Shown here: positions 1-64,000 of the stretch, piece after piece
How the letters are laid out: every line of letters begins with the position of its first letter
How positions within the stretch are numbered: the stretch's first letter is position 1
Assembly: GCF_006715085.1 (NCBI RefSeq)
Contig: NZ_VFMM01000004.1
Span: forward strand, 372,001-436,000
Direction: 5' to 3'
DNA length: 64,000 nt
From: Kribbella jejuensis
GTDB lineage: Bacteria; Actinomycetota; Actinomycetes; Propionibacteriales; Kribbellaceae
The notes under the pieces: model-generated
What the model saw: only the letters and a program-made list of their open reading frames with translations
Databases searched by the model: none
What the model was told of the DNA's origin: nothing
Made by a program: the position numbers and the translations under genes

Positions 1-1503
1 GTGCTGAGTCGTCGGCGACGCCGGGGTGTGCGGAGCGGGCTGCGCCGACTGCTGACCGTTCTGGACGGTGCGCACGCCTTCTTGGGGGCGGGCGGAGTTG
101 GTCGTGCCAGCGCGTGGCTCAGTCGGGGCCGGCACCGGGACGGTGTCGTCGGTCGGCTGAGCGGGGATGCCCTGTTGGCCCGGGACCGATTGAGGAGCAC
201 CCGTACCAGGGTGACCGGGCGAGCCTGGGGCCGGCTGGACGAAGCCGCCCTGCCCCCCACCCGGCTGGGCCGAGCCGCCCTGGCCACCGCCTGCTTGACC
301 GCCGCCCTGCGTGCTCCCCGCCTGGATGCCACCTGGCTGGGTGCCACCGGTCTGCGTGCCACCGGTTTGCGCGGCACCCGCCTGCCCGCCACCCGGCTGG
401 GCGAAGCCGCCCTGGCCACCACCGGGCTGCTGATGCGCGGGGGGCGGCGGTGTCTGGGTCGGGTTGGTGACCGTCATCGGCTGGGAGTACGACTGCGGGG
501 CCGGGCGGGTCGTCTGGGGCCGGGCCTGGTTCATCGCCTGTTCGCGGCGCTTGGGCATGCCGCCGTCGAAGCCGGCCGCGATCACCGTGACCCGGACCTC
601 GTCACCGAGCGCGTCGTCGATCACCGCGCCGAAGATGATGTTCGCGTCCGAGTGCGCCGACTCGGACACCAGTTGCGCGGCCTCGTTGATCTCGAACAGG
701 CCCAGGTCGGAACCACCCGCGATCGACAGCAGGACGCCGTGCGCGCCCTCGATGCTTGCCTCGAGCAACGGAGACGAGATCGCCGCCTCGGCCGCCGCGA
801 CCGCGCGGTCCTCGCCGCGGGACGAACCGATACCCATCAGCGCGGAGCCGGCGTTCGACATGACCGCCTTGACGTCCGCGAAGTCCACGTTGATCAGACC
901 GGGCGTCGTGATCAGGTCGGTGATACCGGAAACACCTTGCAGCAGCACCTGGTCGGCCTGCTTGAACGCGTCCAGCACGGACACGGCGCGGTCGGAGATG
1001 GTCAGCAGCCGGTCGTTCGGGATGACGATCAGCGTGTCGACCTCTTCGCGGAGCGCCGCGATGCCTTCCTCGGCCTGGGTCGCGCGGCGCTTGCCCTCGA
1101 ACGAGAACGGGCGGGTGACCACGCCGATGGTCAGCGCGCCGAGGGAACGGGCGATCCGTGAGACCACCGGCGCACCGCCGGTGCCGGTGCCGCCACCCTC
1201 ACCCGCGGTGACGAAGACCATGTCGGCGCCCTTCAGCGCCTCCTCGATCTCCTCCGAGTGGTCCTCGGCGGCCTTCTGCCCGATCGCCGGGTTCGCGCCG
1301 GCGCCGAGACCACGGGTCTCTTCGCGGCCGATGTCGAGCTTGACGTCCGCGTCGCTCATCAACAGCGCCTGGGCGTCGGTGTTGATGGCGATGAACTCAA
1401 CGCCCTTCAGACCGTGCTCGATCATCCGGTTGACGGCGTTGACGCCGCCTCCGCCGATGCCGACGACCTTGATGAGTGCCAGGTAGTTCTGCGGTGCCGC
1501 CAC
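1..1503 (-). CDS. ftsZ: Cell division protein FtsZ (C-terminus outside window)
   Basis: Tubulin-like GTPase that forms the Z-ring. The GTG start at 1503 gives V-A-A-P-Q-N-Y-L. The GTP-binding signature GGGTGTG lies at residues 103-109, the usual position, and a T7-loop-like segment (VNVDFADVK) follows. The globular part ends near residue 320. After it the frame stays open for about 180 more residues of low-complexity sequence rich in Gly, Gln, Pro and Thr, with recurring AQPGGGQ and TGGTQ units, and it has not reached a stop or the conserved acidic C-terminal peptide at the window edge. Most actinobacterial FtsZ proteins are about 380-480 residues from memory, so this linker is unusually long. 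It is the last cell-wall-cluster gene seen, 159 bases after ftsQ. Confidence 0.97.
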
Positions 1504-1545
1504 GTCCGCGCCTCTCGCCTCGTTGCTTTCCCGTTGTCCAGCGAA

Positions 1546-1600
1546 AAGACTGAACCTCAAGTGGATGCTTAGACTTATGTCAACTTTAGATTACGCGGAA
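1546..1600 (-). promoter_or_regulatory. Possible ftsZ promoter region
   Basis: The ftsQ-ftsZ gap (1504-1662) is AT-richer than its surroundings. On the minus strand a TTGACA hexamer occupies 1583-1578. No good -10 sits at 17 bases (TTGAGG is there), so the exact promoter is not resolved. ftsZ commonly has its own promoters in this gap in actinomycetes, which is why I mark it. Confidence 0.3.
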
Positions 1601-1662
1601 CGCTACGTGAGGCTCCCGGCCGAAGTCCACGCGCCTCGCCGCACATCCCGTCATGTGACCTG

Positions 1663-2403
1663 TCACCGTCTTTCCCCTTTGGTCACAGGGAGATCGGGCG
1701 CCGACACGTCGTACACCTTGGCGTCGCGCTTCATCAGCACGCTCAGTACCTCGGCCTTGCGCGCACTGTCATCGGAACTACCCCAAACAACCTTCACTCC
1801 GGAGCTCAGGTTGAGCGTGATCGAGTCCGGCGAGGTCGCCGAGATCGTCCCGACCTGAGTCCGCAGCGTGTCCGGCAACGCGGCCGAAACCGTCACCACC
1901 GAATGGATCGTGACGTCGCGCCGGACGCCGGTCACCTTCGCCTCCGGCAGCCCGGCGGGACGGTCCGGCACCGTGCGGTACGACGTTCCGGTCGCGTCGA
2001 CCAGCTCGAACCGCGTGCCGTCGGTGACCACCACGACCGGGACCCGTTCGGTGACCACGATCACGATCTTGCGCGGCCAGGCCCGGGTCACCTGCGCGTC
2101 CGCGACCGCCGGGATGGTCCGGACCCGGTCCGCGATCGCGCGCAGATCCACCTTTGCCAGCGGGGTTCCGACCGGTGCGGCCGCGGTCTGCTCGATCGTT
2201 GCCACCGGCACCGTGTCGGCACCGCTGATCCGGACCCCGGAGACCGCGAACACCGAGGAGAAATAGAACAACCAGACGACCAGGCCGGCCAGTACGACCA
2301 GCCCGCCGCCGATGGCCCAGGGCAGCCAGCTACGCCGGCGCACCAGCCGTTGCCGGCGCGCGAACCGCTGCTGTGCCCGAGCCAGATCGACGCTCTGGCT
2401 CAT
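1663..2403 (-). CDS. ftsQ: Divisome protein FtsQ (DivIB)
   Basis: Bitopic divisome protein that links FtsL and FtsW/FtsI assembly. The 246 residues show a basic cytoplasmic N-terminus, one membrane segment at about residues 29-50 (PWAIGGGLVVLAGLVVWLFY), then a POTRA-type domain beginning VSGVRISGADTV and an FtsQ/DivIB beta domain. It lies between murC (18-base gap) and ftsZ, the standard order in actinobacteria. The ATG start fits the length and topology of the family. Confidence 0.93.
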   Translation of the reverse strand: MSQSVDLARAQQRFARRQRLVRRRSWLPWAIGGGLVVLAGLVVWLFYFSSVFAVSGVRISGADTVPVATIEQTAAAPVGTPLAKVDLRAIADRVRTIPAVADAQVTRAWPRKIVIVVTERVPVVVVTDGTRFELVDATGTSYRTVPDRPAGLPEAKVTGVRRDVTIHSVVTVSAALPDTLRTQVGTISATSPDSITLNLSSGVKVVWGSSDDSARKAEVLSVLMKRDAKVYDVSAPDLPVTKGERR

Positions 2404-2421
2404 TCAACAAACCCCACCCAA

Positions 2422-3882
2422 TTACTCCACCACAGCAACGGGCGTTGGCTTCGAAGGCTCGCGGGTAGCGGCGCGTTCGGCCAGCAGACCAACGACTTCC
2501 GGGCCGATCAGCGTGACGTCGCCGGCTCCGAGGGTGACGACCAGGTCGCCCGGCTCGGCCAGGTCCGCGACCAGCTGCGGTACGGCGGACCAGGACGGCT
2601 CGAACCGGACCTGCTCGGGCTTCAGCGGAACGTGGTTCGCGATCAGGGCCCCGGTGACGCCGGGCTCCGGGTCCTCGCGGGCCGCGAAGACGTCCATCAC
2701 CACGACCTCGTCGGCCAGCGCCAGCGCCTCGGAGAACTCGGTGGCGAAGATGCGCGTCCGGCTGAACAGGTGCGGCTGGAAGCAGGCGATCACACGCCCC
2801 TCCCCCGCCACCTGACGCGCCGCGGTCAGGTCGACGGCCAGCTCGGTCGGGTGGTGTGCGTAGGAGTCGAAGACCCGGACGCCGTCCTCGAGACCCTTGA
2901 ACTCGAACCGCCGCCCGGTCCCGGTGAAGGACGCGAGCCCCTCGGCCAGATCGGCCGCCGAAAACCCGAGTCCGAGCCCGACGGTGAGCGCCGCGGACGC
3001 GTTCAGGGCGTTGTGCTTGCCGGCCTGCTGCAGCCGCACCACCGGGAGCTTCCGCCCGCGGTACACCGGTACGAAGGACTGGGTCGCACCGGTCGCGGTG
3101 ATCTCCGTGACCTGCAGGTCCGCGTCTTCGGATTCGCCGTACGTCCGTACGTCGATGTCGCGTTCGCGAGCGTACGACGCGAGCTTGCGGGCGCCGGCGT
3201 CGTCGTGGCAGATCACCATGAACCCACCGGGCAGCACCCGCGCGCAGAACTCCTCGAACGCCTTGCGGTAGCTGGCCTCGTCGCCGTAGTTGTCCAGGTG
3301 GTCGGGCTCGACCGACGTGACAATAGACACCTCGGGCGAGTAGGTCAGGAACGACTTGTCCGACTCGTCGGCCTCGGCGACGAACAGGTCGCCGTTGCCG
3401 TCGTGGGCGTTCGACCCGGATTCGTTGAGGTTCCCACCGATCGCGTACGACGGGTCGGCACCGCAGTGCTGCAACGCGACCGTGAGCATCGACGTGGTCG
3501 TGGTCTTGCCGTGCGTACCGGCGACGGCGAGCGTGCGGCGGCCGACCATCACCGAGGCGAGCGCCGCGGCCCGGGGCAGGATCGGGATCCCGGCCGCGCG
3601 GGCGGCGACCACCTCGGGGTTGGTCTCGCGGATCGCGGTCGATACCACCACGGTGTCGGCGTCCTTGACGTGCTCGGCCGCGTGGCCGACCCAGCAGGTC
3701 GCGCCGAGCGCGCGCAACGCGGCCAGCACCTTGCCGTCCTTGGCGTCGGAGCCGGACACCTCGATACCGCGGGACGCCATGATCCGGGCGATCCCCGACA
3801 TCCCGGCGCCGCCGATACCGACGAAGTGCACGCGGCCCAGCTTTTCGGCAGGCAACAGCGTGTCAGGTGCGGTGACGATCAC
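2422..3882 (-). CDS. murC: UDP-N-acetylmuramate--L-alanine ligase MurC
   Basis: Cytoplasmic ATP-dependent ligase adding L-Ala to UDP-MurNAc, the first amino acid of the stem peptide. The 486 residues carry the N-terminal nucleotide fold GIGGAGMSG (about 22-30), the ATP loop GTHGKTTTT at 122-130, the EADESD segment typical of MurC, and the C-terminal ligase domain with YAHHPTE. The GTG start overlaps the murG stop by four bases (GTGA), which implies translational coupling. Confidence 0.97.
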   Translation of the reverse strand: MIVTAPDTLLPAEKLGRVHFVGIGGAGMSGIARIMASRGIEVSGSDAKDGKVLAALRALGATCWVGHAAEHVKDADTVVVSTAIRETNPEVVAARAAGIPILPRAAALASVMVGRRTLAVAGTHGKTTTTSMLTVALQHCGADPSYAIGGNLNESGSNAHDGNGDLFVAEADESDKSFLTYSPEVSIVTSVEPDHLDNYGDEASYRKAFEEFCARVLPGGFMVICHDDAGARKLASYARERDIDVRTYGESEDADLQVTEITATGATQSFVPVYRGRKLPVVRLQQAGKHNALNASAALTVGLGLGFSAADLAEGLASFTGTGRRFEFKGLEDGVRVFDSYAHHPTELAVDLTAARQVAGEGRVIACFQPHLFSRTRIFATEFSEALALADEVVVMDVFAAREDPEPGVTGALIANHVPLKPEQVRFEPSWSAVPQLVADLAEPGDLVVTLGAGDVTLIGPEVVGLLAERAATREPSKPTPVAVVE

Positions 3883-4994
3883 GAGGCAGACCTCACCACA
3901 TCGAGGATGATCCGCGCCAATCGCTCGTCGGCGTCGGTCCGGATCACCCCGGTCGCAGCAGTGGACATAGTTGTCAGACGCTCGCGGTCGAGCAGAAGTT
4001 GGGGCACATTCGCGCGAACCCAGTCGACGGTGAGGTCGGCGTTGTCGATCAGGATGCCGCCGCCCACGTCGACCACCGGTTTGGCGTTCAGCCGCTGCTC
4101 ACCGTTACCGATCGGCAGCGGGACGTAGATCGCCGGCAGGCCGACGCCGGACACCTCGGTGACGGTGTTCGCACCGGAGCGGCAGACCACCAGGTCGGCG
4201 GCGGCGTACGCGAGGTCCATCCGGTCGACGTAGTTCAGCACGACGTACGGCAGCGGGCCGGTCTGCGGCACGTCGAGGGTGTTCTTCGGGCCGATCGCGT
4301 GCAGTACCTGGATACCGGCCGCCTGCAGGTCGGCCGCCGCGCCGGAGACGGACTCGTTGATCCGCTGTGCGCCCTGTGAGCCGCCGGTCACGAACAGCGT
4401 CGGCGCGTTCGGGTCGAGGCCGAAGAACCGCCGGGCCTCGGCACGCAACGCGGCCCGGTCCAGCGTCGAGATCGACCGCCGGATCGGGAGGCCGACGTAC
4501 TCCGCGTGCGGCAGGTCGGAGCCGGGGAAGGACGTCTTGACGTGCTCGGTGCAGTACCGCGCGGCGAACTTGTTCGCGATCCCCGGCACCGCGTTGCCCT
4601 CGTGAACAACGATCGGCGTCTTCCGCCGCCAGGCGGCGACGTACGCCGGGGTGGAGACGTAACCACCGAAGCCGACCAGGACGTCCGCCTTGGCCTCGTC
4701 GAGCGCCTTGCGGGCCGCGCTCACCGAGGCGAGCATTTTGCCCGGTACGGCGAACAGCGCCGGGGTGGGCTTGCGCGGCAACGGCACCGGCGGGATCAGC
4801 TCCAGCCGGTACCCGGCCTCGGGCACCACCCGGGTCTCCAGGCCGCGCTCGGTGCCGAGCGCGAGGATCTCGATGGTCGGGTCGATCCGGCGCAGAGCGT
4901 CCGCCGTGGCGATCAGGGGTGAGGTGTGACCGGCGCTACCGCCACCGGCCAGAACGATGCTGGGCACAGCTTTCAACGCTCCCGCGGGGTTCAC
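3879..4994 (-). CDS. murG: UDP-GlcNAc:lipid I N-acetylglucosaminyltransferase MurG
   Basis: Membrane-associated GT28 glycosyltransferase that adds GlcNAc to lipid I to make lipid II. The glycine-rich GGGSAGHTSP loop near the N-terminus and the donor-site GGSQGAQRINE and RSGANTVTE motifs are present. The GTG at 4994 gives 371 residues; an in-frame GTG about nine codons downstream (start V-P-S-I-V-L) would fit the family N-terminus more tightly and cannot be excluded. It begins seven bases after the ftsW stop and overlaps murC by four bases. Confidence 0.96.
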   Translation of the reverse strand: MNPAGALKAVPSIVLAGGGSAGHTSPLIATADALRRIDPTIEILALGTERGLETRVVPEAGYRLELIPPVPLPRKPTPALFAVPGKMLASVSAARKALDEAKADVLVGFGGYVSTPAYVAAWRRKTPIVVHEGNAVPGIANKFAARYCTEHVKTSFPGSDLPHAEYVGLPIRRSISTLDRAALRAEARRFFGLDPNAPTLFVTGGSQGAQRINESVSGAAADLQAAGIQVLHAIGPKNTLDVPQTGPLPYVVLNYVDRMDLAYAAADLVVCRSGANTVTEVSGVGLPAIYVPLPIGNGEQRLNAKPVVDVGGGILIDNADLTVDWVRANVPQLLLDRERLTTMSTAATGVIRTDADERLARIILDVVRSAS

Positions 4995-5001
4995 TTGTCT
5001 T

Positions 5002-6249
5002 TCATCTGGGCGAAGCTCGTCGCGAGGACAGCCAGCCGAAACGAGGTCGCCGGGTTTCGTTCAGGGCGGCCTGCGCGCCGGGCTCGGCCTTCGCGAAGGA
5101 CAGCAGCATGCCGATCGCGATCAGCGTCGGCAGCAGTGCGGAACCACCGTACGACAAAAGCGGGAGCGGGATACCCACGATGGGTAGCAGTCCGATCACC
5201 GCGCCGAGGTTGACCACGGTCTGCGCCATGATCCAGACGGTGATCCCGGCGGCCGCGTACCGCACGAACGGCTGGGTGTTCCGGGTCGCGATCCGGACCC
5301 CGGCGTAGGCGAGCAGCAGGAACAGCGCGATCACGGTCAGCGACCCGACCAGGCCGAGTTCCTCGCCGATCACCGAGAAGATGAAGTCGGTGTGCGCCTC
5401 GGGCAGGTTGCCCCACTTCTGCCGGCTGTTGCCGATCCCGACGCCCCACCAGCCGCCGGTCGAGAGCGCGTAGAACGAGTGGTACGCCTGCCAGCCGACA
5501 CCGGACGGATCGCCGAACGGGTCCAGGAACGACGTCACCCGCTGCATCCGGTAGCGCTCGGCGTTGACGAAGTACGTCGCCACGATCCCGACCGCGCCGA
5601 TGGTCGCGACGAACAACCGGGTCGGTGCGCCGACCACCCAGATCATGCCGATCATCACGGCCATCAGGACCAGCGCCGTGCCCAGGTCGTGCTGGCCGAC
5701 GACCAGGGCGATCACCAGACCGCAGACCGGGACCATCGGGACCAGCAGGTGCTTCCACTGGGTGAGCAGCTTCTCCTTGCGGGCGTACAGATCCGCGCAC
5801 CACATCACCATCGCGAGCTTGGCGAACTCGCTCGGCTGGATCTGCAGCGGACCGCCGAGCCGCAGCCAGTTGGTGTTGCCGTTCACGCCGACGCCGAGGC
5901 CCGGGATGAACGTCAGCACGAGCAGGAACGTCGAGCCCAGCAACGCGACGTACGCGAGCATCCGGAAGTGCCGCGGCGTCATCCGGGAGGCGACGTACGC
6001 CATCGGGAGGCCGACCACGACCCAGATCAGCTGCCGGGTGAAGATCGTGTAACTGCTGCCGTACGCGCGGAACGACAGCACGCTGGACGCGGACAGCACC
6101 ATCATCAGGCCGAGCACCAGCAGGAGGCCGGTCGCACCGAGCACGATGTGGTACGACGTCAGCGGGCGGTCCAGCACGTCCCGGATCGCGGCGATCCACG
6201 GGCGTTCGTCGCTCCTGCGGCCTTCCTGCTGATCTGCGACCGACGTCAC
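5002..6249 (-). CDS. ftsW: SEDS peptidoglycan glycosyltransferase FtsW
   Basis: Septal polymerase partner of FtsI that polymerises lipid II. The 415 residues contain about ten membrane segments and SEDS hallmarks such as GGPLQIQPSEFAKLA, the EAHTDFIFSVIGEELGL loop and PLLSYGGSALL. The frame stays open upstream into murD, but I chose the GTG at 6249 (V-T-S-V-A-D-Q), four bases after the murD stop, because the upstream extension has no family similarity and would overlap murD. Confidence 0.95.
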   Translation of the reverse strand: MTSVADQQEGRRSDERPWIAAIRDVLDRPLTSYHIVLGATGLLLVLGLMMVLSASSVLSFRAYGSSYTIFTRQLIWVVVGLPMAYVASRMTPRHFRMLAYVALLGSTFLLVLTFIPGLGVGVNGNTNWLRLGGPLQIQPSEFAKLAMVMWCADLYARKEKLLTQWKHLLVPMVPVCGLVIALVVGQHDLGTALVLMAVMIGMIWVVGAPTRLFVATIGAVGIVATYFVNAERYRMQRVTSFLDPFGDPSGVGWQAYHSFYALSTGGWWGVGIGNSRQKWGNLPEAHTDFIFSVIGEELGLVGSLTVIALFLLLAYAGVRIATRNTQPFVRYAAAGITVWIMAQTVVNLGAVIGLLPIVGIPLPLLSYGGSALLPTLIAIGMLLSFAKAEPGAQAALNETRRPRFGWLSSRRASPR

Positions 6250-6253
6250 GCGA

Positions 6254-7687
6254 TCACCCCAGCCGGCGTACGGCTTCGGCGAAGGCGTCGCCGCGGGCTC
6301 CGTAGTTGGCGAACATGTCCCAGGACGCGCAGCCAGGGGCGAGCAGCACGGTGTCACCCACCTGTGCGAGCTTCGCCGCCTCCCCCACCACGATCTCCAT
6401 GGCACCAGTGTCGGTTGACTCGACGACGATCCTCGGGACATCCGGTGCGTGTCGCTCGAGAGCTTCGGCGATCACCGCCTTGTCCTGGCCGAGCAGTACG
6501 ACGGCACGCAACCGTTCGCGGGCCGCCACCACGAGATCGTCGAAGGTCGCGCCCTTGGCCTGGCCGCCGGCGATCCAGACCACATGCTCGTAGGCGAGCA
6601 AGGACGCCTGTGCGGCATGCGGATTCGTGGCCTTCGAGTCGTCGACATAGTTGACTCCGGCAACGTCCGCGACGTATGCGATCCGGTGCTTGTCCGGATG
6701 GAATCCGCGCAACGCGTCGCGCACCGCGTTCGCCGGTACGCCGAACGACCGGGCCAGCGCGGCCGCGGCCAGCGCGTTCGCGATGTTGTGCGGTGCGGGC
6801 GGGTTGACGTCGTCGATCGTGGCCAGTTCGAGCGCGGACGTCGACCGTTGCTCGATGAACGCGCGGTCGACGAGCAGGTCGTCGACGAGACCGAGCATCG
6901 AGAGTCCCGGCGTACCGAGGGTGAAACCGATCGCGCGGCAGCCCTCGATCACGTCCGCTTCCTCGACCAGCCGCTCGGTGACCGGGTCCGCGACGTTGTA
7001 CACGCACGCGACCTGGCAGTTCTCGAAGATCTTGCCCTTCGCCGCGGCGTACGCGTCGAGCGAGCCGTGCCAGTCGACGTGGTCCGGGGCGATGTTCAGG
7101 ACCGCGGCCGAGTGCGCGGACAGCGAGTGCGTGAAGTGCAACTGGTAGCTGGACAGCTCGACCGCGATCACGTCGTACGGCTCGGGGTCCATCACGGCTT
7201 CCAGCAGCGGCAGCCCGACGTTGCCCGCGGCAACGGCTCGGTGGCCGGCCGCCTGCAGCATCGCGGTCAGCATCTGCACGGTCGTGGTCTTGCCGTTGGT
7301 ACCGGTGATGCACAGCCACGGCGCGGCGTGCGCCGGGTCGCGGAGCCGCCAGGCCAGCTCGATCTCGCTCCAGATCGGGACGTCCCGCTCGGCCGCCTGC
7401 GCGAGCAGCGGCGCGTGCGGCGGTACGCCGGGCGACGTCACGACGACGTCGACGTCCTTCGGGAGTTCCTGCGTACTTCCCGGGCCGAGCGTGATCGTGG
7501 CGCCGAGCGTCTCCAGGATCTGCGCCTTTTCGCGCAGTGCCTCGTTGTCCCGGTCGTCGAGTACGAGGAGGTGCTCGGCGCCGGCCTGGAGCAGGGAGTC
7601 GGCGCAGGCGTAGCCCGCCGTACCGAAGCCGAGGACGACGAACCGGGTCGTGTCCCAGCCGTCGTCGGTGCGTGTTGTCAGGCTCAT
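6254..7687 (-). CDS. murD: UDP-N-acetylmuramoylalanine--D-glutamate ligase MurD
   Basis: ATP-dependent ligase adding D-Glu to UDP-MurNAc-L-Ala in the cytoplasm. The N-terminal fold has [10 protein letters not shown], the ATP loop GTNGKTTTV is near residue 122, and later motifs include [13 protein letters not shown] and [10 protein letters not shown]. The ATG at 7687 overlaps the mraY stop by four bases (ATGA) and gives 477 residues, usual for MurD. The open frame upstream of it is an mraY shadow. Confidence 0.96.
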
Positions 7688-8751
7688 CCGGTGACCCATT
7701 CCGCGTAGAAGACTCCGAGCCCGATCACGACGCAGAGGCCCTGGATGATCCAGAACCGGATCACCACATTGACCTGTTCCCAGCCGAGCATCTCGAAGTG
7801 GTGATGGAGTGGCGCCATCCGGAACAACCGTTTGCCGTGGGTCAGTTTGAAGTAGCCCACCTGCAGGATGACCGACGCGGTGATCAGCACGAACAGGCCG
7901 CCGAGCAGCAGCACGAGCAGCTCGGTGCGGGTCATCACGGCCATCCCGGCCAGCGCACCACCGAGCGACAGCGAACCGGTGTCGCCCATGAAGATCTTCG
8001 CCGGCGACGCGTTCCACCACAGGAATCCGAACAGCGCCCCGGTCAGACAGGCCGCGACGACCGCCAGGTCACGCGGATCGCGTACCTCGTAACACTTGGC
8101 GCCGACGCCCCGCTCGGTCGCGCAGCTCTGGTTGAACTGCCAGATGCAGATCAGCGTGTACGCGCCGAACACCATCATCGACGCACCGGTGGCGAGACCG
8201 TCCAGACCGTCGGCGAGGTTCACACCGTTGGACATCCCCGCGATCAGCAGCAGGATCCAGATGATCACCAGGATCGACGGCAGTTCGAGCCAGCCGATGT
8301 CGCGGATGAACGAGATGAACGGCGAGGCCGGCCGCTGACCGCGGTCGTCCGGGAACTGCAGCGCGAGCACCGCGAAGATCACCGCGACCATCGTCTGGCC
8401 GGCCAGTTTCGCCTTGCTGCGCAGGCCGAGGCTGCGCTGCCGGAAGATCTTGATGAAGTCGTCCAGGAAGCCGACCACGCCCATCCCGGCGAACAGGAAC
8501 AGCACGAGCAGCGCCGACGCGGTCGGCGGCGTCATCGTGAACAGCTTCGCCGCGAAGTACCCGACGATGGTCGCGACGATGAAGACGGTGCCGCCCATGG
8601 TCGGCGTACCGCGTTTGATCATGTGTGACTGCAGGCCGTCGTCGCGGATCTCCTGGCCGTAGCCGCGGCGGGCCAGCCACTTGATCGCGTACCGGGTGCC
8701 GAGCAGGGTCAGCACCATCGAGACGGCACCGCCGAACAGGATCGAGATCAC
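7684..8751 (-). CDS. mraY: Phospho-MurNAc-pentapeptide translocase MraY
   Basis: Polytopic enzyme transferring phospho-MurNAc-pentapeptide to undecaprenyl phosphate, giving lipid I. The 355 residues show about ten membrane segments. The catalytic Asp region ([14 protein letters not shown]), the [13 protein letters not shown] motif and the C-terminal [13 protein letters not shown] loop are intact. It overlaps murF and murD by four bases at each end. Confidence 0.96.
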
Positions 8752-10139
8752 TGCTGTTCCTCCAGCAGGGCGTCGGCGAGGCTGCGCAGCTTGGCCGCCT
8801 TCGAGGACTTCACCAGTACGACGTCACCGGCGCGGAGCTCCGCGCGCAGCAACTCCAGCGCCTCCGGGATGGTCTCGACGAACACGGACTCGTTGCCCCA
8901 CGAACCTTCCAGCGAGGCACCGAGGTGCATCGGTTTCGCGCCCTCGCCGACCACGACCAGCCGGTTCACGTCCAGCCGGACGGCCAGCCGGCCGATCGCG
9001 TCGTGCGCCTCCTGCGAGGTGTCGCCGAGCTCGAGCATCTCGCCGAGCACCGCCCAGGTCCGGGCACCGCGGGAACGGCCGATCGCGACCAGCGACTTGA
9101 GCGCCGCGCGGGTCGAGTCCGGGTTCGCGTTGAACGCGTCGTTGATGATCGTCACGCCGTCCGCGCGTTCGGTCAGCTCCATCCGCGCCGCGGACACCCG
9201 CTGGGCGGCGTTCAGCCCGTCGGCAATCTGCTCCGGCGTCAGCCCGACCGCGAGCGCGACGGCTCCGGCGGCGAGCGCGTTCGAGACGTGGTGCTCACCG
9301 ATCAGCTGCAGCTGGACGTTGCCGCTGAACGCGCCGATGTGCAGCGTGAACGCCGGCCGGCCTTCGCCGTCGATCTTCACGTCCGTCGCCCGGACGTCCG
9401 CCTCGGGCGCCTGACCGAAGGTCAGCACCTTCTCCCGCGTCCGGCTCCGCATCGCGGCCACCCGGTGGTCGTCGGCGTTCAGAACCGCCGTACCGCCGGG
9501 CTGCACGGCCTCGATCAGCTCGCCCTTCGCGATCGCGATGTTGTCCTGGGATCCGAACTCGCCGATGTGCGACGTACCGACGTTCAGTACCAGGCCGACC
9601 GCCGGCGGCGTGATCGCGCTCAGGAACCGGATGTCGCCCATGTGCCGGGCGCCCATCTCGGCGACCAGGTACTTCGTCGCCGCGGTCGCCCGCAGCGCGG
9701 TCAGCGGATGCCCGAGCTCGTTGTTGAAGGAGCCTTCCGGCGCCACGGTCTCGCCGTACGGGCGGACCAGCTGGCCGATCAGGTCCTTCGCGCTGGTCTT
9801 CCCGGTCGAACCGGTGAGGCCGATCACGGTCAGGTCCGGCAGCTTCGCGATCACGTGCCGGGCCAGGTCACCGAGCGCGCGCTGGGTGTCGTCGACCACG
9901 ATGCAAGGGCAGCCCTCGACCGGCCGCGTGGTGAGCGAGACGGTGACGCCCGCCGCGGTCGCCGTACCGACGAAGTCGTGACCGTCGACGTGCTCACCGG
10001 GCACGGCGACGAACAACCCGCCCGGTTCGGCGACTCGTGAGTCGATCACCACCGCGCCGTCGACGACAGCCGTGGGCTCGACGCCCACGAGCTCGCCGCG
10101 AACGGCGTCGGCGATCTCGCCGCAACTGACAGGGATCAC
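8748..10139 (-). CDS. murF: UDP-MurNAc-tripeptide--D-Ala-D-Ala ligase MurF
   Basis: Adds the D-Ala-D-Ala dipeptide to complete the pentapeptide precursor. The 463 residues carry the ATP loop [13 protein letters not shown], the N-E-x-G-H-P motif ([10 protein letters not shown]) and [10 protein letters not shown] of the ligase domain. The start at 10139 overlaps the murE stop by four bases. Confidence 0.96.
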
Positions 10140-11725
10140 CGGTCTGCCTCCAACAGCTCACGCACGGTTTCGCGGTCGTCGAACGGGTGGATCACGCCGC
10201 CGACGTCCTGGCCTGTCTCATGGCCCTTGCCCAGCACGACGACGGTGTCGCCCGGTCCGGCCAGCTCGATCGCGGACGCGATCGCCTGCCGCCGATCGCC
10301 GATCTCGTGCAGGTTCACGTCCAGTACGGCGGCCCGCGCGCCGGCGATCGCGGCCGCCCGGATCGCGGCCGGGTCCTCGCTGCGCGGGTTGTCGTCGGTG
10401 ACGATCACGACGTCGGCCGCCTTCGCCGCCTCGGCACCCATCGCGGGCCGCTTCCCCGGATCCCGGTCGCCACCGCAGCCGACGACCGCGAACAGCCGGC
10501 CCTTGGTCGCCGTCCGCGCGGCCCTCAGGGCGAGCGCCACCGCGTCGGGCGTGTGCGCGTAGTCCACGACCACGGCCAGCCCGTCCTGCCGGGTGAAGGT
10601 CTCCATCCGCCCGGGCACGCTGGCGGTCCGCAGCCCGGCGGCGATCGCCTCGGCCGGTACGTCGAGCTGCCGCAGCATCGCGGTCGCGAGCAACGCGTTG
10701 GCGACGTTGAAGTCACCGGGCAGCCCGATCTCGACCGTCAGCGTCTCCCCCGGCCCCTGAATGTCCAGCACGGTCGTCCCGTGCTCGGAACGGTGCCGGT
10801 GCGCGACGGTCCAGTCGGCGTCACCCTTGGTGGACACGGTGACCAGCGGTACGACGGTCTGCGCGGCCAGGCGGCGCCCGTACTCGTCGTCGATCGTCAC
10901 CACCGCGACATCGCAGCGCTCCGGGGTGAACAGCGAGGCCTTCGCCTGGAAGTAGTCCTCGAACGTCTTGTGGAAGTCCAGGTGGTCCTGCGTCAGGTTG
11001 AGGAACCCCGCGACCGCGAAGCGCGCGCCGTCGACGCGGCCCAGCGCCAGCGCGTGGCTCGACACCTCCATCGCGCACCAGGCGACGGCCCGCTCGCGCA
11101 TCACTGCGAACAGCGCCTGCAGATCGGTGGCTTCCGGAGTGGTCCGGACGCTCTTCACGACCTCGTCGCCAACGCGCGTTTGAATCGTGCCGATGAGCGC
11201 CGACGGGCCGAGCTGCCGCAGTACCGAATCCAGCAGGAAGCTGGTCGTGGTCTTGCCGTTCGTCCCGGTCACGCCGAGCAGCCGCAGCTCACTCGTCGGC
11301 TCTCCGTAGATCCGCGAGGCAACCGCGCCGAGCACACTGCGCGGCTTGTCGACGACCAGCACCGGAAGCCCGGTGGCCTTGGCCCGCTCGGCGCCGGCCG
11401 GGTCGGTCAGTACGGCGACGGCGCCCGCCTGCTGGGCTTTCGCGACGAATTCGGCGCCGTGCGTGACCGCGCCGGGCAGTGCGGCGTACAGGTCGCCGGG
11501 GAGGACGGAACGCGAGTCGAGGGAGACGCCGGTCACGCTCACCGGCGACGTTGCCGGGAGCTCTGTGTGGGCGACGTTCGCCAGGTCCGCGAGGGCTACG
11601 GGCACGACGTGCCGTGGCCTGATCGCTGCGACCGCGCCGCCGGCGGCGGTAGGGGTGGACACGGGCCCTGAGGCTACCGCTCCGGGCCCCGTGACTCCTA
11701 CCTGACCCTGCGTCACCAGTTGCAT
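10136..11725 (-). CDS. murE: UDP-MurNAc-tripeptide synthetase MurE
   Basis: Adds the diamino acid to UDP-MurNAc-L-Ala-D-Glu. The ATP loop [12 protein letters not shown], the TQDHLDFH motif and the DNPR diamino-acid recognition motif (TDDNPRSEDP) are visible. DNPR fits diaminopimelate rather than lysine. The ATG at 11725 shares one base with the ftsI stop (TGATG) and gives 529 residues. The first ~40 residues are poorly conserved, so a later GTG (V-S-T-P-T-A-A) is possible. Confidence 0.94.
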   Translation of the reverse strand: MQLVTQGQVGVTGPGAVASGPVSTPTAAGGAVAAIRPRHVVPVALADLANVAHTELPATSPVSVTGVSLDSRSVLPGDLYAALPGAVTHGAEFVAKAQQAGAVAVLTDPAGAERAKATGLPVLVVDKPRSVLGAVASRIYGEPTSELRLLGVTGTNGKTTTSFLLDSVLRQLGPSALIGTIQTRVGDEVVKSVRTTPEATDLQALFAVMRERAVAWCAMEVSSHALALGRVDGARFAVAGFLNLTQDHLDFHKTFEDYFQAKASLFTPERCDVAVVTIDDEYGRRLAAQTVVPLVTVSTKGDADWTVAHRHRSEHGTTVLDIQGPGETLTVEIGLPGDFNVANALLATAMLRQLDVPAEAIAAGLRTASVPGRMETFTRQDGLAVVVDYAHTPDAVALALRAARTATKGRLFAVVGCGGDRDPGKRPAMGAEAAKAADVVIVTDDNPRSEDPAAIRAAAIAGARAAVLDVNLHEIGDRRQAIASAIELAGPGDTVVVLGKGHETGQDVGGVIHPFDDRETVRELLEADR

Positions 11726-13950
11726 CACCAGGTGAGCGGGATGCTCGGCTGCGCCGCCCCCGTCGGCGGGACGACGTACTTCTGCAGCGCGTAGCTCATC
11801 ACGTCTCGGAACACCGGTCCTCCTTGCAGACCACCACCCCGGGCACCCTGGGGATCGTGGAGTACGACGTACGTCACGAACCGTGGGTTGTCGGCCGGGG
11901 CGAATCCGGCGAAAGAAGTCGCCCAGTTGCCGTATTTCCCGGTGCCGGGGACGACCTGCTGCGCCGTACCGGTCTTGCCGGCCACCAGGTAGCCGTCGAT
12001 CGCGGCCTGCGGCGCGGTGCCCTTCTTCGCGGTCACCGACTCCATCATCGTGGTGACTTCCTTGGCGGCCTGCTCGCTGACCACCCGGCGGGCCGGTGCG
12101 GACTGGTTCGGCGTCAGGGTGCCGTCGGCCTGGATGTAGTTGCGGATCAGCTTCGGCGGCTCGTACACGCCACCGTTCGCGACCGCGTTGACCGCGGCGG
12201 CCTCCTGGACCGCGTTCACCGACAGGCCCTGGCCGAACGCGACGTTCGACCGGGTGATCTCCGGCCACTCGTCGCCCGGCGCCAACCGGCCGTTCGTCTC
12301 ACCGGGGAAGTTCAGCCCGGTGGGCTCGCCGAAGCCGAAGTTGTGCAGGTACTTCACGAACTGCGCGATCGGCATCCGCTGCGCGGCCATGATCGTGCCG
12401 ACGTTCGACGACTTCGCGATCACCCCGGAGATGGTCAGGTTCATCGTGTCGTGCGACCAGTGGTCCTTGATGATCCGGCGCTGGACCTCGATGCTGCCCG
12501 GGACCTGCAGTTTGGTGCTCAGGTTGATCTTGCCGGCGTCGGCGAGGGCGGCCATCGTGACGACCTTCTGCACGCTGCCGGGCTCGAAGCTGCGCTCCAG
12601 GGCCGGGTTGTTCAGGTCCTTGGAGGTGTACGGCTTGTTCGGGTCGAACGACGGGTAGTTCGCCAGCGCGAGCAGCTCGCCGGTCTTCACGTCCATCACC
12701 ACGACCGTGCCGGCGCTCGCCTTGTACTGCTGGACGGCCTGCTGGATCCGCTTCTCGGCGAAGAACTGCAGGTCGGTGTCGAGCGTCAACTGGACGCCGA
12801 CGCCGGGCTTGGGCTCCTGGACGGTGTGGTTCGCGTTCGGGATCTGGTTGCCGCGGGCATCGACCTCGTAGACCGCCTTGCCGTCGACGCCGGACAGCTT
12901 GTCGTTCAGGCCGTACTCGAGCCCGGACAGGCCCTTGCCGTCGGCACCGGTGACGCCGACCAGGGTGGCGGCGATGCTCCCGTTCGGGTGGCTGCGGATC
13001 GGGTCTTCCTCGGTGTACAGGCCGGTCAGCAGCGGTGCCTGCTGCTCCTTGGGCTTGCCCTTGTTCTGGGCGGCGATCGGCAGGTTCGCGGCCTTGATCT
13101 CGGCCTGGATCGCGCTCCACGCCGTCGGGCTCACCTGGCGTGCGACGTACGCGAACCGGCCGGTGCCGGACATCGCGGCGACCAGCTTCGCGGTCGTCGT
13201 ACCGGGGATCTTCGGCGCGAGGATGGCAGCCAGCTGTTGCGCGACCGGCTTCGTCTGCTGCGGGTCCGCGGTGATCGCGACCGCATCCTCGGTGACCGCG
13301 AGCTCCACGCCGTTGCGGTCCTCGATCGTCCCGCGGTCCGCATGCAGCACGAACGACCGCGCGTTCTCCTTGGTCGCCGCGGCCGCGTAGCTGTCCGGGT
13401 CCACACCCTGCAACAGCACAAGCCGCCCGGCGAACAGCGACAGCACGAACGCCATCACCCCGAACGTCAACCGCAACCGCAACGCCGGCCGCCCCAACCG
13501 CAACATCCGCGGCGCCTTCTTGACCCGCCGCTTAGGCCGAGCCCGAGGCCGATTCTGCGGAGGCCGCTTAGCCGCCCCCTTCTTGACCGGCCGCTTCGCG
13601 GCACCCTTCTTAGCCCCGCCAGCACGCCCCGCGCCAGCAGCCTTCGTACCCGGCGACTGCCGCCCCGCGCCACCAGCGCCACGGCCAGCCGCCGCCGCGC
13701 GCGGCGCAGCCGCGCTCCCACGCGTGCGGCCGGAGGCCGCATCACTGGGCGACGGGCGGCGGGCGGCGCTGTGCTTCTCCTCCTCGGCTTTGCGGAGGAG
13801 GCGGTCTCGGGTGGATTCGGGGCGTGGGGGGTTGGCGCGCGTACTGTCGGTAGCGGGTGGACGACGGGGTTGAGCCTTGCGGGGCGGGTTGTCCCGGCCC
13901 GGTGTGGCACCACGCTTGCGTGGTGGCTCGTTTCCCCGTCGGTCCGTCAT
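11725..13950 (-). CDS. ftsI: Septal transpeptidase FtsI (PBP3)
   Basis: Class B penicillin-binding protein that cross-links septal peptidoglycan. The ATG at 13950 gives 741 residues. Residues 1-160 form a cytoplasmic tail extremely rich in Arg, Lys, Pro and Ala, including duplicated KKGAAKRP units, followed by one membrane segment (about 162-181). The dimerisation domain and transpeptidase domain follow, with SVQK (459-462), SSN (514-516) and KTGT (659-662) all intact. It starts four bases after the ftsL stop. Confidence 0.95.
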   Translation of the reverse strand: MTDRRGNEPPRKRGATPGRDNPPRKAQPRRPPATDSTRANPPRPESTRDRLLRKAEEEKHSAARRPSPSDAASGRTRGSAAAPRAAAAGRGAGGAGRQSPGTKAAGAGRAGGAKKGAAKRPVKKGAAKRPPQNRPRARPKRRVKKAPRMLRLGRPALRLRLTFGVMAFVLSLFAGRLVLLQGVDPDSYAAAATKENARSFVLHADRGTIEDRNGVELAVTEDAVAITADPQQTKPVAQQLAAILAPKIPGTTTAKLVAAMSGTGRFAYVARQVSPTAWSAIQAEIKAANLPIAAQNKGKPKEQQAPLLTGLYTEEDPIRSHPNGSIAATLVGVTGADGKGLSGLEYGLNDKLSGVDGKAVYEVDARGNQIPNANHTVQEPKPGVGVQLTLDTDLQFFAEKRIQQAVQQYKASAGTVVVMDVKTGELLALANYPSFDPNKPYTSKDLNNPALERSFEPGSVQKVVTMAALADAGKINLSTKLQVPGSIEVQRRIIKDHWSHDTMNLTISGVIAKSSNVGTIMAAQRMPIAQFVKYLHNFGFGEPTGLNFPGETNGRLAPGDEWPEITRSNVAFGQGLSVNAVQEAAAVNAVANGGVYEPPKLIRNYIQADGTLTPNQSAPARRVVSEQAAKEVTTMMESVTAKKGTAPQAAIDGYLVAGKTGTAQQVVPGTGKYGNWATSFAGFAPADNPRFVTYVVLHDPQGARGGGLQGGPVFRDVMSYALQKYVVPPTGAAQPSIPLTW

Positions 13951-13954
13951 CCGA

Positions 13955-14587
13955 TCATCCCCGTGTGGTCGTGGCGGGCTTCTTCGTCGTAGCCGGCTTC
14001 GTGGCACCGGTCGGCGGCTTGGTCGTGCTGGTGGGCGGCTTGGTAGTGCTGGTCGGCGGTTTCGTGGTCGCGGCTGTCGTCCCGGTAGCCGGCTTCACCG
14101 GCGTGGTCGGCTTCACCACCGGCTTGGTGGCCGGCTTGGTGGTCGGCGTCTGCGGGCCGAACATCGCCGTTCCGGCGCCGGCCTTCCCCTCGGCCGGTAC
14201 GCCGAGCACGCGCCCGTCGGACAGCCGCAGGAAGACCGGGTTCGGGTTCGGCACCATGCCCATCCGCAGCGCCCGGTCGGACAGGTTCTGCGGCGACTCC
14301 AGCGCGCGCACCTGCTTCTCCAGCTGCTGCTGCTGATCGCGCAGGTCGTTCGCCTGGCTGTTCAGCTTGGTGATGTCGAACGTGCCGCTCTGCAGCTGCG
14401 TGTTCAGCAGCAGCAGTCCGACCAGTCCGGCGGCCAGCAGCGACACCACGAAGATCACGAACGGCATCCGCGGCGGCCGGAACGGCGCGCCGTACACCAC
14501 CCGCAGCCGTGGCTGCTCCTTCTTCGCGCCTGTGGTGCCGGGGGCCGGCGTCACCCGCGCCTTCTGCGGGCTGAAGACGGTACTCAT
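13955..14587 (-). CDS. ftsL: Divisome protein FtsL-like
   Basis: Small bitopic septal protein partnering FtsQ and FtsB-type proteins. A basic N-terminus precedes one membrane segment (about residues 41-61, MPFVIFVVSLLAAGLVGLLL). A short coiled coil follows (SQANDLRDQQQQLEKQVRALE) with the LSDRALRMGMVPNPNPVFL stretch typical of actinobacterial FtsL. The C-terminal ~70 residues are Thr/Pro/Lys repeats (TTKPPTS units), probably an extended wall-facing tail. Its start overlaps the rsmH stop by one base. Confidence 0.88.
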   Translation of the reverse strand: MSTVFSPQKARVTPAPGTTGAKKEQPRLRVVYGAPFRPPRMPFVIFVVSLLAAGLVGLLLLNTQLQSGTFDITKLNSQANDLRDQQQQLEKQVRALESPQNLSDRALRMGMVPNPNPVFLRLSDGRVLGVPAEGKAGAGTAMFGPQTPTTKPATKPVVKPTTPVKPATGTTAATTKPPTSTTKPPTSTTKPPTGATKPATTKKPATTTRG

Positions 14588-15570
14588 CAGGCCACCAGTC
14601 CCCTCTCCCGGATTCGCTCGGCCGCCCGCACGCGAGCAGACGCGGCGCGCGGGTTCACCGCGACCTCCTGCTCGGTCGGCCGTTCGGCACCCCGGGTCAG
14701 TAGCTTCAGATACGGTTCGTACCCCGCCGGGACGACCGGCAGGTCGTCGGGTACGTCGGACTTGGTGCCCGGCGCGAACGCCTGCTTGGTGATCCGGTCC
14801 TCGAGCGAGTGGTAGCTCATCACCACGATCCGGCCGTGCAGCGCGAGCGCCTCCAGCGCGGCGGGCAGCGCCCGGCGCAGTACGTCGAGCTCGCCGTTCA
14901 CCTCGATCCGCAACGCCTGGAACGTCCGCTTCGCCGGATGCCCACCGGTCCGCCGGGCCGCCTGCGGGATCGCGTTCCGGACCAGCTCGGACAGCCGCGC
15001 ACTGTTCGTGAACGGCTCGGTCTCGCGTTCCCGGACGATCCGGTCCGCGATCCGGCGGGCGAACTTCTCCTCGCCGTACTGGAACAGGATCCGGGCCAAA
15101 TCGGCCGCGCTGTAGGTGTTCACGATGTCCGCGGCCGTGGTCGGGCCGGTCGGATCCATCCGCATGTCCAGCGGCGCGTCCTGCGCGTAGGCGAACCCGC
15201 GGTCCGCCTCGTCCAGCTGCATCGAGGAGACGCCCAGGTCGAACAGGATCCCGTCGATCGCCGGTACGCCGAGGTCGGCCAGTACCCGCGGCAGTTCGTC
15301 GTACACCGCGTGCACGAGCGTAAGCCGCTCCTCGAACGGCGCGAGCCGCTCACCGGCCAGCCGCAACGCGTTCGGGTCCCGGTCGAGGCCGATCAACCGG
15401 ACCTCGGGAAACCGCTGCAGGAATGCCTCGGAGTGACCACCGAGGCCGAGGGTCGCGTCGACGAAGACCGCGCCGGGACGTGCGAGCGCCGGTGCCAGCA
15501 GCGCGACCACGCGCTCCAGCATCACCGGCACATGCCGCTCCGCAGCGTCCATCTCGACCCTTCCCGTCAT
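14587..15570 (-). CDS. rsmH: 16S rRNA m4C1402 methyltransferase RsmH (MraW)
   Basis: SAM-dependent N4-methyltransferase acting on C1402 of 16S rRNA. The 327 residues show [10 protein letters not shown] at the N-terminus, the SAM loop [10 protein letters not shown], the [15 protein letters not shown] motif and the C-terminal [11 protein letters not shown] motif. It is the second gene of the cluster, separated from mraZ by 215 bases in which I see no gene or clear signal. Confidence 0.96.
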
Positions 15571-15785
15571 TTCCCTACAGCTGCGGGAAACGACCCCTGC
15601 CCCCGCAGGTCAGCTGTGATACGTGGGTAGACAGCACCGTCCGGTCAGATCGCGGGTACGCCTTCCGGGGAAGTACCTGCTCGGTCTTGGCGCCGGGGAA
15701 GTGACGCCAACACTCCAGGTCGGAAGTCGGACCCGTGATCTCACCGGACGGTCGGTGTCTCTCGGTCCACGCACACTGTTCAGCT

Positions 15786-16217
15786 TTAGAAGATGCCTGG
15801 CAGCACTTCCTCGGAGAGATCGGCGAACGCCTGCTCCTGCTCCGCGGAGTACCGGTTCCAGTTCTCCGTGTTCCAGATCTCCACCCGGTTCATCGCCCCG
15901 ATGACGACGCAGTCGCGGTCAAGTGCTGAGTAGTCGCGCAGCATCGGTGGGATGGTGACCCGGCCCTGCTTGTCCGGGACCTCGTTGGAGGCACCGGCGA
16001 ACAACATCCGTAGGTAGTCCCGGGCACCCTTGTTGGTGATCGGAGCCTGCTTCAACTGCTCGGTCAGCTGGACGAACTCGCGCTCCGGCCACACGGACAG
16101 CGATCGCTCCTGTCCACGCGTGATCACCAGACCGTCGGCCAGCTCGTCCCGGAACTTCGCCGGCAGGAACAGCCGGCCCTTGTCGTCGAGCTTGGGGAAG
16201 TGAGTTCCGAGGAACAC
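15786..16217 (-). CDS. mraZ: Transcriptional regulator MraZ
   Basis: AbrB-fold ring-forming DNA-binding protein that regulates the division cluster. The 143 residues contain two SpoVT/AbrB-like repeats, with [15 protein letters not shown] near the N-terminus and [15 protein letters not shown] in the second half. It is the first gene of the cluster and lies directly downstream of a ladder of GTGG boxes that matches the kind of site MraZ binds. Confidence 0.95.
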
Positions 16218-16602
16218 GCTCCACCTCCCCGTTGCGGACTCTCCGACTCAGGCGAGTGTTTCCACCACTTCAGTTCCACTGCGCTCCACCTTACTCCACT
16301 TTCCACCACCGTCAACCAACTTCCGCTCCATTCCGCTCCCGTGCCGCGTGAATCGGCACCCGGCGCCCGCGTGTCGTTGAGTCCTCCATGAACCATTGGC
16401 CCGGCCCACGCGTGAACCAGGTACCGGTTCGCGGCGTCGTACGCCCGACACGCCGCTGGTGCCGCCCGTACGCTTGGAGGGACGACTACCGACCCTGAGG
16501 GCGTGCGCCGTGACGATCGAACCGCCAACCGACCAGACTCTTGGCCCGACCCCTACGCAGGGTGAGAATGTGTCGGCAGTCAACGAATGGGGAGGACTCA
16601 GA
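16218..16602. other. Divergent mraZ / moxR control region, no gene
   Basis: 385 bases separate the mraZ and MoxR starts. The mraZ-proximal half holds the phased GTGG boxes. The MoxR-proximal part is open in the MoxR frame (a GTG at 16510 could extend it) but lacks conserved protein sequence. I see no small gene or RNA here. Confidence 0.6.
16262..16341 (-). promoter_or_regulatory. Probable MraZ operator: phased GTGG boxes
   Basis: Read on the minus strand, GTGG occurs with last bases at 16262, 16265, 16276, 16286, 16296, 16303 and 16306 (forward CCAC). Five of these are spaced 10, 10, 10 and 11 bases apart, one helical turn. A further 10-bp direct repeat (TTCCGCTCC twice) lies at 16321-16339. 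Known MraZ sites are three or more TGGG/GTGG-type repeats with a ten-base period just upstream of mraZ, so autoregulation is likely. Confidence 0.7.
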
Positions 16603-17595
16603 GTGAGCACCACCGCGACCAGCTCGCCGCTGGCAGGAGCCGGGGACTTCGACGAGCTGTCCGAGGTGGCGGGACGCGTCCGCCGCGCCATGGAGCAGGT
16701 GATCGAGGGCAAACCCGACGTCGTCGAGGTCGCCGTCACGGTCCTGCTGGCCGAGGGCCACCTGCTGATCGAGGACGTGCCGGGCGTCGGCAAGACGATG
16801 CTGGCCAAGGCGCTGGCCAAGTCGATCGACTGCAGCGTGCGGCGGATCCAGTTCACGCCGGACCTGCTGCCCTCCGACATCACCGGCGTCTCGGTCTTCA
16901 ACCAGGAGATCCGCGACTTCGAGTTCAAGCCCGGCGCGGTCTTCGCGAACATCGTGGTCGGTGACGAGATCAACCGCGCCTCGCCGAAGACGCAGGCCGC
17001 GTTGCTGGAGTCGATGGAAGAGCGCCAGGTCACCGTCGACACCACGACGTACACGCTGGACGCGCCGTTCATGGTGATCGCGACCCAGAACCCGATCGAG
17101 ATGGAAGGCACGTACCCGCTGCCGGAAGCCCAGCGCGACCGCTTCATGGCCCGGGTCTCGATGGGTTACCCGGAGCCCGCCGCCGAGCTGCGCATGCTGG
17201 ACGGCCATGCCGCCGACGACCCGCTGGCGAACCTGCAGCCGGTCACCGACGGCCAGCAGATCCTCCGCCTGGTCAAGACCGTGCAGTCGGTCCACGTCTC
17301 CGAGTCCGTGAAGGAGTACGCCGTCGCGCTCGTCGGCGCGACCCGCCGTTCGCAGGAGCTCCGGCTGGGCGCGAGCCCGCGGTCGACGCTGCACCTGATC
17401 CGGGCCGCCCGTGCGGCCGCCGCACTGGACTCCCGCGAGTTCGTGCTGCCGGACGACATCCAGGAGCTCGCGGTACCGGTGCTCGCGCACCGCGTGCTAC
17501 CGGCGGCCGAGGCGCATCTCGGTGGGCGCGGCGCGTCCGACATCATCTCCGGACTGGTGGCCACGGTGCCGCTCCCCCGTACTCGTCGGGACTGA
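16603..17595 (+). CDS. MoxR-family AAA+ ATPase
   Basis: MoxR ATPases act as chaperones for partner proteins. The 330 residues have Walker A (EDVPGVGKTMLAKALAKS), Walker B (VVGDEINRASPKTQAALLE), sensor motif (ATQNPIEMEGTYPLPEAQ-DRF) and the C-terminal lid domain. I chose the GTG at 16603 because GGAGG lies seven bases upstream; a GTG at 16510 would add 31 residues without visible similarity. It heads an operon with DUF58 and transglutaminase genes, a common actinobacterial trio linked to the cell envelope. Confidence 0.92.
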   Translation: MSTTATSSPLAGAGDFDELSEVAGRVRRAMEQVIEGKPDVVEVAVTVLLAEGHLLIEDVPGVGKTMLAKALAKSIDCSVRRIQFTPDLLPSDITGVSVFNQEIRDFEFKPGAVFANIVVGDEINRASPKTQAALLESMEERQVTVDTTTYTLDAPFMVIATQNPIEMEGTYPLPEAQRDRFMARVSMGYPEPAAELRMLDGHAADDPLANLQPVTDGQQILRLVKTVQSVHVSESVKEYAVALVGATRRSQELRLGASPRSTLHLIRAARAAAALDSREFVLPDDIQELAVPVLAHRVLPAAEAHLGGRGASDIISGLVATVPLPRTRRD

Positions 17596-17601
17596 GACGA
17601 C

Positions 17602-18888
17602 ATGCGGCAGGCACTGCGCGGACTGACCACCAGAGGGCGGGCGTTCGTCGCGGCCGGGATCACTGCATCGCTGTGCGCACTACTGCTCGGCCAGAAGGAC
17701 CTGCTGCGGGTCGGCATTCTGCTGGCCGCGCTGCCGGTCGTCGCGGCACTGGTGGTCGGCCGCACCCGGCTCCGCCTGCAGGTACGCCGAAGCCTCGCAC
17801 CGGACCAGGTCCCGGTCGGGACGCAGGCGACCGTCGAGCTGACGCTCAGCAACCAGGGCCGGATGCCGGCCGGACTGTTGCTGCTCGAGGACCGCATTCC
17901 TTATGTACTGGGCCACCGCCCGCGCTTCGTCGTCGACCGCGTCAGCCCGAACTGGCGCCGTACCGTCACCTATCCGGTGAAGTCCGACGTCCGCGGGCTG
18001 TTCCAGGTCGGACCGCTGATGCTGACCGTCGCCGACCCGTTCGGGTTGGTGGAGACCAGCCGGACGTTCACCCGCAGCCAGCACCTGCTCGTCACGCCAC
18101 GGGTGTTCAAGCTGCCCGAGGTACGCCTCGGCGCGGACCGGGCCGGCGCCGGCGAGAACCGGCCGCGGGCGATCGCGTCCGCGGGTGAGGAGGACGCGAC
18201 GGTCCGCGAGTACCGCGACGGTGACGACCTGCGCCGGGTGCACTGGCGGTCCACCGCCCGCCGCGGCGAGCTGATGGTCCGCCGCGAGGAGCAGCCGTGG
18301 CAGAGCCGGTGCGCGCTGTTCCTGGACGCACGCACGATCTCGCACCACGGGCACGGCCCGTCGTCGAGCCTGGAGTGGGCGGTCAGCGCGGCCGCGTCGG
18401 TCGGCATCGACCGGATCCGCCGCGGGTACGTCACCACGATGCTCGGCGGGCCGACCACGCTGTCGGCGATCACGCACCGGACATCGGCCGCCGTGCATCA
18501 GCCGCTCTCGCAGCAGGAACTGCTGACCGAGTGCGCGACCGTCGAGGAACACCGGTACGCCGAGATCGGTCCGCTGCTGACCGTCGACCGGCACCCGCAG
18601 GAGCCGAGCCTGGTGATCGCGATCCTCGGCGCGTGCAGTACCGATGACGTGATCGCCCTGAACCGCTGGCGGACCAGCCAGGCGACCGGTGTCGCTCTGG
18701 TCCTGGACGCGGCCAGCTGGGCGGTCGGCGCCGAGGCGACCGAGAAGGCGGCCCGCCTGTCCGCCGCCACGGACGCCACCGAGAACGAACTGCGCCGCAA
18801 CGGCTGGCGAGTAGCCAGAGTCCGCCGCGGCGACCACCTCCCGACGGTATGGTCCGGTCTCGGACTACGAAGCGGAAGAATCGCATGA
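17602..18888 (+). CDS. DUF58 domain protein
   Basis: Two adjacent N-terminal membrane segments (about residues 13-50) precede a beta-rich region and the DUF58 domain, recognised by the DLRRVHWRSTARRGELMVRREE-type core, here around residues 210-230. DUF58 proteins, a von Willebrand A-like family, are the usual partners of MoxR ATPases. The exact substrate is unknown. It starts six bases after the MoxR stop and its stop overlaps the next start as ATGA. Confidence 0.88.
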   Translation: MRQALRGLTTRGRAFVAAGITASLCALLLGQKDLLRVGILLAALPVVAALVVGRTRLRLQVRRSLAPDQVPVGTQATVELTLSNQGRMPAGLLLLEDRIPYVLGHRPRFVVDRVSPNWRRTVTYPVKSDVRGLFQVGPLMLTVADPFGLVETSRTFTRSQHLLVTPRVFKLPEVRLGADRAGAGENRPRAIASAGEEDATVREYRDGDDLRRVHWRSTARRGELMVRREEQPWQSRCALFLDARTISHHGHGPSSSLEWAVSAAASVGIDRIRRGYVTTMLGGPTTLSAITHRTSAAVHQPLSQQELLTECATVEEHRYAEIGPLLTVDRHPQEPSLVIAILGACSTDDVIALNRWRTSQATGVALVLDAASWAVGAEATEKAARLSAATDATENELRRNGWRVARVRRGDHLPTVWSGLGLRSGRIA

Positions 18889-21257
18889 CTGGACACGCGA
18901 GGATCTCGATAGCCGCTTGGGGCGCGACCGCGCTCGGGTCGCTGGTGCTGACCCCGGTGTTCTCCGGGCCGTTCCTGTTCATCAGCGCGTTCCTCTGTGC
19001 GCTGATCACCGGGGTCGGCGTCGGACTGCAGAACCTGCGCATCCCGCGGATCGTGGTCCCGATCGTCCAGCTGCTCGTGCTCGTCGAGCTGCTGTCGTTG
19101 TTCTTCCTGCACGGCACGATGAAGTTCGGGCTGATCCCGTGGCGGGCGACCGCGATCGAGTTCAACGCGCGGATGGTCGACGCGATGGACTCGATCAACC
19201 GGTTCAGCGCGCCGCTGCCGCCGGACCCGCACCTGACGCTGTTCGCGGTGTCGGTGATCTGCGCGACCGGGTTCCTGATCCACGTGATCGCCGTACAGCT
19301 CCGTCAGGCGGCGTGGTCCGGGCTGCTGTTGCTGATCATGTACACGGTGCCGGCCGCGACCGTGCACGGCGGGTTGCCGTGGCTGCTGTTCATCCCGCCG
19401 GCGATCGGGTACATCGTGCTGCTGTCCTCGGAGGGGCGCAGCCGGCTGAGCCGCTGGGGCCGCCGGATCTCCGGGGTCTCACACCTCGACGCGGCCGAGC
19501 CCGTCGAGGCGTCGGCGCTCGGCCAGGCCGGCCGCCGGATCGGGCTGACCGTGGTCGCGATCGCCGCACTGTTGCCCGCCCTGTTGCCGGCCCTGCCGGA
19601 AGGTGTGATCGGCAACGGTCTGGCCGGCGGCAGCGACGGTACCGGGATCGGGGCCTCGATCTCCTCCACCGACCCGATGCTCGACATGGGCCGCAACCTC
19701 AAGCGCGGCGACAACGTCGTGGCGCTCACCTACAAGGGCGGCCCGACCGGCGGTACGTACCTGCGGCTGACCGCGCTCGACCTGTTCGACGGCAACACCT
19801 GGCGGATCGCGCCGCGCGGCGAGGAACAGAAACTGAACGGCACCCTGACGCCGCCGCCCGGTTTCAACGGCGACCTGTCGAAGGTGCCGGTCACCTCGAT
19901 GGAGATCAACGTCACCCGGGACCTGCGCTCGCAACTCGTCCCGGTGCCCTACCCGTTGCAGTCGATCTCGCTGAAGAAGGACTGGCAGTTCGACTCCGGT
20001 GCGCTGGACGTGATGTCGAGCAACGGCGGGATCATCGCGGGCAAGAAGTACAAGCTGACCGCGTACGACCTGGAGCCGACGCCGGACCAGCTGCACGACT
20101 CGATCACCACCGGCGCGCCGGACCGGTACACGATGATCGTGCCGGACAAGACGCCGGACTCGATCAAACGTCTCGCGTACAACCTCACGGAGTCGGCCAA
20201 GAGCAACAAGTTCGAGGCCGCGGTGCTGCTGCAGAACTGGTTCCGCAGCGGCGGCCAGTTCACGTACAGCACGGAGAACGTCAAGGGCAGCGGGATGTCC
20301 GCGATCGAGGACTTCCTGCTGAACAGCAAGAAGGGGTACTGCGAGCAGTTCGCCACCGGGATGGCGCTGATGGCGCGGATCCTCGGCATCCCGGCCCGGG
20401 TCGGGATCGGCTTCCTGCCCGGCACCTCCGACAAGGACGGCCTGTACACGGTCCGCATGCACGACATGCACGCCTGGCCCGAGCTGTACTTCCAGGGTGT
20501 CGGCTGGGTCCGGTTCGAGCCGACGCCGTCCGCGCGGGTCGCGACGACGCCGGGCTGGACGGTGGCCGCGAACGAGCCGTCGAACACACCGTCGACGGCG
20601 CCGACCAGCGGCCCGACCACGCCGGGCGACAAGGCGACCGGGCCGATCGACAAGCCGCGGCACGACCCGAACCTGCCCGATCAGACCGGCATCACGACCG
20701 CCGGCGGCGGCAACTGGTTCACCCGCGGCGGCGGGCAGGCGATCGCCATCGGTCTCGGCGTCCTGCTGCTGCTGTGCGTCCCGTGGCTGATCCGGACGCT
20801 GACCCGCAGACGACGCTTCCTGCGGCCTCCGGGCCGGGCGGGGGCCGAAGGGTTGTGGGCGGAGATCCGGGACACGTCCCGGGACCTCGGCCTGGACTGG
20901 TCCGAAATCTCCACCCCCCGTCAGTCCGGGCAGTGGCTGGCGTCGAAGCTCCCCGAGGAAGTCCATCCGGCCGCCCGCCGGCTGGCCCGTGGCATCGAGG
21001 CACTCCGGTACGCCGGTGACGAGTACGGCGAGATCGACCTACGCGCCGACGCGGCCGACGTACGCAAGGCGCTGTGGACCCAGGCCCCGACCCGCCGCCG
21101 CTGGCGGGCGCGCCTCCTCCCGCCGTCCTGGCGCTGGTACCTCAGCCGCGGCACCAACGAAGCCTCGGACCTCCTCGACGAGTTCGACCTACTACTAGCC
21201 CGCCTGCGCTCGCTAGTCCTCCCGAAACGCCCTACAACGGGATCCCATAGAGGATGA
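18885..21257 (+). CDS. Membrane transglutaminase-like protein (TgpA type)
   Basis: The 790 residues begin with several membrane segments, then a large extracytoplasmic part carrying a transglutaminase/protease-like domain with Cys486 (KGYCEQFAT), His529 (MHDMHAWPE) and the following Trp/Glu region (GWVRFEPTPS). A Pro/Thr-rich spacer, one more membrane helix near residue 625 and a DUF4129-like C-terminal domain follow. The ATG at 18885 overlaps the DUF58 stop by four bases. The enzymatic reaction in this family is not settled; a peptidase or cross-linking role at the envelope is plausible. Confidence 0.88.
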   Translation: MTGHARISIAAWGATALGSLVLTPVFSGPFLFISAFLCALITGVGVGLQNLRIPRIVVPIVQLLVLVELLSLFFLHGTMKFGLIPWRATAIEFNARMVDAMDSINRFSAPLPPDPHLTLFAVSVICATGFLIHVIAVQLRQAAWSGLLLLIMYTVPAATVHGGLPWLLFIPPAIGYIVLLSSEGRSRLSRWGRRISGVSHLDAAEPVEASALGQAGRRIGLTVVAIAALLPALLPALPEGVIGNGLAGGSDGTGIGASISSTDPMLDMGRNLKRGDNVVALTYKGGPTGGTYLRLTALDLFDGNTWRIAPRGEEQKLNGTLTPPPGFNGDLSKVPVTSMEINVTRDLRSQLVPVPYPLQSISLKKDWQFDSGALDVMSSNGGIIAGKKYKLTAYDLEPTPDQLHDSITTGAPDRYTMIVPDKTPDSIKRLAYNLTESAKSNKFEAAVLLQNWFRSGGQFTYSTENVKGSGMSAIEDFLLNSKKGYCEQFATGMALMARILGIPARVGIGFLPGTSDKDGLYTVRMHDMHAWPELYFQGVGWVRFEPTPSARVATTPGWTVAANEPSNTPSTAPTSGPTTPGDKATGPIDKPRHDPNLPDQTGITTAGGGNWFTRGGGQAIAIGLGVLLLLCVPWLIRTLTRRRRFLRPPGRAGAEGLWAEIRDTSRDLGLDWSEISTPRQSGQWLASKLPEEVHPAARRLARGIEALRYAGDEYGEIDLRADAADVRKALWTQAPTRRRWRARLLPPSWRWYLSRGTNEASDLLDEFDLLLARLRSLVLPKRPTTGSHRG

Positions 21258-21315
21258 ACCCCCGGTTCTCCGCCACTTGGTCGTAGAGCCGGGCGTCATG
21301 CCGCCGGTGTAGAAA

Positions 21316-21352
21316 CGACCACACCCGGCCCAGCAGGGCGCGGGTGTGGTCG
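21316..21352. terminator. Strong hairpin between convergent genes
   Basis: CGACCACACCCG (21316-21327) is perfectly complementary to CGGGTGTGGTCG (21341-21352). The inner bases GCCC/GGGC extend the stem around an AGCA loop with only one bulged G. It sits between the transglutaminase stop and the DUF3040 stop, so it probably terminates both transcripts. No U tract follows, which is usual in actinomycetes. Confidence 0.8.
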
Positions 21353-21369
21353 GTATCAGGCTTTGAGCG

Positions 21370-21786
21370 TCAGAGGTCTTCCTCGCGGCGGCGGCGCCAG
21401 CGGTCTTCCATGCGCTCCATGAAGCTGCCGGAGGAGTCGTGCTTGGTCCGGTGCCGCTTGGTCGGCGGAGGCGGTGGGATGTCGTCGGACTCCCCCGCGT
21501 TGCTGATCCGCTTCATGCTCAGCGCCGCGATGTACAAGCAGGCGACCATCATCACGAAGCCGATGACTCCGATGATGGTGTTGGGAATGATGGCACCGGT
21601 CATCAGCACCGCGATGCCCAGCACGAAACCAACGCCGGCAAGCACTGCGCGGCGCCGGTAGTACAAGCGCACATTTGTCCCACGCATGGCGGAAACGAAC
21701 TTCGGGTCTTCCGCAGCAAGGGCACGTTCGAGCTGCTCGAACTGGCGCTGCTCTTCTTCCGAGAGGGGCACCGTCGATCCCTCCAT
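21370..21786 (-). CDS. DUF3040 membrane protein
   Basis: 138 residues: the N-terminal LSEEEQRQFEQLERALAAEDP motif that defines DUF3040, two membrane segments (about 47-66 and 69-89), and a basic Arg/Lys-rich cytoplasmic tail. DUF3040 genes often neighbour division clusters in actinobacteria; no function is known. It is monocistronic, with 151 bases to the next upstream gene. Confidence 0.85.
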   Translation of the reverse strand: MEGSTVPLSEEEQRQFEQLERALAAEDPKFVSAMRGTNVRLYYRRRAVLAGVGFVLGIAVLMTGAIIPNTIIGVIGFVMMVACLYIAALSMKRISNAGESDDIPPPPPTKRHRTKHDSSGSFMERMEDRWRRRREEDL

Positions 21787-21937
21787 GATGAGCGCGATCT
21801 CGATAGGCCGCCTTCAGTCTAGGCCGCCCTCGCGTCACACGAAACCCTGACCGCCTGTCCAGCGCGTCACGGTCCCGCAACTGCCCCGTTTCAAGGCGCC
21901 GTACCAACGCGCCGTCGTCACGCTCCGTGGCGACCGC

Positions 21938-22684
21938 TCAGCGAGTGGCGAGGATGTGCAGCTGGGTCGCGAGTGCCCGGAACGCCGGGTGCTGGCTGGC
22001 CGCACGCTCGAGGTCCGCGAGCGAGTCGGCCGCGCCCGGTTCGGAGTCGACGAACGCGGACGGCACCAGGTCGGCGAACGTCCGGACGCCGTGCACCGTG
22101 TGCACCATGAACCCGGTGTCGGCCAGCTGCCCGATGATGCCGGCCTCGTCGAACCGCCGCGGCATCGGGTCGGTCGCGCCCCAGCGGCCGTCCGGATCCT
22201 GCAGCGCAACTCGTGCCTCGGCCAGGTGCCCGGCCAGCGCCCGCGCCAGGACGACCGCGTTGCGCTGGGCAACCAGCAGACTCAGCACGCCGCCTTCGCG
22301 CAGTACGGAGGCCATCGCCTGCAGCGCCTGTGCCGGGTCGTCGACGACCTCGAGCACACCGTGGCAGAGCACGGCGTCAGCGCTCGACTCCCCCACCAGG
22401 CCGAGCAGCTCGGCCGCATCACCCTGGACGCCGCGGACCAGCTCGCTGACGCCTTCGTCGCGGGCCCGACGTTCGAGCGAGGCCAGTGCGTCGGGGCTCG
22501 GGTCGACAACGGTCACCCGGTGACCCTCGACCGCGAGCGGGACGGCGAACCCGCCGGTACCTCCGCCGAGGTCGACGATGTCCAGCCCGGCGCCCGGATC
22601 GGTCCGCTCGCGCGCCGCCAGCGCAACGCGCAGCGCCTCACCCACCAACGCCGTCCGCACACCGCGCCGCCGCCGCTCCACCAT
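21938..22684 (-). CDS. Class I SAM-dependent methyltransferase
   Basis: 248 residues with the SAM-binding motif VDLGGGTGGFAVPLA near residue 35, an acidic motif (VVDPSPDAL) and the LCHGVLEVVDDP post-motif. The C-terminal half (RRFDEAGIIGQLADTGF) resembles small-molecule or tRNA-type methyltransferases of the SmtA/CmoA kind, but the substrate is not deducible. The ATG at 22684 has GGAGG four bases upstream; an ATG at 22720 is less likely. It follows the YceH-fused methyltransferase by 37 bases. Confidence 0.85.
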   Translation of the reverse strand: MVERRRRGVRTALVGEALRVALAARERTDPGAGLDIVDLGGGTGGFAVPLAVEGHRVTVVDPSPDALASLERRARDEGVSELVRGVQGDAAELLGLVGESSADAVLCHGVLEVVDDPAQALQAMASVLREGGVLSLLVAQRNAVVLARALAGHLAEARVALQDPDGRWGATDPMPRRFDEAGIIGQLADTGFMVHTVHGVRTFADLVPSAFVDSEPGAADSLADLERAASQHPAFRALATQLHILATR

Positions 22685-22721
22685 CAAGCCTCCAGCCCTG
22701 CCGAGTCCGCCGCGCCACACC

Positions 22722-23927
22722 TTACTTGTGCCCGACGACGTACAAGCGGTTGGTGGTTTCCGCGTGCGACGCCAGCGGACCGCGCAGGTACCACTCGATG
22801 TCGGTCAGGCCGGCGGATTCGAGCAGCTGGACGAGCTGCGCGGGGTTGTGCAGCACGTAGTCGAGGCTGACCTCGTGGCCGAGGAACTCCTCGACGTGCC
22901 GCACCTCGTCACCGGCGTGGACGGCGAGGACGAGCCAGCCGCCAGGGTCCAGCGGCCGGGTCAGCGCGGCGATCGTGCCGGGCAGCTCGGAAGCGGCGAG
23001 GTGGATCAGCGAGTACCAGGCGAGGACGGCCGACCAGCCGGAGCTCGCCGGCGGGCGACCGAGCCGGCGCAGGTCGCCGACCTCGAAGTTCAGCTGGGGG
23101 AACCGCCGGCGTGCCTCGGCAACCATCTCCGGCGACACGTCGATTCCGGTCGCATCCGCGTCCCGAGCGGCGAGGTACGCCGTCACATGGCCCGGACCCG
23201 ATCCGACCTCGACCACCGGGCGGCCGTCCGCGTGGGCAACCACCCGGTCGAGCAGCCACCGCTCGAACGGCAGCCCGTCGAGCTCGTCGAGCAGCTCGTC
23301 CGCGTACGCCGTCGCGACCGCGTCGTACGCCGAACGCACCCGGGCGTCACGCGCCTCGGCCCCGTCGGCGATCACCGCGTCGCGGTCGACCGTCTCAACC
23401 GCCGCGACGGCCTCGACCTCCGGCACCGGGCCGAGTAGGTGGATCCACCGCCGGTCGTGCTGCCCCGCCCGGCGTTCGAGCTCACGCACCAGCGGCTCGG
23501 GGCGGGCGGCCATCCGCTGCAGGCACGCCTCCACGTCGGCCCGGTCGTCGAACCGGTGCAGGCGCTCGGTCCGCGTCCGCAACTCCCCCGGCGCCTGAGC
23601 CCCGCGCAGCAGCAGGACGGTGATCAACGCCCGCTCGTCCTCGGCGAGCTCGAGCTTCTCGTCGAGGATCTGGTGGTACTTCAGCGTCCGGCGACCCGTG
23701 TCCGCCCAGACGATCCGCACCAGCTCGCGATCGCGGAGTCCGCGCGCGACCCGCTCGACCGTGCCCTGGTCGTAGTCCACGACCGGCTCACGGTTGCTGG
23801 TCTGGTTGCAGGCGGTCCGCAACGCGTTCGCCGTCAACGGGTACGACGCCGGCACGGTCAACTGCTTCTCCAGCAAGCTCCCCAGAACCCGCTGCTCCTC
23901 GACATCCAATACCGGAAGTCCGCTCAC
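22722..23927 (-). CDS. YceH (DUF480) domain fused to a methyltransferase
   Basis: The first ~185 residues match the YceH/UPF0502 winged-helix family (LDVEEQRVLGSLLEKQ near the N-terminus, then PLTANALRTACNQTSNREP). Residues ~195-401 form a class I methyltransferase: ARVRSAYDAVATAYAD, the SAM loop VVEVGSGPGHVTAYLA and the GIDVSPEMVAEARRRFP motif. In E. coli YceH is a stand-alone protein, so this is a fusion. Function is unknown; the winged helices suggest DNA binding. The GTG start lies ten bases after the zinc-ribbon gene. Confidence 0.85.
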   Translation of the reverse strand: MSGLPVLDVEEQRVLGSLLEKQLTVPASYPLTANALRTACNQTSNREPVVDYDQGTVERVARGLRDRELVRIVWADTGRRTLKYHQILDEKLELAEDERALITVLLLRGAQAPGELRTRTERLHRFDDRADVEACLQRMAARPEPLVRELERRAGQHDRRWIHLLGPVPEVEAVAAVETVDRDAVIADGAEARDARVRSAYDAVATAYADELLDELDGLPFERWLLDRVVAHADGRPVVEVGSGPGHVTAYLAARDADATGIDVSPEMVAEARRRFPQLNFEVGDLRRLGRPPASSGWSAVLAWYSLIHLAASELPGTIAALTRPLDPGGWLVLAVHAGDEVRHVEEFLGHEVSLDYVLHNPAQLVQLLESAGLTDIEWYLRGPLASHAETTNRLYVVGHK

Positions 23928-23937
23928 CCGGTTGACC

Positions 23938-24168
23938 CTAGTACGGCGTGAGGGGCTCGAACGCGGTGCCGTTGCAGGACGGACAGAGAATGTCGGACAC
24001 CAGGCCTGAGCCCGCGCACTCGCTACAGAGGCCGTCGTGCCAGGAGTCGCCGGACAGGGCCTGGTGCGGCCGCGGGTAGTGGGTGTCGGGCAGGTAGCAC
24101 TCGGCGCCGGTGACGGCGTGGACGCGACCGCACAGGTCCTTGCCCAGGCCTCGGGTGGGTTCGCTCAC
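23938..24168 (-). CDS. Small zinc-ribbon protein
   Basis: 76 residues with CSECAGSGLVSDILCPSCNG, two CxxC(x)G pairs as in the DnaJ zinc centre, plus further Cys/His residues in the N-terminal half (C at ~13 and 24, H at 17 and 30). GTG start with GAGGAGA eight bases upstream. It lies between the HEPN and YceH-methyltransferase genes with short gaps (30 and 10 bases), so it is probably co-transcribed. I do not recognise a named family. Confidence 0.75.
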   Translation of the reverse strand: MSEPTRGLGKDLCGRVHAVTGAECYLPDTHYPRPHQALSGDSWHDGLCSECAGSGLVSDILCPSCNGTAFEPLTPY

Positions 24169-24198
24169 GGTCGGGATCTCCTCAGGTGCGGTGGTGCG

Positions 24199-24672
24199 TC
24201 AGCTGGCTTGCATCCAGGACTGGGTGAGAACGGACTGCGGGTCGGTGGTCGCGGTCAGCACCGGGCTGGTGGACAACCGCAGGCTCGCTTCGACCTGGGT
24301 GTAGAACGTCTCGACCGCGCGGACCAGGTCGTCGGCCTCGCGGGTGCTGACGGCACGCTCCAGGCCGGCCTCGGCGGCGGCGCGCTGCGCGGCACCGGCG
24401 GCGAAGAAGGTCGCCCACTCGCCGAACTCCGGCGCGACCTCGGCGAGCAGCACCCAGGCGTTGCGCTGGACCCGCCGCCGGCTGCCCGAGCGGACCGGGC
24501 GGGCGCGGACGGCCAGCACCGCGGCCGCGACCCGGAGCGCCGCGACATGCGCGCTCGAGTAGCGGATCAGGTGGTCGTTGGTCTCGGTTGCCTCGGCCAG
24601 CGCGGCCCGGGCACGGAACAGCTCGCGGCTGGCCGCGCCGGCCGCAGCCGGCGACACCGGTGAAACTGTCAT
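24199..24672 (-). CDS. SAV_6107-type HEPN protein
   Basis: 157 largely helical, Ala/Arg-rich residues. The N-terminal part (ASRELFRARAALAEA) and the SSAHVAALRVAAAVLAVRARP segment match the actinobacterial family I know as SAV_6107-type HEPN. HEPN folds often bind or cut RNA, but I do not see a clear catalytic RxxxxH. The ATG at 24672 overlaps the DUF6504 stop as ATGA, so the two are translationally coupled. An upstream SOS box suggests a DNA-damage link. Confidence 0.75.
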   Translation of the reverse strand: MTVSPVSPAAAGAASRELFRARAALAEATETNDHLIRYSSAHVAALRVAAAVLAVRARPVRSGSRRRVQRNAWVLLAEVAPEFGEWATFFAAGAAQRAAAEAGLERAVSTREADDLVRAVETFYTQVEASLRLSTSPVLTATTDPQSVLTQSWMQAS

Positions 24673-25061
24673 CGGTCGGTCACCCTCTCCAGTTGCCAAC
24701 GCCCCGAATCCGGGTCGTGGGCGAGATCGAACATCTCCTGCTGCCCGAACCGGCCGCAGCCGGCTTCCACCCGGAACACCGAACGCTCCGGTCCCCATTC
24801 CGCGTCCAGCACGCCGGTGGCGGCGGGCGTCCGGGCCGCCGAGCAGACCTCGGCGACGGTGGTCGCGTCGATCCGGGCGAGCGAGTCGTACGTCCGGCCG
24901 GTGCCGATCACGCCGCGCTCCCACCAGGCGGCGGTCTCGGTCCACTGCGACCTGACCGCGCGCACCCGCCACAACCGGCCGCGCCAGAGGAACTGGTCGG
25001 GGGTCAGCACACCGTCAACGTTCACCGAGTGCACCTCGACGGCGTCGTCGAACTCCCACAT
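24669..25061 (-). CDS. DUF6504 protein
   Basis: 130 residues starting MWEFDDAVEVHSVNVDG, with the W-R-x-R-L-W-R-V-R-A-V core (FLWRGRLWRVRAVRSQW), an E-x-x-W-W motif and a C-terminal segment ending in QEMFDLAHDPDSGRWQL. This matches the DUF6504 family, which from memory is frequently encoded near SOS translesion genes (imuB, dnaE2) in actinobacteria. The ATG at 25061 has GGAGGAG nine bases upstream; the open frame further upstream is non-coding leader. Confidence 0.75.
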   Translation of the reverse strand: MWEFDDAVEVHSVNVDGVLTPDQFLWRGRLWRVRAVRSQWTETAAWWERGVIGTGRTYDSLARIDATTVAEVCSAARTPAATGVLDAEWGPERSVFRVEAGCGRFGQQEMFDLAHDPDSGRWQLERVTDR

Positions 25062-25105
25062 GGTCCATCTCCTCCTGCGCTCCGAACGCTTCCCCTGGCC
25101 GGCGG

Positions 25106-25163
25106 CCCGGCGGGTGGCACCGGGGTGGGGGTCGAGGACCACCCCGGTGCCCGGCCCGCCGGG
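25106..25163 (-). promoter_or_regulatory. Two-part hairpin in the DUF6504 leader
   Basis: The inner arms GGCACCGGGGTGG (25116-25128) and CCACCCCGGTGCC (25139-25151) pair perfectly around a ten-base loop. Outer arms CCCGGCGGG (25106-25114) and CCCGCCGGG (25155-25163) pair after a small internal loop. It would fold in the 5' leader of the minus-strand operon, between the SOS box and the ribosome site, so it could act as an attenuator or terminator. Confidence 0.55.
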
Positions 25164-25261
25164 GCCACCGGATTCCGATGCGGCCGCAACTCCGCACCGG
25201 AGCCGTTCAGCTGTCCGATCCGCCCCGGGCCGGCCTCCCGACGAAACCGGGACCGAAGCAA

Positions 25262-25277
25262 TCGAACATCTGTTCGA
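25262..25277. promoter_or_regulatory. LexA (SOS) box
   Basis: TCGAAC-ATCT-GTTCGA is a perfect palindrome and an exact match to the mycobacterial/actinobacterial SOS consensus TCGAAC(N4)GTTCGA. It is about 200 bases from both divergent starts. The DUF6504/HEPN genes are the more plausible targets because of their links to DNA repair. Confidence 0.7.
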
Positions 25278-25476
25278 ACACTGGAAGCGTATCGCCGTCC
25301 GCCGACAGTCGTCAACGGGAGCGGGGATCGGCGCGCCGTGGACCGGGATCCGGGCAGGCCCGGGCGCCCGGCGGCTGAGCACGGTTCCGATCTCCATGAC
25401 GTCATCGTCGACGACGCCACCGACAATTTCCGGACAGCGCCCGGATCGGGGGGCCGGGCCGCCTAAGCTCACCGGG

Positions 25477-25947
25477 GTGAGCAGTCATCCCAATGTGCAG
25501 AAAGTGGCCGCCGCGCTGCGGGCGGCCGGAGCGACCGGCGAGATCGTGATCCTGGACGAGGCGGTGCCGACCGCGGCGGCCGCCGCGGCGGAGCTCGGCT
25601 GCGAGGTCGGCGCGATCGCGAACAGCCTGATCTTCGACGGCGACGGCGCCCCGGTGCTGATCCTGACCTCGGGCGCGCACCGCGTGGACACCGCGAAGGT
25701 CGCCGCCGAGCTCGGGATCGGGAAGCTGAAGCGGGCCACGCCGGAGTTCGTCAAGGAGCACACCGGTCAGGCGATCGGCGGCGTCGCCCCGGTCGGCCAC
25801 CCGGGCCCGGTTCCGACGTACGTCGACCGCGCCCTCGAGCAGTACCCGGTGATCTGGGCCGCGGCGGGCATCCCGCATTCGGTCTTCCCGACCAGCTACG
25901 CCGAGCTGCTGACGCTGACCGAAGGTTCCGAGATCACGGTGAACTGA
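25477..25947 (+). CDS. YbaK/EbsC-type aminoacyl-tRNA deacylase
   Basis: 156 residues of the YbaK/ProX editing fold: VGAIANSLIFDG early, the conserved Lys-containing LKRATPEFVKEHTGQAIGGVAPVGHP stretch, then a C-terminal GIPHSVFPTSYAELLTLT. These enzymes hydrolyse mischarged tRNA such as Cys-tRNA(Pro), though this subgroup's substrate is unproven. The GTG at 25477 is eight bases after a possible -10 (TAAGCT), suggesting a leaderless or nearly leaderless mRNA. Its 3' end overlaps the convergent gene by 14 bases. Confidence 0.82.
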   Translation: MSSHPNVQKVAAALRAAGATGEIVILDEAVPTAAAAAAELGCEVGAIANSLIFDGDGAPVLILTSGAHRVDTAKVAAELGIGKLKRATPEFVKEHTGQAIGGVAPVGHPGPVPTYVDRALEQYPVIWAAAGIPHSVFPTSYAELLTLTEGSEITVN

Positions 25948-26671
25948 GCACCCGTGGAATGGCGGTCCGCACGAAGCGCCGGGTCAGCCCGGCGCGGGTG
26001 TGCCGCCACCACGGCCCGGTCCGGACCCCGTCGGTGTACCGGCGCCGCCGGATGTCCTCGACGACGTCCGCCGGCGCCCCGAGCCGGGGCAGCACGTCGA
26101 ACGCGGCGCGCTTGGTGATCAGGTCTCCGGTCGCCAGCGTCACGTGCGCCCGCGCGATCGTGAGCAGGCTCAGGTCGACCCAGATGTCGGCGTACCAGGG
26201 CCTGCGTTTGCGGGTCGCCGGCAGCCAGAACTCGCGCAGGTCCCGGCGGACGAACGCGAACAGCTCCTCGTCGGTCGTTGCCGGCAGCAACTCCACGGGC
26301 GCCGGCCCGAACAGCGTCCGGTTGCCGATCGCGAGCTCGCGGCGGGTCACCGGCGTCACCGGGCGGTCGAAGTACCGCCCGTGGGCGAAGGTCGGGTGCC
26401 GGATCGACGGATCAGCCAACCGGCCGATCGCCATGTACGAGCAGTGCAGCTTGGCCGCCAGCGGGTCAGTGCGGATCAGCTTCCGGTGTACGTCGGCAAC
26501 GGCCGACGAGGGTGGCTTCGCGACCACGACGATCACGTCCAGGTCGCTACGCCCGGGCTGGTAGTCCCCCAGCGCGAGCGAGCCGTGCAGCCAGACGGCC
26601 ACGACAGGGGCGGCAGAGCGGACAGAACGGACGAAGCCGTCCAGCAACGGCTGGACGGCTTCGTCGATCAC
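25934..26671 (-). CDS. Nucleotidyltransferase-domain protein (aminoglycoside adenylyltransferase-like)
   Basis: 245 residues with the Pol-beta-type nucleotidyltransferase signature HGSLALGDYQPGRSDLDVIVVV (residues ~29-50), with G-S-x(7)-D-x-D, followed by a helical domain (WYADIWVDLSLLTIARAHVTLATGDLITKRAA) typical of ANT(3'')/DUF4111 adenylyltransferases. It could modify an aminoglycoside or another small molecule; resistance cannot be inferred. It ends within the convergent YbaK-type gene. Confidence 0.8.
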   Translation of the reverse strand: MIDEAVQPLLDGFVRSVRSAAPVVAVWLHGSLALGDYQPGRSDLDVIVVVAKPPSSAVADVHRKLIRTDPLAAKLHCSYMAIGRLADPSIRHPTFAHGRYFDRPVTPVTRRELAIGNRTLFGPAPVELLPATTDEELFAFVRRDLREFWLPATRKRRPWYADIWVDLSLLTIARAHVTLATGDLITKRAAFDVLPRLGAPADVVEDIRRRRYTDGVRTGPWWRHTRAGLTRRFVRTAIPRVLSSP

Positions 26672-26681
26672 CCAGGCAAGA

Positions 26682-28613
26682 CTAGACGGCCGGGCGGACG
26701 TCCACGTCGGCAGCCCGTACGTAGGCCATCCGGTGCCCGAACCAGATCTCGTAGTACTTGTCCTTGCCGAGCACCTGGACGTGGTCGGTCGGCGGCTGCC
26801 CGTCGAACGTCACGGCCCGGTAGTAGTCGGTCTCGATGTTCAGGTCACCGACTGGGTAGGCCTGACCCGCACCGATCGAGTACTGCAACGGCGTCACCGT
26901 CTGGTACGGGATCCCGGCCGGGTACGCCGACGCCTCCGGGTAGGCCCTTCCGTACACCGGTACCGAGGTGAGACCGGCCTTCGGCTTCACGACCAGGCCG
27001 GGCTTGGCGAACGCGTCCGGCGCGGAGGCCGGGCTCTTGAACCAGCCGAGAGCCCCCAGGTACCAGACGGCCACCCAGTCTCCCTGGCGCTGGGCGACGA
27101 CGTACTGCGAACCCGCTGCGGCCCGTGAGCCCATGTCGGACACCTCGGTCGTACCGTTGGAGCCGTCCGGGTGCAGGCCGATGTCCTTGACCAGCGGTGC
27201 GTTGTCGTCCGGCGCCTGGCGCAGGTAGACGAAGTTGGTGCCCTGCGGGGTGCACGGCGTACCCGGAGTGTCGCAGCTGTTGACGACCTGGACGTTGCCC
27301 TCGAAGCCAGGCTTGATCGTGACGATCGAACCGGCCTTCACCGGCAGCACGGAGTGGCCCCAGATCGGCGCGCCGAGCAGGTCGAAGTAGTGCTCCCAGT
27401 CCCAGTACGGTCCCGGGTCCCAGTGCATGCCGCGGACCGTGGACGGGACCGTGCCCGGCACCTGGTCGTGGCCGATGATGTGGGCGCGGTCGAGCGGGAT
27501 GTCGTTCTTCGCGGCCAGGTAGCGCACCAGCTTGGCCGAGTTGCGGTACAGCGACTCGGTGAACCAGGTGGCACCCTGCGGCGCGAAGCCCTCGTGCTCG
27601 ATGCCGATGCTGTGCATGTTCACGTACCAGTTGCCGGCGTGCCAGGCGACGTCCTTGGCCTTCACGTGCTGCCAGACGTGGCCGTCGTTGGACCGCATCG
27701 TGTAGTTCCAGCTGACGTACGTCGGGTCCTGCACCAGGTTCAGCACGCCCTGCCAGGTGCCCTCGGTGTCGTGGATGACGATGTAGTCGATCTTCCCGGT
27801 CTTCGGCCGGTTCGCGAGGTCGTGGTTGCCGTAGTCGCCGTCGGTACCGAAGGTCGAGTACGGCGCCGGCAGCCACTCGCAGCCGAGCGACGGCGGGCAC
27901 TCCACGTCCGACTTGGACGGCTGGACGCCGGCCGGCAGCGACAGCTTGCTCAGCTGCGACTTGTCCGGCGTGACCGCGAGCGCCGGCATCACGATCTGCT
28001 GGCCGGTGTTCGTGGTTCGGGCGGCGCCCTTGGCCATGATCGCGTAGACGTCGTCGGCGAAGCCGCCGGCGCCGACCTTGTCCCAGGCCTCGGCGTACGA
28101 CGCGATCGCGCCGTACCACTGGGCCGGTGAGGTGCTCGTACCGACCGGCAGGCCGAGCGACTTCTGGTACGACGCCAGCACCGCGGCACCGCCGTCGATG
28201 TTGGCTCCGGTGTCGGTGCGCAGCGTGGACTGGTCGATGCCGGTCAGGTCGGACGCCTTCTTCAGCGTCTGCAGCGACTCGGCGGTGGCGACCTTCTGCT
28301 TGCCGGACAGGTCGGCCACCTCGGAGGCACCCAGACCGGTGAGGTGCATCGGGCCGTACCCGCCGGTGGTGCTCGGCGCGCCGGCGTGGTCGTCCCAGCG
28401 CGACTCGGCGTACGAGACGGCCAGCAGGACGGACTCCGGTACGCCGTACTTCGCGGCCGCCGCGCTGTACGCCGCGGTGCCGTCGGCGCTCGCGCTACTG
28501 ACGACGCCGGGCGGCGAGGCCTGGGCCGGTGGACTTCCCAACGACACGCCGACCACCGCGGTCGGCAGCGCTACCGCAGCGAGTGCGGCAAGAATCTTCG
28601 GACGACGCAGCAT
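26682..28613 (-). CDS. Secreted N-acetylmuramoyl-L-alanine amidase
   Basis: 643 residues. A signal peptide (about 1-33, ending near PPAQAS) precedes a lysozyme-like helical region (ESVLLAVSYAESRWDDH) and the amidase_2/PGRP domain. That domain has zinc-ligand candidates YIVIHDTEG, AWHAGNWYVN with SIGIEHEGF, and IIGHDQVPGT. The C-terminal ~200 residues are beta-rich repeats, probably SH3-like wall binding. It should cleave peptide stems from glycan outside the membrane. The ATG at 28613 has CAGGAGA six bases upstream. Confidence 0.9.
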   Translation of the reverse strand: MLRRPKILAALAAVALPTAVVGVSLGSPPAQASPPGVVSSASADGTAAYSAAAAKYGVPESVLLAVSYAESRWDDHAGAPSTTGGYGPMHLTGLGASEVADLSGKQKVATAESLQTLKKASDLTGIDQSTLRTDTGANIDGGAAVLASYQKSLGLPVGTSTSPAQWYGAIASYAEAWDKVGAGGFADDVYAIMAKGAARTTNTGQQIVMPALAVTPDKSQLSKLSLPAGVQPSKSDVECPPSLGCEWLPAPYSTFGTDGDYGNHDLANRPKTGKIDYIVIHDTEGTWQGVLNLVQDPTYVSWNYTMRSNDGHVWQHVKAKDVAWHAGNWYVNMHSIGIEHEGFAPQGATWFTESLYRNSAKLVRYLAAKNDIPLDRAHIIGHDQVPGTVPSTVRGMHWDPGPYWDWEHYFDLLGAPIWGHSVLPVKAGSIVTIKPGFEGNVQVVNSCDTPGTPCTPQGTNFVYLRQAPDDNAPLVKDIGLHPDGSNGTTEVSDMGSRAAAGSQYVVAQRQGDWVAVWYLGALGWFKSPASAPDAFAKPGLVVKPKAGLTSVPVYGRAYPEASAYPAGIPYQTVTPLQYSIGAGQAYPVGDLNIETDYYRAVTFDGQPPTDHVQVLGKDKYYEIWFGHRMAYVRAADVDVRPAV

Positions 28614-28640
28614 GATGATCTCCTGAACCCGTGGGCGGGT

Positions 28641-28659
28641 GCCGGTCACACAGACCGGC
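28641..28659 (-). promoter_or_regulatory. Small inverted repeat in the amidase leader
   Basis: GCCGGTC (28641-28647) and GACCGGC (28653-28659) form a perfect 7-bp stem with a five-base loop, about 28 bases upstream of the amidase ATG. It may be an operator or an mRNA leader hairpin. A weak minus-strand -10 (TAGGCT, 28665-28660) is adjacent. Confidence 0.35.
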
Positions 28660-28739
28660 AGCCTAGTCACTGTGGGTCCGGGCGACGCGGATGTCAACGG
28701 TTAACGGAAATCGGCCACCTCGGGTTATGGAGTACCGCG

Positions 28740-29330
28740 ATGGAAGCGCTGCCGCTGGCGGTGACGACCGGCTGGGCGAGTGGTGTGAACGCCTACGCCT
28801 GCGTGCTGATCCTCGGCCTGCTCGGCCGGTTCGCCGGCGCCGGCGACGTACCGCACGCACTCACCACGACGCCGGTACTGATCGCGGCCGGCGTGCTGTT
28901 CGCGTTCGAGTTCGTCGCCGACAAGATCCCGTACGTCGACTCCGCGTGGGACGCGATCTCGACGGTGATCCGGCCGACCATCGGGGCGATCATCGCCGCG
29001 ATGCTGTCCGGTCAGGCGAGCACCCTGCACCAGGCGGTGGTGGCGACGGTCGGCGGTCTGGTGGCGCTGCTCTCACACACCGTGAAGGCGAGTCTGCGGC
29101 TCGCGATCAACACCTCCCCCGAGCCGGTCACGAACATCGCGGCCTCGTCGGGAGAGGATGTGGCGGTCGCCGGTGTGGTGTCGCTGGCCGCGTTCCATCC
29201 GGAGGCGGCACTGATCATCGCGGGCAGCCTGCTGATCGTCGGCCTGATCGCGGTCTACTTCGCCTTCAGGTTCATCCGGCGCGGGTATCTCAGGTTCAAG
29301 GCGTGGCGAGAGAAACGTGGGAACAGGTAG
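28740..29330 (+). CDS. DUF4126 membrane protein
   Basis: 196 residues with four or five membrane segments. The conserved opening (GWASGVNAYACVLILGLLGR), FEFVADKIPYVDSAWD and the SSGEDVAVAG region match DUF4126. Function is unknown. Its stop overlaps the start of the next gene (TAGTG), so it is co-transcribed with the FAD oxidoreductase. Confidence 0.82.
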   Translation: MEALPLAVTTGWASGVNAYACVLILGLLGRFAGAGDVPHALTTTPVLIAAGVLFAFEFVADKIPYVDSAWDAISTVIRPTIGAIIAAMLSGQASTLHQAVVATVGGLVALLSHTVKASLRLAINTSPEPVTNIAASSGEDVAVAGVVSLAAFHPEAALIIAGSLLIVGLIAVYFAFRFIRRGYLRFKAWREKRGNR

Positions 29331-30637
29331 TGGCTGATGTGATTGTCGTCGGGGCCGGTCTGGCCGGTCTCGCGAGTGCTGTGCGGCTGGCGAAGCTCGG
29401 CCACCAGGTGACCATCTGCGAACGCGACGAGCACCTTGGCGGTGTCCTGGGCCGCGTAGAAGCCGATGGCTTCACCTGGGATGCAGGAGCTGCCAGTACG
29501 ACGCTCCCCGCCGCGCTGCGCGACCTGTTCCGCAAGAGCGGCCGGCCGATCGAGAGCCTCGTCCAACTGGAGCCCGTGACCGAGCCGCGTCGCCACATGT
29601 TCTCCGACGGCTCCGTCCTCGACCTGCCGATCAGTGACCGTGGCTCGCAGGAGGAGGCCTGGACGGACCTCGCAGGCGCACCTGTGGCCGAGCAGTGGAC
29701 CAAGCTGGTCGACGGGTTCGGCGACACGTGGCAACTGCTCCGCAAGACGTCGCTGGAACCACCTCTCGAGCCCAAACTGCCGCTCAAGACCATCCGCGCC
29801 CTGAAGCCCTGGCAGTCGCTGGAGAAGGTTGCACAGCGCCAACTGACCGACGAGCGCGCACGGGCAGTGCTCCGGTACTACGCAGCGCAGGGCGGTTCCG
29901 AGGCGGGGCTCACACCGGGCTATGTCGGTGTCTGGTCCTACTTGGAGCGCACGTTCGGCCGCTGGACGATCCCGGGTGGGTTCGGTGCCCTGGCCGACGC
30001 GCTGGTGCAGCGTGCGAGCGAGCGGAAGATCACCATCCGTACCAGCGCCGAGGTGGTCGCCGTGACGACAGCCGGCGGCGCAGTGAGCGGCGTACGGCTG
30101 TCGGACGGCGAGGCGATCCCTGCCGACATCGTGGTGAGTGACATCGATCCACGGGTGCTCTACGAGTCCATGGTCGACGACCCCGCCGCCAAAAAGGTGC
30201 GCAAGCGGATCCTGTCGACGCACCAGGCACAGGCTGCGTACGTCGTACACCTGGGCCTGAAGGAGCCGGTACCGACGCTTCCGTTCGAGACTGTGCTGCA
30301 CGGCACCCCGACGGTCGTCGTACGGACAGGTGGTACAGCGCCCGCTGGTCACCAAGCGTGGTCCGTGCTGGTCCACGGCTACCCGACAGACGACGTACTG
30401 GACCTCTTGGTCGCCCGCGGTCTGCCCGTGCGCGACAAGGTGGTGTCCAGGCAGACGTCACCGTCCTGGTGGGCCGGGGTGGCCTGGGAGGGATACAAGA
30501 CGGCCCGTCGGCGGGCGTCGAACGTGTCCCCGGTGAAGGGCCTGTACTGCGTCGGCGCGGGCGCTCATCCGGGTTCCGGGGTGCCCGCGACCACCCTCGG
30601 CGCGGCCATCGTCGCGGACGCGATCGGGAAGGCCTGA
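29330..30637 (+). CDS. FAD-dependent oxidoreductase, phytoene desaturase-like
   Basis: 435 residues. The N-terminal Rossmann motif VIVVGAGLAGLASAVRLAKLG is followed by the acidic end of beta-2 (ICERDEHLGG). The C-terminal FAD motif is GLYCVGAGAHPGSGVPATTLGA, characteristic of the CrtI/NAD(P)-binding amine oxidase-like group. The substrate is unknown; no other carotenoid genes lie nearby, although a polyprenyl diphosphate synthase is 4 kb away. The GTG start overlaps the DUF4126 stop by one base. Confidence 0.85.
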   Translation: MADVIVVGAGLAGLASAVRLAKLGHQVTICERDEHLGGVLGRVEADGFTWDAGAASTTLPAALRDLFRKSGRPIESLVQLEPVTEPRRHMFSDGSVLDLPISDRGSQEEAWTDLAGAPVAEQWTKLVDGFGDTWQLLRKTSLEPPLEPKLPLKTIRALKPWQSLEKVAQRQLTDERARAVLRYYAAQGGSEAGLTPGYVGVWSYLERTFGRWTIPGGFGALADALVQRASERKITIRTSAEVVAVTTAGGAVSGVRLSDGEAIPADIVVSDIDPRVLYESMVDDPAAKKVRKRILSTHQAQAAYVVHLGLKEPVPTLPFETVLHGTPTVVVRTGGTAPAGHQAWSVLVHGYPTDDVLDLLVARGLPVRDKVVSRQTSPSWWAGVAWEGYKTARRRASNVSPVKGLYCVGAGAHPGSGVPATTLGAAIVADAIGKA

Positions 30638-30728
30638 GACCCGCGTGGGGTTATGCACTCGAGACAACTAAGATTGGTTGTTCTTGTGTTCTGAGCGGGG
30701 CTGGTGCCCGGCGGTAGAGAGGACCTTG

Positions 30729-32915
30729 GTGGATCAATCCCCCACAGTGGAGCGCGCTGAGCTGGCGGCTGAGCAACAGCATGTCGACCGGGTCTACGGC
30801 CGGGTCGAGGAGGCCGCCCGGTCCGCTTCCCGGATCGCGGTCGAAGGTCACCAGCGTGGCCAGGCGCAGAACGTCGGCCGGGTCCGCGAGGAAGAGCAGA
30901 CCGGTCTGTACGAGCGGGACGTGCTGGTGTTCGCGGCCGCCCGCCGGATCGCCGAGCTGGACGCGGAGCACGAGGGCCTGGTGTTCGGCCGGCTGGACTC
31001 CGACCGGGGCGACGACGAGCCGCCCGCCGCGACCGCGGCTGAGCTCGACAAGCTGTACGTCGGGCGGATCGGGGTCCGCGACGCGGAGTACGAACCGCTC
31101 GTGATCGACTGGCGGGCACCCGCGGCGGAGCCGTTCTACCGGGCCACCCCGACCGACCGGCAAAAGGTCGTCCGGCGGCGCGTGCTGCGGAACAAGGGCG
31201 CGAAGATCGCCGGCCTCGAGGACGACCTGCTGGCACCGGAGCGGGCGCCGGAGGACCTGCCGGTGATGGGCGAGGGCGCGCTGATGGCATCGCTGTCGCG
31301 GGCCCGTGGGCACACGATGCGCGACATCGTCGCCACCATCCAGGCCGAGCAGGACGAGGCGATCCGGGCACCGGCCCGCGGTGTCACCGTGATCGGCGGC
31401 GGCCCGGGTACGGGCAAGACCGTGGTCGCGCTGCACCGCGCCGCGTACCTGCTGTACAGCGACCGCCGGCGCTTCGAGCGTGGCGGCGTACTGGTCGTCG
31501 GTCCGTCCGCGGCGTTCATGGCGTACATCGAGCGAGTGCTGCCGAGCCTCGGTGAGAACACCGTGTCGCTGCGGGCTGTTGGTGAGCTGGTCGACGGCGT
31601 GAAGGCGACCGCGGTCGACAACGCCGACGTTGCCGCGATCAAGGGCTCGCTGCGGATGCGCACCGTGCTCGCGCGCGCGGCCCGTGACCGGGTGCCGAAC
31701 GCTCCGACCACCCTGCGGGTCTTCATCGGCGGCGCGACCGTCGAGCTGGACGCGAACCAGCTCGACAACGTCCGCCGGAACGCTTTGCGCCGGACAGCTC
31801 GCAACCGGGCAGCCGCTGAGGCTCGGAAGGGTCTGGTTGCCGCGCTGTGGCAGCGGTTCCCGGAGGACCTGCGCAACGGTCCACTGGGTGACCGTGAGGC
31901 GTTCGGCGACCGCGTGACCGACACCCCGGCGTTCCGGACGTTCTTCAGCGCCTGGTGGCCGGTCCTGACGCCGGAGTCCGTCCTGCGTTGGCTCGGCGAC
32001 GCGCGCCGCCTGCAGCGCTGGGGTCGCAACGAGCTGACACCCGCCGAGATCGAAGCGCTCGCGACCGCGATCCGTACCACGGACGAGTTCACCGTCGCCG
32101 ACGTCGCGTTGCTGGACGAGCTCGGTACGTTCCTGGGCCGCCCGCCCGTGGTGGAGAACACCGACGAGGAGTTCGACTGGCTGGAGGGGCTGACCGACGG
32201 CGTCAACGAAGTACTGACCAGCTCCGAGCGCCGGGCCCGGGCCGCGGCGGCCCGCGAGGCGGAGGAGCCGGAGGAGTATGCGCACGTCCTGGTGGACGAG
32301 GCGCAGGACCTCTCCCCCATGCAATGGCGGATGGTCACCCGGCGCGGCCCGCAGGCCAGCTGGACGATCGTTGGCGACCTCGCGCAGAGCTCGTGGCGGG
32401 ACCCGGCCGAGGCCCAGGCCGCGATGGATTCGATGCTGTCGCACCTGCAGCGGCACACGTTCCGGCTGTCCACCAACTACCGGAACTCGGCCGAGATCTA
32501 CGCGTTCGCCGGTGAGGTGATCCGGCAGTCGATCCCGGACGCCGACCTGCCGAACGCGGTCCGCAGTACCGGGGTCGAGCCGGAGCACCGGATCTTCGAC
32601 GCGGGCAAGGTGGCCGAGGCCGCCGGCGACGCGGCCGCCGAACTGCTCCAGGTGGTCGAGGGGACCGTCGGGGTGATCGTCCCGCCGGCCCTGCGCGGGG
32701 CGGTCGACCCGGTGCTGGCCGAGCTCGGCGATCCGCGGGTCGTTGCCGTCAGCCCCTTGGACTCCAAGGGCCTGGAGTACGACGGTGTCGTGGTGGTCGA
32801 GCCGGATCGGATCGTCAGCGACACGCTCGGCGGCGTCCGCGCCCTGTACGTCGTGCTGACCCGGGCGACCCAGCGGCTGATCACCGTGAACAGCACGACC
32901 CGCTGGCTGCCCTAG
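30729..32915 (+). CDS. HelD-like UvrD-family ATPase
   Basis: 728 residues. An N-terminal coiled-coil arm (about 1-90, ending EEEQTGLYERD) and the VGRIGVRD...PLVIDWRAPAAEPFY region typical of HelD precede Walker A GGGPGTGKT at residues 223-231, the DEAQDLSPMQW Walker B, and C-terminal helicase motifs (LDSKGLEYDGVVVVEP, YVVLTRATQRL). HelD proteins bind RNA polymerase and release stalled complexes; the actinobacterial class includes rifamycin-resistance HelR. The GTG at 30729 has GAGAGGA upstream. Confidence 0.88.
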   Translation: MDQSPTVERAELAAEQQHVDRVYGRVEEAARSASRIAVEGHQRGQAQNVGRVREEEQTGLYERDVLVFAAARRIAELDAEHEGLVFGRLDSDRGDDEPPAATAAELDKLYVGRIGVRDAEYEPLVIDWRAPAAEPFYRATPTDRQKVVRRRVLRNKGAKIAGLEDDLLAPERAPEDLPVMGEGALMASLSRARGHTMRDIVATIQAEQDEAIRAPARGVTVIGGGPGTGKTVVALHRAAYLLYSDRRRFERGGVLVVGPSAAFMAYIERVLPSLGENTVSLRAVGELVDGVKATAVDNADVAAIKGSLRMRTVLARAARDRVPNAPTTLRVFIGGATVELDANQLDNVRRNALRRTARNRAAAEARKGLVAALWQRFPEDLRNGPLGDREAFGDRVTDTPAFRTFFSAWWPVLTPESVLRWLGDARRLQRWGRNELTPAEIEALATAIRTTDEFTVADVALLDELGTFLGRPPVVENTDEEFDWLEGLTDGVNEVLTSSERRARAAAAREAEEPEEYAHVLVDEAQDLSPMQWRMVTRRGPQASWTIVGDLAQSSWRDPAEAQAAMDSMLSHLQRHTFRLSTNYRNSAEIYAFAGEVIRQSIPDADLPNAVRSTGVEPEHRIFDAGKVAEAAGDAAAELLQVVEGTVGVIVPPALRGAVDPVLAELGDPRVVAVSPLDSKGLEYDGVVVVEPDRIVSDTLGGVRALYVVLTRATQRLITVNSTTRWLP

Positions 32916-33451
32916 CCGCGGGGTACGACGTACTGCACGAGGTCGGCGTCGTTGGCGGCGAGGTCGGCCCAGTGCGTGGTCAGGTGCAGGATCGCGAGGC
33001 CACCGGTCGGGTACTTCTGGGTGAGCTGCACGCGCTCCGGGCTGGTGCCGTCGAGGGCGAGTTCGTCGGCCAGCCACGGGATGCCGGGCGCGTGGCCGAC
33101 GACGACCACCGTGCGGGCCTCGGCCGGTACCTCGCGGATGACGTCGAGCAGTGCGTCGGTGTCGGCGTTGTAGACGCGCTTGTCGTACCAGACGTCCTTG
33201 GCGGTGACGCCCGCGTCCGCGACGTACTTCCAGGTCTCGCGGGTGCGCTTCGAGGGCGAGCACAGGACCAGGTCCGGTTCGATGCCTTCGGCAACGAGGT
33301 GCCGGCCGGCCGCGCTCGCGTCCGCGCGGCCGCGATCGGCCAGCGGGCGGTCGAGGTCCGCCAGCTCCGGCCTGCTCTCCGGCGGCACCGCCTTCGCGTG
33401 CCGGAGCAGGACGAGCGTGCGGTCGATCAACAGGTCCGACGGGTCAGCCAT
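32912..33451 (-). CDS. SixA-like histidine phosphatase
   Basis: 179 residues of the histidine phosphatase superfamily. The catalytic RHG-like motif is LVLLRHAKA (RHA form, as in SixA). RPLADRGRADASAAGRHL and LVLCSPSKRTRETW follow, and the second catalytic His is VVVGHAPGI. SixA dephosphorylates phosphohistidine; the target here is unknown. It starts four bases downstream of metF and overlaps the convergent HelD-like gene by four bases. Confidence 0.85.
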   Translation of the reverse strand: MADPSDLLIDRTLVLLRHAKAVPPESRPELADLDRPLADRGRADASAAGRHLVAEGIEPDLVLCSPSKRTRETWKYVADAGVTAKDVWYDKRVYNADTDALLDVIREVPAEARTVVVVGHAPGIPWLADELALDGTSPERVQLTQKYPTGGLAILHLTTHWADLAANDADLVQYVVPRG

Positions 33452-33455
33452 TGGG

Positions 33456-34373
33456 TCAGGATACGTTGGCGGCCTGGAGGTTGCGGAAGACCTGTCGTGT
33501 CGCTGTGGATCTGTTCAGCGTGATGAAATGGATGCCCGGTGCGCCGCCGGTCAGCAGCCGCTCGCAGAGCTCGGTGGCGATCTCGATGCCGACCTCACGG
33601 ACCGCCGCCGGCTCGTCCTCGACGGCCAGCAACCGGTCGGTGACCTCGGCCGGCAACGCCATCCCGGTGAGCTCCGCCATCCGCTGGATCTGCTTGATGT
33701 TCGTGACCGGCATGATGCCCGGCAGCACCGGGATGTCGCAGCCGAGCGCGGCCGCCCGGTCGACCAGCCGGAAGTAGTCGTCGGCGCCGAAGAACATCTG
33801 GGTGATCGCGTAGTCGGCACCGGCCTGCGCCTTCGCGGCCAGCACCTGCGCGTCCGCCTCGAGCGACGCGGCCTCCGGATGCTTGTCCGGGAAGGCGGCG
33901 ACGCCGACGCAGAAGTCGCCGAGCGAACGGATCAGCTCGACCAGCTCGATCGCGTGGTTCAGGCCCTCGGGATGCGCGACCCACGGCTGGTTCGGACCGC
34001 CCGGCGGGTCGCCGCGCAGCGCGAGCATGTTCCGGACGCCGGAGCCGGCGTACGCGCCGATCACCGATCGGAGCTCGTCGCGGGAGTGCGCGACACAGGT
34101 CAGGTGCCCGAGCGGCGTCAGCGAGGTGTCCTGCGCGACCCGCTCGGTGACCCTGATGGTGCCGTCGCGGGTAGTGCCGCCGGCGCCGTACGTGATCGAG
34201 ACGAACGTCGGGTGCAGCTGCTCGATCTCGCGGATCGAACGCCACAGCACCTCCTCGGCCTCGGGCGTCTTCGGCGGGAAGAACTCGAACGAGAAGGACC
34301 GCTCCCCGGCCGCGAGCAGCTCGCGGATGGTCGGCGCACCGCCGGGCAGCGTCGAGGGAAGTCCGTTCGCCAT
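33456..34373 (-). CDS. metF: Methylenetetrahydrofolate reductase
   Basis: FAD enzyme reducing 5,10-methylene-THF to 5-methyl-THF for methionine synthesis. The 305 residues show the TIM-barrel start FSFEFFPPKTPEAEE, the SITYGAGG motif, ALRGDPPGG and ADYAITQMFFGADDY. The ATG at 34373 was chosen because the frame above it overlaps the divergent polyprenyl synthase promoter. Only 58 bases separate the two divergent starts. Confidence 0.95.
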   Translation of the reverse strand: MANGLPSTLPGGAPTIRELLAAGERSFSFEFFPPKTPEAEEVLWRSIREIEQLHPTFVSITYGAGGTTRDGTIRVTERVAQDTSLTPLGHLTCVAHSRDELRSVIGAYAGSGVRNMLALRGDPPGGPNQPWVAHPEGLNHAIELVELIRSLGDFCVGVAAFPDKHPEAASLEADAQVLAAKAQAGADYAITQMFFGADDYFRLVDRAAALGCDIPVLPGIMPVTNIKQIQRMAELTGMALPAEVTDRLLAVEDEPAAVREVGIEIATELCERLLTGGAPGIHFITLNRSTATRQVFRNLQAANVS

Positions 34374-34431
34374 GCGGTTCAGGTTACCCGGGGTGGGTGT
34401 TGGCGTCTGCCCACCGACTACGCTCCGAGAC

Positions 34432-35508
34432 GTGGACGATGTCGACATCGCCGGTGGGATCCAGCGTGCGCTGAGTGGCTTCCTCGACCGGCAGGAGCAG
34501 CGGCTGGCGGCGATCGGCCCGGAGCTGACCGAGCAGGTACGGGCCGCGCGGGACGCGACCAGCGGTGGGAAGCGGTTGCGTCCGTCCTTCTGTTACTGGG
34601 GTTTCCGGGCCGCGGGCGGTGATCCGGCGCTCCCGATCCTGCCGGCAGCGGCGAGCCTGGAGATGCTGCATGTGAGTGCGCTGGTCCACGACGACGTGAT
34701 GGATTCCTCCGACGTACGGCGGGGTCAGCCGGCCGCGCACCGCCGGTTCGAGGCGCTCCAGCGGGAGCGGTCGGACAAGACCGGGCACGGCGGAGACCCG
34801 GTCGGGTTCGGCGTCGGCGCCGCGATCCTGCTCGGCGACCTGTGCCTGATCTGGGCCGACGAGCTGCTGCACACGTCCGGCTTCGACGCGGCCGCGCTGG
34901 CCCGCGCGGAGCAGTACTTCGACGCCGTCCGGGTCGAGGTGACCGCCGGGCAGTACCTCGATCTCGTCGCGCAGGCGAGCGGCGAGTCCGACATGGACCT
35001 CGCGCTGCGGGTCCTGCGGTACAAGTCGGCGACGTACACGGTCGAGCGGCCGCTGCACATCGGCGCCGCGCTGGCCGGTGGCGACGACCGCCTGATCAGC
35101 TCCCTGTCCGGGTACGGCGTACCGCTCGGCGAGGCGTTCCAGCTGCGCGACGACCTGCTCGGCGTGTTCGGGGACCCGGCGCTGACCGGGAAGCCGGCCG
35201 GCGACGATCTGCGCGAGGGCAAGCGGACGGTGCTGATCGCCTACGCCGTGGACCACGCGTCGGAGATCCAGCTGACCGAGTTCAACCGGCTGTTCGGGCG
35301 GCCCGACCTCGACGACGACGAGATCCAGCTGCTGCGCGAGATCCTGCAGGACTCCCGCGCCGTCCAGGCCTGCGAGGAGCTGATCACCGACCGCACCGAG
35401 GACGCGCTCGACGCGCTCGACCGGGCGGAGCTCGCCGACGACACTGACGACACGGCCCGCAAGGCCCTCAACGACCTGGCGATCGCGGCTACGTCGCGGG
35501 TGGTGTAG
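34432..35508 (+). CDS. Polyprenyl (geranylgeranyl-type) diphosphate synthase
   Basis: 358-residue trans-prenyltransferase that condenses isopentenyl diphosphate with allylic diphosphates. First Asp-rich motif DDVMD at 87-91 (LVHDDVMDSSD), the GKRLRPSFCYW substrate motif, and the second Asp motif FQLRDDLLGVFGD at about 240. The chain length is not deducible with certainty. GTG start at 34432; the sequence TACGCT seven bases upstream could be a -10, implying a leaderless transcript. Its 3' end overlaps the HTH gene by 20 bases. Confidence 0.9.
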   Translation: MDDVDIAGGIQRALSGFLDRQEQRLAAIGPELTEQVRAARDATSGGKRLRPSFCYWGFRAAGGDPALPILPAAASLEMLHVSALVHDDVMDSSDVRRGQPAAHRRFEALQRERSDKTGHGGDPVGFGVGAAILLGDLCLIWADELLHTSGFDAAALARAEQYFDAVRVEVTAGQYLDLVAQASGESDMDLALRVLRYKSATYTVERPLHIGAALAGGDDRLISSLSGYGVPLGEAFQLRDDLLGVFGDPALTGKPAGDDLREGKRTVLIAYAVDHASEIQLTEFNRLFGRPDLDDDEIQLLREILQDSRAVQACEELITDRTEDALDALDRAELADDTDDTARKALNDLAIAATSRVV

Positions 35509-35917
35509 CGAGCAGGTTGATCAGCCGGAGCAGGTCGGCGGTCGCGGGCAGGTTGCCGAGCACGATGACCTTGAGCACGGCGCGTTCCTCGTCGTAGATC
35601 GTCTCGGCCTTGAGGTGGACGGCTTCGGGCTGGTTCAGCGCGCCGTGGATGTGGGTGCTGAGCCGGTCGGCGTTGGCCCGGTCGACCGCGTCGATGTGGA
35701 CGATGCTCGACGCCTCGATGTGCCGGGCGGAGCTGTCCACGTCGACGACCGCGGTCGGCGTACCGGTGAACTCCTCGAGGTCCTCACGGCTGATCCGGTA
35801 CTGCTTCCCGATCCGGACCGCCTTCAGCCGGCCGTCGCGGACGTAGTTGCGGATCGTACGGACGTGCAGCCCCAGGCGGTTCGCCACCTGCTCCACCGAG
35901 TACAGCTCCTGGGCCAT
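35489..35917 (-). CDS. Excisionase/MerR-like helix-turn-helix protein
   Basis: 142 residues. The N-terminal 50 form a winged helix-turn-helix (LYSVEQVANRLGLHVRTIRNYVRDGRLKAVRIGKQYRIS), of the excisionase/MerR type. The C-terminal ~80 residues form an alpha/beta domain without a name I know (IVHIDAVDRANADRLSTHI). Probably a local repressor. A perfect palindrome lies 10-27 bases upstream of its start. Its 3' end overlaps the polyprenyl synthase gene. Confidence 0.82.
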   Translation of the reverse strand: MAQELYSVEQVANRLGLHVRTIRNYVRDGRLKAVRIGKQYRISREDLEEFTGTPTAVVDVDSSARHIEASSIVHIDAVDRANADRLSTHIHGALNQPEAVHLKAETIYDEERAVLKVIVLGNLPATADLLRLINLLATPPAT

Positions 35918-35926
35918 GCTGTCAGC

Positions 35927-35944
35927 CTAAGGCACTTTCCTTAG
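35927..35944. promoter_or_regulatory. Palindromic operator between HTH and DUF4180 genes
   Basis: CTAAGG-CACTTT-CCTTAG is a perfect 6+6 palindrome in an AT-rich 76-base gap between divergent genes. TACATGG also occurs twice (35954-35960 and 35991-35997), the second overlapping the DUF4180 start. Location suggests the adjacent HTH protein binds here. Confidence 0.55.
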
Positions 35945-35993
35945 AATTCCCTATACATGGCCCTGTCGCGGTATTTAGGGTAATTTGGGGTAC

Positions 35994-36332
35994 ATGGTTC
36001 AGGTGTACGTCAGTGAAGTCCCGATCACCGACGAGGGCGAGGCGGTCCAGCTGATCGTCGACGCGTACTACGCCCACCGGGCGGAGTGGATCGCGTTCAC
36101 GCCGGAGCAGCTCGGTGACGAGTTCTTCGAGCTGCGGACCGGGCGGGCCGGAGCGATTGCCCAGAAGTTCGTGTCGTACCGGATGGGGCTGGCCGTGGTC
36201 GGCGACATCGCGGAGCGGGTAGCGGCGAGCAAGCCGCTGGCGGACTGGGTGCGGGAGAGCAACCGCGGGCGCAGCCTGCTGTTCGCTCGAGACTTGGACG
36301 AACTGCGGGAGCTCCTACAGGACAGGCAGTGA
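35994..36332 (+). CDS. DUF4180 protein
   Basis: 112 residues. The segment FTPEQLGDEFFELRTGRAGAIAQKFVSYRMGLAVVGD and the WVRESNRGRSLLFARDLDEL ending match DUF4180. No function is known; the family is STAS-like in size. The ATG at 35994 is preferred over a TTG three codons upstream because GGGG lies just before it. Its 3' end overlaps barstar by 18 bases on the opposite strand. Confidence 0.75.
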   Translation: MVQVYVSEVPITDEGEAVQLIVDAYYAHRAEWIAFTPEQLGDEFFELRTGRAGAIAQKFVSYRMGLAVVGDIAERVAASKPLADWVRESNRGRSLLFARDLDELRELLQDRQ

Positions 36333-36740
36333 GCTCAGCAGGTCGGGCGCGGTCTCCTCGGCGATCAGTACCCGGAGTTGACCCGAGTTCGTCGTGTCCT
36401 CGCCGAAGATCTGCAGCGCCACGTCGACCGTGTCATGGTCGTGCTCGAGCAGATTGCGCAGCCCGGTCCACAGCACGACCTCGGGCGACCCGGTCGACCG
36501 GTCGCTGAGCGAGTCGGCCAGCGCGTCCCAGTTCCGGCCGAACCAGCGCGGCAGGTCGAACGCGGTCGCGCACAGGTCCAGGAATCCCGCCTTGTCGTGG
36601 ATCTCGCCGGTGTCGAGCAGCACGAAGCCGAAACCTTCGGCCTCGGCGTCCCGGCGTACGTCGTTCGCACCCGGAGCCTGGGGCCAACGGTAGACACCCG
36701 GCCGGAGCCCCTCCTCCAGCAGCGCACGCAGCGAAGTCAT
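36315..36740 (-). CDS. Barstar-family RNase inhibitor
   Basis: 141 residues of the barstar fold, recognised by the FDLPRWFGRNWDALADSLSD motif, which contains the helix that plugs RNase active sites. It should act in the cytoplasm as the antidote to the RNase encoded directly upstream. The ATG overlaps the RNase stop by four bases, which guarantees coupled synthesis. Confidence 0.88.
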   Translation of the reverse strand: MTSLRALLEEGLRPGVYRWPQAPGANDVRRDAEAEGFGFVLLDTGEIHDKAGFLDLCATAFDLPRWFGRNWDALADSLSDRSTGSPEVVLWTGLRNLLEHDHDTVDVALQIFGEDTTNSGQLRVLIAEETAPDLLSSLPVL

Positions 36741-37162
36741 GAAGTTCCCCCGCCTTCCGCGATCCGGCGGAAGGACTTGTAGTGGTCGTCGGTGTAGTAA
36801 CGCTCGCCGGCGTTCCCGGTCACGATCCGGCGGGCACCGCGGTCCTTCTCGCCCGGGGTCGTCACGGTGTACTCGTGGTAGTAGCCGCGGTCGTGCTTCG
36901 GCAGGATCTTCTCGAAGTTGCCGAACACCACACCGTCGCGGCTGTACGGGTACGGCCCGCCCTGGTCGATCAGCTTCAGCGTGTTCTGCGCCTCCTGCGG
37001 GAGGTCCGCCACCGCGACGTACTTGAGCCCACTGGTCGGATCGGTGTCACCGGAGCTCTTGGTGTCCGCCGAGCAGCCGAACAGCGAAGCAGCCAGGGTG
37101 ATCACCATCATCGCGATCACCACGACCGCGACGATCCGCGCGGTCTTCTGGTTGTTGATCAC
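36737..37162 (-). CDS. Membrane-anchored guanyl-specific ribonuclease (RNase Sa family)
   Basis: 141 residues. Residues 46-136 track RNase Sa closely: [27 protein letters not shown], then the catalytic Glu84 (NFEKILP), Arg112 (GARRIV) and His127 (TDDHYKSF). The cysteines that form the RNase Sa disulphide are absent. The N-terminus is a hydrophobic segment (about 9-29) ending LFGC, close to a lipobox, so it may be a lipoprotein or membrane-tethered. The GTG at 37162 overlaps the thiE stop by four bases and has GGAGG eight bases upstream. Confidence 0.88.
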
Positions 37163-37800
37163 CGCCTGAGCCTCCGGCTGAACTCGGCCGCCGCCGCGCC
37201 CGGGTCGTCGGCTTCGGTGATCGCCCGGACGACGACCACCCGGGTCGCACCGGCCTCGATCACCTCGTCCAGCCGCTCCAGGTCGATGCCCCCGATCGCG
37301 AACCATGGCTTCGCCTGCCGCCGGCCCGCGGCGTACGACACCAACTCGAGCCCGGCCGCCTGGCGACCCGGCTTGGTCGGCGTCGCCCAGGTCGGCCCCA
37401 CGCAGAAGTAATCCGAACCGACCTCGTCGATCGCGGCGTTCACCTGACTGAACGAGTGCGTCGACCGCCCGATGACCGGACCCGGACCGACGAGCGCCCG
37501 GGCTGCGTGCACAGGCAGGTCCCGCTGGCCCAGATGCAGTACGTCGGCTCCCGCCGCGAACGCGATGTCCGCACGGTCGTTGACGGCCAGGAGCTTGCCG
37601 TGCCGCTTGCACGCGTCCGCGAACACCTCAAGAGCAGCCAGCTCGTCCGCCGCCTCCATCTCCTTCTGCCGCAGCTGCACGATGTCCACGCCACCGGCCA
37701 GTGCGGCGTCGAGGAACTCCGCGAGGTCACCCTGCTTCTCCCGCGCGTCCGTGCACAGGTACAGCCGGGCATCCAGGAGGCGGTCGGTGTGGTCAGTCAC
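37159..37800 (-). CDS. thiE: Thiamine-phosphate synthase
   Basis: Couples HMP-PP and thiazole phosphate to thiamine phosphate. 213-residue TIM barrel with [42 protein letters not shown] and [14 protein letters not shown] motifs. The GTG at 37800 (V-T-D-H-T-D) gives a normal length; the frame above it is antisense to thiO. It is divergent from thiO with only 42 bases between, too short for a TPP riboswitch, and heads an operon with the RNase and barstar genes. Confidence 0.93.
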
Positions 37801-37842
37801 ATCCCAAAGCCTGCCATGCTCACCCAGAAGTAGGGTTACGGC

Positions 37843-38970
37843 ATGCCTGATGTGGTGGTGGTTGGAGGCGGACTGATCGGGCTGGCGACAGCGTGGCGGC
37901 TGGCAGTGGCCGGGGTCGAGGTGACCATCTGCGACCCCACACCGGGCGCGCAGACGTCGAACGTCGCTGCAGGCATGCTGGCTCCCGTCACCGAGGTCGA
38001 GTTCGGCGAGGACGACCTGCTCGCGCTGAACCTGGCCTCCGTCAACGCGTGGCCGGCCTTCGCCGCCGAGCTGGAAGAGCTGACCGGACAACCAGCAGGG
38101 CTGCATCGGACGGGGACGCTGTCGGTCGCGTACGACGCCGACGACATGGCCTTGCTCCGCCGGGTCGCCGACTACCAGCGCAGGCTCGGGCTCGAAGTAG
38201 AGGACCTGTCCGGGCGCGACGCCCGCAAGCGCGAACCCATGCTCGCCACAGGTGTCTCCGGTGGCGTCTGGGTTCCAGGCGACCACTCCGTCGACAACAG
38301 GCAGGCCGTGGCTACTCTCCTGCGTGCGGTGGAACTGTCCGGCGTCGAGCTGATCCGCCAACGGGTCACCCGGATCATCACGTCCGGTACGACGGCGACC
38401 GGCGTACAGCTGGACAACGGCGAGACCATCGACGCGGGACAGATTGTCGCTGCAGCGGGGCCGTGGTCCGCACAGCTGGACGGCGTACCGCAAGAACTGC
38501 GGCCACCGGTGCGGCCGGTGAAGGGAGAGGTACTGCGGCTGCGGGTGCCGGAGGCGTACCGCCCGGCGCTGCAACACACCGTCCGCGCGACCGCCCGTGG
38601 ATTCTCGGTCTACCTCGTGCCGCGACCGGGTGGCGAACTGGTCGTCGGCGCGACCAGTACCGAACTCGGGTACGACACGCGCGTGCTCGCGGGCGGGGTG
38701 TTCAACCTGCTCCGCGACGCGCGGACCGTGCTGCCGATCACCGACGAACTCGAACTCGTCGAGGCGATCGCCGGGCTCCGGCCCGCGACCCCGGACAATG
38801 CGCCGGTGCTCGGCCCGTCCGGCCTCGATCGGTTGCTCTGGGCAACCGGTCACTACCGCAACGGCGTCCTGCTGACGCCGGTCACCGCACAGATCCTGGC
38901 CGACACGGTCCGCACCGGAAACCTGCCGGAGCTCGCGAAACCCTTCCTCGTCAGCCGTTTCGGTCACTGA
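37843..38970 (+). CDS. thiO: Glycine oxidase ThiO
   Basis: FAD enzyme oxidising glycine to the imine needed for the thiamine thiazole. 375 residues with the Rossmann motif [18 protein letters not shown] at the N-terminus, [13 protein letters not shown] (DAO family), and the C-terminal [17 protein letters not shown] and [14 protein letters not shown] motifs. thiS and thiG, its usual neighbours, are not here. TAGGGT six bases before the ATG may be a -10, giving a leaderless mRNA. Confidence 0.92.
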
Positions 38971-38976
38971 CTCACA

Positions 38977-38991
38977 GTTGCCAACGGCAAC
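38977..38991 (+). terminator. Short hairpin after thiO
   Basis: GTTGCC-AAC-GGCAAC is a perfect 6-bp stem with a three-base loop, seven bases after the thiO stop. It may help end thiO transcription, though it is short. Confidence 0.4.
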
Positions 38992-39033
38992 CGCAAAGAT
39001 TGTGAACCACAACAATGTAGTTCAGCCTTGAAT

Positions 39034-39059
39034 TGTAACCTTTACGTTACAGGCGTAAC
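39034..39059. promoter_or_regulatory. GTAAC-type operator upstream of the LysM-transglycosylase
   Basis: TGTAAC-CTTTAC-GTTACA (39034-39051) is a perfect 6+6 palindrome, followed by another GTAAC at 39055-39059. Another dyad, TTGTG-AAC-CACAA, lies at 39000-39012. GTAAC-like half-sites are what I recall for the actinobacterial regulator MtrA, which controls wall hydrolase genes; the assignment is inference. Confidence 0.45.
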
Positions 39060-39139
39060 ACTGACCCCATCGGCCCCTGTTGTCACATCAGTCCCAGCAC
39101 ATACGGTCAAGGGACGTACACAACGGGGAGTTGGTTGCG

Positions 39140-40069
39140 ATGCGCAACATTGTTCGGATGCTGACCGGGCTGGCCGTACCGGTGCTGACCGCGGCCGTGA
39201 TCACCGCCGGTTCGCCGGGCTTCGGCACGTACAAGATCAAGAACGGTGACACCCTCGGCCAGATCGCCGGGCGGTACGGCACCACGGTCAGCCAGCTGGT
39301 CGCGCTGAACAAGCTCCCGGGCAACGGCAACGCGATCTACGCCGGCGAAGTGCTGAAGGTGCCGGTGAAGACCTCGACGCCCGCGAAGCGTTCACAGCTC
39401 GGTCGGGTGACGTACGTGGTGAAGTCCGGCGACACGATTTCCGGGATCGCCAAGCGGTTCAAGTGCTCCCAGGCGAACCTGCTCGCCGCGAACCGGCTCA
39501 AGCCCGGCGACCGGATCTATGCCGGCAAGCCGCTGCAGATTCCGGTGAAGATCCGGGCCAAGAAGCGCACCGACAACACCTTCGCCGGTCGTACGTACGC
39601 CGACCACGTCGTCGCGCAGGCGAACCGCAACCGGGCGATCCTGAAGAAGCGCAAGCAGCCGACCCGCGCCCAGATGCGGTCACTGATCGTGAGCACCGCA
39701 CAGCGGTACGGCGTCGATCCGGAGCTCGCACTCGCGGTCGCCTGGCAGGAGTCCGGCTGGAAGCAGCGGGTGGTCTCCCCCGCGAACGCGATCGGTGCGA
39801 TGCAGGTGATCCCGTCGACCGGCCGGTTCGCGTCCCGGATCGTCGGCCGCGACCTGGACCTGCTCGTCGCGCGCGACAACGTGACCGCGGGCGTCGTACT
39901 GCTCAGCCGCCTGACCGGGGCCGCCCAGCTGAACATCGCGGTGGCCGGCTACTACCAGGGCCTCGGCGGCGTGAAGAAGAACGGCATGTACGCCGACACC
40001 AAGGCCTACGTGAAGAACGTCCTCCGGATCAAGGCTCAGCTGGAACGCGGGTGGAACCCCCTGCGGTGA
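39140..40069 (+). CDS. Secreted LysM / lytic transglycosylase protein
   Basis: 309 residues: signal peptide (about 1-27), two LysM domains (YKIKNGDTLGQIAGRYGTT and YVVKSGDTISGIAKRFKCS, about 31-78 and 93-138), a basic spacer and an SLT domain with the catalytic Glu in AVAWQESGWKQ, then AIGAMQVIPSTG. It should bind and cleave peptidoglycan outside the membrane. The ATG at 39140 has GGGGAG nine bases upstream. It is 73 bases ahead of the PASTA kinase. Confidence 0.9.
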   Translation: MRNIVRMLTGLAVPVLTAAVITAGSPGFGTYKIKNGDTLGQIAGRYGTTVSQLVALNKLPGNGNAIYAGEVLKVPVKTSTPAKRSQLGRVTYVVKSGDTISGIAKRFKCSQANLLAANRLKPGDRIYAGKPLQIPVKIRAKKRTDNTFAGRTYADHVVAQANRNRAILKKRKQPTRAQMRSLIVSTAQRYGVDPELALAVAWQESGWKQRVVSPANAIGAMQVIPSTGRFASRIVGRDLDLLVARDNVTAGVVLLSRLTGAAQLNIAVAGYYQGLGGVKKNGMYADTKAYVKNVLRIKAQLERGWNPLR

Positions 40070-40142
40070 GCCTGGCTCGGTAACGCTGAGCCGTTATCTA
40101 CACTCTCTGCAGAACGGTTTGGGGAGAGGCGGCTCACGGCAA

Positions 40143-42101
40143 GTGACGGACGACGTGGACACGCAGGTCAGCGACCGCCTCGTCGGGCGCGTGCTCGACG
40201 GTCGGTACCGCGTGGGCGCGCGTGTCGCGAAGGGCGGCATGGCCACCGTCTACCAGGCCCACGACCTGCGCCTGGACCGGACCGTCGCGCTCAAGGTGAT
40301 GCACGACGGGCTCGGGGACGACGCGCAGTTCACCCGCCGCTTCGTGGCCGAGGCCCGCGCCGCGGCCCGGCTGTCGAACCCGAACGTGGTCGCCGTCTTC
40401 GACCAGGGCGACGACGACGGCACGCTGTTCCTCGCGATGGAGTACATCCCCGGCCGCACGCTGCGCGACGTGATCCGCGAGGAGGCTCCGCTCTCCCCCG
40501 CTCGCGCGCTCGATCTGCTGACGCCGGTCCTGTCCGCGCTGTCGGCCGCGCACGACGCGGGCATCGTGCACCGCGACATCAAGCCTGAGAACGTACTGAT
40601 CTCCGACAAGGGCGCTGTGAAGGTCGCCGACTTCGGTCTGGCCCGTGCGGTAAGCGCGAGCGGCAACACCGCCACTCAGGGCCTGCTGATGGGCACGGTG
40701 TCGTACCTGGCGCCCGAGCTCGTCACCGACGGTAGTGCCGACGCCCGCTCGGACGTGTACTCGGCCGGCATCGTGCTGTACGAGATGCTCACCGGCAACA
40801 AGCCGCACTCCGGCGACACCCCGATCCAGGTCGCGTACGCGCACGTGCACAACGACGTACCGCCGCCGTCGCTCGAGCAGCCGGACATCCCGCCGTACGT
40901 CGATGCGCTCGTGCAGCGGGCGACCGCGCGGGACCGGGATCTGCGGCCGACCGACGCGCGGGTGTTCAGCCGGCAGGTGCACCGGGTGCGCAGCGCGCTG
41001 GACGAAGGGCTGCCGGACGACCCGGAACTGACCGGCGACCTGACCGTGCCGATCCAGCAGATCCGGCAGGACAGCGAGTACGACGACGGTTACATGCGGG
41101 GCGAAGTCGTCGTGGAGACTCAGCCCCCGGTGCGGCACGACACGATCATCGTTCCGGTGGATCGAGGGCGTCCCACAGGTGCTCCGGCCGCCAAGGCTCC
41201 GGTGATGACGCCGCAGCGCCGTTCGCGCGGCCCGATCGCGTTGATCGCGATCCTGGCGCTCGCGCTCGGCATCGGTACCGCCGCCTGGTACTACGGGATC
41301 CACCGCTACACCTCGACGCCCTCGCTCGTCGGGATGGCGCCCGCGGCGGCCGAGGCCGCGGCGGCGAAATCGGGGCTGAGGACGAGCCTGGACAACCAGG
41401 ACTACTCCGAGGACGTCGCGCAGGGCTTGGTGATGCGCACCGACCCGGCGGCGGGCGACCGGATCCGGAAGAACGGTGACATCGGTCTCACGGTCTCGAA
41501 GGGCCCGGAGCGGTACCGGGTGCCGCAGCTGGTCGGGCTGCAACTGGATGCTGCCCAGCAGGCACTGTCGCCCATCAAGCTGATCACCGGGCAGATAGTC
41601 GAGCAGTACAGCGAGACCGTCCCGCAGGGGCGGGTGATCGCGATCAGCCCGAAGTTCAACACGGTGGTGAAGCCCGGCACAGCGGTGAACTTCGCGGTGA
41701 GCAAGGGCAAACGGCCGATCAACGTGCCCGACCTGACCGGCAAGCCGTACCGGGACGCGCGGGAGACGCTGCGGAACCTCGGGTTCACCGTCACCCGCAG
41801 CACGCAGTACGACGACAAGGTTCCCGAGGGCAACGTGATCAGCCAGACCCCGAACAGCGGCACGTTGTTCGCCAAGGACAAGGTCGCGCTGGTCGTGTCG
41901 CTCGGCCCGCCGCTGGTCGACGTACCGAACGTCAAGAGGAAGACCACCAGCGAGGCGCAGCAGATCCTCACCGCGGCGGGCTTCAAGGTCTCGGTGCAGA
42001 AGGCGCCGTTCAACCTCGGGCTGAACATCGTCGCCGCGCAGGACCCGGGCGCCGGCCAGAAGGTCAAGCCGGGTTCGACGATCGTCATCACCGTGCTGTG
42101 A
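40143..42101 (+). CDS. PASTA-domain Ser/Thr protein kinase (PknB type)
   Basis: 652 residues. Hanks kinase domain with glycine loop VAKGGMATVYQA, VALKVM lysine, catalytic HRDIKPEN at 143-150 (Asp145), DFGLA, and an activation loop ending GTVSYLAPE. A juxtamembrane linker, one membrane helix (about 363-383) and four extracellular PASTA repeats follow; these sense muropeptides or lipid II. Regulates growth and wall synthesis in relatives. The GTG at 40143 was chosen; a TTG eight codons upstream has no ribosome site. Confidence 0.93.
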   Translation: MTDDVDTQVSDRLVGRVLDGRYRVGARVAKGGMATVYQAHDLRLDRTVALKVMHDGLGDDAQFTRRFVAEARAAARLSNPNVVAVFDQGDDDGTLFLAMEYIPGRTLRDVIREEAPLSPARALDLLTPVLSALSAAHDAGIVHRDIKPENVLISDKGAVKVADFGLARAVSASGNTATQGLLMGTVSYLAPELVTDGSADARSDVYSAGIVLYEMLTGNKPHSGDTPIQVAYAHVHNDVPPPSLEQPDIPPYVDALVQRATARDRDLRPTDARVFSRQVHRVRSALDEGLPDDPELTGDLTVPIQQIRQDSEYDDGYMRGEVVVETQPPVRHDTIIVPVDRGRPTGAPAAKAPVMTPQRRSRGPIALIAILALALGIGTAAWYYGIHRYTSTPSLVGMAPAAAEAAAAKSGLRTSLDNQDYSEDVAQGLVMRTDPAAGDRIRKNGDIGLTVSKGPERYRVPQLVGLQLDAAQQALSPIKLITGQIVEQYSETVPQGRVIAISPKFNTVVKPGTAVNFAVSKGKRPINVPDLTGKPYRDARETLRNLGFTVTRSTQYDDKVPEGNVISQTPNSGTLFAKDKVALVVSLGPPLVDVPNVKRKTTSEAQQILTAAGFKVSVQKAPFNLGLNIVAAQDPGAGQKVKPGSTIVITVL

Positions 42102-42130
42102 TCCGTTGTGGTCCGTTGTGGTCCGTTTTG
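42101..42130. repeat. Three tandem 10-bp repeats
   Basis: ATCCGTTGTG, GTCCGTTGTG and GTCCGTTTTG follow one another exactly, starting at the last base of the kinase stop codon. One-turn spacing on DNA is typical of operator half-sites. The EamA-type transporter start is 34 bases downstream. Confidence 0.6.
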
Positions 42131-42164
42131 CCCCGCGGGTCGGCACTCTGATCTGATGTAAGGC

Positions 42165-43046
42165 GTGAATCACCCTCGTGTTGCTGTACTGGCGTTATTG
42201 GCTGTTGCGGCGGCCTGGGGGTCGACGTTCTTCCTGACCAAGGACCTGCTGACCAGGATGGACGTCGCCGACTACCTGGCGTTGCGGTTCCTGATCGCGT
42301 CGATCGCCCTGCTGCTGATCCATCCGCCCGCGATCGCCCGGTTGAGCCGGCTGGACCGCGGCCGGGGCGTTGCCCTCGGCATCACGTACGGGATCGCGCA
42401 GCTCGTCCAGACCGAGGGCTTGCGGCACACGTCGGCCAGCGTGTCCGGCTTCGTCACCGGCATGTACGTCGTGTTCACGCCGCTGCTCGGCGCGGTCATC
42501 CTGCGGCACCGGATCGGTCGCTGGGCATGGTTCGCGGTAGTCCTCGCTACGGTCGGCCTCGCCGTCCTGTCGCTGCGCGGCTTCAGCCTCGGCACCGGTG
42601 AACTGCTCACGTTGGCCTCCGCCGGTCTGTACGCGCTGCACATCATCGGTCTCGGCGCCTGGTCCACGCCGAAGAACGCGTTCGGGCTGTCGGCGCTGCA
42701 GATGATCGTCATCACGTGCGTGTGCGCGATCGGCGCCGTACCGGGTGGGTTCTCGCTGCCGCCGACGGGCCGCGACTGGGTGAGCGTGGTCTACATGGCG
42801 CTGATCGCCGGCGCCCTCGCGCTGATCGTGCAGACCTGGGCGCAGGCCCACCTGACTCCCACCCGGGCGGCGATCGCGATGACAATGGAGCCGGTGTTCG
42901 CGTCGGCGTTCGCGGTGCTGTTCGGTTCGGACAGCCTGACCTGGCGGATGATCGTCGGCGGCGCACTCGTGGTGTCGGCGATGTACCTCGTCGAGCTGGC
43001 ACCGCGGCGTAAGTTCGAGGCGGAAGTACAGCACCTGACGCAGTAG
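42165..43046 (+). CDS. EamA/DMT-family transporter
   Basis: 293 residues with ten predicted membrane segments in two EamA repeats (AAAWGSTFFLTKDLL near the N-terminus; GLYALHIIGLGAW at the start of the second half; LTPTRAAIAMTMEPVFASAFA near the end). Probable exporter of a metabolite or amino acid; the substrate cannot be told. GTG start at 42165. Confidence 0.88.
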   Translation: MNHPRVAVLALLAVAAAWGSTFFLTKDLLTRMDVADYLALRFLIASIALLLIHPPAIARLSRLDRGRGVALGITYGIAQLVQTEGLRHTSASVSGFVTGMYVVFTPLLGAVILRHRIGRWAWFAVVLATVGLAVLSLRGFSLGTGELLTLASAGLYALHIIGLGAWSTPKNAFGLSALQMIVITCVCAIGAVPGGFSLPPTGRDWVSVVYMALIAGALALIVQTWAQAHLTPTRAAIAMTMEPVFASAFAVLFGSDSLTWRMIVGGALVVSAMYLVELAPRRKFEAEVQHLTQ

Positions 43047-43065
43047 CTCGTCGGTAGGAGGACGG

Positions 43066-44238
43066 ATGCGGTTCCCGTACGTCGTCATTGCTGTACTGCT
43101 GGCTGTGCTCGCGGGTGGGACCATCAACAACGTGGTCCGCAACCCGCAACCACAGTTGGTGTCCGAGGGGATCCCGCACGCGCCGGTGCGCTCGGCGCTG
43201 GGCAGCGAGCCGCACGACGACATGGTCCGGCACGCACTCGCCGACCTCGACTCGCTCACGCTGCCGAGCGGCGGCACGCTCGCCGGTGAGAACGGCCCGT
43301 GGCGCTACGTCTGGCCGCGGGATGCGTCGTTCGTCGCCGTCGCGCGCTGCGCGATCGGCCAGTACGGGGACGCTCTCAAGGTGCTGTCGTTCCTGAACCG
43401 GGTCCGCCCGGCGACCGGTCGCTGGGAGGCCCGGTACACCGCCGACGGCAAGCACGTCGGCGACGGCCGCGAACCCCAATCGGACGCGTCCGGATGGGTG
43501 CTGTGGGCAACGTGGTTCTGCCGCGCCGGGCGTCAGTATTGGGGCATGGTCGAGGAATCGGCCGACCAGATCCTCCGCGAGCTGGGCCCGGACGGGCTGC
43601 CGGCGCGCTCGCCGGACTACTGGGAACGTCCCGAGAAGGAGCTGACGATCGGGACGGTCGCCCCGCTGCTGACGGGACTGCGATCGGCGGTCCGGATCGC
43701 TTCGGACCAGCATCAGCAAGCGCAGGCGACCCGTTGGCAGGCGGCGCTCGAGAAGTTGTCGGCGGCAACCGATCGGGTGTTCGGACCGGATTACCCGCGG
43801 ACCCCGGCGCGGGCCACGAGCCTGGTCGAACCAGGGGTCGAGCCGATCGGCCTGGGCGGCGGGGCGGACTCGTTCGTCACCGTCCTCGGGCCGCCCTTCG
43901 CACCGGCCCGTCCGGTCGTCAGTACGGCGATCGACAACGCGTACGCCGTACTGACGCAACCGAACGGTGGTGTGACACCGGGAGAGGACTGGCGGGCGGA
44001 CGGGGTGTCCTGGACGCCCCAGACCGCCCTGTTCGCGCTGAGCGCGGCTGCGCGTGGTGATCAGGACACGGCCAACACCTTGCTCACCTGGCTCGACCAT
44101 CACCGCACCAAACTCGGTGCACTGCCGGAGAAGGTCAACCGCGACGTTGAGCCTGCAGGTGAAGCCCCGCTGGCCTGGACCTCGGCCCTGGTCGTTCTTA
44201 CCGACACGGCGTTGCACAACCCGTTGCTGATTCCCTAG
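43066..44238 (+). CDS. Exported GH15-like glycoside hydrolase
   Basis: 390 residues. A hydrophobic N-terminal segment (about 4-22) suggests a signal anchor. The rest is an (alpha/alpha)6 barrel of the glucoamylase type: GPWRYVWPRDASFVAVAR matches the conserved W-P-R-D motif, QSDASGWVLWATW and GVTPGEDWRADGVSWTPQTALFAL follow. Probably hydrolyses an alpha-glucan or related sugar outside the cytoplasm. RBS GGAGG lies seven bases before the ATG. Confidence 0.82.
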   Translation: MRFPYVVIAVLLAVLAGGTINNVVRNPQPQLVSEGIPHAPVRSALGSEPHDDMVRHALADLDSLTLPSGGTLAGENGPWRYVWPRDASFVAVARCAIGQYGDALKVLSFLNRVRPATGRWEARYTADGKHVGDGREPQSDASGWVLWATWFCRAGRQYWGMVEESADQILRELGPDGLPARSPDYWERPEKELTIGTVAPLLTGLRSAVRIASDQHQQAQATRWQAALEKLSAATDRVFGPDYPRTPARATSLVEPGVEPIGLGGGADSFVTVLGPPFAPARPVVSTAIDNAYAVLTQPNGGVTPGEDWRADGVSWTPQTALFALSAAARGDQDTANTLLTWLDHHRTKLGALPEKVNRDVEPAGEAPLAWTSALVVLTDTALHNPLLIP

Positions 44239-45305
44239 CAGATCTCCATGTCGTCGTGGCTCGGCGTCGCGGGCCGGTGTGTGCTCGTGCGGGTCGAGTA
44301 GAAGAACGCCGTGGACGCGATGTCGTCCTGCAGCGGGAGGTAGCGTCCACCGGAGCGCCAGCCCAGTGCCTGTACGTCGACGGTCAACCGTTCCTTGAAG
44401 CGGATCGGGTCCGGCAGGTGGAACCGGTACATGCCGAAGCGCTGCTGGCTCTGGTACTGCCCGTCGGGGCGGATCACCTGCGGCATCCCGAGGTACGGCG
44501 TACTGAACTCGGTGTAACCGCCCAGGTGAGGTACGTCGAAGTTCCACGCGCCGCCGAAGTAGTCCTCGGTCCCCGTGCCGCAGATGGTCGGGAACTCCTC
44601 GTCGCCGTCGAGGTAGAACTTCACCTCGCCCTCACCCCACCAGCCGGTGCTGTTGACGCCCCACGCGATGTAGGTCCCCACGTAGTGCCCTGGGCCTTCT
44701 ACACCGTCCAGCAGCGTGTGGACGGTCTTGGCGGCCAGCGGGTTGCTCCGGCGCCACTGCGCGTGCAGGTGCGCCGAGTTGTCCGGTACTGCGCCCAGCC
44801 AGTAGTCCACCTGGAAGTAGACGATCACAGGCTCGTCGTGGGTGTTCTCGATCGTCAGCACGGCCTGCTCCTGGAACGGCATCTCCCAGTAGCAGTTGAA
44901 GCCGCCATTGGGGTTCACCGCGACCGGCAGCGAGTTCACCTGGGCGAACTTGCCCCAGCCCGAGCAGAAGAAGTCTCCGACCGGCGTCTCGATCGCCGGG
45001 TTCTCGTCGCCGTCCCAGAACGCCCGCAGGATCAGCCGGCGCCAGTTGTCGACATGCGTGGTCAGCCAGATGTGCGTGATGCACCCCGGCCCGGCGATGT
45101 CCGCGAGCGTCGCAGTCTCCCCCGCCCCGATCTCGATCGACGGCGAGACCTTCCACCCCTGCCCGAGGTCCCGGGCCGCCTGCGCCCCGGTCCCCTCCGT
45201 CCGCCGCCCGCCCTGACCGGGCTCGCCGGTCGGGTTCTCCGCGCTGATGGAACGCGTCTCGACGTCGGCGAGCGCACTGATGCCGGTGAGATTCCCAAGT
45301 GTCAT
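44235..45305 (-). CDS. DUF2961 (GH172-type) glycoside hydrolase
   Basis: 356 residues. GPGCITHIWLT and LRAFWDGDENPAIETPVGDFFCSGWG near the N-terminus and CGTGTEDYFGGAW in the middle are diagnostic of DUF2961, now GH172. Known GH172 enzymes act on fructofuranose or arabinofuranose linkages; the Glu of GTEDY and GEGEVKFYLDGD are candidate active-site residues. No signal peptide, so probably cytoplasmic. It overlaps the convergent GH15-like gene by four bases; the two may serve related sugars. Confidence 0.85.
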   Translation of the reverse strand: MTLGNLTGISALADVETRSISAENPTGEPGQGGRRTEGTGAQAARDLGQGWKVSPSIEIGAGETATLADIAGPGCITHIWLTTHVDNWRRLILRAFWDGDENPAIETPVGDFFCSGWGKFAQVNSLPVAVNPNGGFNCYWEMPFQEQAVLTIENTHDEPVIVYFQVDYWLGAVPDNSAHLHAQWRRSNPLAAKTVHTLLDGVEGPGHYVGTYIAWGVNSTGWWGEGEVKFYLDGDEEFPTICGTGTEDYFGGAWNFDVPHLGGYTEFSTPYLGMPQVIRPDGQYQSQQRFGMYRFHLPDPIRFKERLTVDVQALGWRSGGRYLPLQDDIASTAFFYSTRTSTHRPATPSHDDMEIC

Positions 45306-45409
45306 AACGGGACCTTAGGCCGGTCGGGGTTCGATGAGAAATCGATTGCCCAGCGTTTGGACCACACTTTTCCGTGAGTGCTTATATTCACCATGGGTTA
45401 TATTGCGGT

Positions 45410-45913
45410 ATGGGCGATCGGCACGGGACGGTGTTCAGGACGGACGACGGGCGGACGGCAATCCGGTTCGAGCGGCTGCTGCCGCATCCACCGGAGCAGG
45501 TCTGGCACGCGATCACGGATCCCACGCGGCTGTCCGCGTGGTTCCCGGCGGTGGTCGACCTGAACCAGCCCGCGGGCACGGCGTTGTACTTCGGGGTGAC
45601 GCAGGAGCAGCGCCGACGCTACGGGATGGCGGACGACCCGAACCGCTCACCGAACGGGCGAGTGCTGCGCAACGAACCGCCGGTGGTGCTGGAGTACGAA
45701 TGGTCCGGTGAGGTTCTCACCTGGGAGATCGCGCGTACCCCGACCGGCAGCCGACTGGTCTTCACCAATGTGCTCGCCGAGCCGGACGCGGCTGGACCGG
45801 CCGCGGCGGGTTGGGAGGCCGGGTTGGAGGTTGTCGAGGCTCAGCTCGACGGCCGGGCGGTCTCGTGGGATCCGCTCAACCGGGCCGAGGAACTCGCCGC
45901 CGCGTATGAGTGA
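45410..45913 (+). CDS. SRPBCC (AHSA1-type) protein
   Basis: 167 residues of the START/Bet v1-like fold: IRFERLLPHPPEQVWHAITDPTRLSAWFP and LTWEIARTPTGSRLVFTNVLAE match AHSA1-family proteins. Possible ligand-binding protein; the role is unknown. The ATG at 45410 sits eight bases after TATATT, an AT-rich possible -10 (the sequence TTATATT occurs twice at 45382-45405), implying a near-leaderless mRNA. Confidence 0.8.
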   Translation: MGDRHGTVFRTDDGRTAIRFERLLPHPPEQVWHAITDPTRLSAWFPAVVDLNQPAGTALYFGVTQEQRRRYGMADDPNRSPNGRVLRNEPPVVLEYEWSGEVLTWEIARTPTGSRLVFTNVLAEPDAAGPAAAGWEAGLEVVEAQLDGRAVSWDPLNRAEELAAAYE

Positions 45914-45916
45914 GGG

Positions 45917-46441
45917 CTAGCAGGACCGGACTTCGGCGTCGAGGTTCTTGAAGGACACACACGCCCACGGGCGGCCTTGGTCGCGCTTGGCGCGGACGAT
46001 GAGCGGGTACGCGTCCGCGCCCCGCACCTGCGGGGTCTTCTCGGTCGGCAGCGATCCAACCGCTCCCCCACGTGCCTCGGCGGCGGCCTTGACGTCCGCG
46101 ACAGCGACCGTACTCCGGGCGGCCTTCTGCGCCGCGGCCTTCGCGTCGGTCGCGACCTGGAGGGCGAACTTGATCTCCGGCGGCTGCGACCACGCGGTCT
46201 GCGACACCGGGATGATCAGTCCGAACATGGCCAGCCCGACCGCCGTGACGATCTGCCGCAGCCGCCGGGTCTGATCGGTCAGCAACAATGCGGCACAACA
46301 GATCGCCAGGAACACCGTGACCCCACGCAGCACCCAGTGCCGATCCAACCGGCCGTCCACCGCCAGCCCGGCCGCGACCGCGATCACCAAACAGATCCCG
46401 GCAGCACCCAACGCACGAACCCGCGGCGACAGAGATTGCAT
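45917..46441 (-). CDS. Small membrane protein, unknown
   Basis: 174 residues with three hydrophobic segments (about 11-28, 38-56 and 63-83) and a C-terminal domain of about 85 residues that ends in cysteine-containing CVSFKNLDAEVRSC. The N-terminal half of that domain is Ala-rich and helical. I recognise no family. It converges on the SRPBCC gene with a three-base gap and is divergent from the VOC gene. Confidence 0.7.
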   Translation of the reverse strand: MQSLSPRVRALGAAGICLVIAVAAGLAVDGRLDRHWVLRGVTVFLAICCAALLLTDQTRRLRQIVTAVGLAMFGLIIPVSQTAWSQPPEIKFALQVATDAKAAAQKAARSTVAVADVKAAAEARGGAVGSLPTEKTPQVRGADAYPLIVRAKRDQGRPWACVSFKNLDAEVRSC

Positions 46442-46503
46442 GCCGCAGACAATAGACGGTTGGCCCTAGGGTGGGCGCACACACCACGTCGAGGGGAACA
46501 CGC

Positions 46504-46941
46504 ATGGCGCTGCTTCGGATGGACAACGTCGGCATCGTCGTCGACGACCTCGACGCCGCGATCGCCTTCTTCGAAGAACTCGGCCTGGTCCTGGACGGCC
46601 GCGGCGAGGTCGAGGGCGACTGGGTGGACCGGACGGTCGGACTTACCGGTGTCCATTGCGCCTTCGCGATGCTGAAGATGCCGGACGGACGCGGCCGGCT
46701 CGAGCTGGCGAAGTACCACTCCCCGGCCGCGGTCGGCATGACACCGCCGAACCCGCCACACAACACCCTCGGCATGCATCGGGTGATGTTCGCCGTCGAC
46801 GACATCGACGACACCATCGCCCGACTACGCCGGCACGGCGCCGAACTCCTCGACGGCGTAGGAGAGTTCGACGGCGGCTTCCGCCTCTGCTACCTGCGCG
46901 GCCCCGCCGGCATCATCCTCGCCCTGGCCCAACAGACCTAA
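46504..46941 (+). CDS. VOC-family (glyoxalase-like) protein
   Basis: 145 residues with two beta-alpha-beta-beta-beta units: NVGIVVDDLDAAIAFFEELGL at the N-terminus and GMHRVMFAVDDIDDTIARLRRHGAEL, ending CYLRGPAGIILALAQ. His near residue 60 (GVHCAF), His in GMHRVMF and the Glu/Asp pattern suggest a metal site. Enzyme activity is unknown. ATG at 46504. Confidence 0.85.
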   Translation: MALLRMDNVGIVVDDLDAAIAFFEELGLVLDGRGEVEGDWVDRTVGLTGVHCAFAMLKMPDGRGRLELAKYHSPAAVGMTPPNPPHNTLGMHRVMFAVDDIDDTIARLRRHGAELLDGVGEFDGGFRLCYLRGPAGIILALAQQT

Positions 46942-46944
46942 AAC

Positions 46945-47418
46945 CTATCGACGTCCTTCCACCGTGATCGCCAATCGCGTCGCACTGAACTCCAGGATCG
47001 CGGCATAGGTAGTCAGCTTGAACCCCTGCACACCGTCGTACTCAAAGTCTTCCACCTGCCCCAGCACCTTGACCGGCACCGCCGCCTCTTGGTTCCACCA
47101 CCGAACAGTGACGCCCTCGAACCGCATCTGCACCACGGGCGTCGCCGCCGCAGCCGCGGGGGTCCACGACGGCTCTGTGTACTCGAACTTGACCACCACA
47201 ACCCGCTCAACCGGCCGCACCTCGACACTCGTCAACTCCATGTCGTGCAGGTACACAGGCACGCCCTGGTCCGTCCAGAACTCGAACAACCCGGTGCCCC
47301 CGCTGGCGAGATCATGCCGCGGATCGACCGTCACCCCGACGATCTCGGTCGGTCTGGTCGGTGCGGTGATCGACTCGTGCGAGACATCGTGAGCTCGACG
47401 CCGCCGCCATCTAGCCAT
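46945..47418 (-). CDS. Hypothetical protein, beta-rich
   Basis: 157 residues, starting with a basic stretch (MARWRRRRAHDV), then predominantly beta structure (VPVYLHDMELTSVEVRPVERVVVVKFEY; MRFEGVTVRWWNQEA) and a C-terminal TYAAILEFSATRLAITVEGRR. No signal or membrane segment. I do not recognise the family. Its ATG overlaps the tail of the broken methyltransferase frame by eight bases, which fits ancestral co-transcription. Confidence 0.65.
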   Translation of the reverse strand: MARWRRRRAHDVSHESITAPTRPTEIVGVTVDPRHDLASGGTGLFEFWTDQGVPVYLHDMELTSVEVRPVERVVVVKFEYTEPSWTPAAAAATPVVQMRFEGVTVRWWNQEAAVPVKVLGQVEDFEYDGVQGFKLTTYAAILEFSATRLAITVEGRR

Positions 47419-48023
47419 CGCTACTCCGCCGTGCGATCACCCGGGCCAGACCCAACGTCGCACCCCCATCGACACGAAGCATCCGCGCCTCCTCACGCCC
47501 CGGCCGACCGCTGTCGAGATCGCACACCTCGTTCCACTGCAACCAGTCCGCCCACCCCCGGCTGCACAATCCCGATCCGCCCACCAGGCTTCACGAACCG
47601 CGACAAGTACCCCAGATAGAGATCATCCGTACCGAAGTAGTGGTACGCCCCAATGCTGACAACCGCATCGAAGAACTCCTCGGCGTACGGCAACGACCGA
47701 GCCTCCGCGTACACCGGATGAACCCGCCCCTCCACTCCCGCCTCACCCACCCGCCGCAGGTTGTCGCCCGGCTTCACCCACAGATCGGTGGCGCACACCT
47801 CCACCCCGAACTCCTTGGCCAGAAACACCGAACTACAAGCGTTCCCGCACCCCAGATCGAGCACCCGCATCCCCGCGTCGAGCGGCATCAACTCAACCAA
47901 CGCCTCCGCCTGCCACACCGGATTGGGCCCCATCGAGGCATCAACCATCCACCGAGCCGAATACCCGGCCGACCGCGGATACCGCTCGTTCCTCAGCAGC
48001 TCCTCAAGCTCCCCATCATCCAT
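47411..48023 (-). pseudogene. SAM methyltransferase broken by internal deletion and frameshift
   Basis: Reading from the ATG at 48023, the family-typical start (LLRNERYPRSAGYSARWMVDASMGPNPVW), SAM loop VLDLGCGNACSS and ATDLWVKPGDN are intact up to GGRIGIVQPG near 47563. That frame then turns into Arg-rich nonsense and stops at 47493. The next frame resumes as WADWLQWNEVCDLDSGRP...MLRVDGG, the usual C-terminus, and stops at 47411. From memory about 40-45 residues of the family (the F-S-F-H-S-P-x-W-W-x-x-H-W region) are missing at the junction, so a deletion caused the shift. Confidence 0.75.
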
Positions 48024-48105
48024 ACCCCCGAAGCCTGCACCTACCACCGACCCCGCGCAAACTGTTATTCGCCCTTATCTACAAGGGATTCAGCGCCGAC
48101 TCGAT

Positions 48106-48134
48106 TTGGCCGTGACCGTTCTGTGATCTACAAT
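48106..48134 (+). promoter_or_regulatory. Promoter of the HNH gene, leaderless start
   Basis: TTGGCC (48106-48111), a 17-base spacer and TACAAT (48129-48134) form a good sigma-70-type promoter. The ATG at 48142 is seven bases after the -10, so the mRNA probably starts at the start codon. ATCTACAA recurs at 48078-48085 and 48127-48134. Confidence 0.65.
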
Positions 48135-48141
48135 AGAACAC

Positions 48142-50037
48142 ATGTTCGACACCCTGGACGACCTCGACACCACGGCCCTCCTGGCCGTGGCGGCCGAGTA
48201 TGCGGACGCCCAGGAACAGGCCGCAGTCGGCATCCTTCGTACGACACTCGCCTTCGCCGACCGCAACGCCGTCGTCGAATGGATCGACGGCGAACCACTC
48301 CCCGGCTACGAACGGATCCGCGTCTACGGCGGCGAGGGCTGCCCCGGAGTCGCCGAGTTCGCCCCGATCGAGCTCGGCGCCGTCCTGCGCATGTCCTCCG
48401 GCGCCGCCGCCTCCCTGCTCGGCGAAGCCCTGGCCCTCCGCCACCGCCTCCCAAGAACCTGGGCCGCAGTTCTGGCCGGCACAGCGGCCGCCTGGCGCGC
48501 CCGCAAGATCGCCCACGCGTGCTTACCTCTCCCGCTCGAGGCCGCCGCCCTGGTCGACGAACGCGTCGCCGCCATCGTGAACACCGTGACCCCCGGCCAA
48601 CTCGCCAAGATCGTCACCGCAGCCTTCTGGCAAGCCGCCCCCGAACGCGCCCAAGCCCACGCCGAAGCCACCGCCCGCACCCGCGGCGTCTTCGTCTCCC
48701 AGTCCGACCCGTCCGACGACCACGGCACCAAACGCATCTGGGTCCGCGCCGCCACCGGCGCCGTGATCCGCTTCGACGCCACCATCGACGACCTCGCCCA
48801 AGCCCTCAAAGCCCTCGGCGACCCCGACCCCCTCAACGAACGCCGAGCCAAAGCCATCGACTGGATCGCCGACCCCGCAGCCGCCCAACACCTCCTAGAA
48901 GCAGCCCGCCACCTAGCCCAAACAACCGAGCCCACCTCCCCCAACACGCCCGCCTCCCCCAACACGCCCACCCCACCCCACACCACCACCCCGTCCGATA
49001 CGACCGCGCCGCCGCACACCACCACCCCGCCGCACACCGCCACCCCGTGCGACACCGCTGCCCCACGCCACACCGCCACCCCATCCGACACCATCGCCCC
49101 GCCGCACACCGCCACCCCCTGCGACACCGCCGCGCCGCCGTGCCCGGCCGTCGACAGCCGCGAACCAGACCAGGAAGAACCGCCCGCGGAGCACCTCCCA
49201 AAGCACCCGGCTGGCGGTAGCCGCAACACAACACAAGACCCACGGCTCGCAGACGCCCCGACGCCACCTCGGTCCTCCAACAGCAGCGACCCAGAGCAGA
49301 ACGAACTGCGGGCCAAGCTGGCGGCGCCCGGCGACGACGAAGTGACCGCCGGAGACCACTTCACCCGCCTCGCCCTGGCCGGCACCCTCGAGGCGCGACT
49401 GGCGGCCATCAAACAAGCCGCCTACAACAACGCCACCGGCAGCACCAAGCGCCGGCAACACACGCTCTACGTACACCTCACCGACCAAACCCTTGCCACC
49501 GGCAACGGCGTACTCCGCGTCGAAGAACTCGGCCCGCTCCTCGCCACCCAGCTGACCGAACTACTAGGCCACGACCAAGTAATCCTCAAACCCGTCATCG
49601 ACCTGCGCGACCAGGTGAGCGTCCACAGCTACGAGATCCCCACCCGCATCCGCGAACGCGTTCGCCTACGACACCCCGTCGACATGTTCCCGTACGGCGC
49701 CTCCGAAGCAACCCCCCGGATGGATCAGGACCACATCAGACCGTACGACCGAACCGGCCCACCCGGCCAAACCACGCCCGACAACCTCACACCGCTCACC
49801 CGACTCCACCACCGCGCCAAAACCTTCGGCGGCTGGAGCAACCGCCGCCTGCCCACCGGAGCCATCGAATGGACCAGCCCCCACGGCTTCCGCTTCCAAG
49901 TCGACCACACCGGCACCCACCCACAACCCTCCCGCGACACCACCACCCACCCAGAACCGTCCGGCAATACCGGCACCCACCCGCGACCCACCAACGGACG
50001 AAGCACCCGCAAGCGACCCCCACGTCGCCGACCATGA
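48142..50037 (+). CDS. DUF222/13E12-type HNH endonuclease with repeat linker
   Basis: 631 residues. Residues 1-265 form the DUF222 helical domain of the 13E12 family (MSSGAAASLLGEALALRHRLPRTWAAVLAGTAAAWRARKIA). Residues ~270-335 are a linker of 12-residue repeats (PHTATPCDTAAP and variants). The HNH nuclease domain has DQDHIRPYD at 528-536 and DNLTPLTRLHHRAKTFGGW. The last ~45 residues contain three 10-residue repeats (DHTGTHPQPS, RDTTTHPEPS, GNTGTHPRPT) and a basic end. Members occur in multicopy mobile-like repeats in mycobacteria; the biological role is unclear. Confidence 0.85.
   Translation: MFDTLDDLDTTALLAVAAEYADAQEQAAVGILRTTLAFADRNAVVEWIDGEPLPGYERIRVYGGEGCPGVAEFAPIELGAVLRMSSGAAASLLGEALALRHRLPRTWAAVLAGTAAAWRARKIAHACLPLPLEAAALVDERVAAIVNTVTPGQLAKIVTAAFWQAAPERAQAHAEATARTRGVFVSQSDPSDDHGTKRIWVRAATGAVIRFDATIDDLAQALKALGDPDPLNERRAKAIDWIADPAAAQHLLEAARHLAQTTEPTSPNTPASPNTPTPPHTTTPSDTTAPPHTTTPPHTATPCDTAAPRHTATPSDTIAPPHTATPCDTAAPPCPAVDSREPDQEEPPAEHLPKHPAGGSRNTTQDPRLADAPTPPRSSNSSDPEQNELRAKLAAPGDDEVTAGDHFTRLALAGTLEARLAAIKQAAYNNATGSTKRRQHTLYVHLTDQTLATGNGVLRVEELGPLLATQLTELLGHDQVILKPVIDLRDQVSVHSYEIPTRIRERVRLRHPVDMFPYGASEATPRMDQDHIRPYDRTGPPGQTTPDNLTPLTRLHHRAKTFGGWSNRRLPTGAIEWTSPHGFRFQVDHTGTHPQPSRDTTTHPEPSGNTGTHPRPTNGRSTRKRPPRRRP
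48937..49143 (+). repeat. 36-bp coding repeats in the HNH linker
   Basis: Imperfect repeats encode P-H-T-x-T-P-[SC]-D-T-x-A-P units, in order PHTTTPSDTTAP, PHTTTP (half), PHTATPCDTAAP, RHTATPSDTIAP and PHTATPCDTAAP. They separate the DUF222 and HNH domains. Confidence 0.75.
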
Positions 50038-51024
50038 ACACTCTCGCAGACCCGATCGCCCCCACTCCGCGTACATCAACTACTCGGGACCCGACCACAC
50101 CGACACCCCCTACAACCGACCGCGAGCGAGGCCGTCACAACCGCCCCGACACCGCCGACCATGAACGCCCCGCGGTCCCATCGCGCGCAGATCACTCCGC
50201 GCACGAAACGCGCGCTTCAACTCGTCGGGACCGACCGCAACGGCACCCGCCTACAACCGACCGCCAGCGAAGGAATCGCAAACCGCGTCAACGCCGACGA
50301 CCACGAACACCCCCGCAGTACCGGGTCGCCCGCGCTCGGCGTACATCAACTACTCGGGACCCGACCACGCCGACACCCACCTACAACCGACCCGGGAGCG
50401 AAGCCCTCACAACCGCCTGCACACCGCCGACCATGGACACTCCACAGTCCCAGTCGCCCGCACACCACTCGTGCACTCAACGCGCACTTCAATTACTCGG
50501 GACCCTACGCATCGGCTGCCACCTACAACCGACCCCACCTGCGGGACGCGCAGCGCGCGAAAACCTCGCCCCACCACCGACCGCCAACTCCCCCGCTCAC
50601 CGCACGCCCGCAGATCACTCCCCGTACTCAACGCGCGTCACCACTCGCGACCGCCCCCCGCACGCACCTACATCAGCCCGCCAGCGAAGCCCCCACAACC
50701 GCCCCCACCCCGCCGACCACGAAGGCCCCCAACCAGGTCGCCCGCAGACACACCCCGTACTCAACGCGCCCTTCAACCGCTCCGGACTGGCCACACCCGC
50801 ACTCACCCACAACCAACCCCTCGCAGAACCGCCTCCACGCCGTCGACCGTGAACTCCCCCGCAGGCTGGGTCGCCCGCAGAACACTCCGTGCACTCAACG
50901 CGCGCTTCAACCACTCGGGACCGACCACACCGGCAGCCACCACGCGACCCGCGAACCAAGCCCCGCAACCCGCCCCCACACCGCCGACCACGAACACCCC
51001 GCAGACCCGGTCAACACGCATACC
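50026..51024. repeat. Array of about seven degenerate ~135-bp direct repeats
   Basis: Units start with CGCCGACCA or a near match at 50026, 50153, 50292, 50425, ~50575, 50711, 50841 and 50982 (last unit truncated), giving lengths of 127, 139, 133, 150, 136, 130 and 141. Each shares further blocks in order: CACTCCGTACTCAACGCG, CTTCAACTACTCGGGACC, CCTACAACCGACC and CTCACAACCGCC. Unit lengths are not multiples of three, and no frame keeps a family sequence, so it is non-coding. The first unit begins inside the last codons of the HNH gene, whose 3' end already holds related ACCGGCACCCAC segments (49909, 49969). Confidence 0.8.
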
Positions 51025-51027
51025 ACC

Positions 51028-51079
51028 GCGGCGTACTCGAGGCGGCGTACTCGACGGGTGTTCGACGCGGCGTACTCGA
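51028..51079. repeat. Three copies of a 13-mer
   Basis: GCGGCGTACTCGA occurs identically at 51028-51040, 51042-51054 and 51067-51079, directly after the degenerate array. Confidence 0.8.
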
Positions 51080-51338
51080 CGCGGCCCCCAACTATTGGGC
51101 AACCACCCACGGGCCGGCAGCCGTTCCAGCCGCCACCGGGGCGGCGTGCAGGTGCGCGTCCGCCCAGGCGACGGCGTCTCAGCGGTACGTCGACCCGCTG
51201 CCGGTCGACGTGGATGCCGAGGTGTTACGTGCCGGGCTTGGCGTCACTCGTGATCTGGTACGTGGCAGAGCAGATGCTCGACGATGACGCCCTCGGACGT
51301 GATCAGCAGCGATCGGAACCACGGCGGGCGGTCGCTTG
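51080..51338. other. No convincing gene
   Basis: These 259 bases show only short frames. Two minus-strand stretches look protein-like but are not in one frame: a GTG-started 29-codon frame (RPPWFRSLLITSEG...) and an Ala-rich one ending in a stop near 51100. They may be gene remnants. Together with the array this makes 50038-51338 free of recognisable genes. Confidence 0.5.
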
Positions 51339-52005
51339 TCACGCCAAAGAATCAAGTACCTCGGCGAGGGCCTGCGGATCGCGTCGAGCGATGTTGTGGC
51401 CGACCGGAATCTCGATCACGCGCCAGGCCGGGTCTTTTCGCAACCGGGCGGTCAACTCGATGAATGGGCTTCCCGCCCAGTCGCCACCACTGACGTACGT
51501 AAGCCGAAGCCCAGGCCCAGGAACGACCTTCGAGCCTCACCGACTGTACGAAGCTCGCGAAGGGATGCGCCCGCGCCCGGGGATCCATGCCCTCGGGCAC
51601 CCCGACCCATCGGCCGTCAGCACCAGCCCCGACGATGAACATCTCGCGAAACACATCACTGGTCAACGACCAGCAAGAGTCCCCATCCTCCGGCACATAG
51701 GCATCGATGAACACAAGCTCCTGAAGCCGATCCCCCACGCGATCGGCGACGCCCGCAATCACCATTCCTGCATAACTGTGTCCACACAATGCGAGCGGCC
51801 CACCAGTAGTCCGCTCGACAACCTCAACCACCTGCTCAATATGGTCCTCGAGATTCGCCGGCCGCTCCGGCTCAGTGGGTCCCTCCAACTCCAACCCAGC
51901 CAGCGTCACGGCCTCAACCCCGTGCCCGCGCCGCCGCAACTCCTCTGCCACCGAGTCGAAAACCCACGCTCCCTGCCACCCACCAGGCACCATCACAAAT
52001 TCCAC
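51339..52005 (-). pseudogene. Alpha/beta hydrolase disrupted by a frameshift
   Basis: The GTG-started frame shows MVPGGWQGAWVF (oxyanion region), the nucleophile motif LCGHSYAGMVIAG and VFIDAYVPEDGDS, as in esterase/salicylate-hydrolase-like proteins. After VQSVRLEGRS (near 51525) it degenerates and stops at 51352. The neighbouring frame continues with LTYVSGGDWAGSPFIEL, then PVGHNIARRDPQALAEVL, containing the catalytic His, and stops at 51339. A tandem CCCAGGCCCAGG at 51510-51521 marks the likely indel. A sequencing error would look the same. Confidence 0.75.
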
Positions 52006-52014
52006 CGCAGCATC

Positions 52015-52374
52015 CTAAGGAGGCAAGGAACCTTGGTGCTCACGTCCGGTATCGAAGAACCGCCCAATGTACGCCTCGGGCTCAAGCTCACTCTCCCGAA
52101 TCAAAGAGAACACCTCAGCCCCATCTCCCGGAACATCCGCCAATCGATAAGCCTGCGCAAAACCGAGATACTCATCAGGAGCCTCTCCCACTACGGACGC
52201 GTACTCAACCGCCTCAGCCTCAGCGCGCGCCACAGCCTCCTCAAACGAAACCGCCTGCCACAACGTGATTCGCTCCTCGTAAGCTGCTCCCTCACCCCAC
52301 GAGCTCCCACACCGAAAAACACACCGAAAAACACACCGCACTGCGTACCATTCAGCACCAACCCGATCAGTCAC
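52015..52374 (-). CDS. DUF4288-like protein
   Basis: 119 residues: AEWYAVRCVFRC near the start, then YEERITLWQAVSFEEAVARAEAEAVEYA, YLGFAQAYRLAD and DGAEVFSLIRESELEPEAYIGRFFDTG. This matches what I recall of DUF4288-type proteins, function unknown. A four-residue duplication (CVFR-CVFR, from a 12-bp tandem repeat) interrupts the first segment. It precedes the broken hydrolase by nine bases on the same strand. Confidence 0.65.
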   Translation of the reverse strand: MTDRVGAEWYAVRCVFRCVFRCGSSWGEGAAYEERITLWQAVSFEEAVARAEAEAVEYASVVGEAPDEYLGFAQAYRLADVPGDGAEVFSLIRESELEPEAYIGRFFDTGREHQGSLPP

Positions 52375-52430
52375 AGCCAGGAGTTTGCCAGCGCGAGAGC
52401 CGATGGGTCCGAACAGCAGGCCAGAGGTTC

Positions 52431-52754
52431 GTGATACAGAGTCGGTCGAGGGAGGTGGGTGTCGTCAACGCGAAGAAGGACAGATACCCGCGAATCACGC
52501 GGGGATGGTCGAATGCGCCGGCGGACGTCACGGCGGAAGACTGGGTAAGTCAGCCCGATGCCGCCGAGAGGCTCGGCGTGATGGTCTTGACCATCGGTTG
52601 GCTCATGGCGTGTGGACACCTCGACCCGGCGAACGGACCCCAAGGACGCGGGATCACTCGGTCGTCGCTCGACCGCGAACTCGCATGGCGCGAGCACGCT
52701 ACTTGGCGGAGCCGCGTCGCGCGCTGGACCAAGAACATCGTCCGCTGGATCTGA
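52431..52754 (+). CDS. Small HTH-like protein, unknown
   Basis: 107 residues. A central segment (DWVSQPDAAERLGVMVLTIGWLMACGHLDPA) looks like an excisionase-type helix-turn-helix followed by a basic region (GRGITRSSLDRELAWREHATWRSRVARW) rich in Trp and Arg. The GTG at 52431 has AGAGG three bases upstream; the GTG at 52455 is an alternative. Its location at the edge of the accessory segment would suit a remnant mobile-element regulator, but that is inference. Confidence 0.6.
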   Translation: MIQSRSREVGVVNAKKDRYPRITRGWSNAPADVTAEDWVSQPDAAERLGVMVLTIGWLMACGHLDPANGPQGRGITRSSLDRELAWREHATWRSRVARWTKNIVRWI

Positions 52755-52844
52755 TCACACGCGACTGTTCCACACTGGTTCGGCGAAGTGGTCGGATGCG
52801 GCATCAGGGCTGACGTGAGTCTGCGTCGCCGGCTTCGGTGCGGG

Positions 52845-53822
52845 TTAGAAGGGGAGTTTGGGTTGGGGTGGGGCGTGGGTGGGGTCTACGCCGTCGAAGA
52901 GGCTGCTGACGGATTCGCCGGCGTGGATTCTTTGGATGGCTTGGGCGAAGAGACCGGAGACGGAGGTGATTTGGAGTTCGGGGAAGCCGGCGGGGCGGGG
53001 GACGGTGTCGGTGCTGATGACTTCGGTGATGGAGGGGTGCGATCTCAGCCTCTCGACGGCGGGGCCGGCGAAGAGGCCGTGGGTGCAGGCGACGGCGGCG
53101 GAGGTGCAGCCGCGGTCCTTGAGGCGGTCGAGGAGTTCGATGATCGAGCCGCCGGTGGCGATCTCGTCGTCGAGGACGATGGCGCGTTTGCCGGCCACCT
53201 CACCGACGATGGCGTCGATCACCACGCGGTCGTCGGCCAGGCGTTGTTTGCTGCCGGCCGCCACCGGTACGCCGAGGAGCCGGGCGAACTGGGTCGCGGT
53301 CTTGGCGTTGCCGAGGTCGGGGCTGACGATGACGGTGTCGGACAGGTCGCGGCCGCGGAAGTGGTCGGCGAGTACGCCGATGGCGGTCAGGTGGTCGACC
53401 GGTACCGAGAAGAACCCGTGCACCTGCGGCGCGTGCAGCGCCATCGTCAGGACGCGATTGGCCCCGGCCGTGGTGAGCAGGTCGGCGACCAGGCGGCCGC
53501 CGATCGAGATGCGGGAGGCGTCCTTCTTGTCGGAACGCGCGTACGCGTAGTGCGGTATCACGGCGGTGATCTGTGCGGCCGACGCGCCGCGGGCGGCGTC
53601 GATCATCAAGAGCAGTTCCATCAGGTGCTCCTGCGTCGGCGGTACGAGCGGTTGCACGATGTACACGTCGCGTTGCCGGCAGTTCGTCTGCAGTTGGACC
53701 TGCAGACAGTCGTTGCTGAAACGGTGGATCTCTACCGGTGACAGCGGTACGCCGAGATCACCGCAGATCTGCTCCGCCAACTCGGTGTGGGCACTTCCGC
53801 TGAACACGACGATCTCTCGCAC
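52845..53822 (-). CDS. Ribose-phosphate diphosphokinase (PRPP synthetase) paralogue
   Basis: 325 residues. Makes PRPP from ribose 5-phosphate and ATP. FSGSAHTELAEQI, VQPLVPPTQEHLMELLLMIDAARGASA, ITAVIPHYAYARSDKK, LHAPQVHGFFSVPVDHL and the PRPP loop VLDDEIATGGSI are all present. The flexible loop (SDKKDASRISIGGRL) and PRPP loop differ from the usual bacterial Prs next to glmU, so this may be a second or divergent enzyme. No glmU lies nearby. Confidence 0.85.
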   Translation of the reverse strand: MREIVVFSGSAHTELAEQICGDLGVPLSPVEIHRFSNDCLQVQLQTNCRQRDVYIVQPLVPPTQEHLMELLLMIDAARGASAAQITAVIPHYAYARSDKKDASRISIGGRLVADLLTTAGANRVLTMALHAPQVHGFFSVPVDHLTAIGVLADHFRGRDLSDTVIVSPDLGNAKTATQFARLLGVPVAAGSKQRLADDRVVIDAIVGEVAGKRAIVLDDEIATGGSIIELLDRLKDRGCTSAAVACTHGLFAGPAVERLRSHPSITEVISTDTVPRPAGFPELQITSVSGLFAQAIQRIHAGESVSSLFDGVDPTHAPPQPKLPF

Positions 53823-53873
53823 GGCTCTCCCCGAACGCTGCGACCCGACCAGCTGACACTACCGACTTGAACC

Positions 53874-54896
53874 CTAACCGATCAGTCGCGCCAGGGTTTC
53901 CGCGGCCGTACGGCAATCGGCCGCCGACGCGTCGAGATGGGTGACGATCCGCAGCTGCGTCGCCCCGACACCACCGACGAGTACGCCGGCTGCCCGCGCA
54001 CCGGCGACCACATCTGGAACGGTGTGACCGGTGCCGGCCAGATCGACGACGACGATGTTGGTCTCGACCTGATCGGGCTTCACCGAACCGGGCGCCGCGT
54101 CCGCCAGAACGGAGGCGATCGCGCGGGCGTTCGCGTGGTCCTCGGCGAGGCGCTCGATGTTGTGCTCGACGGCGTACAGACCAGCAGCGGCCAGTACGCC
54201 GGCCTGCCGCCACCCGGCGCCGAGGCGCTTGCGCCAGACGCGGGCCTCGCGGATCAGCTCGGCCGAACCGACGAGGACCGAACCGACCGGTGCGCCGAGA
54301 CCCTTCGACAGGCAGACGCTCGCGGCAGCGGCGCGCCCGGCGTACGACTCGAGAGTCCGGCCCGTCGCGACGGCCGCGTTCCAGAGCCGCGCGCCGTCCA
54401 GGTGCAACGGGAGCCCGACAGCGTCCAGCTCGTCCGCCAACGCGTCGTACGAGTGCTGAATCGCACCCCCGCCGAAGTTGTGCGTGTTCTCGACCGAGAC
54501 AGCAGACGTCACGACGAAGTACGGACCCAGGTCGGGCGCGATCAGCGCGCGGATCTGCTCCAGGTCGATCTGTCCCGCCGGCGCGCTCCAGGTGCGCGTC
54601 GTGACACCGCTCACGGCCGCGTGCGACCCGAGCTCGGCGCGGACGATGTGCGCGCTCGCCTCGCACAGCACCTCGCCGCCGGGCGGCACCAGCGCCCGTA
54701 CGCCGAGCATGTTCGCGAGCGACCCGGTGACGGTGAACAGCCCCGCCTCGTGCCCGAGCAGACCGGCGACGTGCTCCTCGAGCGCGTTCACGGTCGGGTC
54801 CTCGCCGTACACGTCGTCGCCGACCGGAGCCGAAGTCATCGCCGCCAGCATCTCGGCCGACGGACGGGTGACGGTGTCCGACCGGAGGTCGATCAC
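53874..54896 (-). CDS. Low-specificity threonine aldolase
   Basis: PLP enzyme cleaving threonine or allo-threonine to glycine and acetaldehyde. 340 residues: [19 protein letters not shown] at the N-terminus, [40 protein letters not shown] and the PLP Lys in [14 protein letters not shown]. Its start overlaps the DAHP synthase stop by four bases, so the two are co-translated. Confidence 0.92.
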
Positions 54897-56266
54897 GCCT
54901 GCGCTCCCCGCAGCCGCTCGGCGACCAGGAACGCCAGCTCCAGCGACTGGTGCCGGTTCAGCCGCGGGTCGCAGGCCGTCTCGTACCGGTTCACGAGGTC
55001 CTCGGCGACGAGCTCCTCACCGCCGCCCAGGCACTCCGTCACGTCGTCACCGGTCAGCTCCATGTGGACACCGCCCGGCCAGGTGCCGACCTGCTCGTGG
55101 GCGTCGAAGAAGCCCTGCACCTCGTCCATCACGTCGTCGAAGTTGCGGGTCTTGTAGCCGTTCGGCGTCTCGAAGGTGTTCCCGTGCATCGGATCGCAGA
55201 CCCACGCGATCGGCGAGCCATGGTCGCGGACCGCCTCCAGCAGCGGCGGCAGCGCCGAGCGGATCTTGCCCGCGCCCATCCGGGTGATGAACGTGAGCCG
55301 GCCCTCGATGCCCTTCGGGTTCAGCTTGGCGATCAGCTCCCGGATGTACTCCGGGGTCGTGGTCGGGCCGATCTTCACGCCGAGCGGGTTCGACAGCGAG
55401 GCGAGGAACTCCACATGCGCGCCGTCCAGCTGCCGGGTCCGCTCACCCACCCACAGCAGATGGCCGGACACGTCGTACGGCTGCTCGGTGCGCGAGTCGA
55501 TCCGGGTCAGGGCGTGTTCGTACTCGAGGATCAGGGCCTCGTGCGACGCGTAGAAGTCGACCGTCTTGAACTCGTCCGAGGTGGCGCCGCACGCCCGCAT
55601 GAACGCGAGCGCCCGCTCGATCTCGGACGCCAGCTGCTCGTAGCGGCGGCCGACGGGCGAGGACTTCACGAAGTCGGTGTTCCAGGCGTGCACCTGGTGC
55701 AGGTCGGCGTACCCACCGGTGGTGAACGCGCGGGTCAGGTTCAGCGTCGCGGCGGCCGCGTTGTAGACGCCCCGCAAACGCTGCGGGTCCGGGATCCGGG
55801 ACTCAGGCGTGAAGTCGAAGCCGTTGACGGCGTCCCCGCGGTACGACGGGAGCGTCACGCCGTCGCGGGTCTCCTCACCGGACGACCGGGGCTTCGCGTA
55901 CTGACCCGCGATCCGGCCGATCTTCACGACCGGGACGCTGGCGGCGTACTGGAGGACGACGGACATCTGCAGCAGCACCCGGAGCTTGGCCCGAATGTTC
56001 TCCGCGGTCACACCCGCGAACGTCTCGGCGCAGTCGCCGCCCTGCAGGATGAAGGCCTCACCGCGCGCGACCGCACCGATCTTGGTGGTCAGGTCGTCGC
56101 ACTCGCCGGCGAACACCAGCGGCGGCAGCGTCCGGAGCTCCGCGATCACCTGCTCGAGCGCGGCCGGGTCCGGCCATTCCGGCTGCTGCAGCGGCTTCAG
56201 CGCCCGCAGCTCGTCCAGCGTGGGAACCCCCGGCACCTGCCCAGTCGTCAACGTCGCGAATTGCAT
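54893..56266 (-). CDS. Class II 3-deoxy-7-phosphoheptulonate synthase
   Basis: First enzyme of the shikimate pathway (PEP + erythrose 4-phosphate). 457 residues of the class II type: [80 protein letters not shown] and [16 protein letters not shown] carry the metal and substrate ligands. The ATG at 56266 (MQFATLTT) was chosen over a longer frame that overlaps plsC. Confidence 0.94.
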
Positions 56267-56309
56267 GCTGCCAACTGTAGATGAGCCCCTCGAACCGAGC
56301 GTGACCGTC

Positions 56310-57074
56310 TCAGCTGGCCTTGGTGTCGCCGAGCCGGACGTGCTCGTCGATGGATTCACCGGCCTTGAGGAGTTCCTTGGCCTTCTCGGCGTACATGTCG
56401 ACGTACTCCTGGCCGGACAGGCCCATCAGCGCGTACATGATCTCGTCGGTCACCGAGCGCAGCACGAAGCGGTCGCGCTCCATGCCTTCGTAGCGGGAGA
56501 AGTCCATCGGCTCGCCGAACGCGACGCCGGGGCGGACCAGGCGCGGCAGCAGCCGGCCCTTCTCGCGGTAGAACAGGGTCGGCTTCATCCGGCCCGCGGG
56601 CTGCAGCTTGTGGGTGTCGATCATCGCGACCGGGATCACCGGTACGCCGGCCACGATCGCCATCCGGGCCACGCCGGTCTTGCCCTTGTACAGCCGGCCG
56701 TCAGGCGAGCGGGTGCCCTCGGGGTAGATCCCGAACAGGCCGCCCTTCCGGAGGATCTCCAGGCCCGTGTTCAGCGCGGCCAGCGAGGCGCGGCCGCCGG
56801 AGCGGTCGATCGGGATCTGGCCGACCGAGCGGAAGAAGGTGGCGACCAGCTTGCCCTTCAGGCCGGGGCCGGTGAAGTACTCCGACTTGGCCGGGAAGAC
56901 GATCTGCCGCGGGATCGACACCGGCAGGAAGATCGAGTCGCAGAACGCGAGGTGGTTGCTGACCAGCAGTGCCGGGCCGTCGGTCGGTACGTGCTCGACT
57001 CCGGTCACCTTCGGCCGGAACAGCAGTTTGACCAGTGGTGCGACCAGGAACCGTCTCAGGAACAGATACAGCAT
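56310..57074 (-). CDS. 1-acyl-sn-glycerol-3-phosphate acyltransferase (PlsC type)
   Basis: Membrane enzyme that acylates lysophosphatidic acid. 254 residues with the catalytic H-x4-D motif (VSNHLAFCDS), the FIV-type region KSEYFTGPGLKG, GIYPEGTRSPDG and the VIPVAMIDT segment. The GGAGG eight bases before the ATG supports the start. It lies upstream of the DAHP synthase with 43 bases between. Confidence 0.9.
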   Translation of the reverse strand: MLYLFLRRFLVAPLVKLLFRPKVTGVEHVPTDGPALLVSNHLAFCDSIFLPVSIPRQIVFPAKSEYFTGPGLKGKLVATFFRSVGQIPIDRSGGRASLAALNTGLEILRKGGLFGIYPEGTRSPDGRLYKGKTGVARMAIVAGVPVIPVAMIDTHKLQPAGRMKPTLFYREKGRLLPRLVRPGVAFGEPMDFSRYEGMERDRFVLRSVTDEIMYALMGLSGQEYVDMYAEKAKELLKAGESIDEHVRLGDTKAS

Positions 57075-57316
57075 CCGCCTCGACCTCCGTCAACTCGCCC
57101 GACACACATCTACCCAGACACGACAACCGCGGCGCGTCAACCGTTCCGGTGCGGACACTACGTTCCAGCTTCCCCCTCAGGCAATGTCACCGGCAGGAAT
57201 GCGGGTGTTGCTCACCGTGTTGTCACCTGGATGCAGACTGGCTGCCGCCAAGATGCGACCATTGTCACGCGCACCCGAGGCGCGTTGTGAGGACCGTGAA
57301 CGGCGAGGAGTCGAGC

Positions 57317-58099
57317 GTGCCAGTGCTAGCCCACGCGGAGGAGTTTCGCAGTCCCGGGACCGGGCAGAACGCCGCCGTCGGCGTGCTGCTGAGTCACGGA
57401 TTCACCGGCTCGCCGCGCTCGATGCGGCCGTTCGGCGAGCACCTCGCCGAGCTCGGGTACGGCGTGGCCGTGCCGCGGCTGCCCGGTCACGGCACCACAT
57501 GGCAGGAGATGAACAAGACCTCCTGGCAGGACTGGTACGCCGTCCTCGACAACGAGCTGGCGCGCCTCCGCAAGGAGCACGACCAGGTGTTCGCGATCGG
57601 CCTGTCGATGGGTGGCTGTCTCACACTGCGGCTGGCCGAGGAACACGGTACGGACATTTCCGGCCTGGTCCTGATCAACCCGTCGGTGCGGACCGACGAC
57701 AAACGGCTCGCCTTGCTCCCGGTGCTGGCCCGCCTCGTCCCGTCGTTCCCCGGGATCTCGAACGACATCAAGCTGGCCGGCGTCGACGAGGGCGCGTACG
57801 ACCGGATGCCGTTGCGCGCGCTGCTCTCACTGTCGCAACTGTGGAAGCTCACCCGGGCCGACCTGGCGAAAGTCACCCAGCCGGTGCTGTTGTTCCGCAG
57901 TACTGTCGATCATGTGGTGGAACCGAGCTCGGGGCGGACGGTACTTTCCTCGATCTCGTCCCGCGACGTGACCGAGACCCTGCTCGAGGACAGTTACCAC
58001 GTGGCAACCCTGGACAACGACGCACCGCGGATCTTCGCGGACTCCGCGGCATTCATCGGCCGGCTGAGCGGCCAGACAAGCGGCACCGCCGATGCGTGA
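57317..58099 (+). CDS. Carboxylesterase/monoacylglycerol lipase-like hydrolase
   Basis: 260 residues of the alpha/beta hydrolase fold: LLSHGFTGSPRSMRPFGEHLAELGYGVAVPRLPGHG, nucleophile GLSMGGCL, acidic residue region TVDHVVE and catalytic His SYHVATLDND. Very similar to bacterial Est30-type carboxylesterases. The GTG at 57317 follows GCGAGGAG; longer frames upstream have odd Cys/His-rich sequence. It overlaps the next gene by eight bases. Confidence 0.88.
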   Translation: MPVLAHAEEFRSPGTGQNAAVGVLLSHGFTGSPRSMRPFGEHLAELGYGVAVPRLPGHGTTWQEMNKTSWQDWYAVLDNELARLRKEHDQVFAIGLSMGGCLTLRLAEEHGTDISGLVLINPSVRTDDKRLALLPVLARLVPSFPGISNDIKLAGVDEGAYDRMPLRALLSLSQLWKLTRADLAKVTQPVLLFRSTVDHVVEPSSGRTVLSSISSRDVTETLLEDSYHVATLDNDAPRIFADSAAFIGRLSGQTSGTADA

Positions 58100-58739
58100 C
58101 AACGGTCTGACCGCGACGTCGTACGCGTCACTCGGCCGGATCGACCCGTTGGTGGCCGAGCCCGTCCTGGACGCGCTCAAGGCGGCCGGCATCGCGGCGT
58201 ACTGCGAGAACCAGAGCGACGCCAACGACGAGATCTTCGTGGACGCGGAGGCGGTCGAGCGGGCCCGCCCGGTGATCGACCGCAGTACCGAGGACGCGGA
58301 GTGGAAGTCGCTGGTCGAGCAGTTCAACCAGCCGTCCGCGCCCGGCCACGGTGGCGGCGAGGACCCGGTACCGCGGTGGCCGGTCAGCGAGGACGTCGAC
58401 GACAAGTACGAGCCGCTGATCGACGTACCGACCGGGCTGACCATCCAGGAGGACGTCCCGGAGCCGGAACCACCGAAGAAGGTGGACGACCCGCACGACC
58501 ATTTCGTCCCGCCGGAGCCGCCGCGCGGGCCGCGGCTGGACTGGATCAGCCGGGCCGCCTGGCTCGGGCTGCTCGGTGGTCCGCTGCTGCTGATCGCGGC
58601 CGCCGTCTTCGACTTCGGCACCGGGCGGATCACCACACTCGCGGTGGTCGGCTTCATCGGCGGGTTCCTCACGCTGGTGCTCCGGATGAAGGACCGGCTG
58701 CCTCCCGGCGACGGCGGCGACGACGGAGCGGTCGTCTGA
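58092..58739 (+). CDS. Conserved membrane protein, unknown
   Basis: 215 residues. The N-terminal part (LVAEPVLDALKAAGIAAYCEN...IFVDAEAVERARPVID) resembles DUF2007-type regulator folds that bind small ligands. A charged Pro/Asp-rich middle follows, then two membrane segments near the C-terminus (about 153-172 and 177-195). It overlaps the esterase gene by eight bases, so they are co-transcribed. Confidence 0.75.
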   Translation: MRDNGLTATSYASLGRIDPLVAEPVLDALKAAGIAAYCENQSDANDEIFVDAEAVERARPVIDRSTEDAEWKSLVEQFNQPSAPGHGGGEDPVPRWPVSEDVDDKYEPLIDVPTGLTIQEDVPEPEPPKKVDDPHDHFVPPEPPRGPRLDWISRAAWLGLLGGPLLLIAAAVFDFGTGRITTLAVVGFIGGFLTLVLRMKDRLPPGDGGDDGAVV

Positions 58740-58750
58740 GTTAGGATGCG

Positions 58751-58773
58751 GATCGTCGGACAATCCGACGATC
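58751..58773. promoter_or_regulatory. Perfect 10+3+10 palindrome in the leader of the cyclodeaminase gene
   Basis: GATCGTCGGA (58751-58760) and TCCGACGATC (58764-58773) pair exactly around CAA. A possible -10 (TAGGAT, 58742-58747) lies just upstream and the ribosome site GGGAGG just downstream. It is either an operator covering the transcription start or a 5' hairpin. Confidence 0.6.
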
Positions 58774-58789
58774 GCGTTGGGAGGCACCC

Positions 58790-60019
58790 GTGCAGGTCAC
58801 CGAGACCGTGGAGATCACCGGCCACCTGATGGACTCCGGGCTGCTGTCCCGCGTCCTCGACGACATCCGCGGGTACGGCGGTGAGTACACGCTGGACAAG
58901 TTCGACCTCGGATACGACAAGGACGACCCGTCGACCGTCCGGATGACCGTCGGCGCGGAGGACGAGGAGTCGCTGCAGCGGCTGCTGATGCGGATCCAGA
59001 CCAAGGGCGCGAACCTGGTCGACCCGGGGACGCCGGAGATCACCGAGGTGACCCAGGACGGCGTGTTCCCGGACGGGTTCTACTCGACCACGAACCTGCC
59101 GACCAGCGTGCGGCTCGGCGGCCACTGGGTGCAGGTGCAGAACCCGGAGATGGACTGCGGGCTGCTCGTCGAGGGTGAGACCGTGCGGACCATTCCGATG
59201 TCCGACGTCCGCGCCGGGATGAAGATCATCACCAGCGCGCAGGGCGTCCGGGTCACTCCCCCGATCGTGGTGAACACCGAAGAGGGCTTCGGCTTCATGG
59301 AGTCCGACGTGTCGTCGGAGAAGCCTCAGCGGGTGCTCGTCAAGCAGGTCGCGGACGGGATGCGGGAGGCGAAGGCCAACGGGCAGAAGGTGCTGTGGGT
59401 CGGCGGCCCGGGCATCGTGCACACCGGCGCCGCGCCGGCGATGGTCGCGATCGTCGAGGCCGGGTACGTCGACGTACTGTTCGCCGGCAATGCGCTCGCG
59501 ACACACGACATCGAGTCCTCGCTGTACGGCACGTCGCTGGGTGTGGACCTGGCCCGCGGGCGTGGTGTCGAACACGGGCACGAGCACCACATCCGCGCGA
59601 TCAACACGATCCGCAAGGCCGGGTCGATCGCGGCGGCGGTCGAGCAGGGCGTGCTGACGTCGGGCGTGATGCACGCGCTGGTCCGGCAGGGCAAGAAGTT
59701 CGTCCTGGTCGGATCGGTCCGCGACGACGGGCCGCTGCCGGACGTCTACACCGACGTACTCGAGGGTCAGCGGGCGATGCGCGCGGAACTCGACGACGTC
59801 GGGTACTGCCTGATGGCCGCGACGATGCTGCATTCAGTTGCTACCGGCAACATTCTGCCGGCCTCGATCCCGTTGACCTGTGTGGACATCAACCCGGCGA
59901 CCGTGACCAAGCTCGCGGACCGCGGGTCGTCGCAGGCCCGCGGAATCGTGACCGACGTCGGGCTGTTCATCGAGCACCTGGCACGTGAGCTGTCTCCCAC
60001 CTACGCCGACAGCAAGTGA
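58790..60019 (+). CDS. Archaeal-type ornithine cyclodeaminase / LOR-SDH family (TIGR00300)
   Basis: 409 residues. The N-terminal half (ETVEITGHLMDSGLLSRVLDDI, FPDGFYSTTNLPTSVRLGGHWVQVQNPEMD) is the LOR/SDH conserved region. The C-terminal half has a nucleotide fold (VLWVGGPGIVHTGAAPAMVAIVEAGYVDVLFAGNALATHD). This matches the archaeal ornithine cyclodeaminase group and the C-terminal part of cyanobacterial ArgZ/AgrE, but without the arginine-dihydrolase domain. It would convert ornithine to proline and ammonia, using NAD. GTG start with GGGAGG six bases upstream. Confidence 0.82.
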   Translation: MQVTETVEITGHLMDSGLLSRVLDDIRGYGGEYTLDKFDLGYDKDDPSTVRMTVGAEDEESLQRLLMRIQTKGANLVDPGTPEITEVTQDGVFPDGFYSTTNLPTSVRLGGHWVQVQNPEMDCGLLVEGETVRTIPMSDVRAGMKIITSAQGVRVTPPIVVNTEEGFGFMESDVSSEKPQRVLVKQVADGMREAKANGQKVLWVGGPGIVHTGAAPAMVAIVEAGYVDVLFAGNALATHDIESSLYGTSLGVDLARGRGVEHGHEHHIRAINTIRKAGSIAAAVEQGVLTSGVMHALVRQGKKFVLVGSVRDDGPLPDVYTDVLEGQRAMRAELDDVGYCLMAATMLHSVATGNILPASIPLTCVDINPATVTKLADRGSSQARGIVTDVGLFIEHLARELSPTYADSK

Positions 60020-60044
60020 CCCTTTCGGCGTAGACGCTGGTCGG

Positions 60045-60467
60045 GTGACTGAAGACTTCGAAGCGTTCCTGCGTCGGTTCGAGGCCGCGAACAGCGCGTT
60101 CGTCAACGGGGATCCTTCGCTCTGGATGCCACTCGTGTCGCGCAGCGAGCAGACCTCGATCTTCGGCGGGTTCGGCGGCCAGGAGGTCGGCTGGTCGGAG
60201 ATCGGGCCGCGCTACGAGTGGGCGGCGGCCCAGTTCCGCGACACCGGGAATCCGGTGGAGTTCGAGTACCTGGACAAGCACGTCGGCGTCGACACGGCGT
60301 ACACGGTCGCGATCGAACGGTGCACCGTCCACCATGTGACCCAGCCGGAGCCGGTGCCGCACGTACTGCGGGCGACGATGATCTTCCGCATCGAGGACGA
60401 CGACTGGAAGATCACGCACCGGCACGCGGACCCACTGAACCCGAAGGCCTCCCCGACGGCAGGCTGA
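60045..60467 (+). CDS. SnoaL/NTF2-like protein
   Basis: 140 residues with a cone-like fold: an N-terminal helix pair (EDFEAFLRRFEAANSAFVNGD), FGGFGGQEVGWSEIGPRYEWAAAQF and a C-terminal beta sheet (HVLRATMIFRIEDDDWKITHRHADPL). Similar to ketosteroid isomerase-like or SnoaL proteins; the ligand is unknown. The GTG at 60045 is preceded by TAGACG, a possible -10. It ends six bases before the convergent GAF-ANTAR gene. Confidence 0.8.
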   Translation: MTEDFEAFLRRFEAANSAFVNGDPSLWMPLVSRSEQTSIFGGFGGQEVGWSEIGPRYEWAAAQFRDTGNPVEFEYLDKHVGVDTAYTVAIERCTVHHVTQPEPVPHVLRATMIFRIEDDDWKITHRHADPLNPKASPTAG

Positions 60468-60473
60468 CCCCCG

Positions 60474-61175
60474 CTACGCGTGCGGGAGTTTGCGGGTCTC
60501 GATCAGCTGCTGCGCCACGTCGCGCAGCTTGGTGTTGGTGTCCTGGGAGTACCGGCGGAGCACCGAGAAGGCCTGGTCCTCGTCCAGGTCGTAGCGCTCC
60601 ATTAGGATCCCCATCGCCAGTCCGACGAGCTTGCGCGCGTCCACGGCCTGCGCGAGATTCTCCTCGCGGCGGGCGCTGGAGACCGCGACCGAGGCGTGCC
60701 GGGCCAGAATGTGTGCGATCGCTTCCTCGTCCGGGCCGAACGCGTCCAGCTCGGTGCTGTACAGCCCCAGCACGCCGACCGTGCCGTCGGCGGTGGTCAG
60801 CGGCACGTCCAGAACGCTGCGGACGCCGAGGCTGCGGACCTTCTCGGCCCACTCCGGCCAACGATCCTCGGCGGCGGTGTCACGGATCCGGACGAGCGAG
60901 TGGTCGCGCATCGACTCGGTCAGCGGGCCTTTGCCGCCGGCGACCTGGAAGGCGTAGATCTCGGCCACCACCGGGTCGGTGGTCGCCGGAATCTGCAGCC
61001 GGCCGTTGCGCACGATCAGCGCGACGCCGGCGTGCGAGCAGTCGAGTGCCTGCAGAGCGAACTCGACGACCGCGTCGACGGTCTCTTCCATCCCACCGGA
61101 CCCGTGCAGGTCGAGCGCGAGTTGCGCGAACTTGTGGGCCGTCAGCGAGGTCCCCGGCACATCCAGCATGCTCAT
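60474..61175 (-). CDS. GAF-ANTAR regulator
   Basis: 233 residues: a GAF domain (about 25-160; LQALDCSHAGVALIVRNG ... SVLDVPLTTADGTVGVLGLYS) and a C-terminal ANTAR RNA-binding domain (REENLAQAVDARKLVGLAMGILMERYDLDEDQAFSVLRRYSQDTN). ANTAR proteins bind twin hairpins in nascent RNA and prevent termination, so it likely regulates by antitermination in response to a ligand. Its ATG is six bases after a -10 in the mirror-symmetric promoter, so the mRNA is likely leaderless. Confidence 0.9.
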   Translation of the reverse strand: MSMLDVPGTSLTAHKFAQLALDLHGSGGMEETVDAVVEFALQALDCSHAGVALIVRNGRLQIPATTDPVVAEIYAFQVAGGKGPLTESMRDHSLVRIRDTAAEDRWPEWAEKVRSLGVRSVLDVPLTTADGTVGVLGLYSTELDAFGPDEEAIAHILARHASVAVSSARREENLAQAVDARKLVGLAMGILMERYDLDEDQAFSVLRRYSQDTNTKLRDVAQQLIETRKLPHA

Positions 61176-61176
61176 G

Positions 61177-61223
61177 ACGTCAAGGTAGCTTGACGGAACG
61201 CGACCGTCAAGCTACCTTGACGT
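61177..61223. promoter_or_regulatory. Perfect mirror-symmetric divergent promoter/operator
   Basis: ACGTCAAGGTAGCTTGACGG (61177-61196) and CCGTCAAGCTACCTTGACGT (61204-61223) are exact inverted copies around AACGCGA. Each arm holds GTCAAG-N4-CTTGAC dyads. Rightwards, TTGACG (61190-61195) and TACCTT (61213-61218) are spaced 17 bases; leftwards the same pair repeats by symmetry. The -10 ends six bases before the GTG at 61225 and, equally, six bases before the ATG at 61175. Both mRNAs should be leaderless. Confidence 0.8.
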
Positions 61224-61224
61224 T

Positions 61225-61656
61225 GTGACCTCTGACGCGGGATTACCTTCGGAACCCGCGGATATCAGGAACCTCGACGAACTCCTCGAAGTCCTGCGCG
61301 TCAGCGATCAACGGGCGGACATCGAGCTACAGATCCAAGAGGGTCGGAGGGCAGGCCACCCAGTGACCGTGCTGGTGAAAGCACTGGCAGAACTGCCCGG
61401 CGTCACCGGGCTGGAGGCGCTGCGGGCGAGCCGGCGCGTGGTCGAGCTGCTCACCGGCGCGCGCTGGCACATGATGCGGCAGGCTCGCGAAGAAGGGTCC
61501 AGCTGGAGTCAGATCGGCACTGCGCTAGGCATGACCAAGCAGGCGGCGTACGACTTCTACCGGCGCAACCTCGACCAGCAGGATGCAACAGCTGCCCCGG
61601 GGACGTACGACTCGGACCGATCGCGCGCAGCACTGGGACGCAACGCCGGCCAATGA
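61225..61656 (+). CDS. Small HTH-like protein, unknown
   Basis: 143 residues, mostly helical. The C-terminal part (LLTGARWHMMRQAREEGSSWSQIGTALGMTKQAAYDFYRRNL) contains a helix-turn-helix resembling those in sigma or AsnC-like proteins. It is divergent from the GAF-ANTAR gene and shares its palindromic promoter, so it may bind that palindrome. I do not recognise a named family. Confidence 0.75.
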   Translation: MTSDAGLPSEPADIRNLDELLEVLRVSDQRADIELQIQEGRRAGHPVTVLVKALAELPGVTGLEALRASRRVVELLTGARWHMMRQAREEGSSWSQIGTALGMTKQAAYDFYRRNLDQQDATAAPGTYDSDRSRAALGRNAGQ

Positions 61657-61680
61657 CCCGGCCGGGTGTTGGATGGGGTC

Positions 61681-62427
61681 ATGACCGAACTCGTGAACCT
61701 TGCGGTGGCGGACGGCGTGGCGACGATCACGCTGGACTCGCCGCACAACAAGAACGCGCTGTCGCAGCAGCTGACCGGTGAGTTGCTGACTCACCTGGAG
61801 GCGGCGGGCGCGGACGACGCCGTCCGGGTGATCGTGATCCGCTCCGCGCAGGACGTGTTCTGTTCGGGGGCCGACCTGTCCGAGGCGACGACGGTCGGGA
61901 TGGGTGTCGGCGCGCAGCGGATGGTCGACGTCCAGCGGGCGATCGTCGCGAACCCGAAGCCGGTGGTCGCCCGGGTCGCGGGTCCGGTGCGGGCCGGGGG
62001 GATCGGGATCGTCGCGGCCGCCGACATCAGCGTGGCGGGTGAGAGTGCGACGTTCGCACTGACCGAAGTACGGCTGGGCCTCGCTGCGGCGACCATCTCG
62101 CTGACGGTCCTCCCCCGGCTGACCGACCGCGCCGCGGCGTACACGTTCCTCACCGGCAACGGCTTCGACGCCTTGGAAGCCGCTCGCCTGGGTCTGCTCA
62201 CCCTCACCGTCCCCGACGCCGACCTGGACAACGCCCTCACCACGGTCCTGGAGTCCCTCCTCAAGGGCGCCCCGCAAGGCCTCCACGAAACCAAGAAACT
62301 GCTCAACCGCGAACTCCTCGCCGACATAGACGCCCGAGGCAAAGACCTGGCCGAACTCTCCGCCTCCCTCTTCGCCTCCCCCGCCGCCCAACAAGCCATG
62401 CGCGCCTTCCTCACCCGCAAGAAGTAG
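61681..62427 (+). CDS. Enoyl-CoA hydratase/isomerase family protein
   Basis: 248-residue crotonase fold: ITLDSPHNKNALSQQL at the N-terminus, the oxyanion-hole pair around CSGADLSEA and AGPVRAGGIGIVAAADISVAGE, and LTEVRLGLAAATISLTVLPRL. The second catalytic Glu (LTEVRLGL) is present but the first, normally in G-G-C-E-L, is replaced by glycine/isoleucine (GGIGIVA), so a classic hydratase reaction is doubtful. ATG at 61681. It overlaps the convergent gene by 17 bases. Confidence 0.85.
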   Translation: MTELVNLAVADGVATITLDSPHNKNALSQQLTGELLTHLEAAGADDAVRVIVIRSAQDVFCSGADLSEATTVGMGVGAQRMVDVQRAIVANPKPVVARVAGPVRAGGIGIVAAADISVAGESATFALTEVRLGLAAATISLTVLPRLTDRAAAYTFLTGNGFDALEAARLGLLTLTVPDADLDNALTTVLESLLKGAPQGLHETKKLLNRELLADIDARGKDLAELSASLFASPAAQQAMRAFLTRKK

Positions 62428-63112
62428 TCCCGTCGCCGTTGAGTTCGATCAGCAGCGGTAGGTGGTCCGAGGCGGCGGCCAAGTCGTCGGGGGTGGCGGG
62501 GATCGGGAGGAGGCGGCCGTTCAGGGTGGGGGAGATTTGGGCGGCGTCGATGCGTTTGTGGGGGTTGGTGGAATTGAAGGTGGGGCCGTCGCCGAGGTCG
62601 GTGAGGCCTTCTTCGGCGAGGTGTTTCCAGATCGGGCCGTCGGGTTCCTCGTTGAGGTCGCCGGCCAGGAGGTACGGGGTGTTGAAGGATCGGCACAGGT
62701 CGAGGACCTGAGCCAGTTCGTGGATGCGACCTCGGGGGTGTAGGCCCAGGTGGCATACGACTACTGCCACTCGGCTGGTACCGACGCGGAGTACGCTCCC
62801 GACCGCGCCGCCGGGGAGCTGGGTGGCGATGAAGTCGAGGCGGCGGCGGACGAACGGGCGCCAGATCCGGCGGGACCGGATGCCGACAAGGTCGATGCCG
62901 TCGGCAACCAGGATCGCGTTGCGGGCCGACGCGGCGACGTAGCGCAGGCCGAAACTCGCGGCCATCGCGCGACGCTTCCGGCGGGTGCCGAACCAGGTCG
63001 GTGCCTCCTGCACCAGCATCACGTCCGGTGCGCAGGCGCGTACCACCCGCGCGAGCGCCGTACGGTCGTCACCCCAGCGGTGCACGTTGTACGACAGCAC
63101 CCGCAGGGTCAC
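62411..63112 (-). CDS. Endonuclease/exonuclease/phosphatase family protein
   Basis: 233 residues of the EEP fold: LRVLSYNVHRW at the start, MLVQEAP (metal-ligand Glu), VVVCHLGLHP, YLLAGDLNEEPDGPIW and SDHLPLLIEL. It could be a DNA repair nuclease or a phosphodiesterase; nothing decides. The start overlaps the ROK kinase stop by four bases. Confidence 0.85.
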   Translation of the reverse strand: MTLRVLSYNVHRWGDDRTALARVVRACAPDVMLVQEAPTWFGTRRKRRAMAASFGLRYVAASARNAILVADGIDLVGIRSRRIWRPFVRRRLDFIATQLPGGAVGSVLRVGTSRVAVVVCHLGLHPRGRIHELAQVLDLCRSFNTPYLLAGDLNEEPDGPIWKHLAEEGLTDLGDGPTFNSTNPHKRIDAAQISPTLNGRLLPIPATPDDLAAASDHLPLLIELNGDGTTSCG

Positions 63113-64000
63113 GCGTCGGGATCGCCGTTCACGTCGGCGTGGTGCAGGTCGGCCTCCGAGGCGGCAGTGCGCATCCCGGTACGCCGGGCAGCGGACTTGC
63201 GGGCGGCCCGCTCCAGCCGGGTCGACCGCGCCGCGGCCGTCTTCGCCGTCACGGCGGTCGTCTTCACCCGGACCCGGCGCAACCAGGTCGCCTCTTCGCG
63301 GGCCAGGTCGGCCGCACCGACCATGCCCGCCTCAGGACCGAGCACCGCGCGGACGATCCGCGCCTCGGGCCGGAAGCCGCGACCGGTCAGCGTACGCTTG
63401 AACGCCTCCCGCGCCGGGGCGAGCAGGAGCTCACCGGCATCCGAGACGCCGCCGCCGATCACGAACGTCCCGGGGTCGAGCGCGGCGGCCAGGTTCGCGA
63501 GGCCGATGCCGAGCCAGCGGCCGACCTCCTCGAGCAGCTCGACCGCGACCGGGTCGCCGTCCTTGGCCAGCTCGGTGACCATCGGGCCGTTGATCTTGCG
63601 CGGATCGCCACCGGCCGCACGGATCAGGTTGTGCGCCACCGGCGAATCCGACAGCGCCAGCTCCCGCGCCTCGCGCGTCAGCGCGTTGCCGGAGGCGTAC
63701 TGCTCCCAGCAGCCGCGGTTCCCGCACTCGCAGCGATGCCCGCCCGGCACGACCTGCATGTGCCCGAACTCGCCCGCGATGCCGAACTTGCCACGCTGCA
63801 AGGCGCCGTCGTTCAGGATCGCGCCGCCGATCCCAGTGCCGAGCGTGACACAGACCAGGTGGCTCTCGCCCTGCCCGCCGCCGAACCGCCACTCCGACCA
63901 GGCGGCCGCGTTCGCGTCGTTCTCGACGACCACCGGCAGGCCGAGCCGGCGCTCGACCGCGTCCCGCAGCGGCTCGTGCCGCCAAGCCAGGTGCGGCGCG
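63109..64000 (-). CDS. ROK-family sugar kinase (5' end outside window)
   Basis: The visible 297 residues carry ENDANAAAW, the phosphate motif VTLGTGIGGAI, IAGEFGHMQVVPGG and the zinc site CECGNRGCWEQYASG, with FVIGGGVSDAG near the end. These define a ROK glucokinase-like enzyme. The N-terminus lies beyond base 64000. After the fold ends there is a ~55-residue basic tail (KTAAARSTRLERAARKSAARR) not usual in ROK proteins. It is coupled to the downstream EEP gene by an ATGA overlap. Confidence 0.9.
   Translation of the reverse strand, partial: APHLAWRHEPLRDAVERRLGLPVVVENDANAAAWSEWRFGGGQGESHLVCVTLGTGIGGAILNDGALQRGKFGIAGEFGHMQVVPGGHRCECGNRGCWEQYASGNALTREARELALSDSPVAHNLIRAAGGDPRKINGPMVTELAKDGDPVAVELLEEVGRWLGIGLANLAAALDPGTFVIGGGVSDAGELLLAPAREAFKRTLTGRGFRPEARIVRAVLGPEAGMVGAADLAREEATWLRRVRVKTTAVTAKTAAARSTRLERAARKSAARRTGMRTAASEADLHHADVNGDPDA

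Follow-up and report, generated by a model that had tools for sequence, protein, structure and literature searches.

A palindromic gap between divergent GAF-ANTAR and HTH genes of Kribbella: a probable ClpC2-type self-repressed leaderless promoter in two-way form

In gene pairs of the tetR/tetA type, a self-repressor and its divergent neighbor are controlled from shared dyads. ClpC2 represses its own promoter through the operator CGTCAAC-n5-GTTGACG, which stands one to two nt ahead of the ORF and is often repeated upstream over the -35 element (Taylor et al., 2023, PMC10030653). It binds its operators in EMSA, with both sites fillable at once and dimerization mattering, and a leaderless transcript has been suggested for it; DNA binding was assigned to the Clp_N domain on the basis of a double mutant with reduced binding (PMC10030653). 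The crystal structures cover residues 4-72 and 94-252, leaving uncovered residues 73-93 (PMC10030653), within which the second half of the ClpC2 HTH falls. RelI, of the RelS-RelI toxin-antitoxin system, is a short actinobacterial HTH protein akin to the HTH of ClpC2; the region upstream of relSI was reported to lack inverted repeats (PMC13284704). A different kind of symmetry is that of the bidirectional promoters of Warman et al. (PMC12825309 and the 2021 paper cited there), in which symmetric DNA takes RNA polymerase either way, and one binding event excludes the other. Against this background, the locus considered here, in a 64-kb stretch of the Kribbella genome (the window), is real, conserved and for the most part accounted for: judged from its sequence, it is probably a self-repressed leaderless promoter of the ClpC2 type that works in two directions. 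The operator type is already known from the ClpC2 of mycobacteria; the two-way form is rare.

The features are as follows.

60474..61175, minus strand: GAF-ANTAR protein, 233 aa, presumed second target (Pfam ANTAR, 1.3e-21)
61177..61223, no strand: palindrome, arms 20, loop 7
61179..61194, no strand: left predicted operator, GTCAAGGTAGCTTGAC, containing the GAF-ANTAR -10 and the HTH -35
61182..61187, minus strand: presumed -10 of the GAF-ANTAR gene, TACCTT, 6 nt before ATG, kept in relatives
61190..61195, plus strand: presumed -35 of the HTH gene, TTGACG, from sequence
61205..61210, minus strand: presumed -35 of the GAF-ANTAR gene, TTGACG, from sequence
61206..61221, no strand: right predicted operator, GTCAAGCTACCTTGAC, containing the HTH -10 and the GAF-ANTAR -35
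61213..61218, plus strand: presumed -10 of the HTH gene, TACCTT, 6 nt before GTG, from sequence
61225..61656, plus strand: 143-aa HTH protein, ClpC2/RelI type, presumed self-repressor, HTH motif at about 61498-61566

The gap between the two genes (61176-61224) is 49 nt long, and 61177-61223 form a perfect 20+7+20 palindrome: the left arm (61177-61196) is ACGTCAAGGTAGCTTGACGG, the right arm (61204-61223) is its exact reverse complement, and the 7-nt loop is AACGCGA. The preliminary description, which called the flanking genes correctly (GAF-ANTAR to the left, small HTH to the right), had the palindrome fill the whole gap; its perfection and its 20+7+20 form hold, but it spans 47 of the 49 bases, G61176 and T61224 being unpaired. 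It is not due to chance, since it is the longest exact inverted repeat of the window (loops up to 12 nt) and the longest arms in 15 dinucleotide shuffles were 10-13 nt, as against the 20 observed. The second-longest inverted repeat of the window lies elsewhere, at 26630-26665 (arm 16, loop 4, stem AGCCGTCC); it is G+C-rich and resembles a terminator without a T run.

The functional unit, read from the sequence, is the pair of 16-bp predicted operators and not the 47-bp palindrome. Each is a dyad GTCAAG-N4-CTTGAC, and the two copies lie 27 bp apart, start to start, the second covering the -35. The inner form TCAAG-N4-CTTGA occurs twice in the 7.5-Mb Kribbella genome, both times in this gap, and the looser GTCAA-N6-TTGAC four times genome-wide, of which two are in the gap. 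The right operator ends at 61221, just ahead of the GTG at 61225, and a dyad likewise stands a few nucleotides before the ORF at all seven intact Kribbella loci described below. The exact ClpC2 consensus CGTCAAC-n5-GTTGACG is absent from the gap, which has CGTCAAG-n4-CTTGACG, a 16-bp dyad.

Each strand carries the same presumed core promoter. On the plus strand, TTGACG (61190-61195) is followed after 17 nt by TACCTT (61213-61218) and, 6 nt further on, by the GTG at 61225; on the minus strand, TTGACG (61210-61205), 17 nt, TACCTT (61187-61182) and 6 nt lead to the ATG at 61175. The coordinates thus agree with the earlier reading of like-built, physically overlapping promoters, the shared segment being 61190-61210. 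A strict E. coli sigma-70 scan and a terminator scan of the region found nothing, the former because TACCTT agrees with TATAAT at only three of six positions; it is a weak -10 by E. coli rules but conforms to TAnnnT, the looser actinobacterial form. Transcription of each gene probably begins at the start codon, giving leaderless mRNAs: the 6-nt spacing from TAnnnT to the start codon, found on both strands at all seven loci, favors the divergent leaderless promoters that had been proposed.

The neighbors of the HTH gene are the GAF-ANTAR gene and an enoyl-CoA hydratase gene. The HTH protein had no Clp_N match and belongs to no NCBIfam family, and its first ~60 residues matched nothing known. 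When a profile of the seven Kribbella HTH proteins was searched against PDB sequences, RelI scored best (E 0.004), followed by the N-terminus of ClpC2 (Rv2667 of M. tuberculosis; E 0.011), both matches falling on the HTH and each individually weak. The pattern W..(I/V)(G/A)...G..(K/R)QA is present in the window protein, with a profile similar to those of ClpC2 and RelI, and on these sequence features its HTH is classed as ClpC2/RelI-type. An AlphaFold model (three sequences, mean pLDDT 62, low confidence overall) gave no significant fold match when compared with the PDB by Foldseek. The combination of a ClpC2-type operator with a ClpC2-type HTH favors what had been suggested for this gap, that a dimeric repressor on the GTCAAG-N4-CTTGAC dyads may block both promoters.

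Among 38 Kribbella genomes, that of the window included, seven, again counting the window, encode a clear orthologue of the HTH protein, at 66-73% identity. There is a remnant in an eighth, G016 (L032, L102), where an apparent deletion fuses what is left of the ANTAR gene to the C-terminal half of the HTH gene, having removed the HTH N-terminus and the operators. Each of the seven intact loci has two or three operators, whose arms agree with the dyad at 203 of 204 positions, and the 11-nt inter-operator spacers have a mean identity of 36%. At every one of them the TAnnTT of the nearest operator is followed after 6 nt by the HTH start codon, and on the divergent side, too, such a -10 is followed after 6 nt by a start codon (G033 uses its middle operator). 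The GAF-ANTAR gene (78-80% identical) is always on the divergent side. At three loci the divergent promoter reaches it directly or with an N-terminal extension; in the other four a frame intervenes, of 29-32 aa in G034, G011 and G033 and of ~120 aa in G026, so that there the relation of the GAF-ANTAR gene to the promoter rests on co-transcription. The 29-32-aa frame, absent from the window, begins at the leaderless position (L030 in G034, L031 in G011, L026 in G033) and stops at the GAF-ANTAR start in G034 (ATGA overlap) and G011, which suggests translational coupling.

Symmetry of the whole palindrome has a different history. It is exact (arms of at least 17) at three of the seven loci (window, G033, G026) and lost at four: the core changes are unpaired in G034 (CTAG/CTAT) and G011 (CTAG/CTAC), and extra operators break the symmetry in G015 and G019. 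Had the mirror itself been maintained, paired changes might have been expected in relatives, as the preliminary description proposed to check, and this is not what is seen. What is conserved at all seven is each dyad, the TA of each -10 in use, and the 6-nt distance to the start codon on both sides. Since the symmetry is broken while both promoters persist, it is the dyads and promoters that are conserved, and not the mirror as a whole.

A wider survey covered 129 non-identical loci in Actinomycetes encoding a ClpC2/RelI-type HTH, many of them from related species. An exact GTCAA-N-TTGAC dyad is found upstream in 119, nearly always in a one-way arrangement; it ends 0-6 nt before an in-frame start codon in 95, and 88 of these 95 have TAnnnT 5-8 nt before the start. 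A second copy is present at 101 loci and lies 27-29 bp away in every case. Dyad length follows protein architecture, being 16 bp for all 50 short proteins (<190 aa) and 17 bp for all 45 long ones, which are mostly Clp_N fusions (loci mainly L133-L242); the window genome has both lengths, the 17-bp form accompanying a family member in a 255-aa frame (L243). No covariation was evident at dyad position 6, complementary in 77 of 95 proximal operators (73 expected under independence) and 76 of 97 distal ones (75 expected). At four loci (L143, L148, L156, L185) the distal operator lies within a far longer perfect palindrome (arms 14-20) that has no start codon on the divergent side; it may have arisen by inverted copying or may terminate transcription of the upstream gene.

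Two-way use of 16-bp-dyad operators appears from these sequences to be rare. A mirrored TAnnnT in the right register accompanies six of 100 distal operators outside the window. When 394 genomes from the class were searched with patterns for the two-way layout (16-bp form only, up to two mismatches), the only mismatch-free occurrence was that of the window; with one or two mismatches there were three other genomes at 27-bp spacing and five at 28-bp. Nothing on this locus or on two-way clpC2-type promoters was found in the open-access literature.

The anatomy of the gap, its conservation, the co-occurrence of operators and HTH gene, the family membership of the protein and the layout shared with ClpC2 are all plain in the DNA. 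The reading of them that we prefer, with a probability of about 0.75, is that the operators coincide with the two core promoters and that a dimer of the ClpC2-type HTH protein, acting through them, represses both the gene that encodes it and the GAF-ANTAR gene on the divergent side. Binding, repression, leaderless starts and mutual exclusion are the steps that we infer. An HTH-protein dimer would bind each of the two dyads and so hide both promoters, because every operator takes in two elements, a -10 for the gene next to it and a -35 for the gene across the gap; the HTH gene (by negative feedback) and the GAF-ANTAR gene would then be shut down together. Release of the protein on some signal would turn both genes on, with mRNAs beginning at their start codons, and the overlap of the promoters would probably limit RNA polymerase to one direction at any given moment.

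It is conceivable, though improbable, that the gap is no more than two back-to-back sigma-factor promoters whose dyads are read by no repressor: TTGAC makes a -35 element in its own right, and every dyad overlaps a -10 with its outer half. Such a view leaves it unexplained that the GTCAA half-sites are invariant, though on the strand they face they form no part of a promoter, that G033, G015 and G019 have a third dyad away from either -10, and that the same pair precedes ClpC2/RelI-type HTH genes across the class in one-way promoters. Still harder to credit is a reader other than the HTH protein, whether the GAF-ANTAR product or an unrelated regulator. The binding assigned to the HTH protein is a prediction from sequence, which leaves room for such a reader; against it, GAF-ANTAR relatives are present in all 38 Kribbella genomes, and mismatch-free paired operators are found only alongside the HTH gene (six of the seven genomes with the gene have them at 27 bp, and G026 at 28 bp). 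Two genomes lacking the HTH gene hold pairs with two mismatches, in G007 upstream of a gene for a Clp_N protein and in G009 with a poor distal site, and no operator pair was seen in the stretch upstream of GAF-ANTAR relatives in those genomes without the HTH gene that were inspected. The dyad also accompanies the ClpC2/RelI-type HTH across the class.

The bistable switch raised in the preliminary description, in which mutually exclusive transcription would settle into two stable states, has the geometry on its side in one respect: with promoters overlapping at 61190-61210, joint occupancy would be impossible. A switch of that kind requires two mutually repressing products, and only one DNA-binding protein is present, ANTAR proteins being RNA binders and not DNA repressors. 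The operators moreover sit alike on both promoters, and most HTH relatives use the same operators one-way. A single self-repressor acting on both genes makes for co-repression and not a toggle, and we regard bistability as very unlikely.

How the mirror came to be exact is a separate question, and its answer leaves the functional reading unchanged. One possibility, doubtful but compatible with co-repression, is that the mirror was made exact when a near-palindrome underwent inverted copying, by template switching or gene conversion, and not by selection on symmetry. Fully mirrored operator pairs number four among 101, the window included, where re-pairing between loci predicts 0.3 (Poisson 3e-4, kinship among loci ignored), and a 27+2+27 perfect palindrome upstream of a 252-aa family member (L240), whose upstream gene is not divergent, takes in the start codon at both sides; together these give inverted copying some weight. 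Equal dyads (with the usual outer C/G) and the TA in each -10 already fix most of the mirrored pairs, so that exact symmetry is little surprise: by our own estimate some four of 20 pairs are free in the window, and a chance of roughly 1/100 to 1/256 would suffice. Exactness is also common to only three of the seven species. The recent gene conversion proposed earlier is thus needless for the layout, which is shared despite spacers only 36% identical, and possible, in the form of inverted copying, for the exactness.

On the co-repression reading, a striking palindrome is explained as two operators of a known type, and the design is a minimal one, 49 bases providing a pair each of promoters, repressor sites and leaderless starts, all presumed. 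More broadly, we lean somewhat towards a family of small self-repressors, shared across the Actinomycetes, in which the operator pair itself forms the core promoter, the HTH and not Clp_N reads GTCAA/TTGAC, dyad length (16 or 17 bp) follows architecture, and the Kribbella pair became a two-way promoter coupling the repressor to the GAF-ANTAR gene. The HTH is the likely reader because proteins too short for Clp_N carry the same paired operators and half-sites. This likely assignment differs from the published one for ClpC2, to its Clp_N half, and the comparison makes the question of the DNA reader in ClpC2 testable.

Among described systems, the clpC2 promoter of mycobacteria and other actinobacteria is closest: it too has paired GTCAA...TTGAC dyads over the -35 and -10, a proximal dyad 1-3 nt from the start codon, a probably leaderless transcript and a repressor with the same type of HTH downstream. 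ClpC2 itself differs in having a Clp_N domain and sensing cyclomarin A, the window protein being 143 aa without Clp_N; the clpC2 dyad measures 17 bp and has C/G at position 6, and that of the window 16 bp and G/C; and the clpC2 promoter serves one gene, whereas the window operators would also serve a second, divergent one. RelS-RelI differs in its toxin, no toxin gene being adjacent to the window HTH gene. Like the promoters of Warman et al., the gap is symmetric and would be used in either orientation with mutual exclusion; those have one shared symmetric -10 with starts beside it, and the window has separate -10s (61182-61187 and 61213-61218) that flank two nested -35s, its presumed starts being 50 bp from each other. 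In placing a presumed self-repressor and its neighbor under shared dyads the locus resembles the tetR/tetA type, from which it differs in that its operators double as parts of the core promoters and in the probable lack of a leader on either mRNA.
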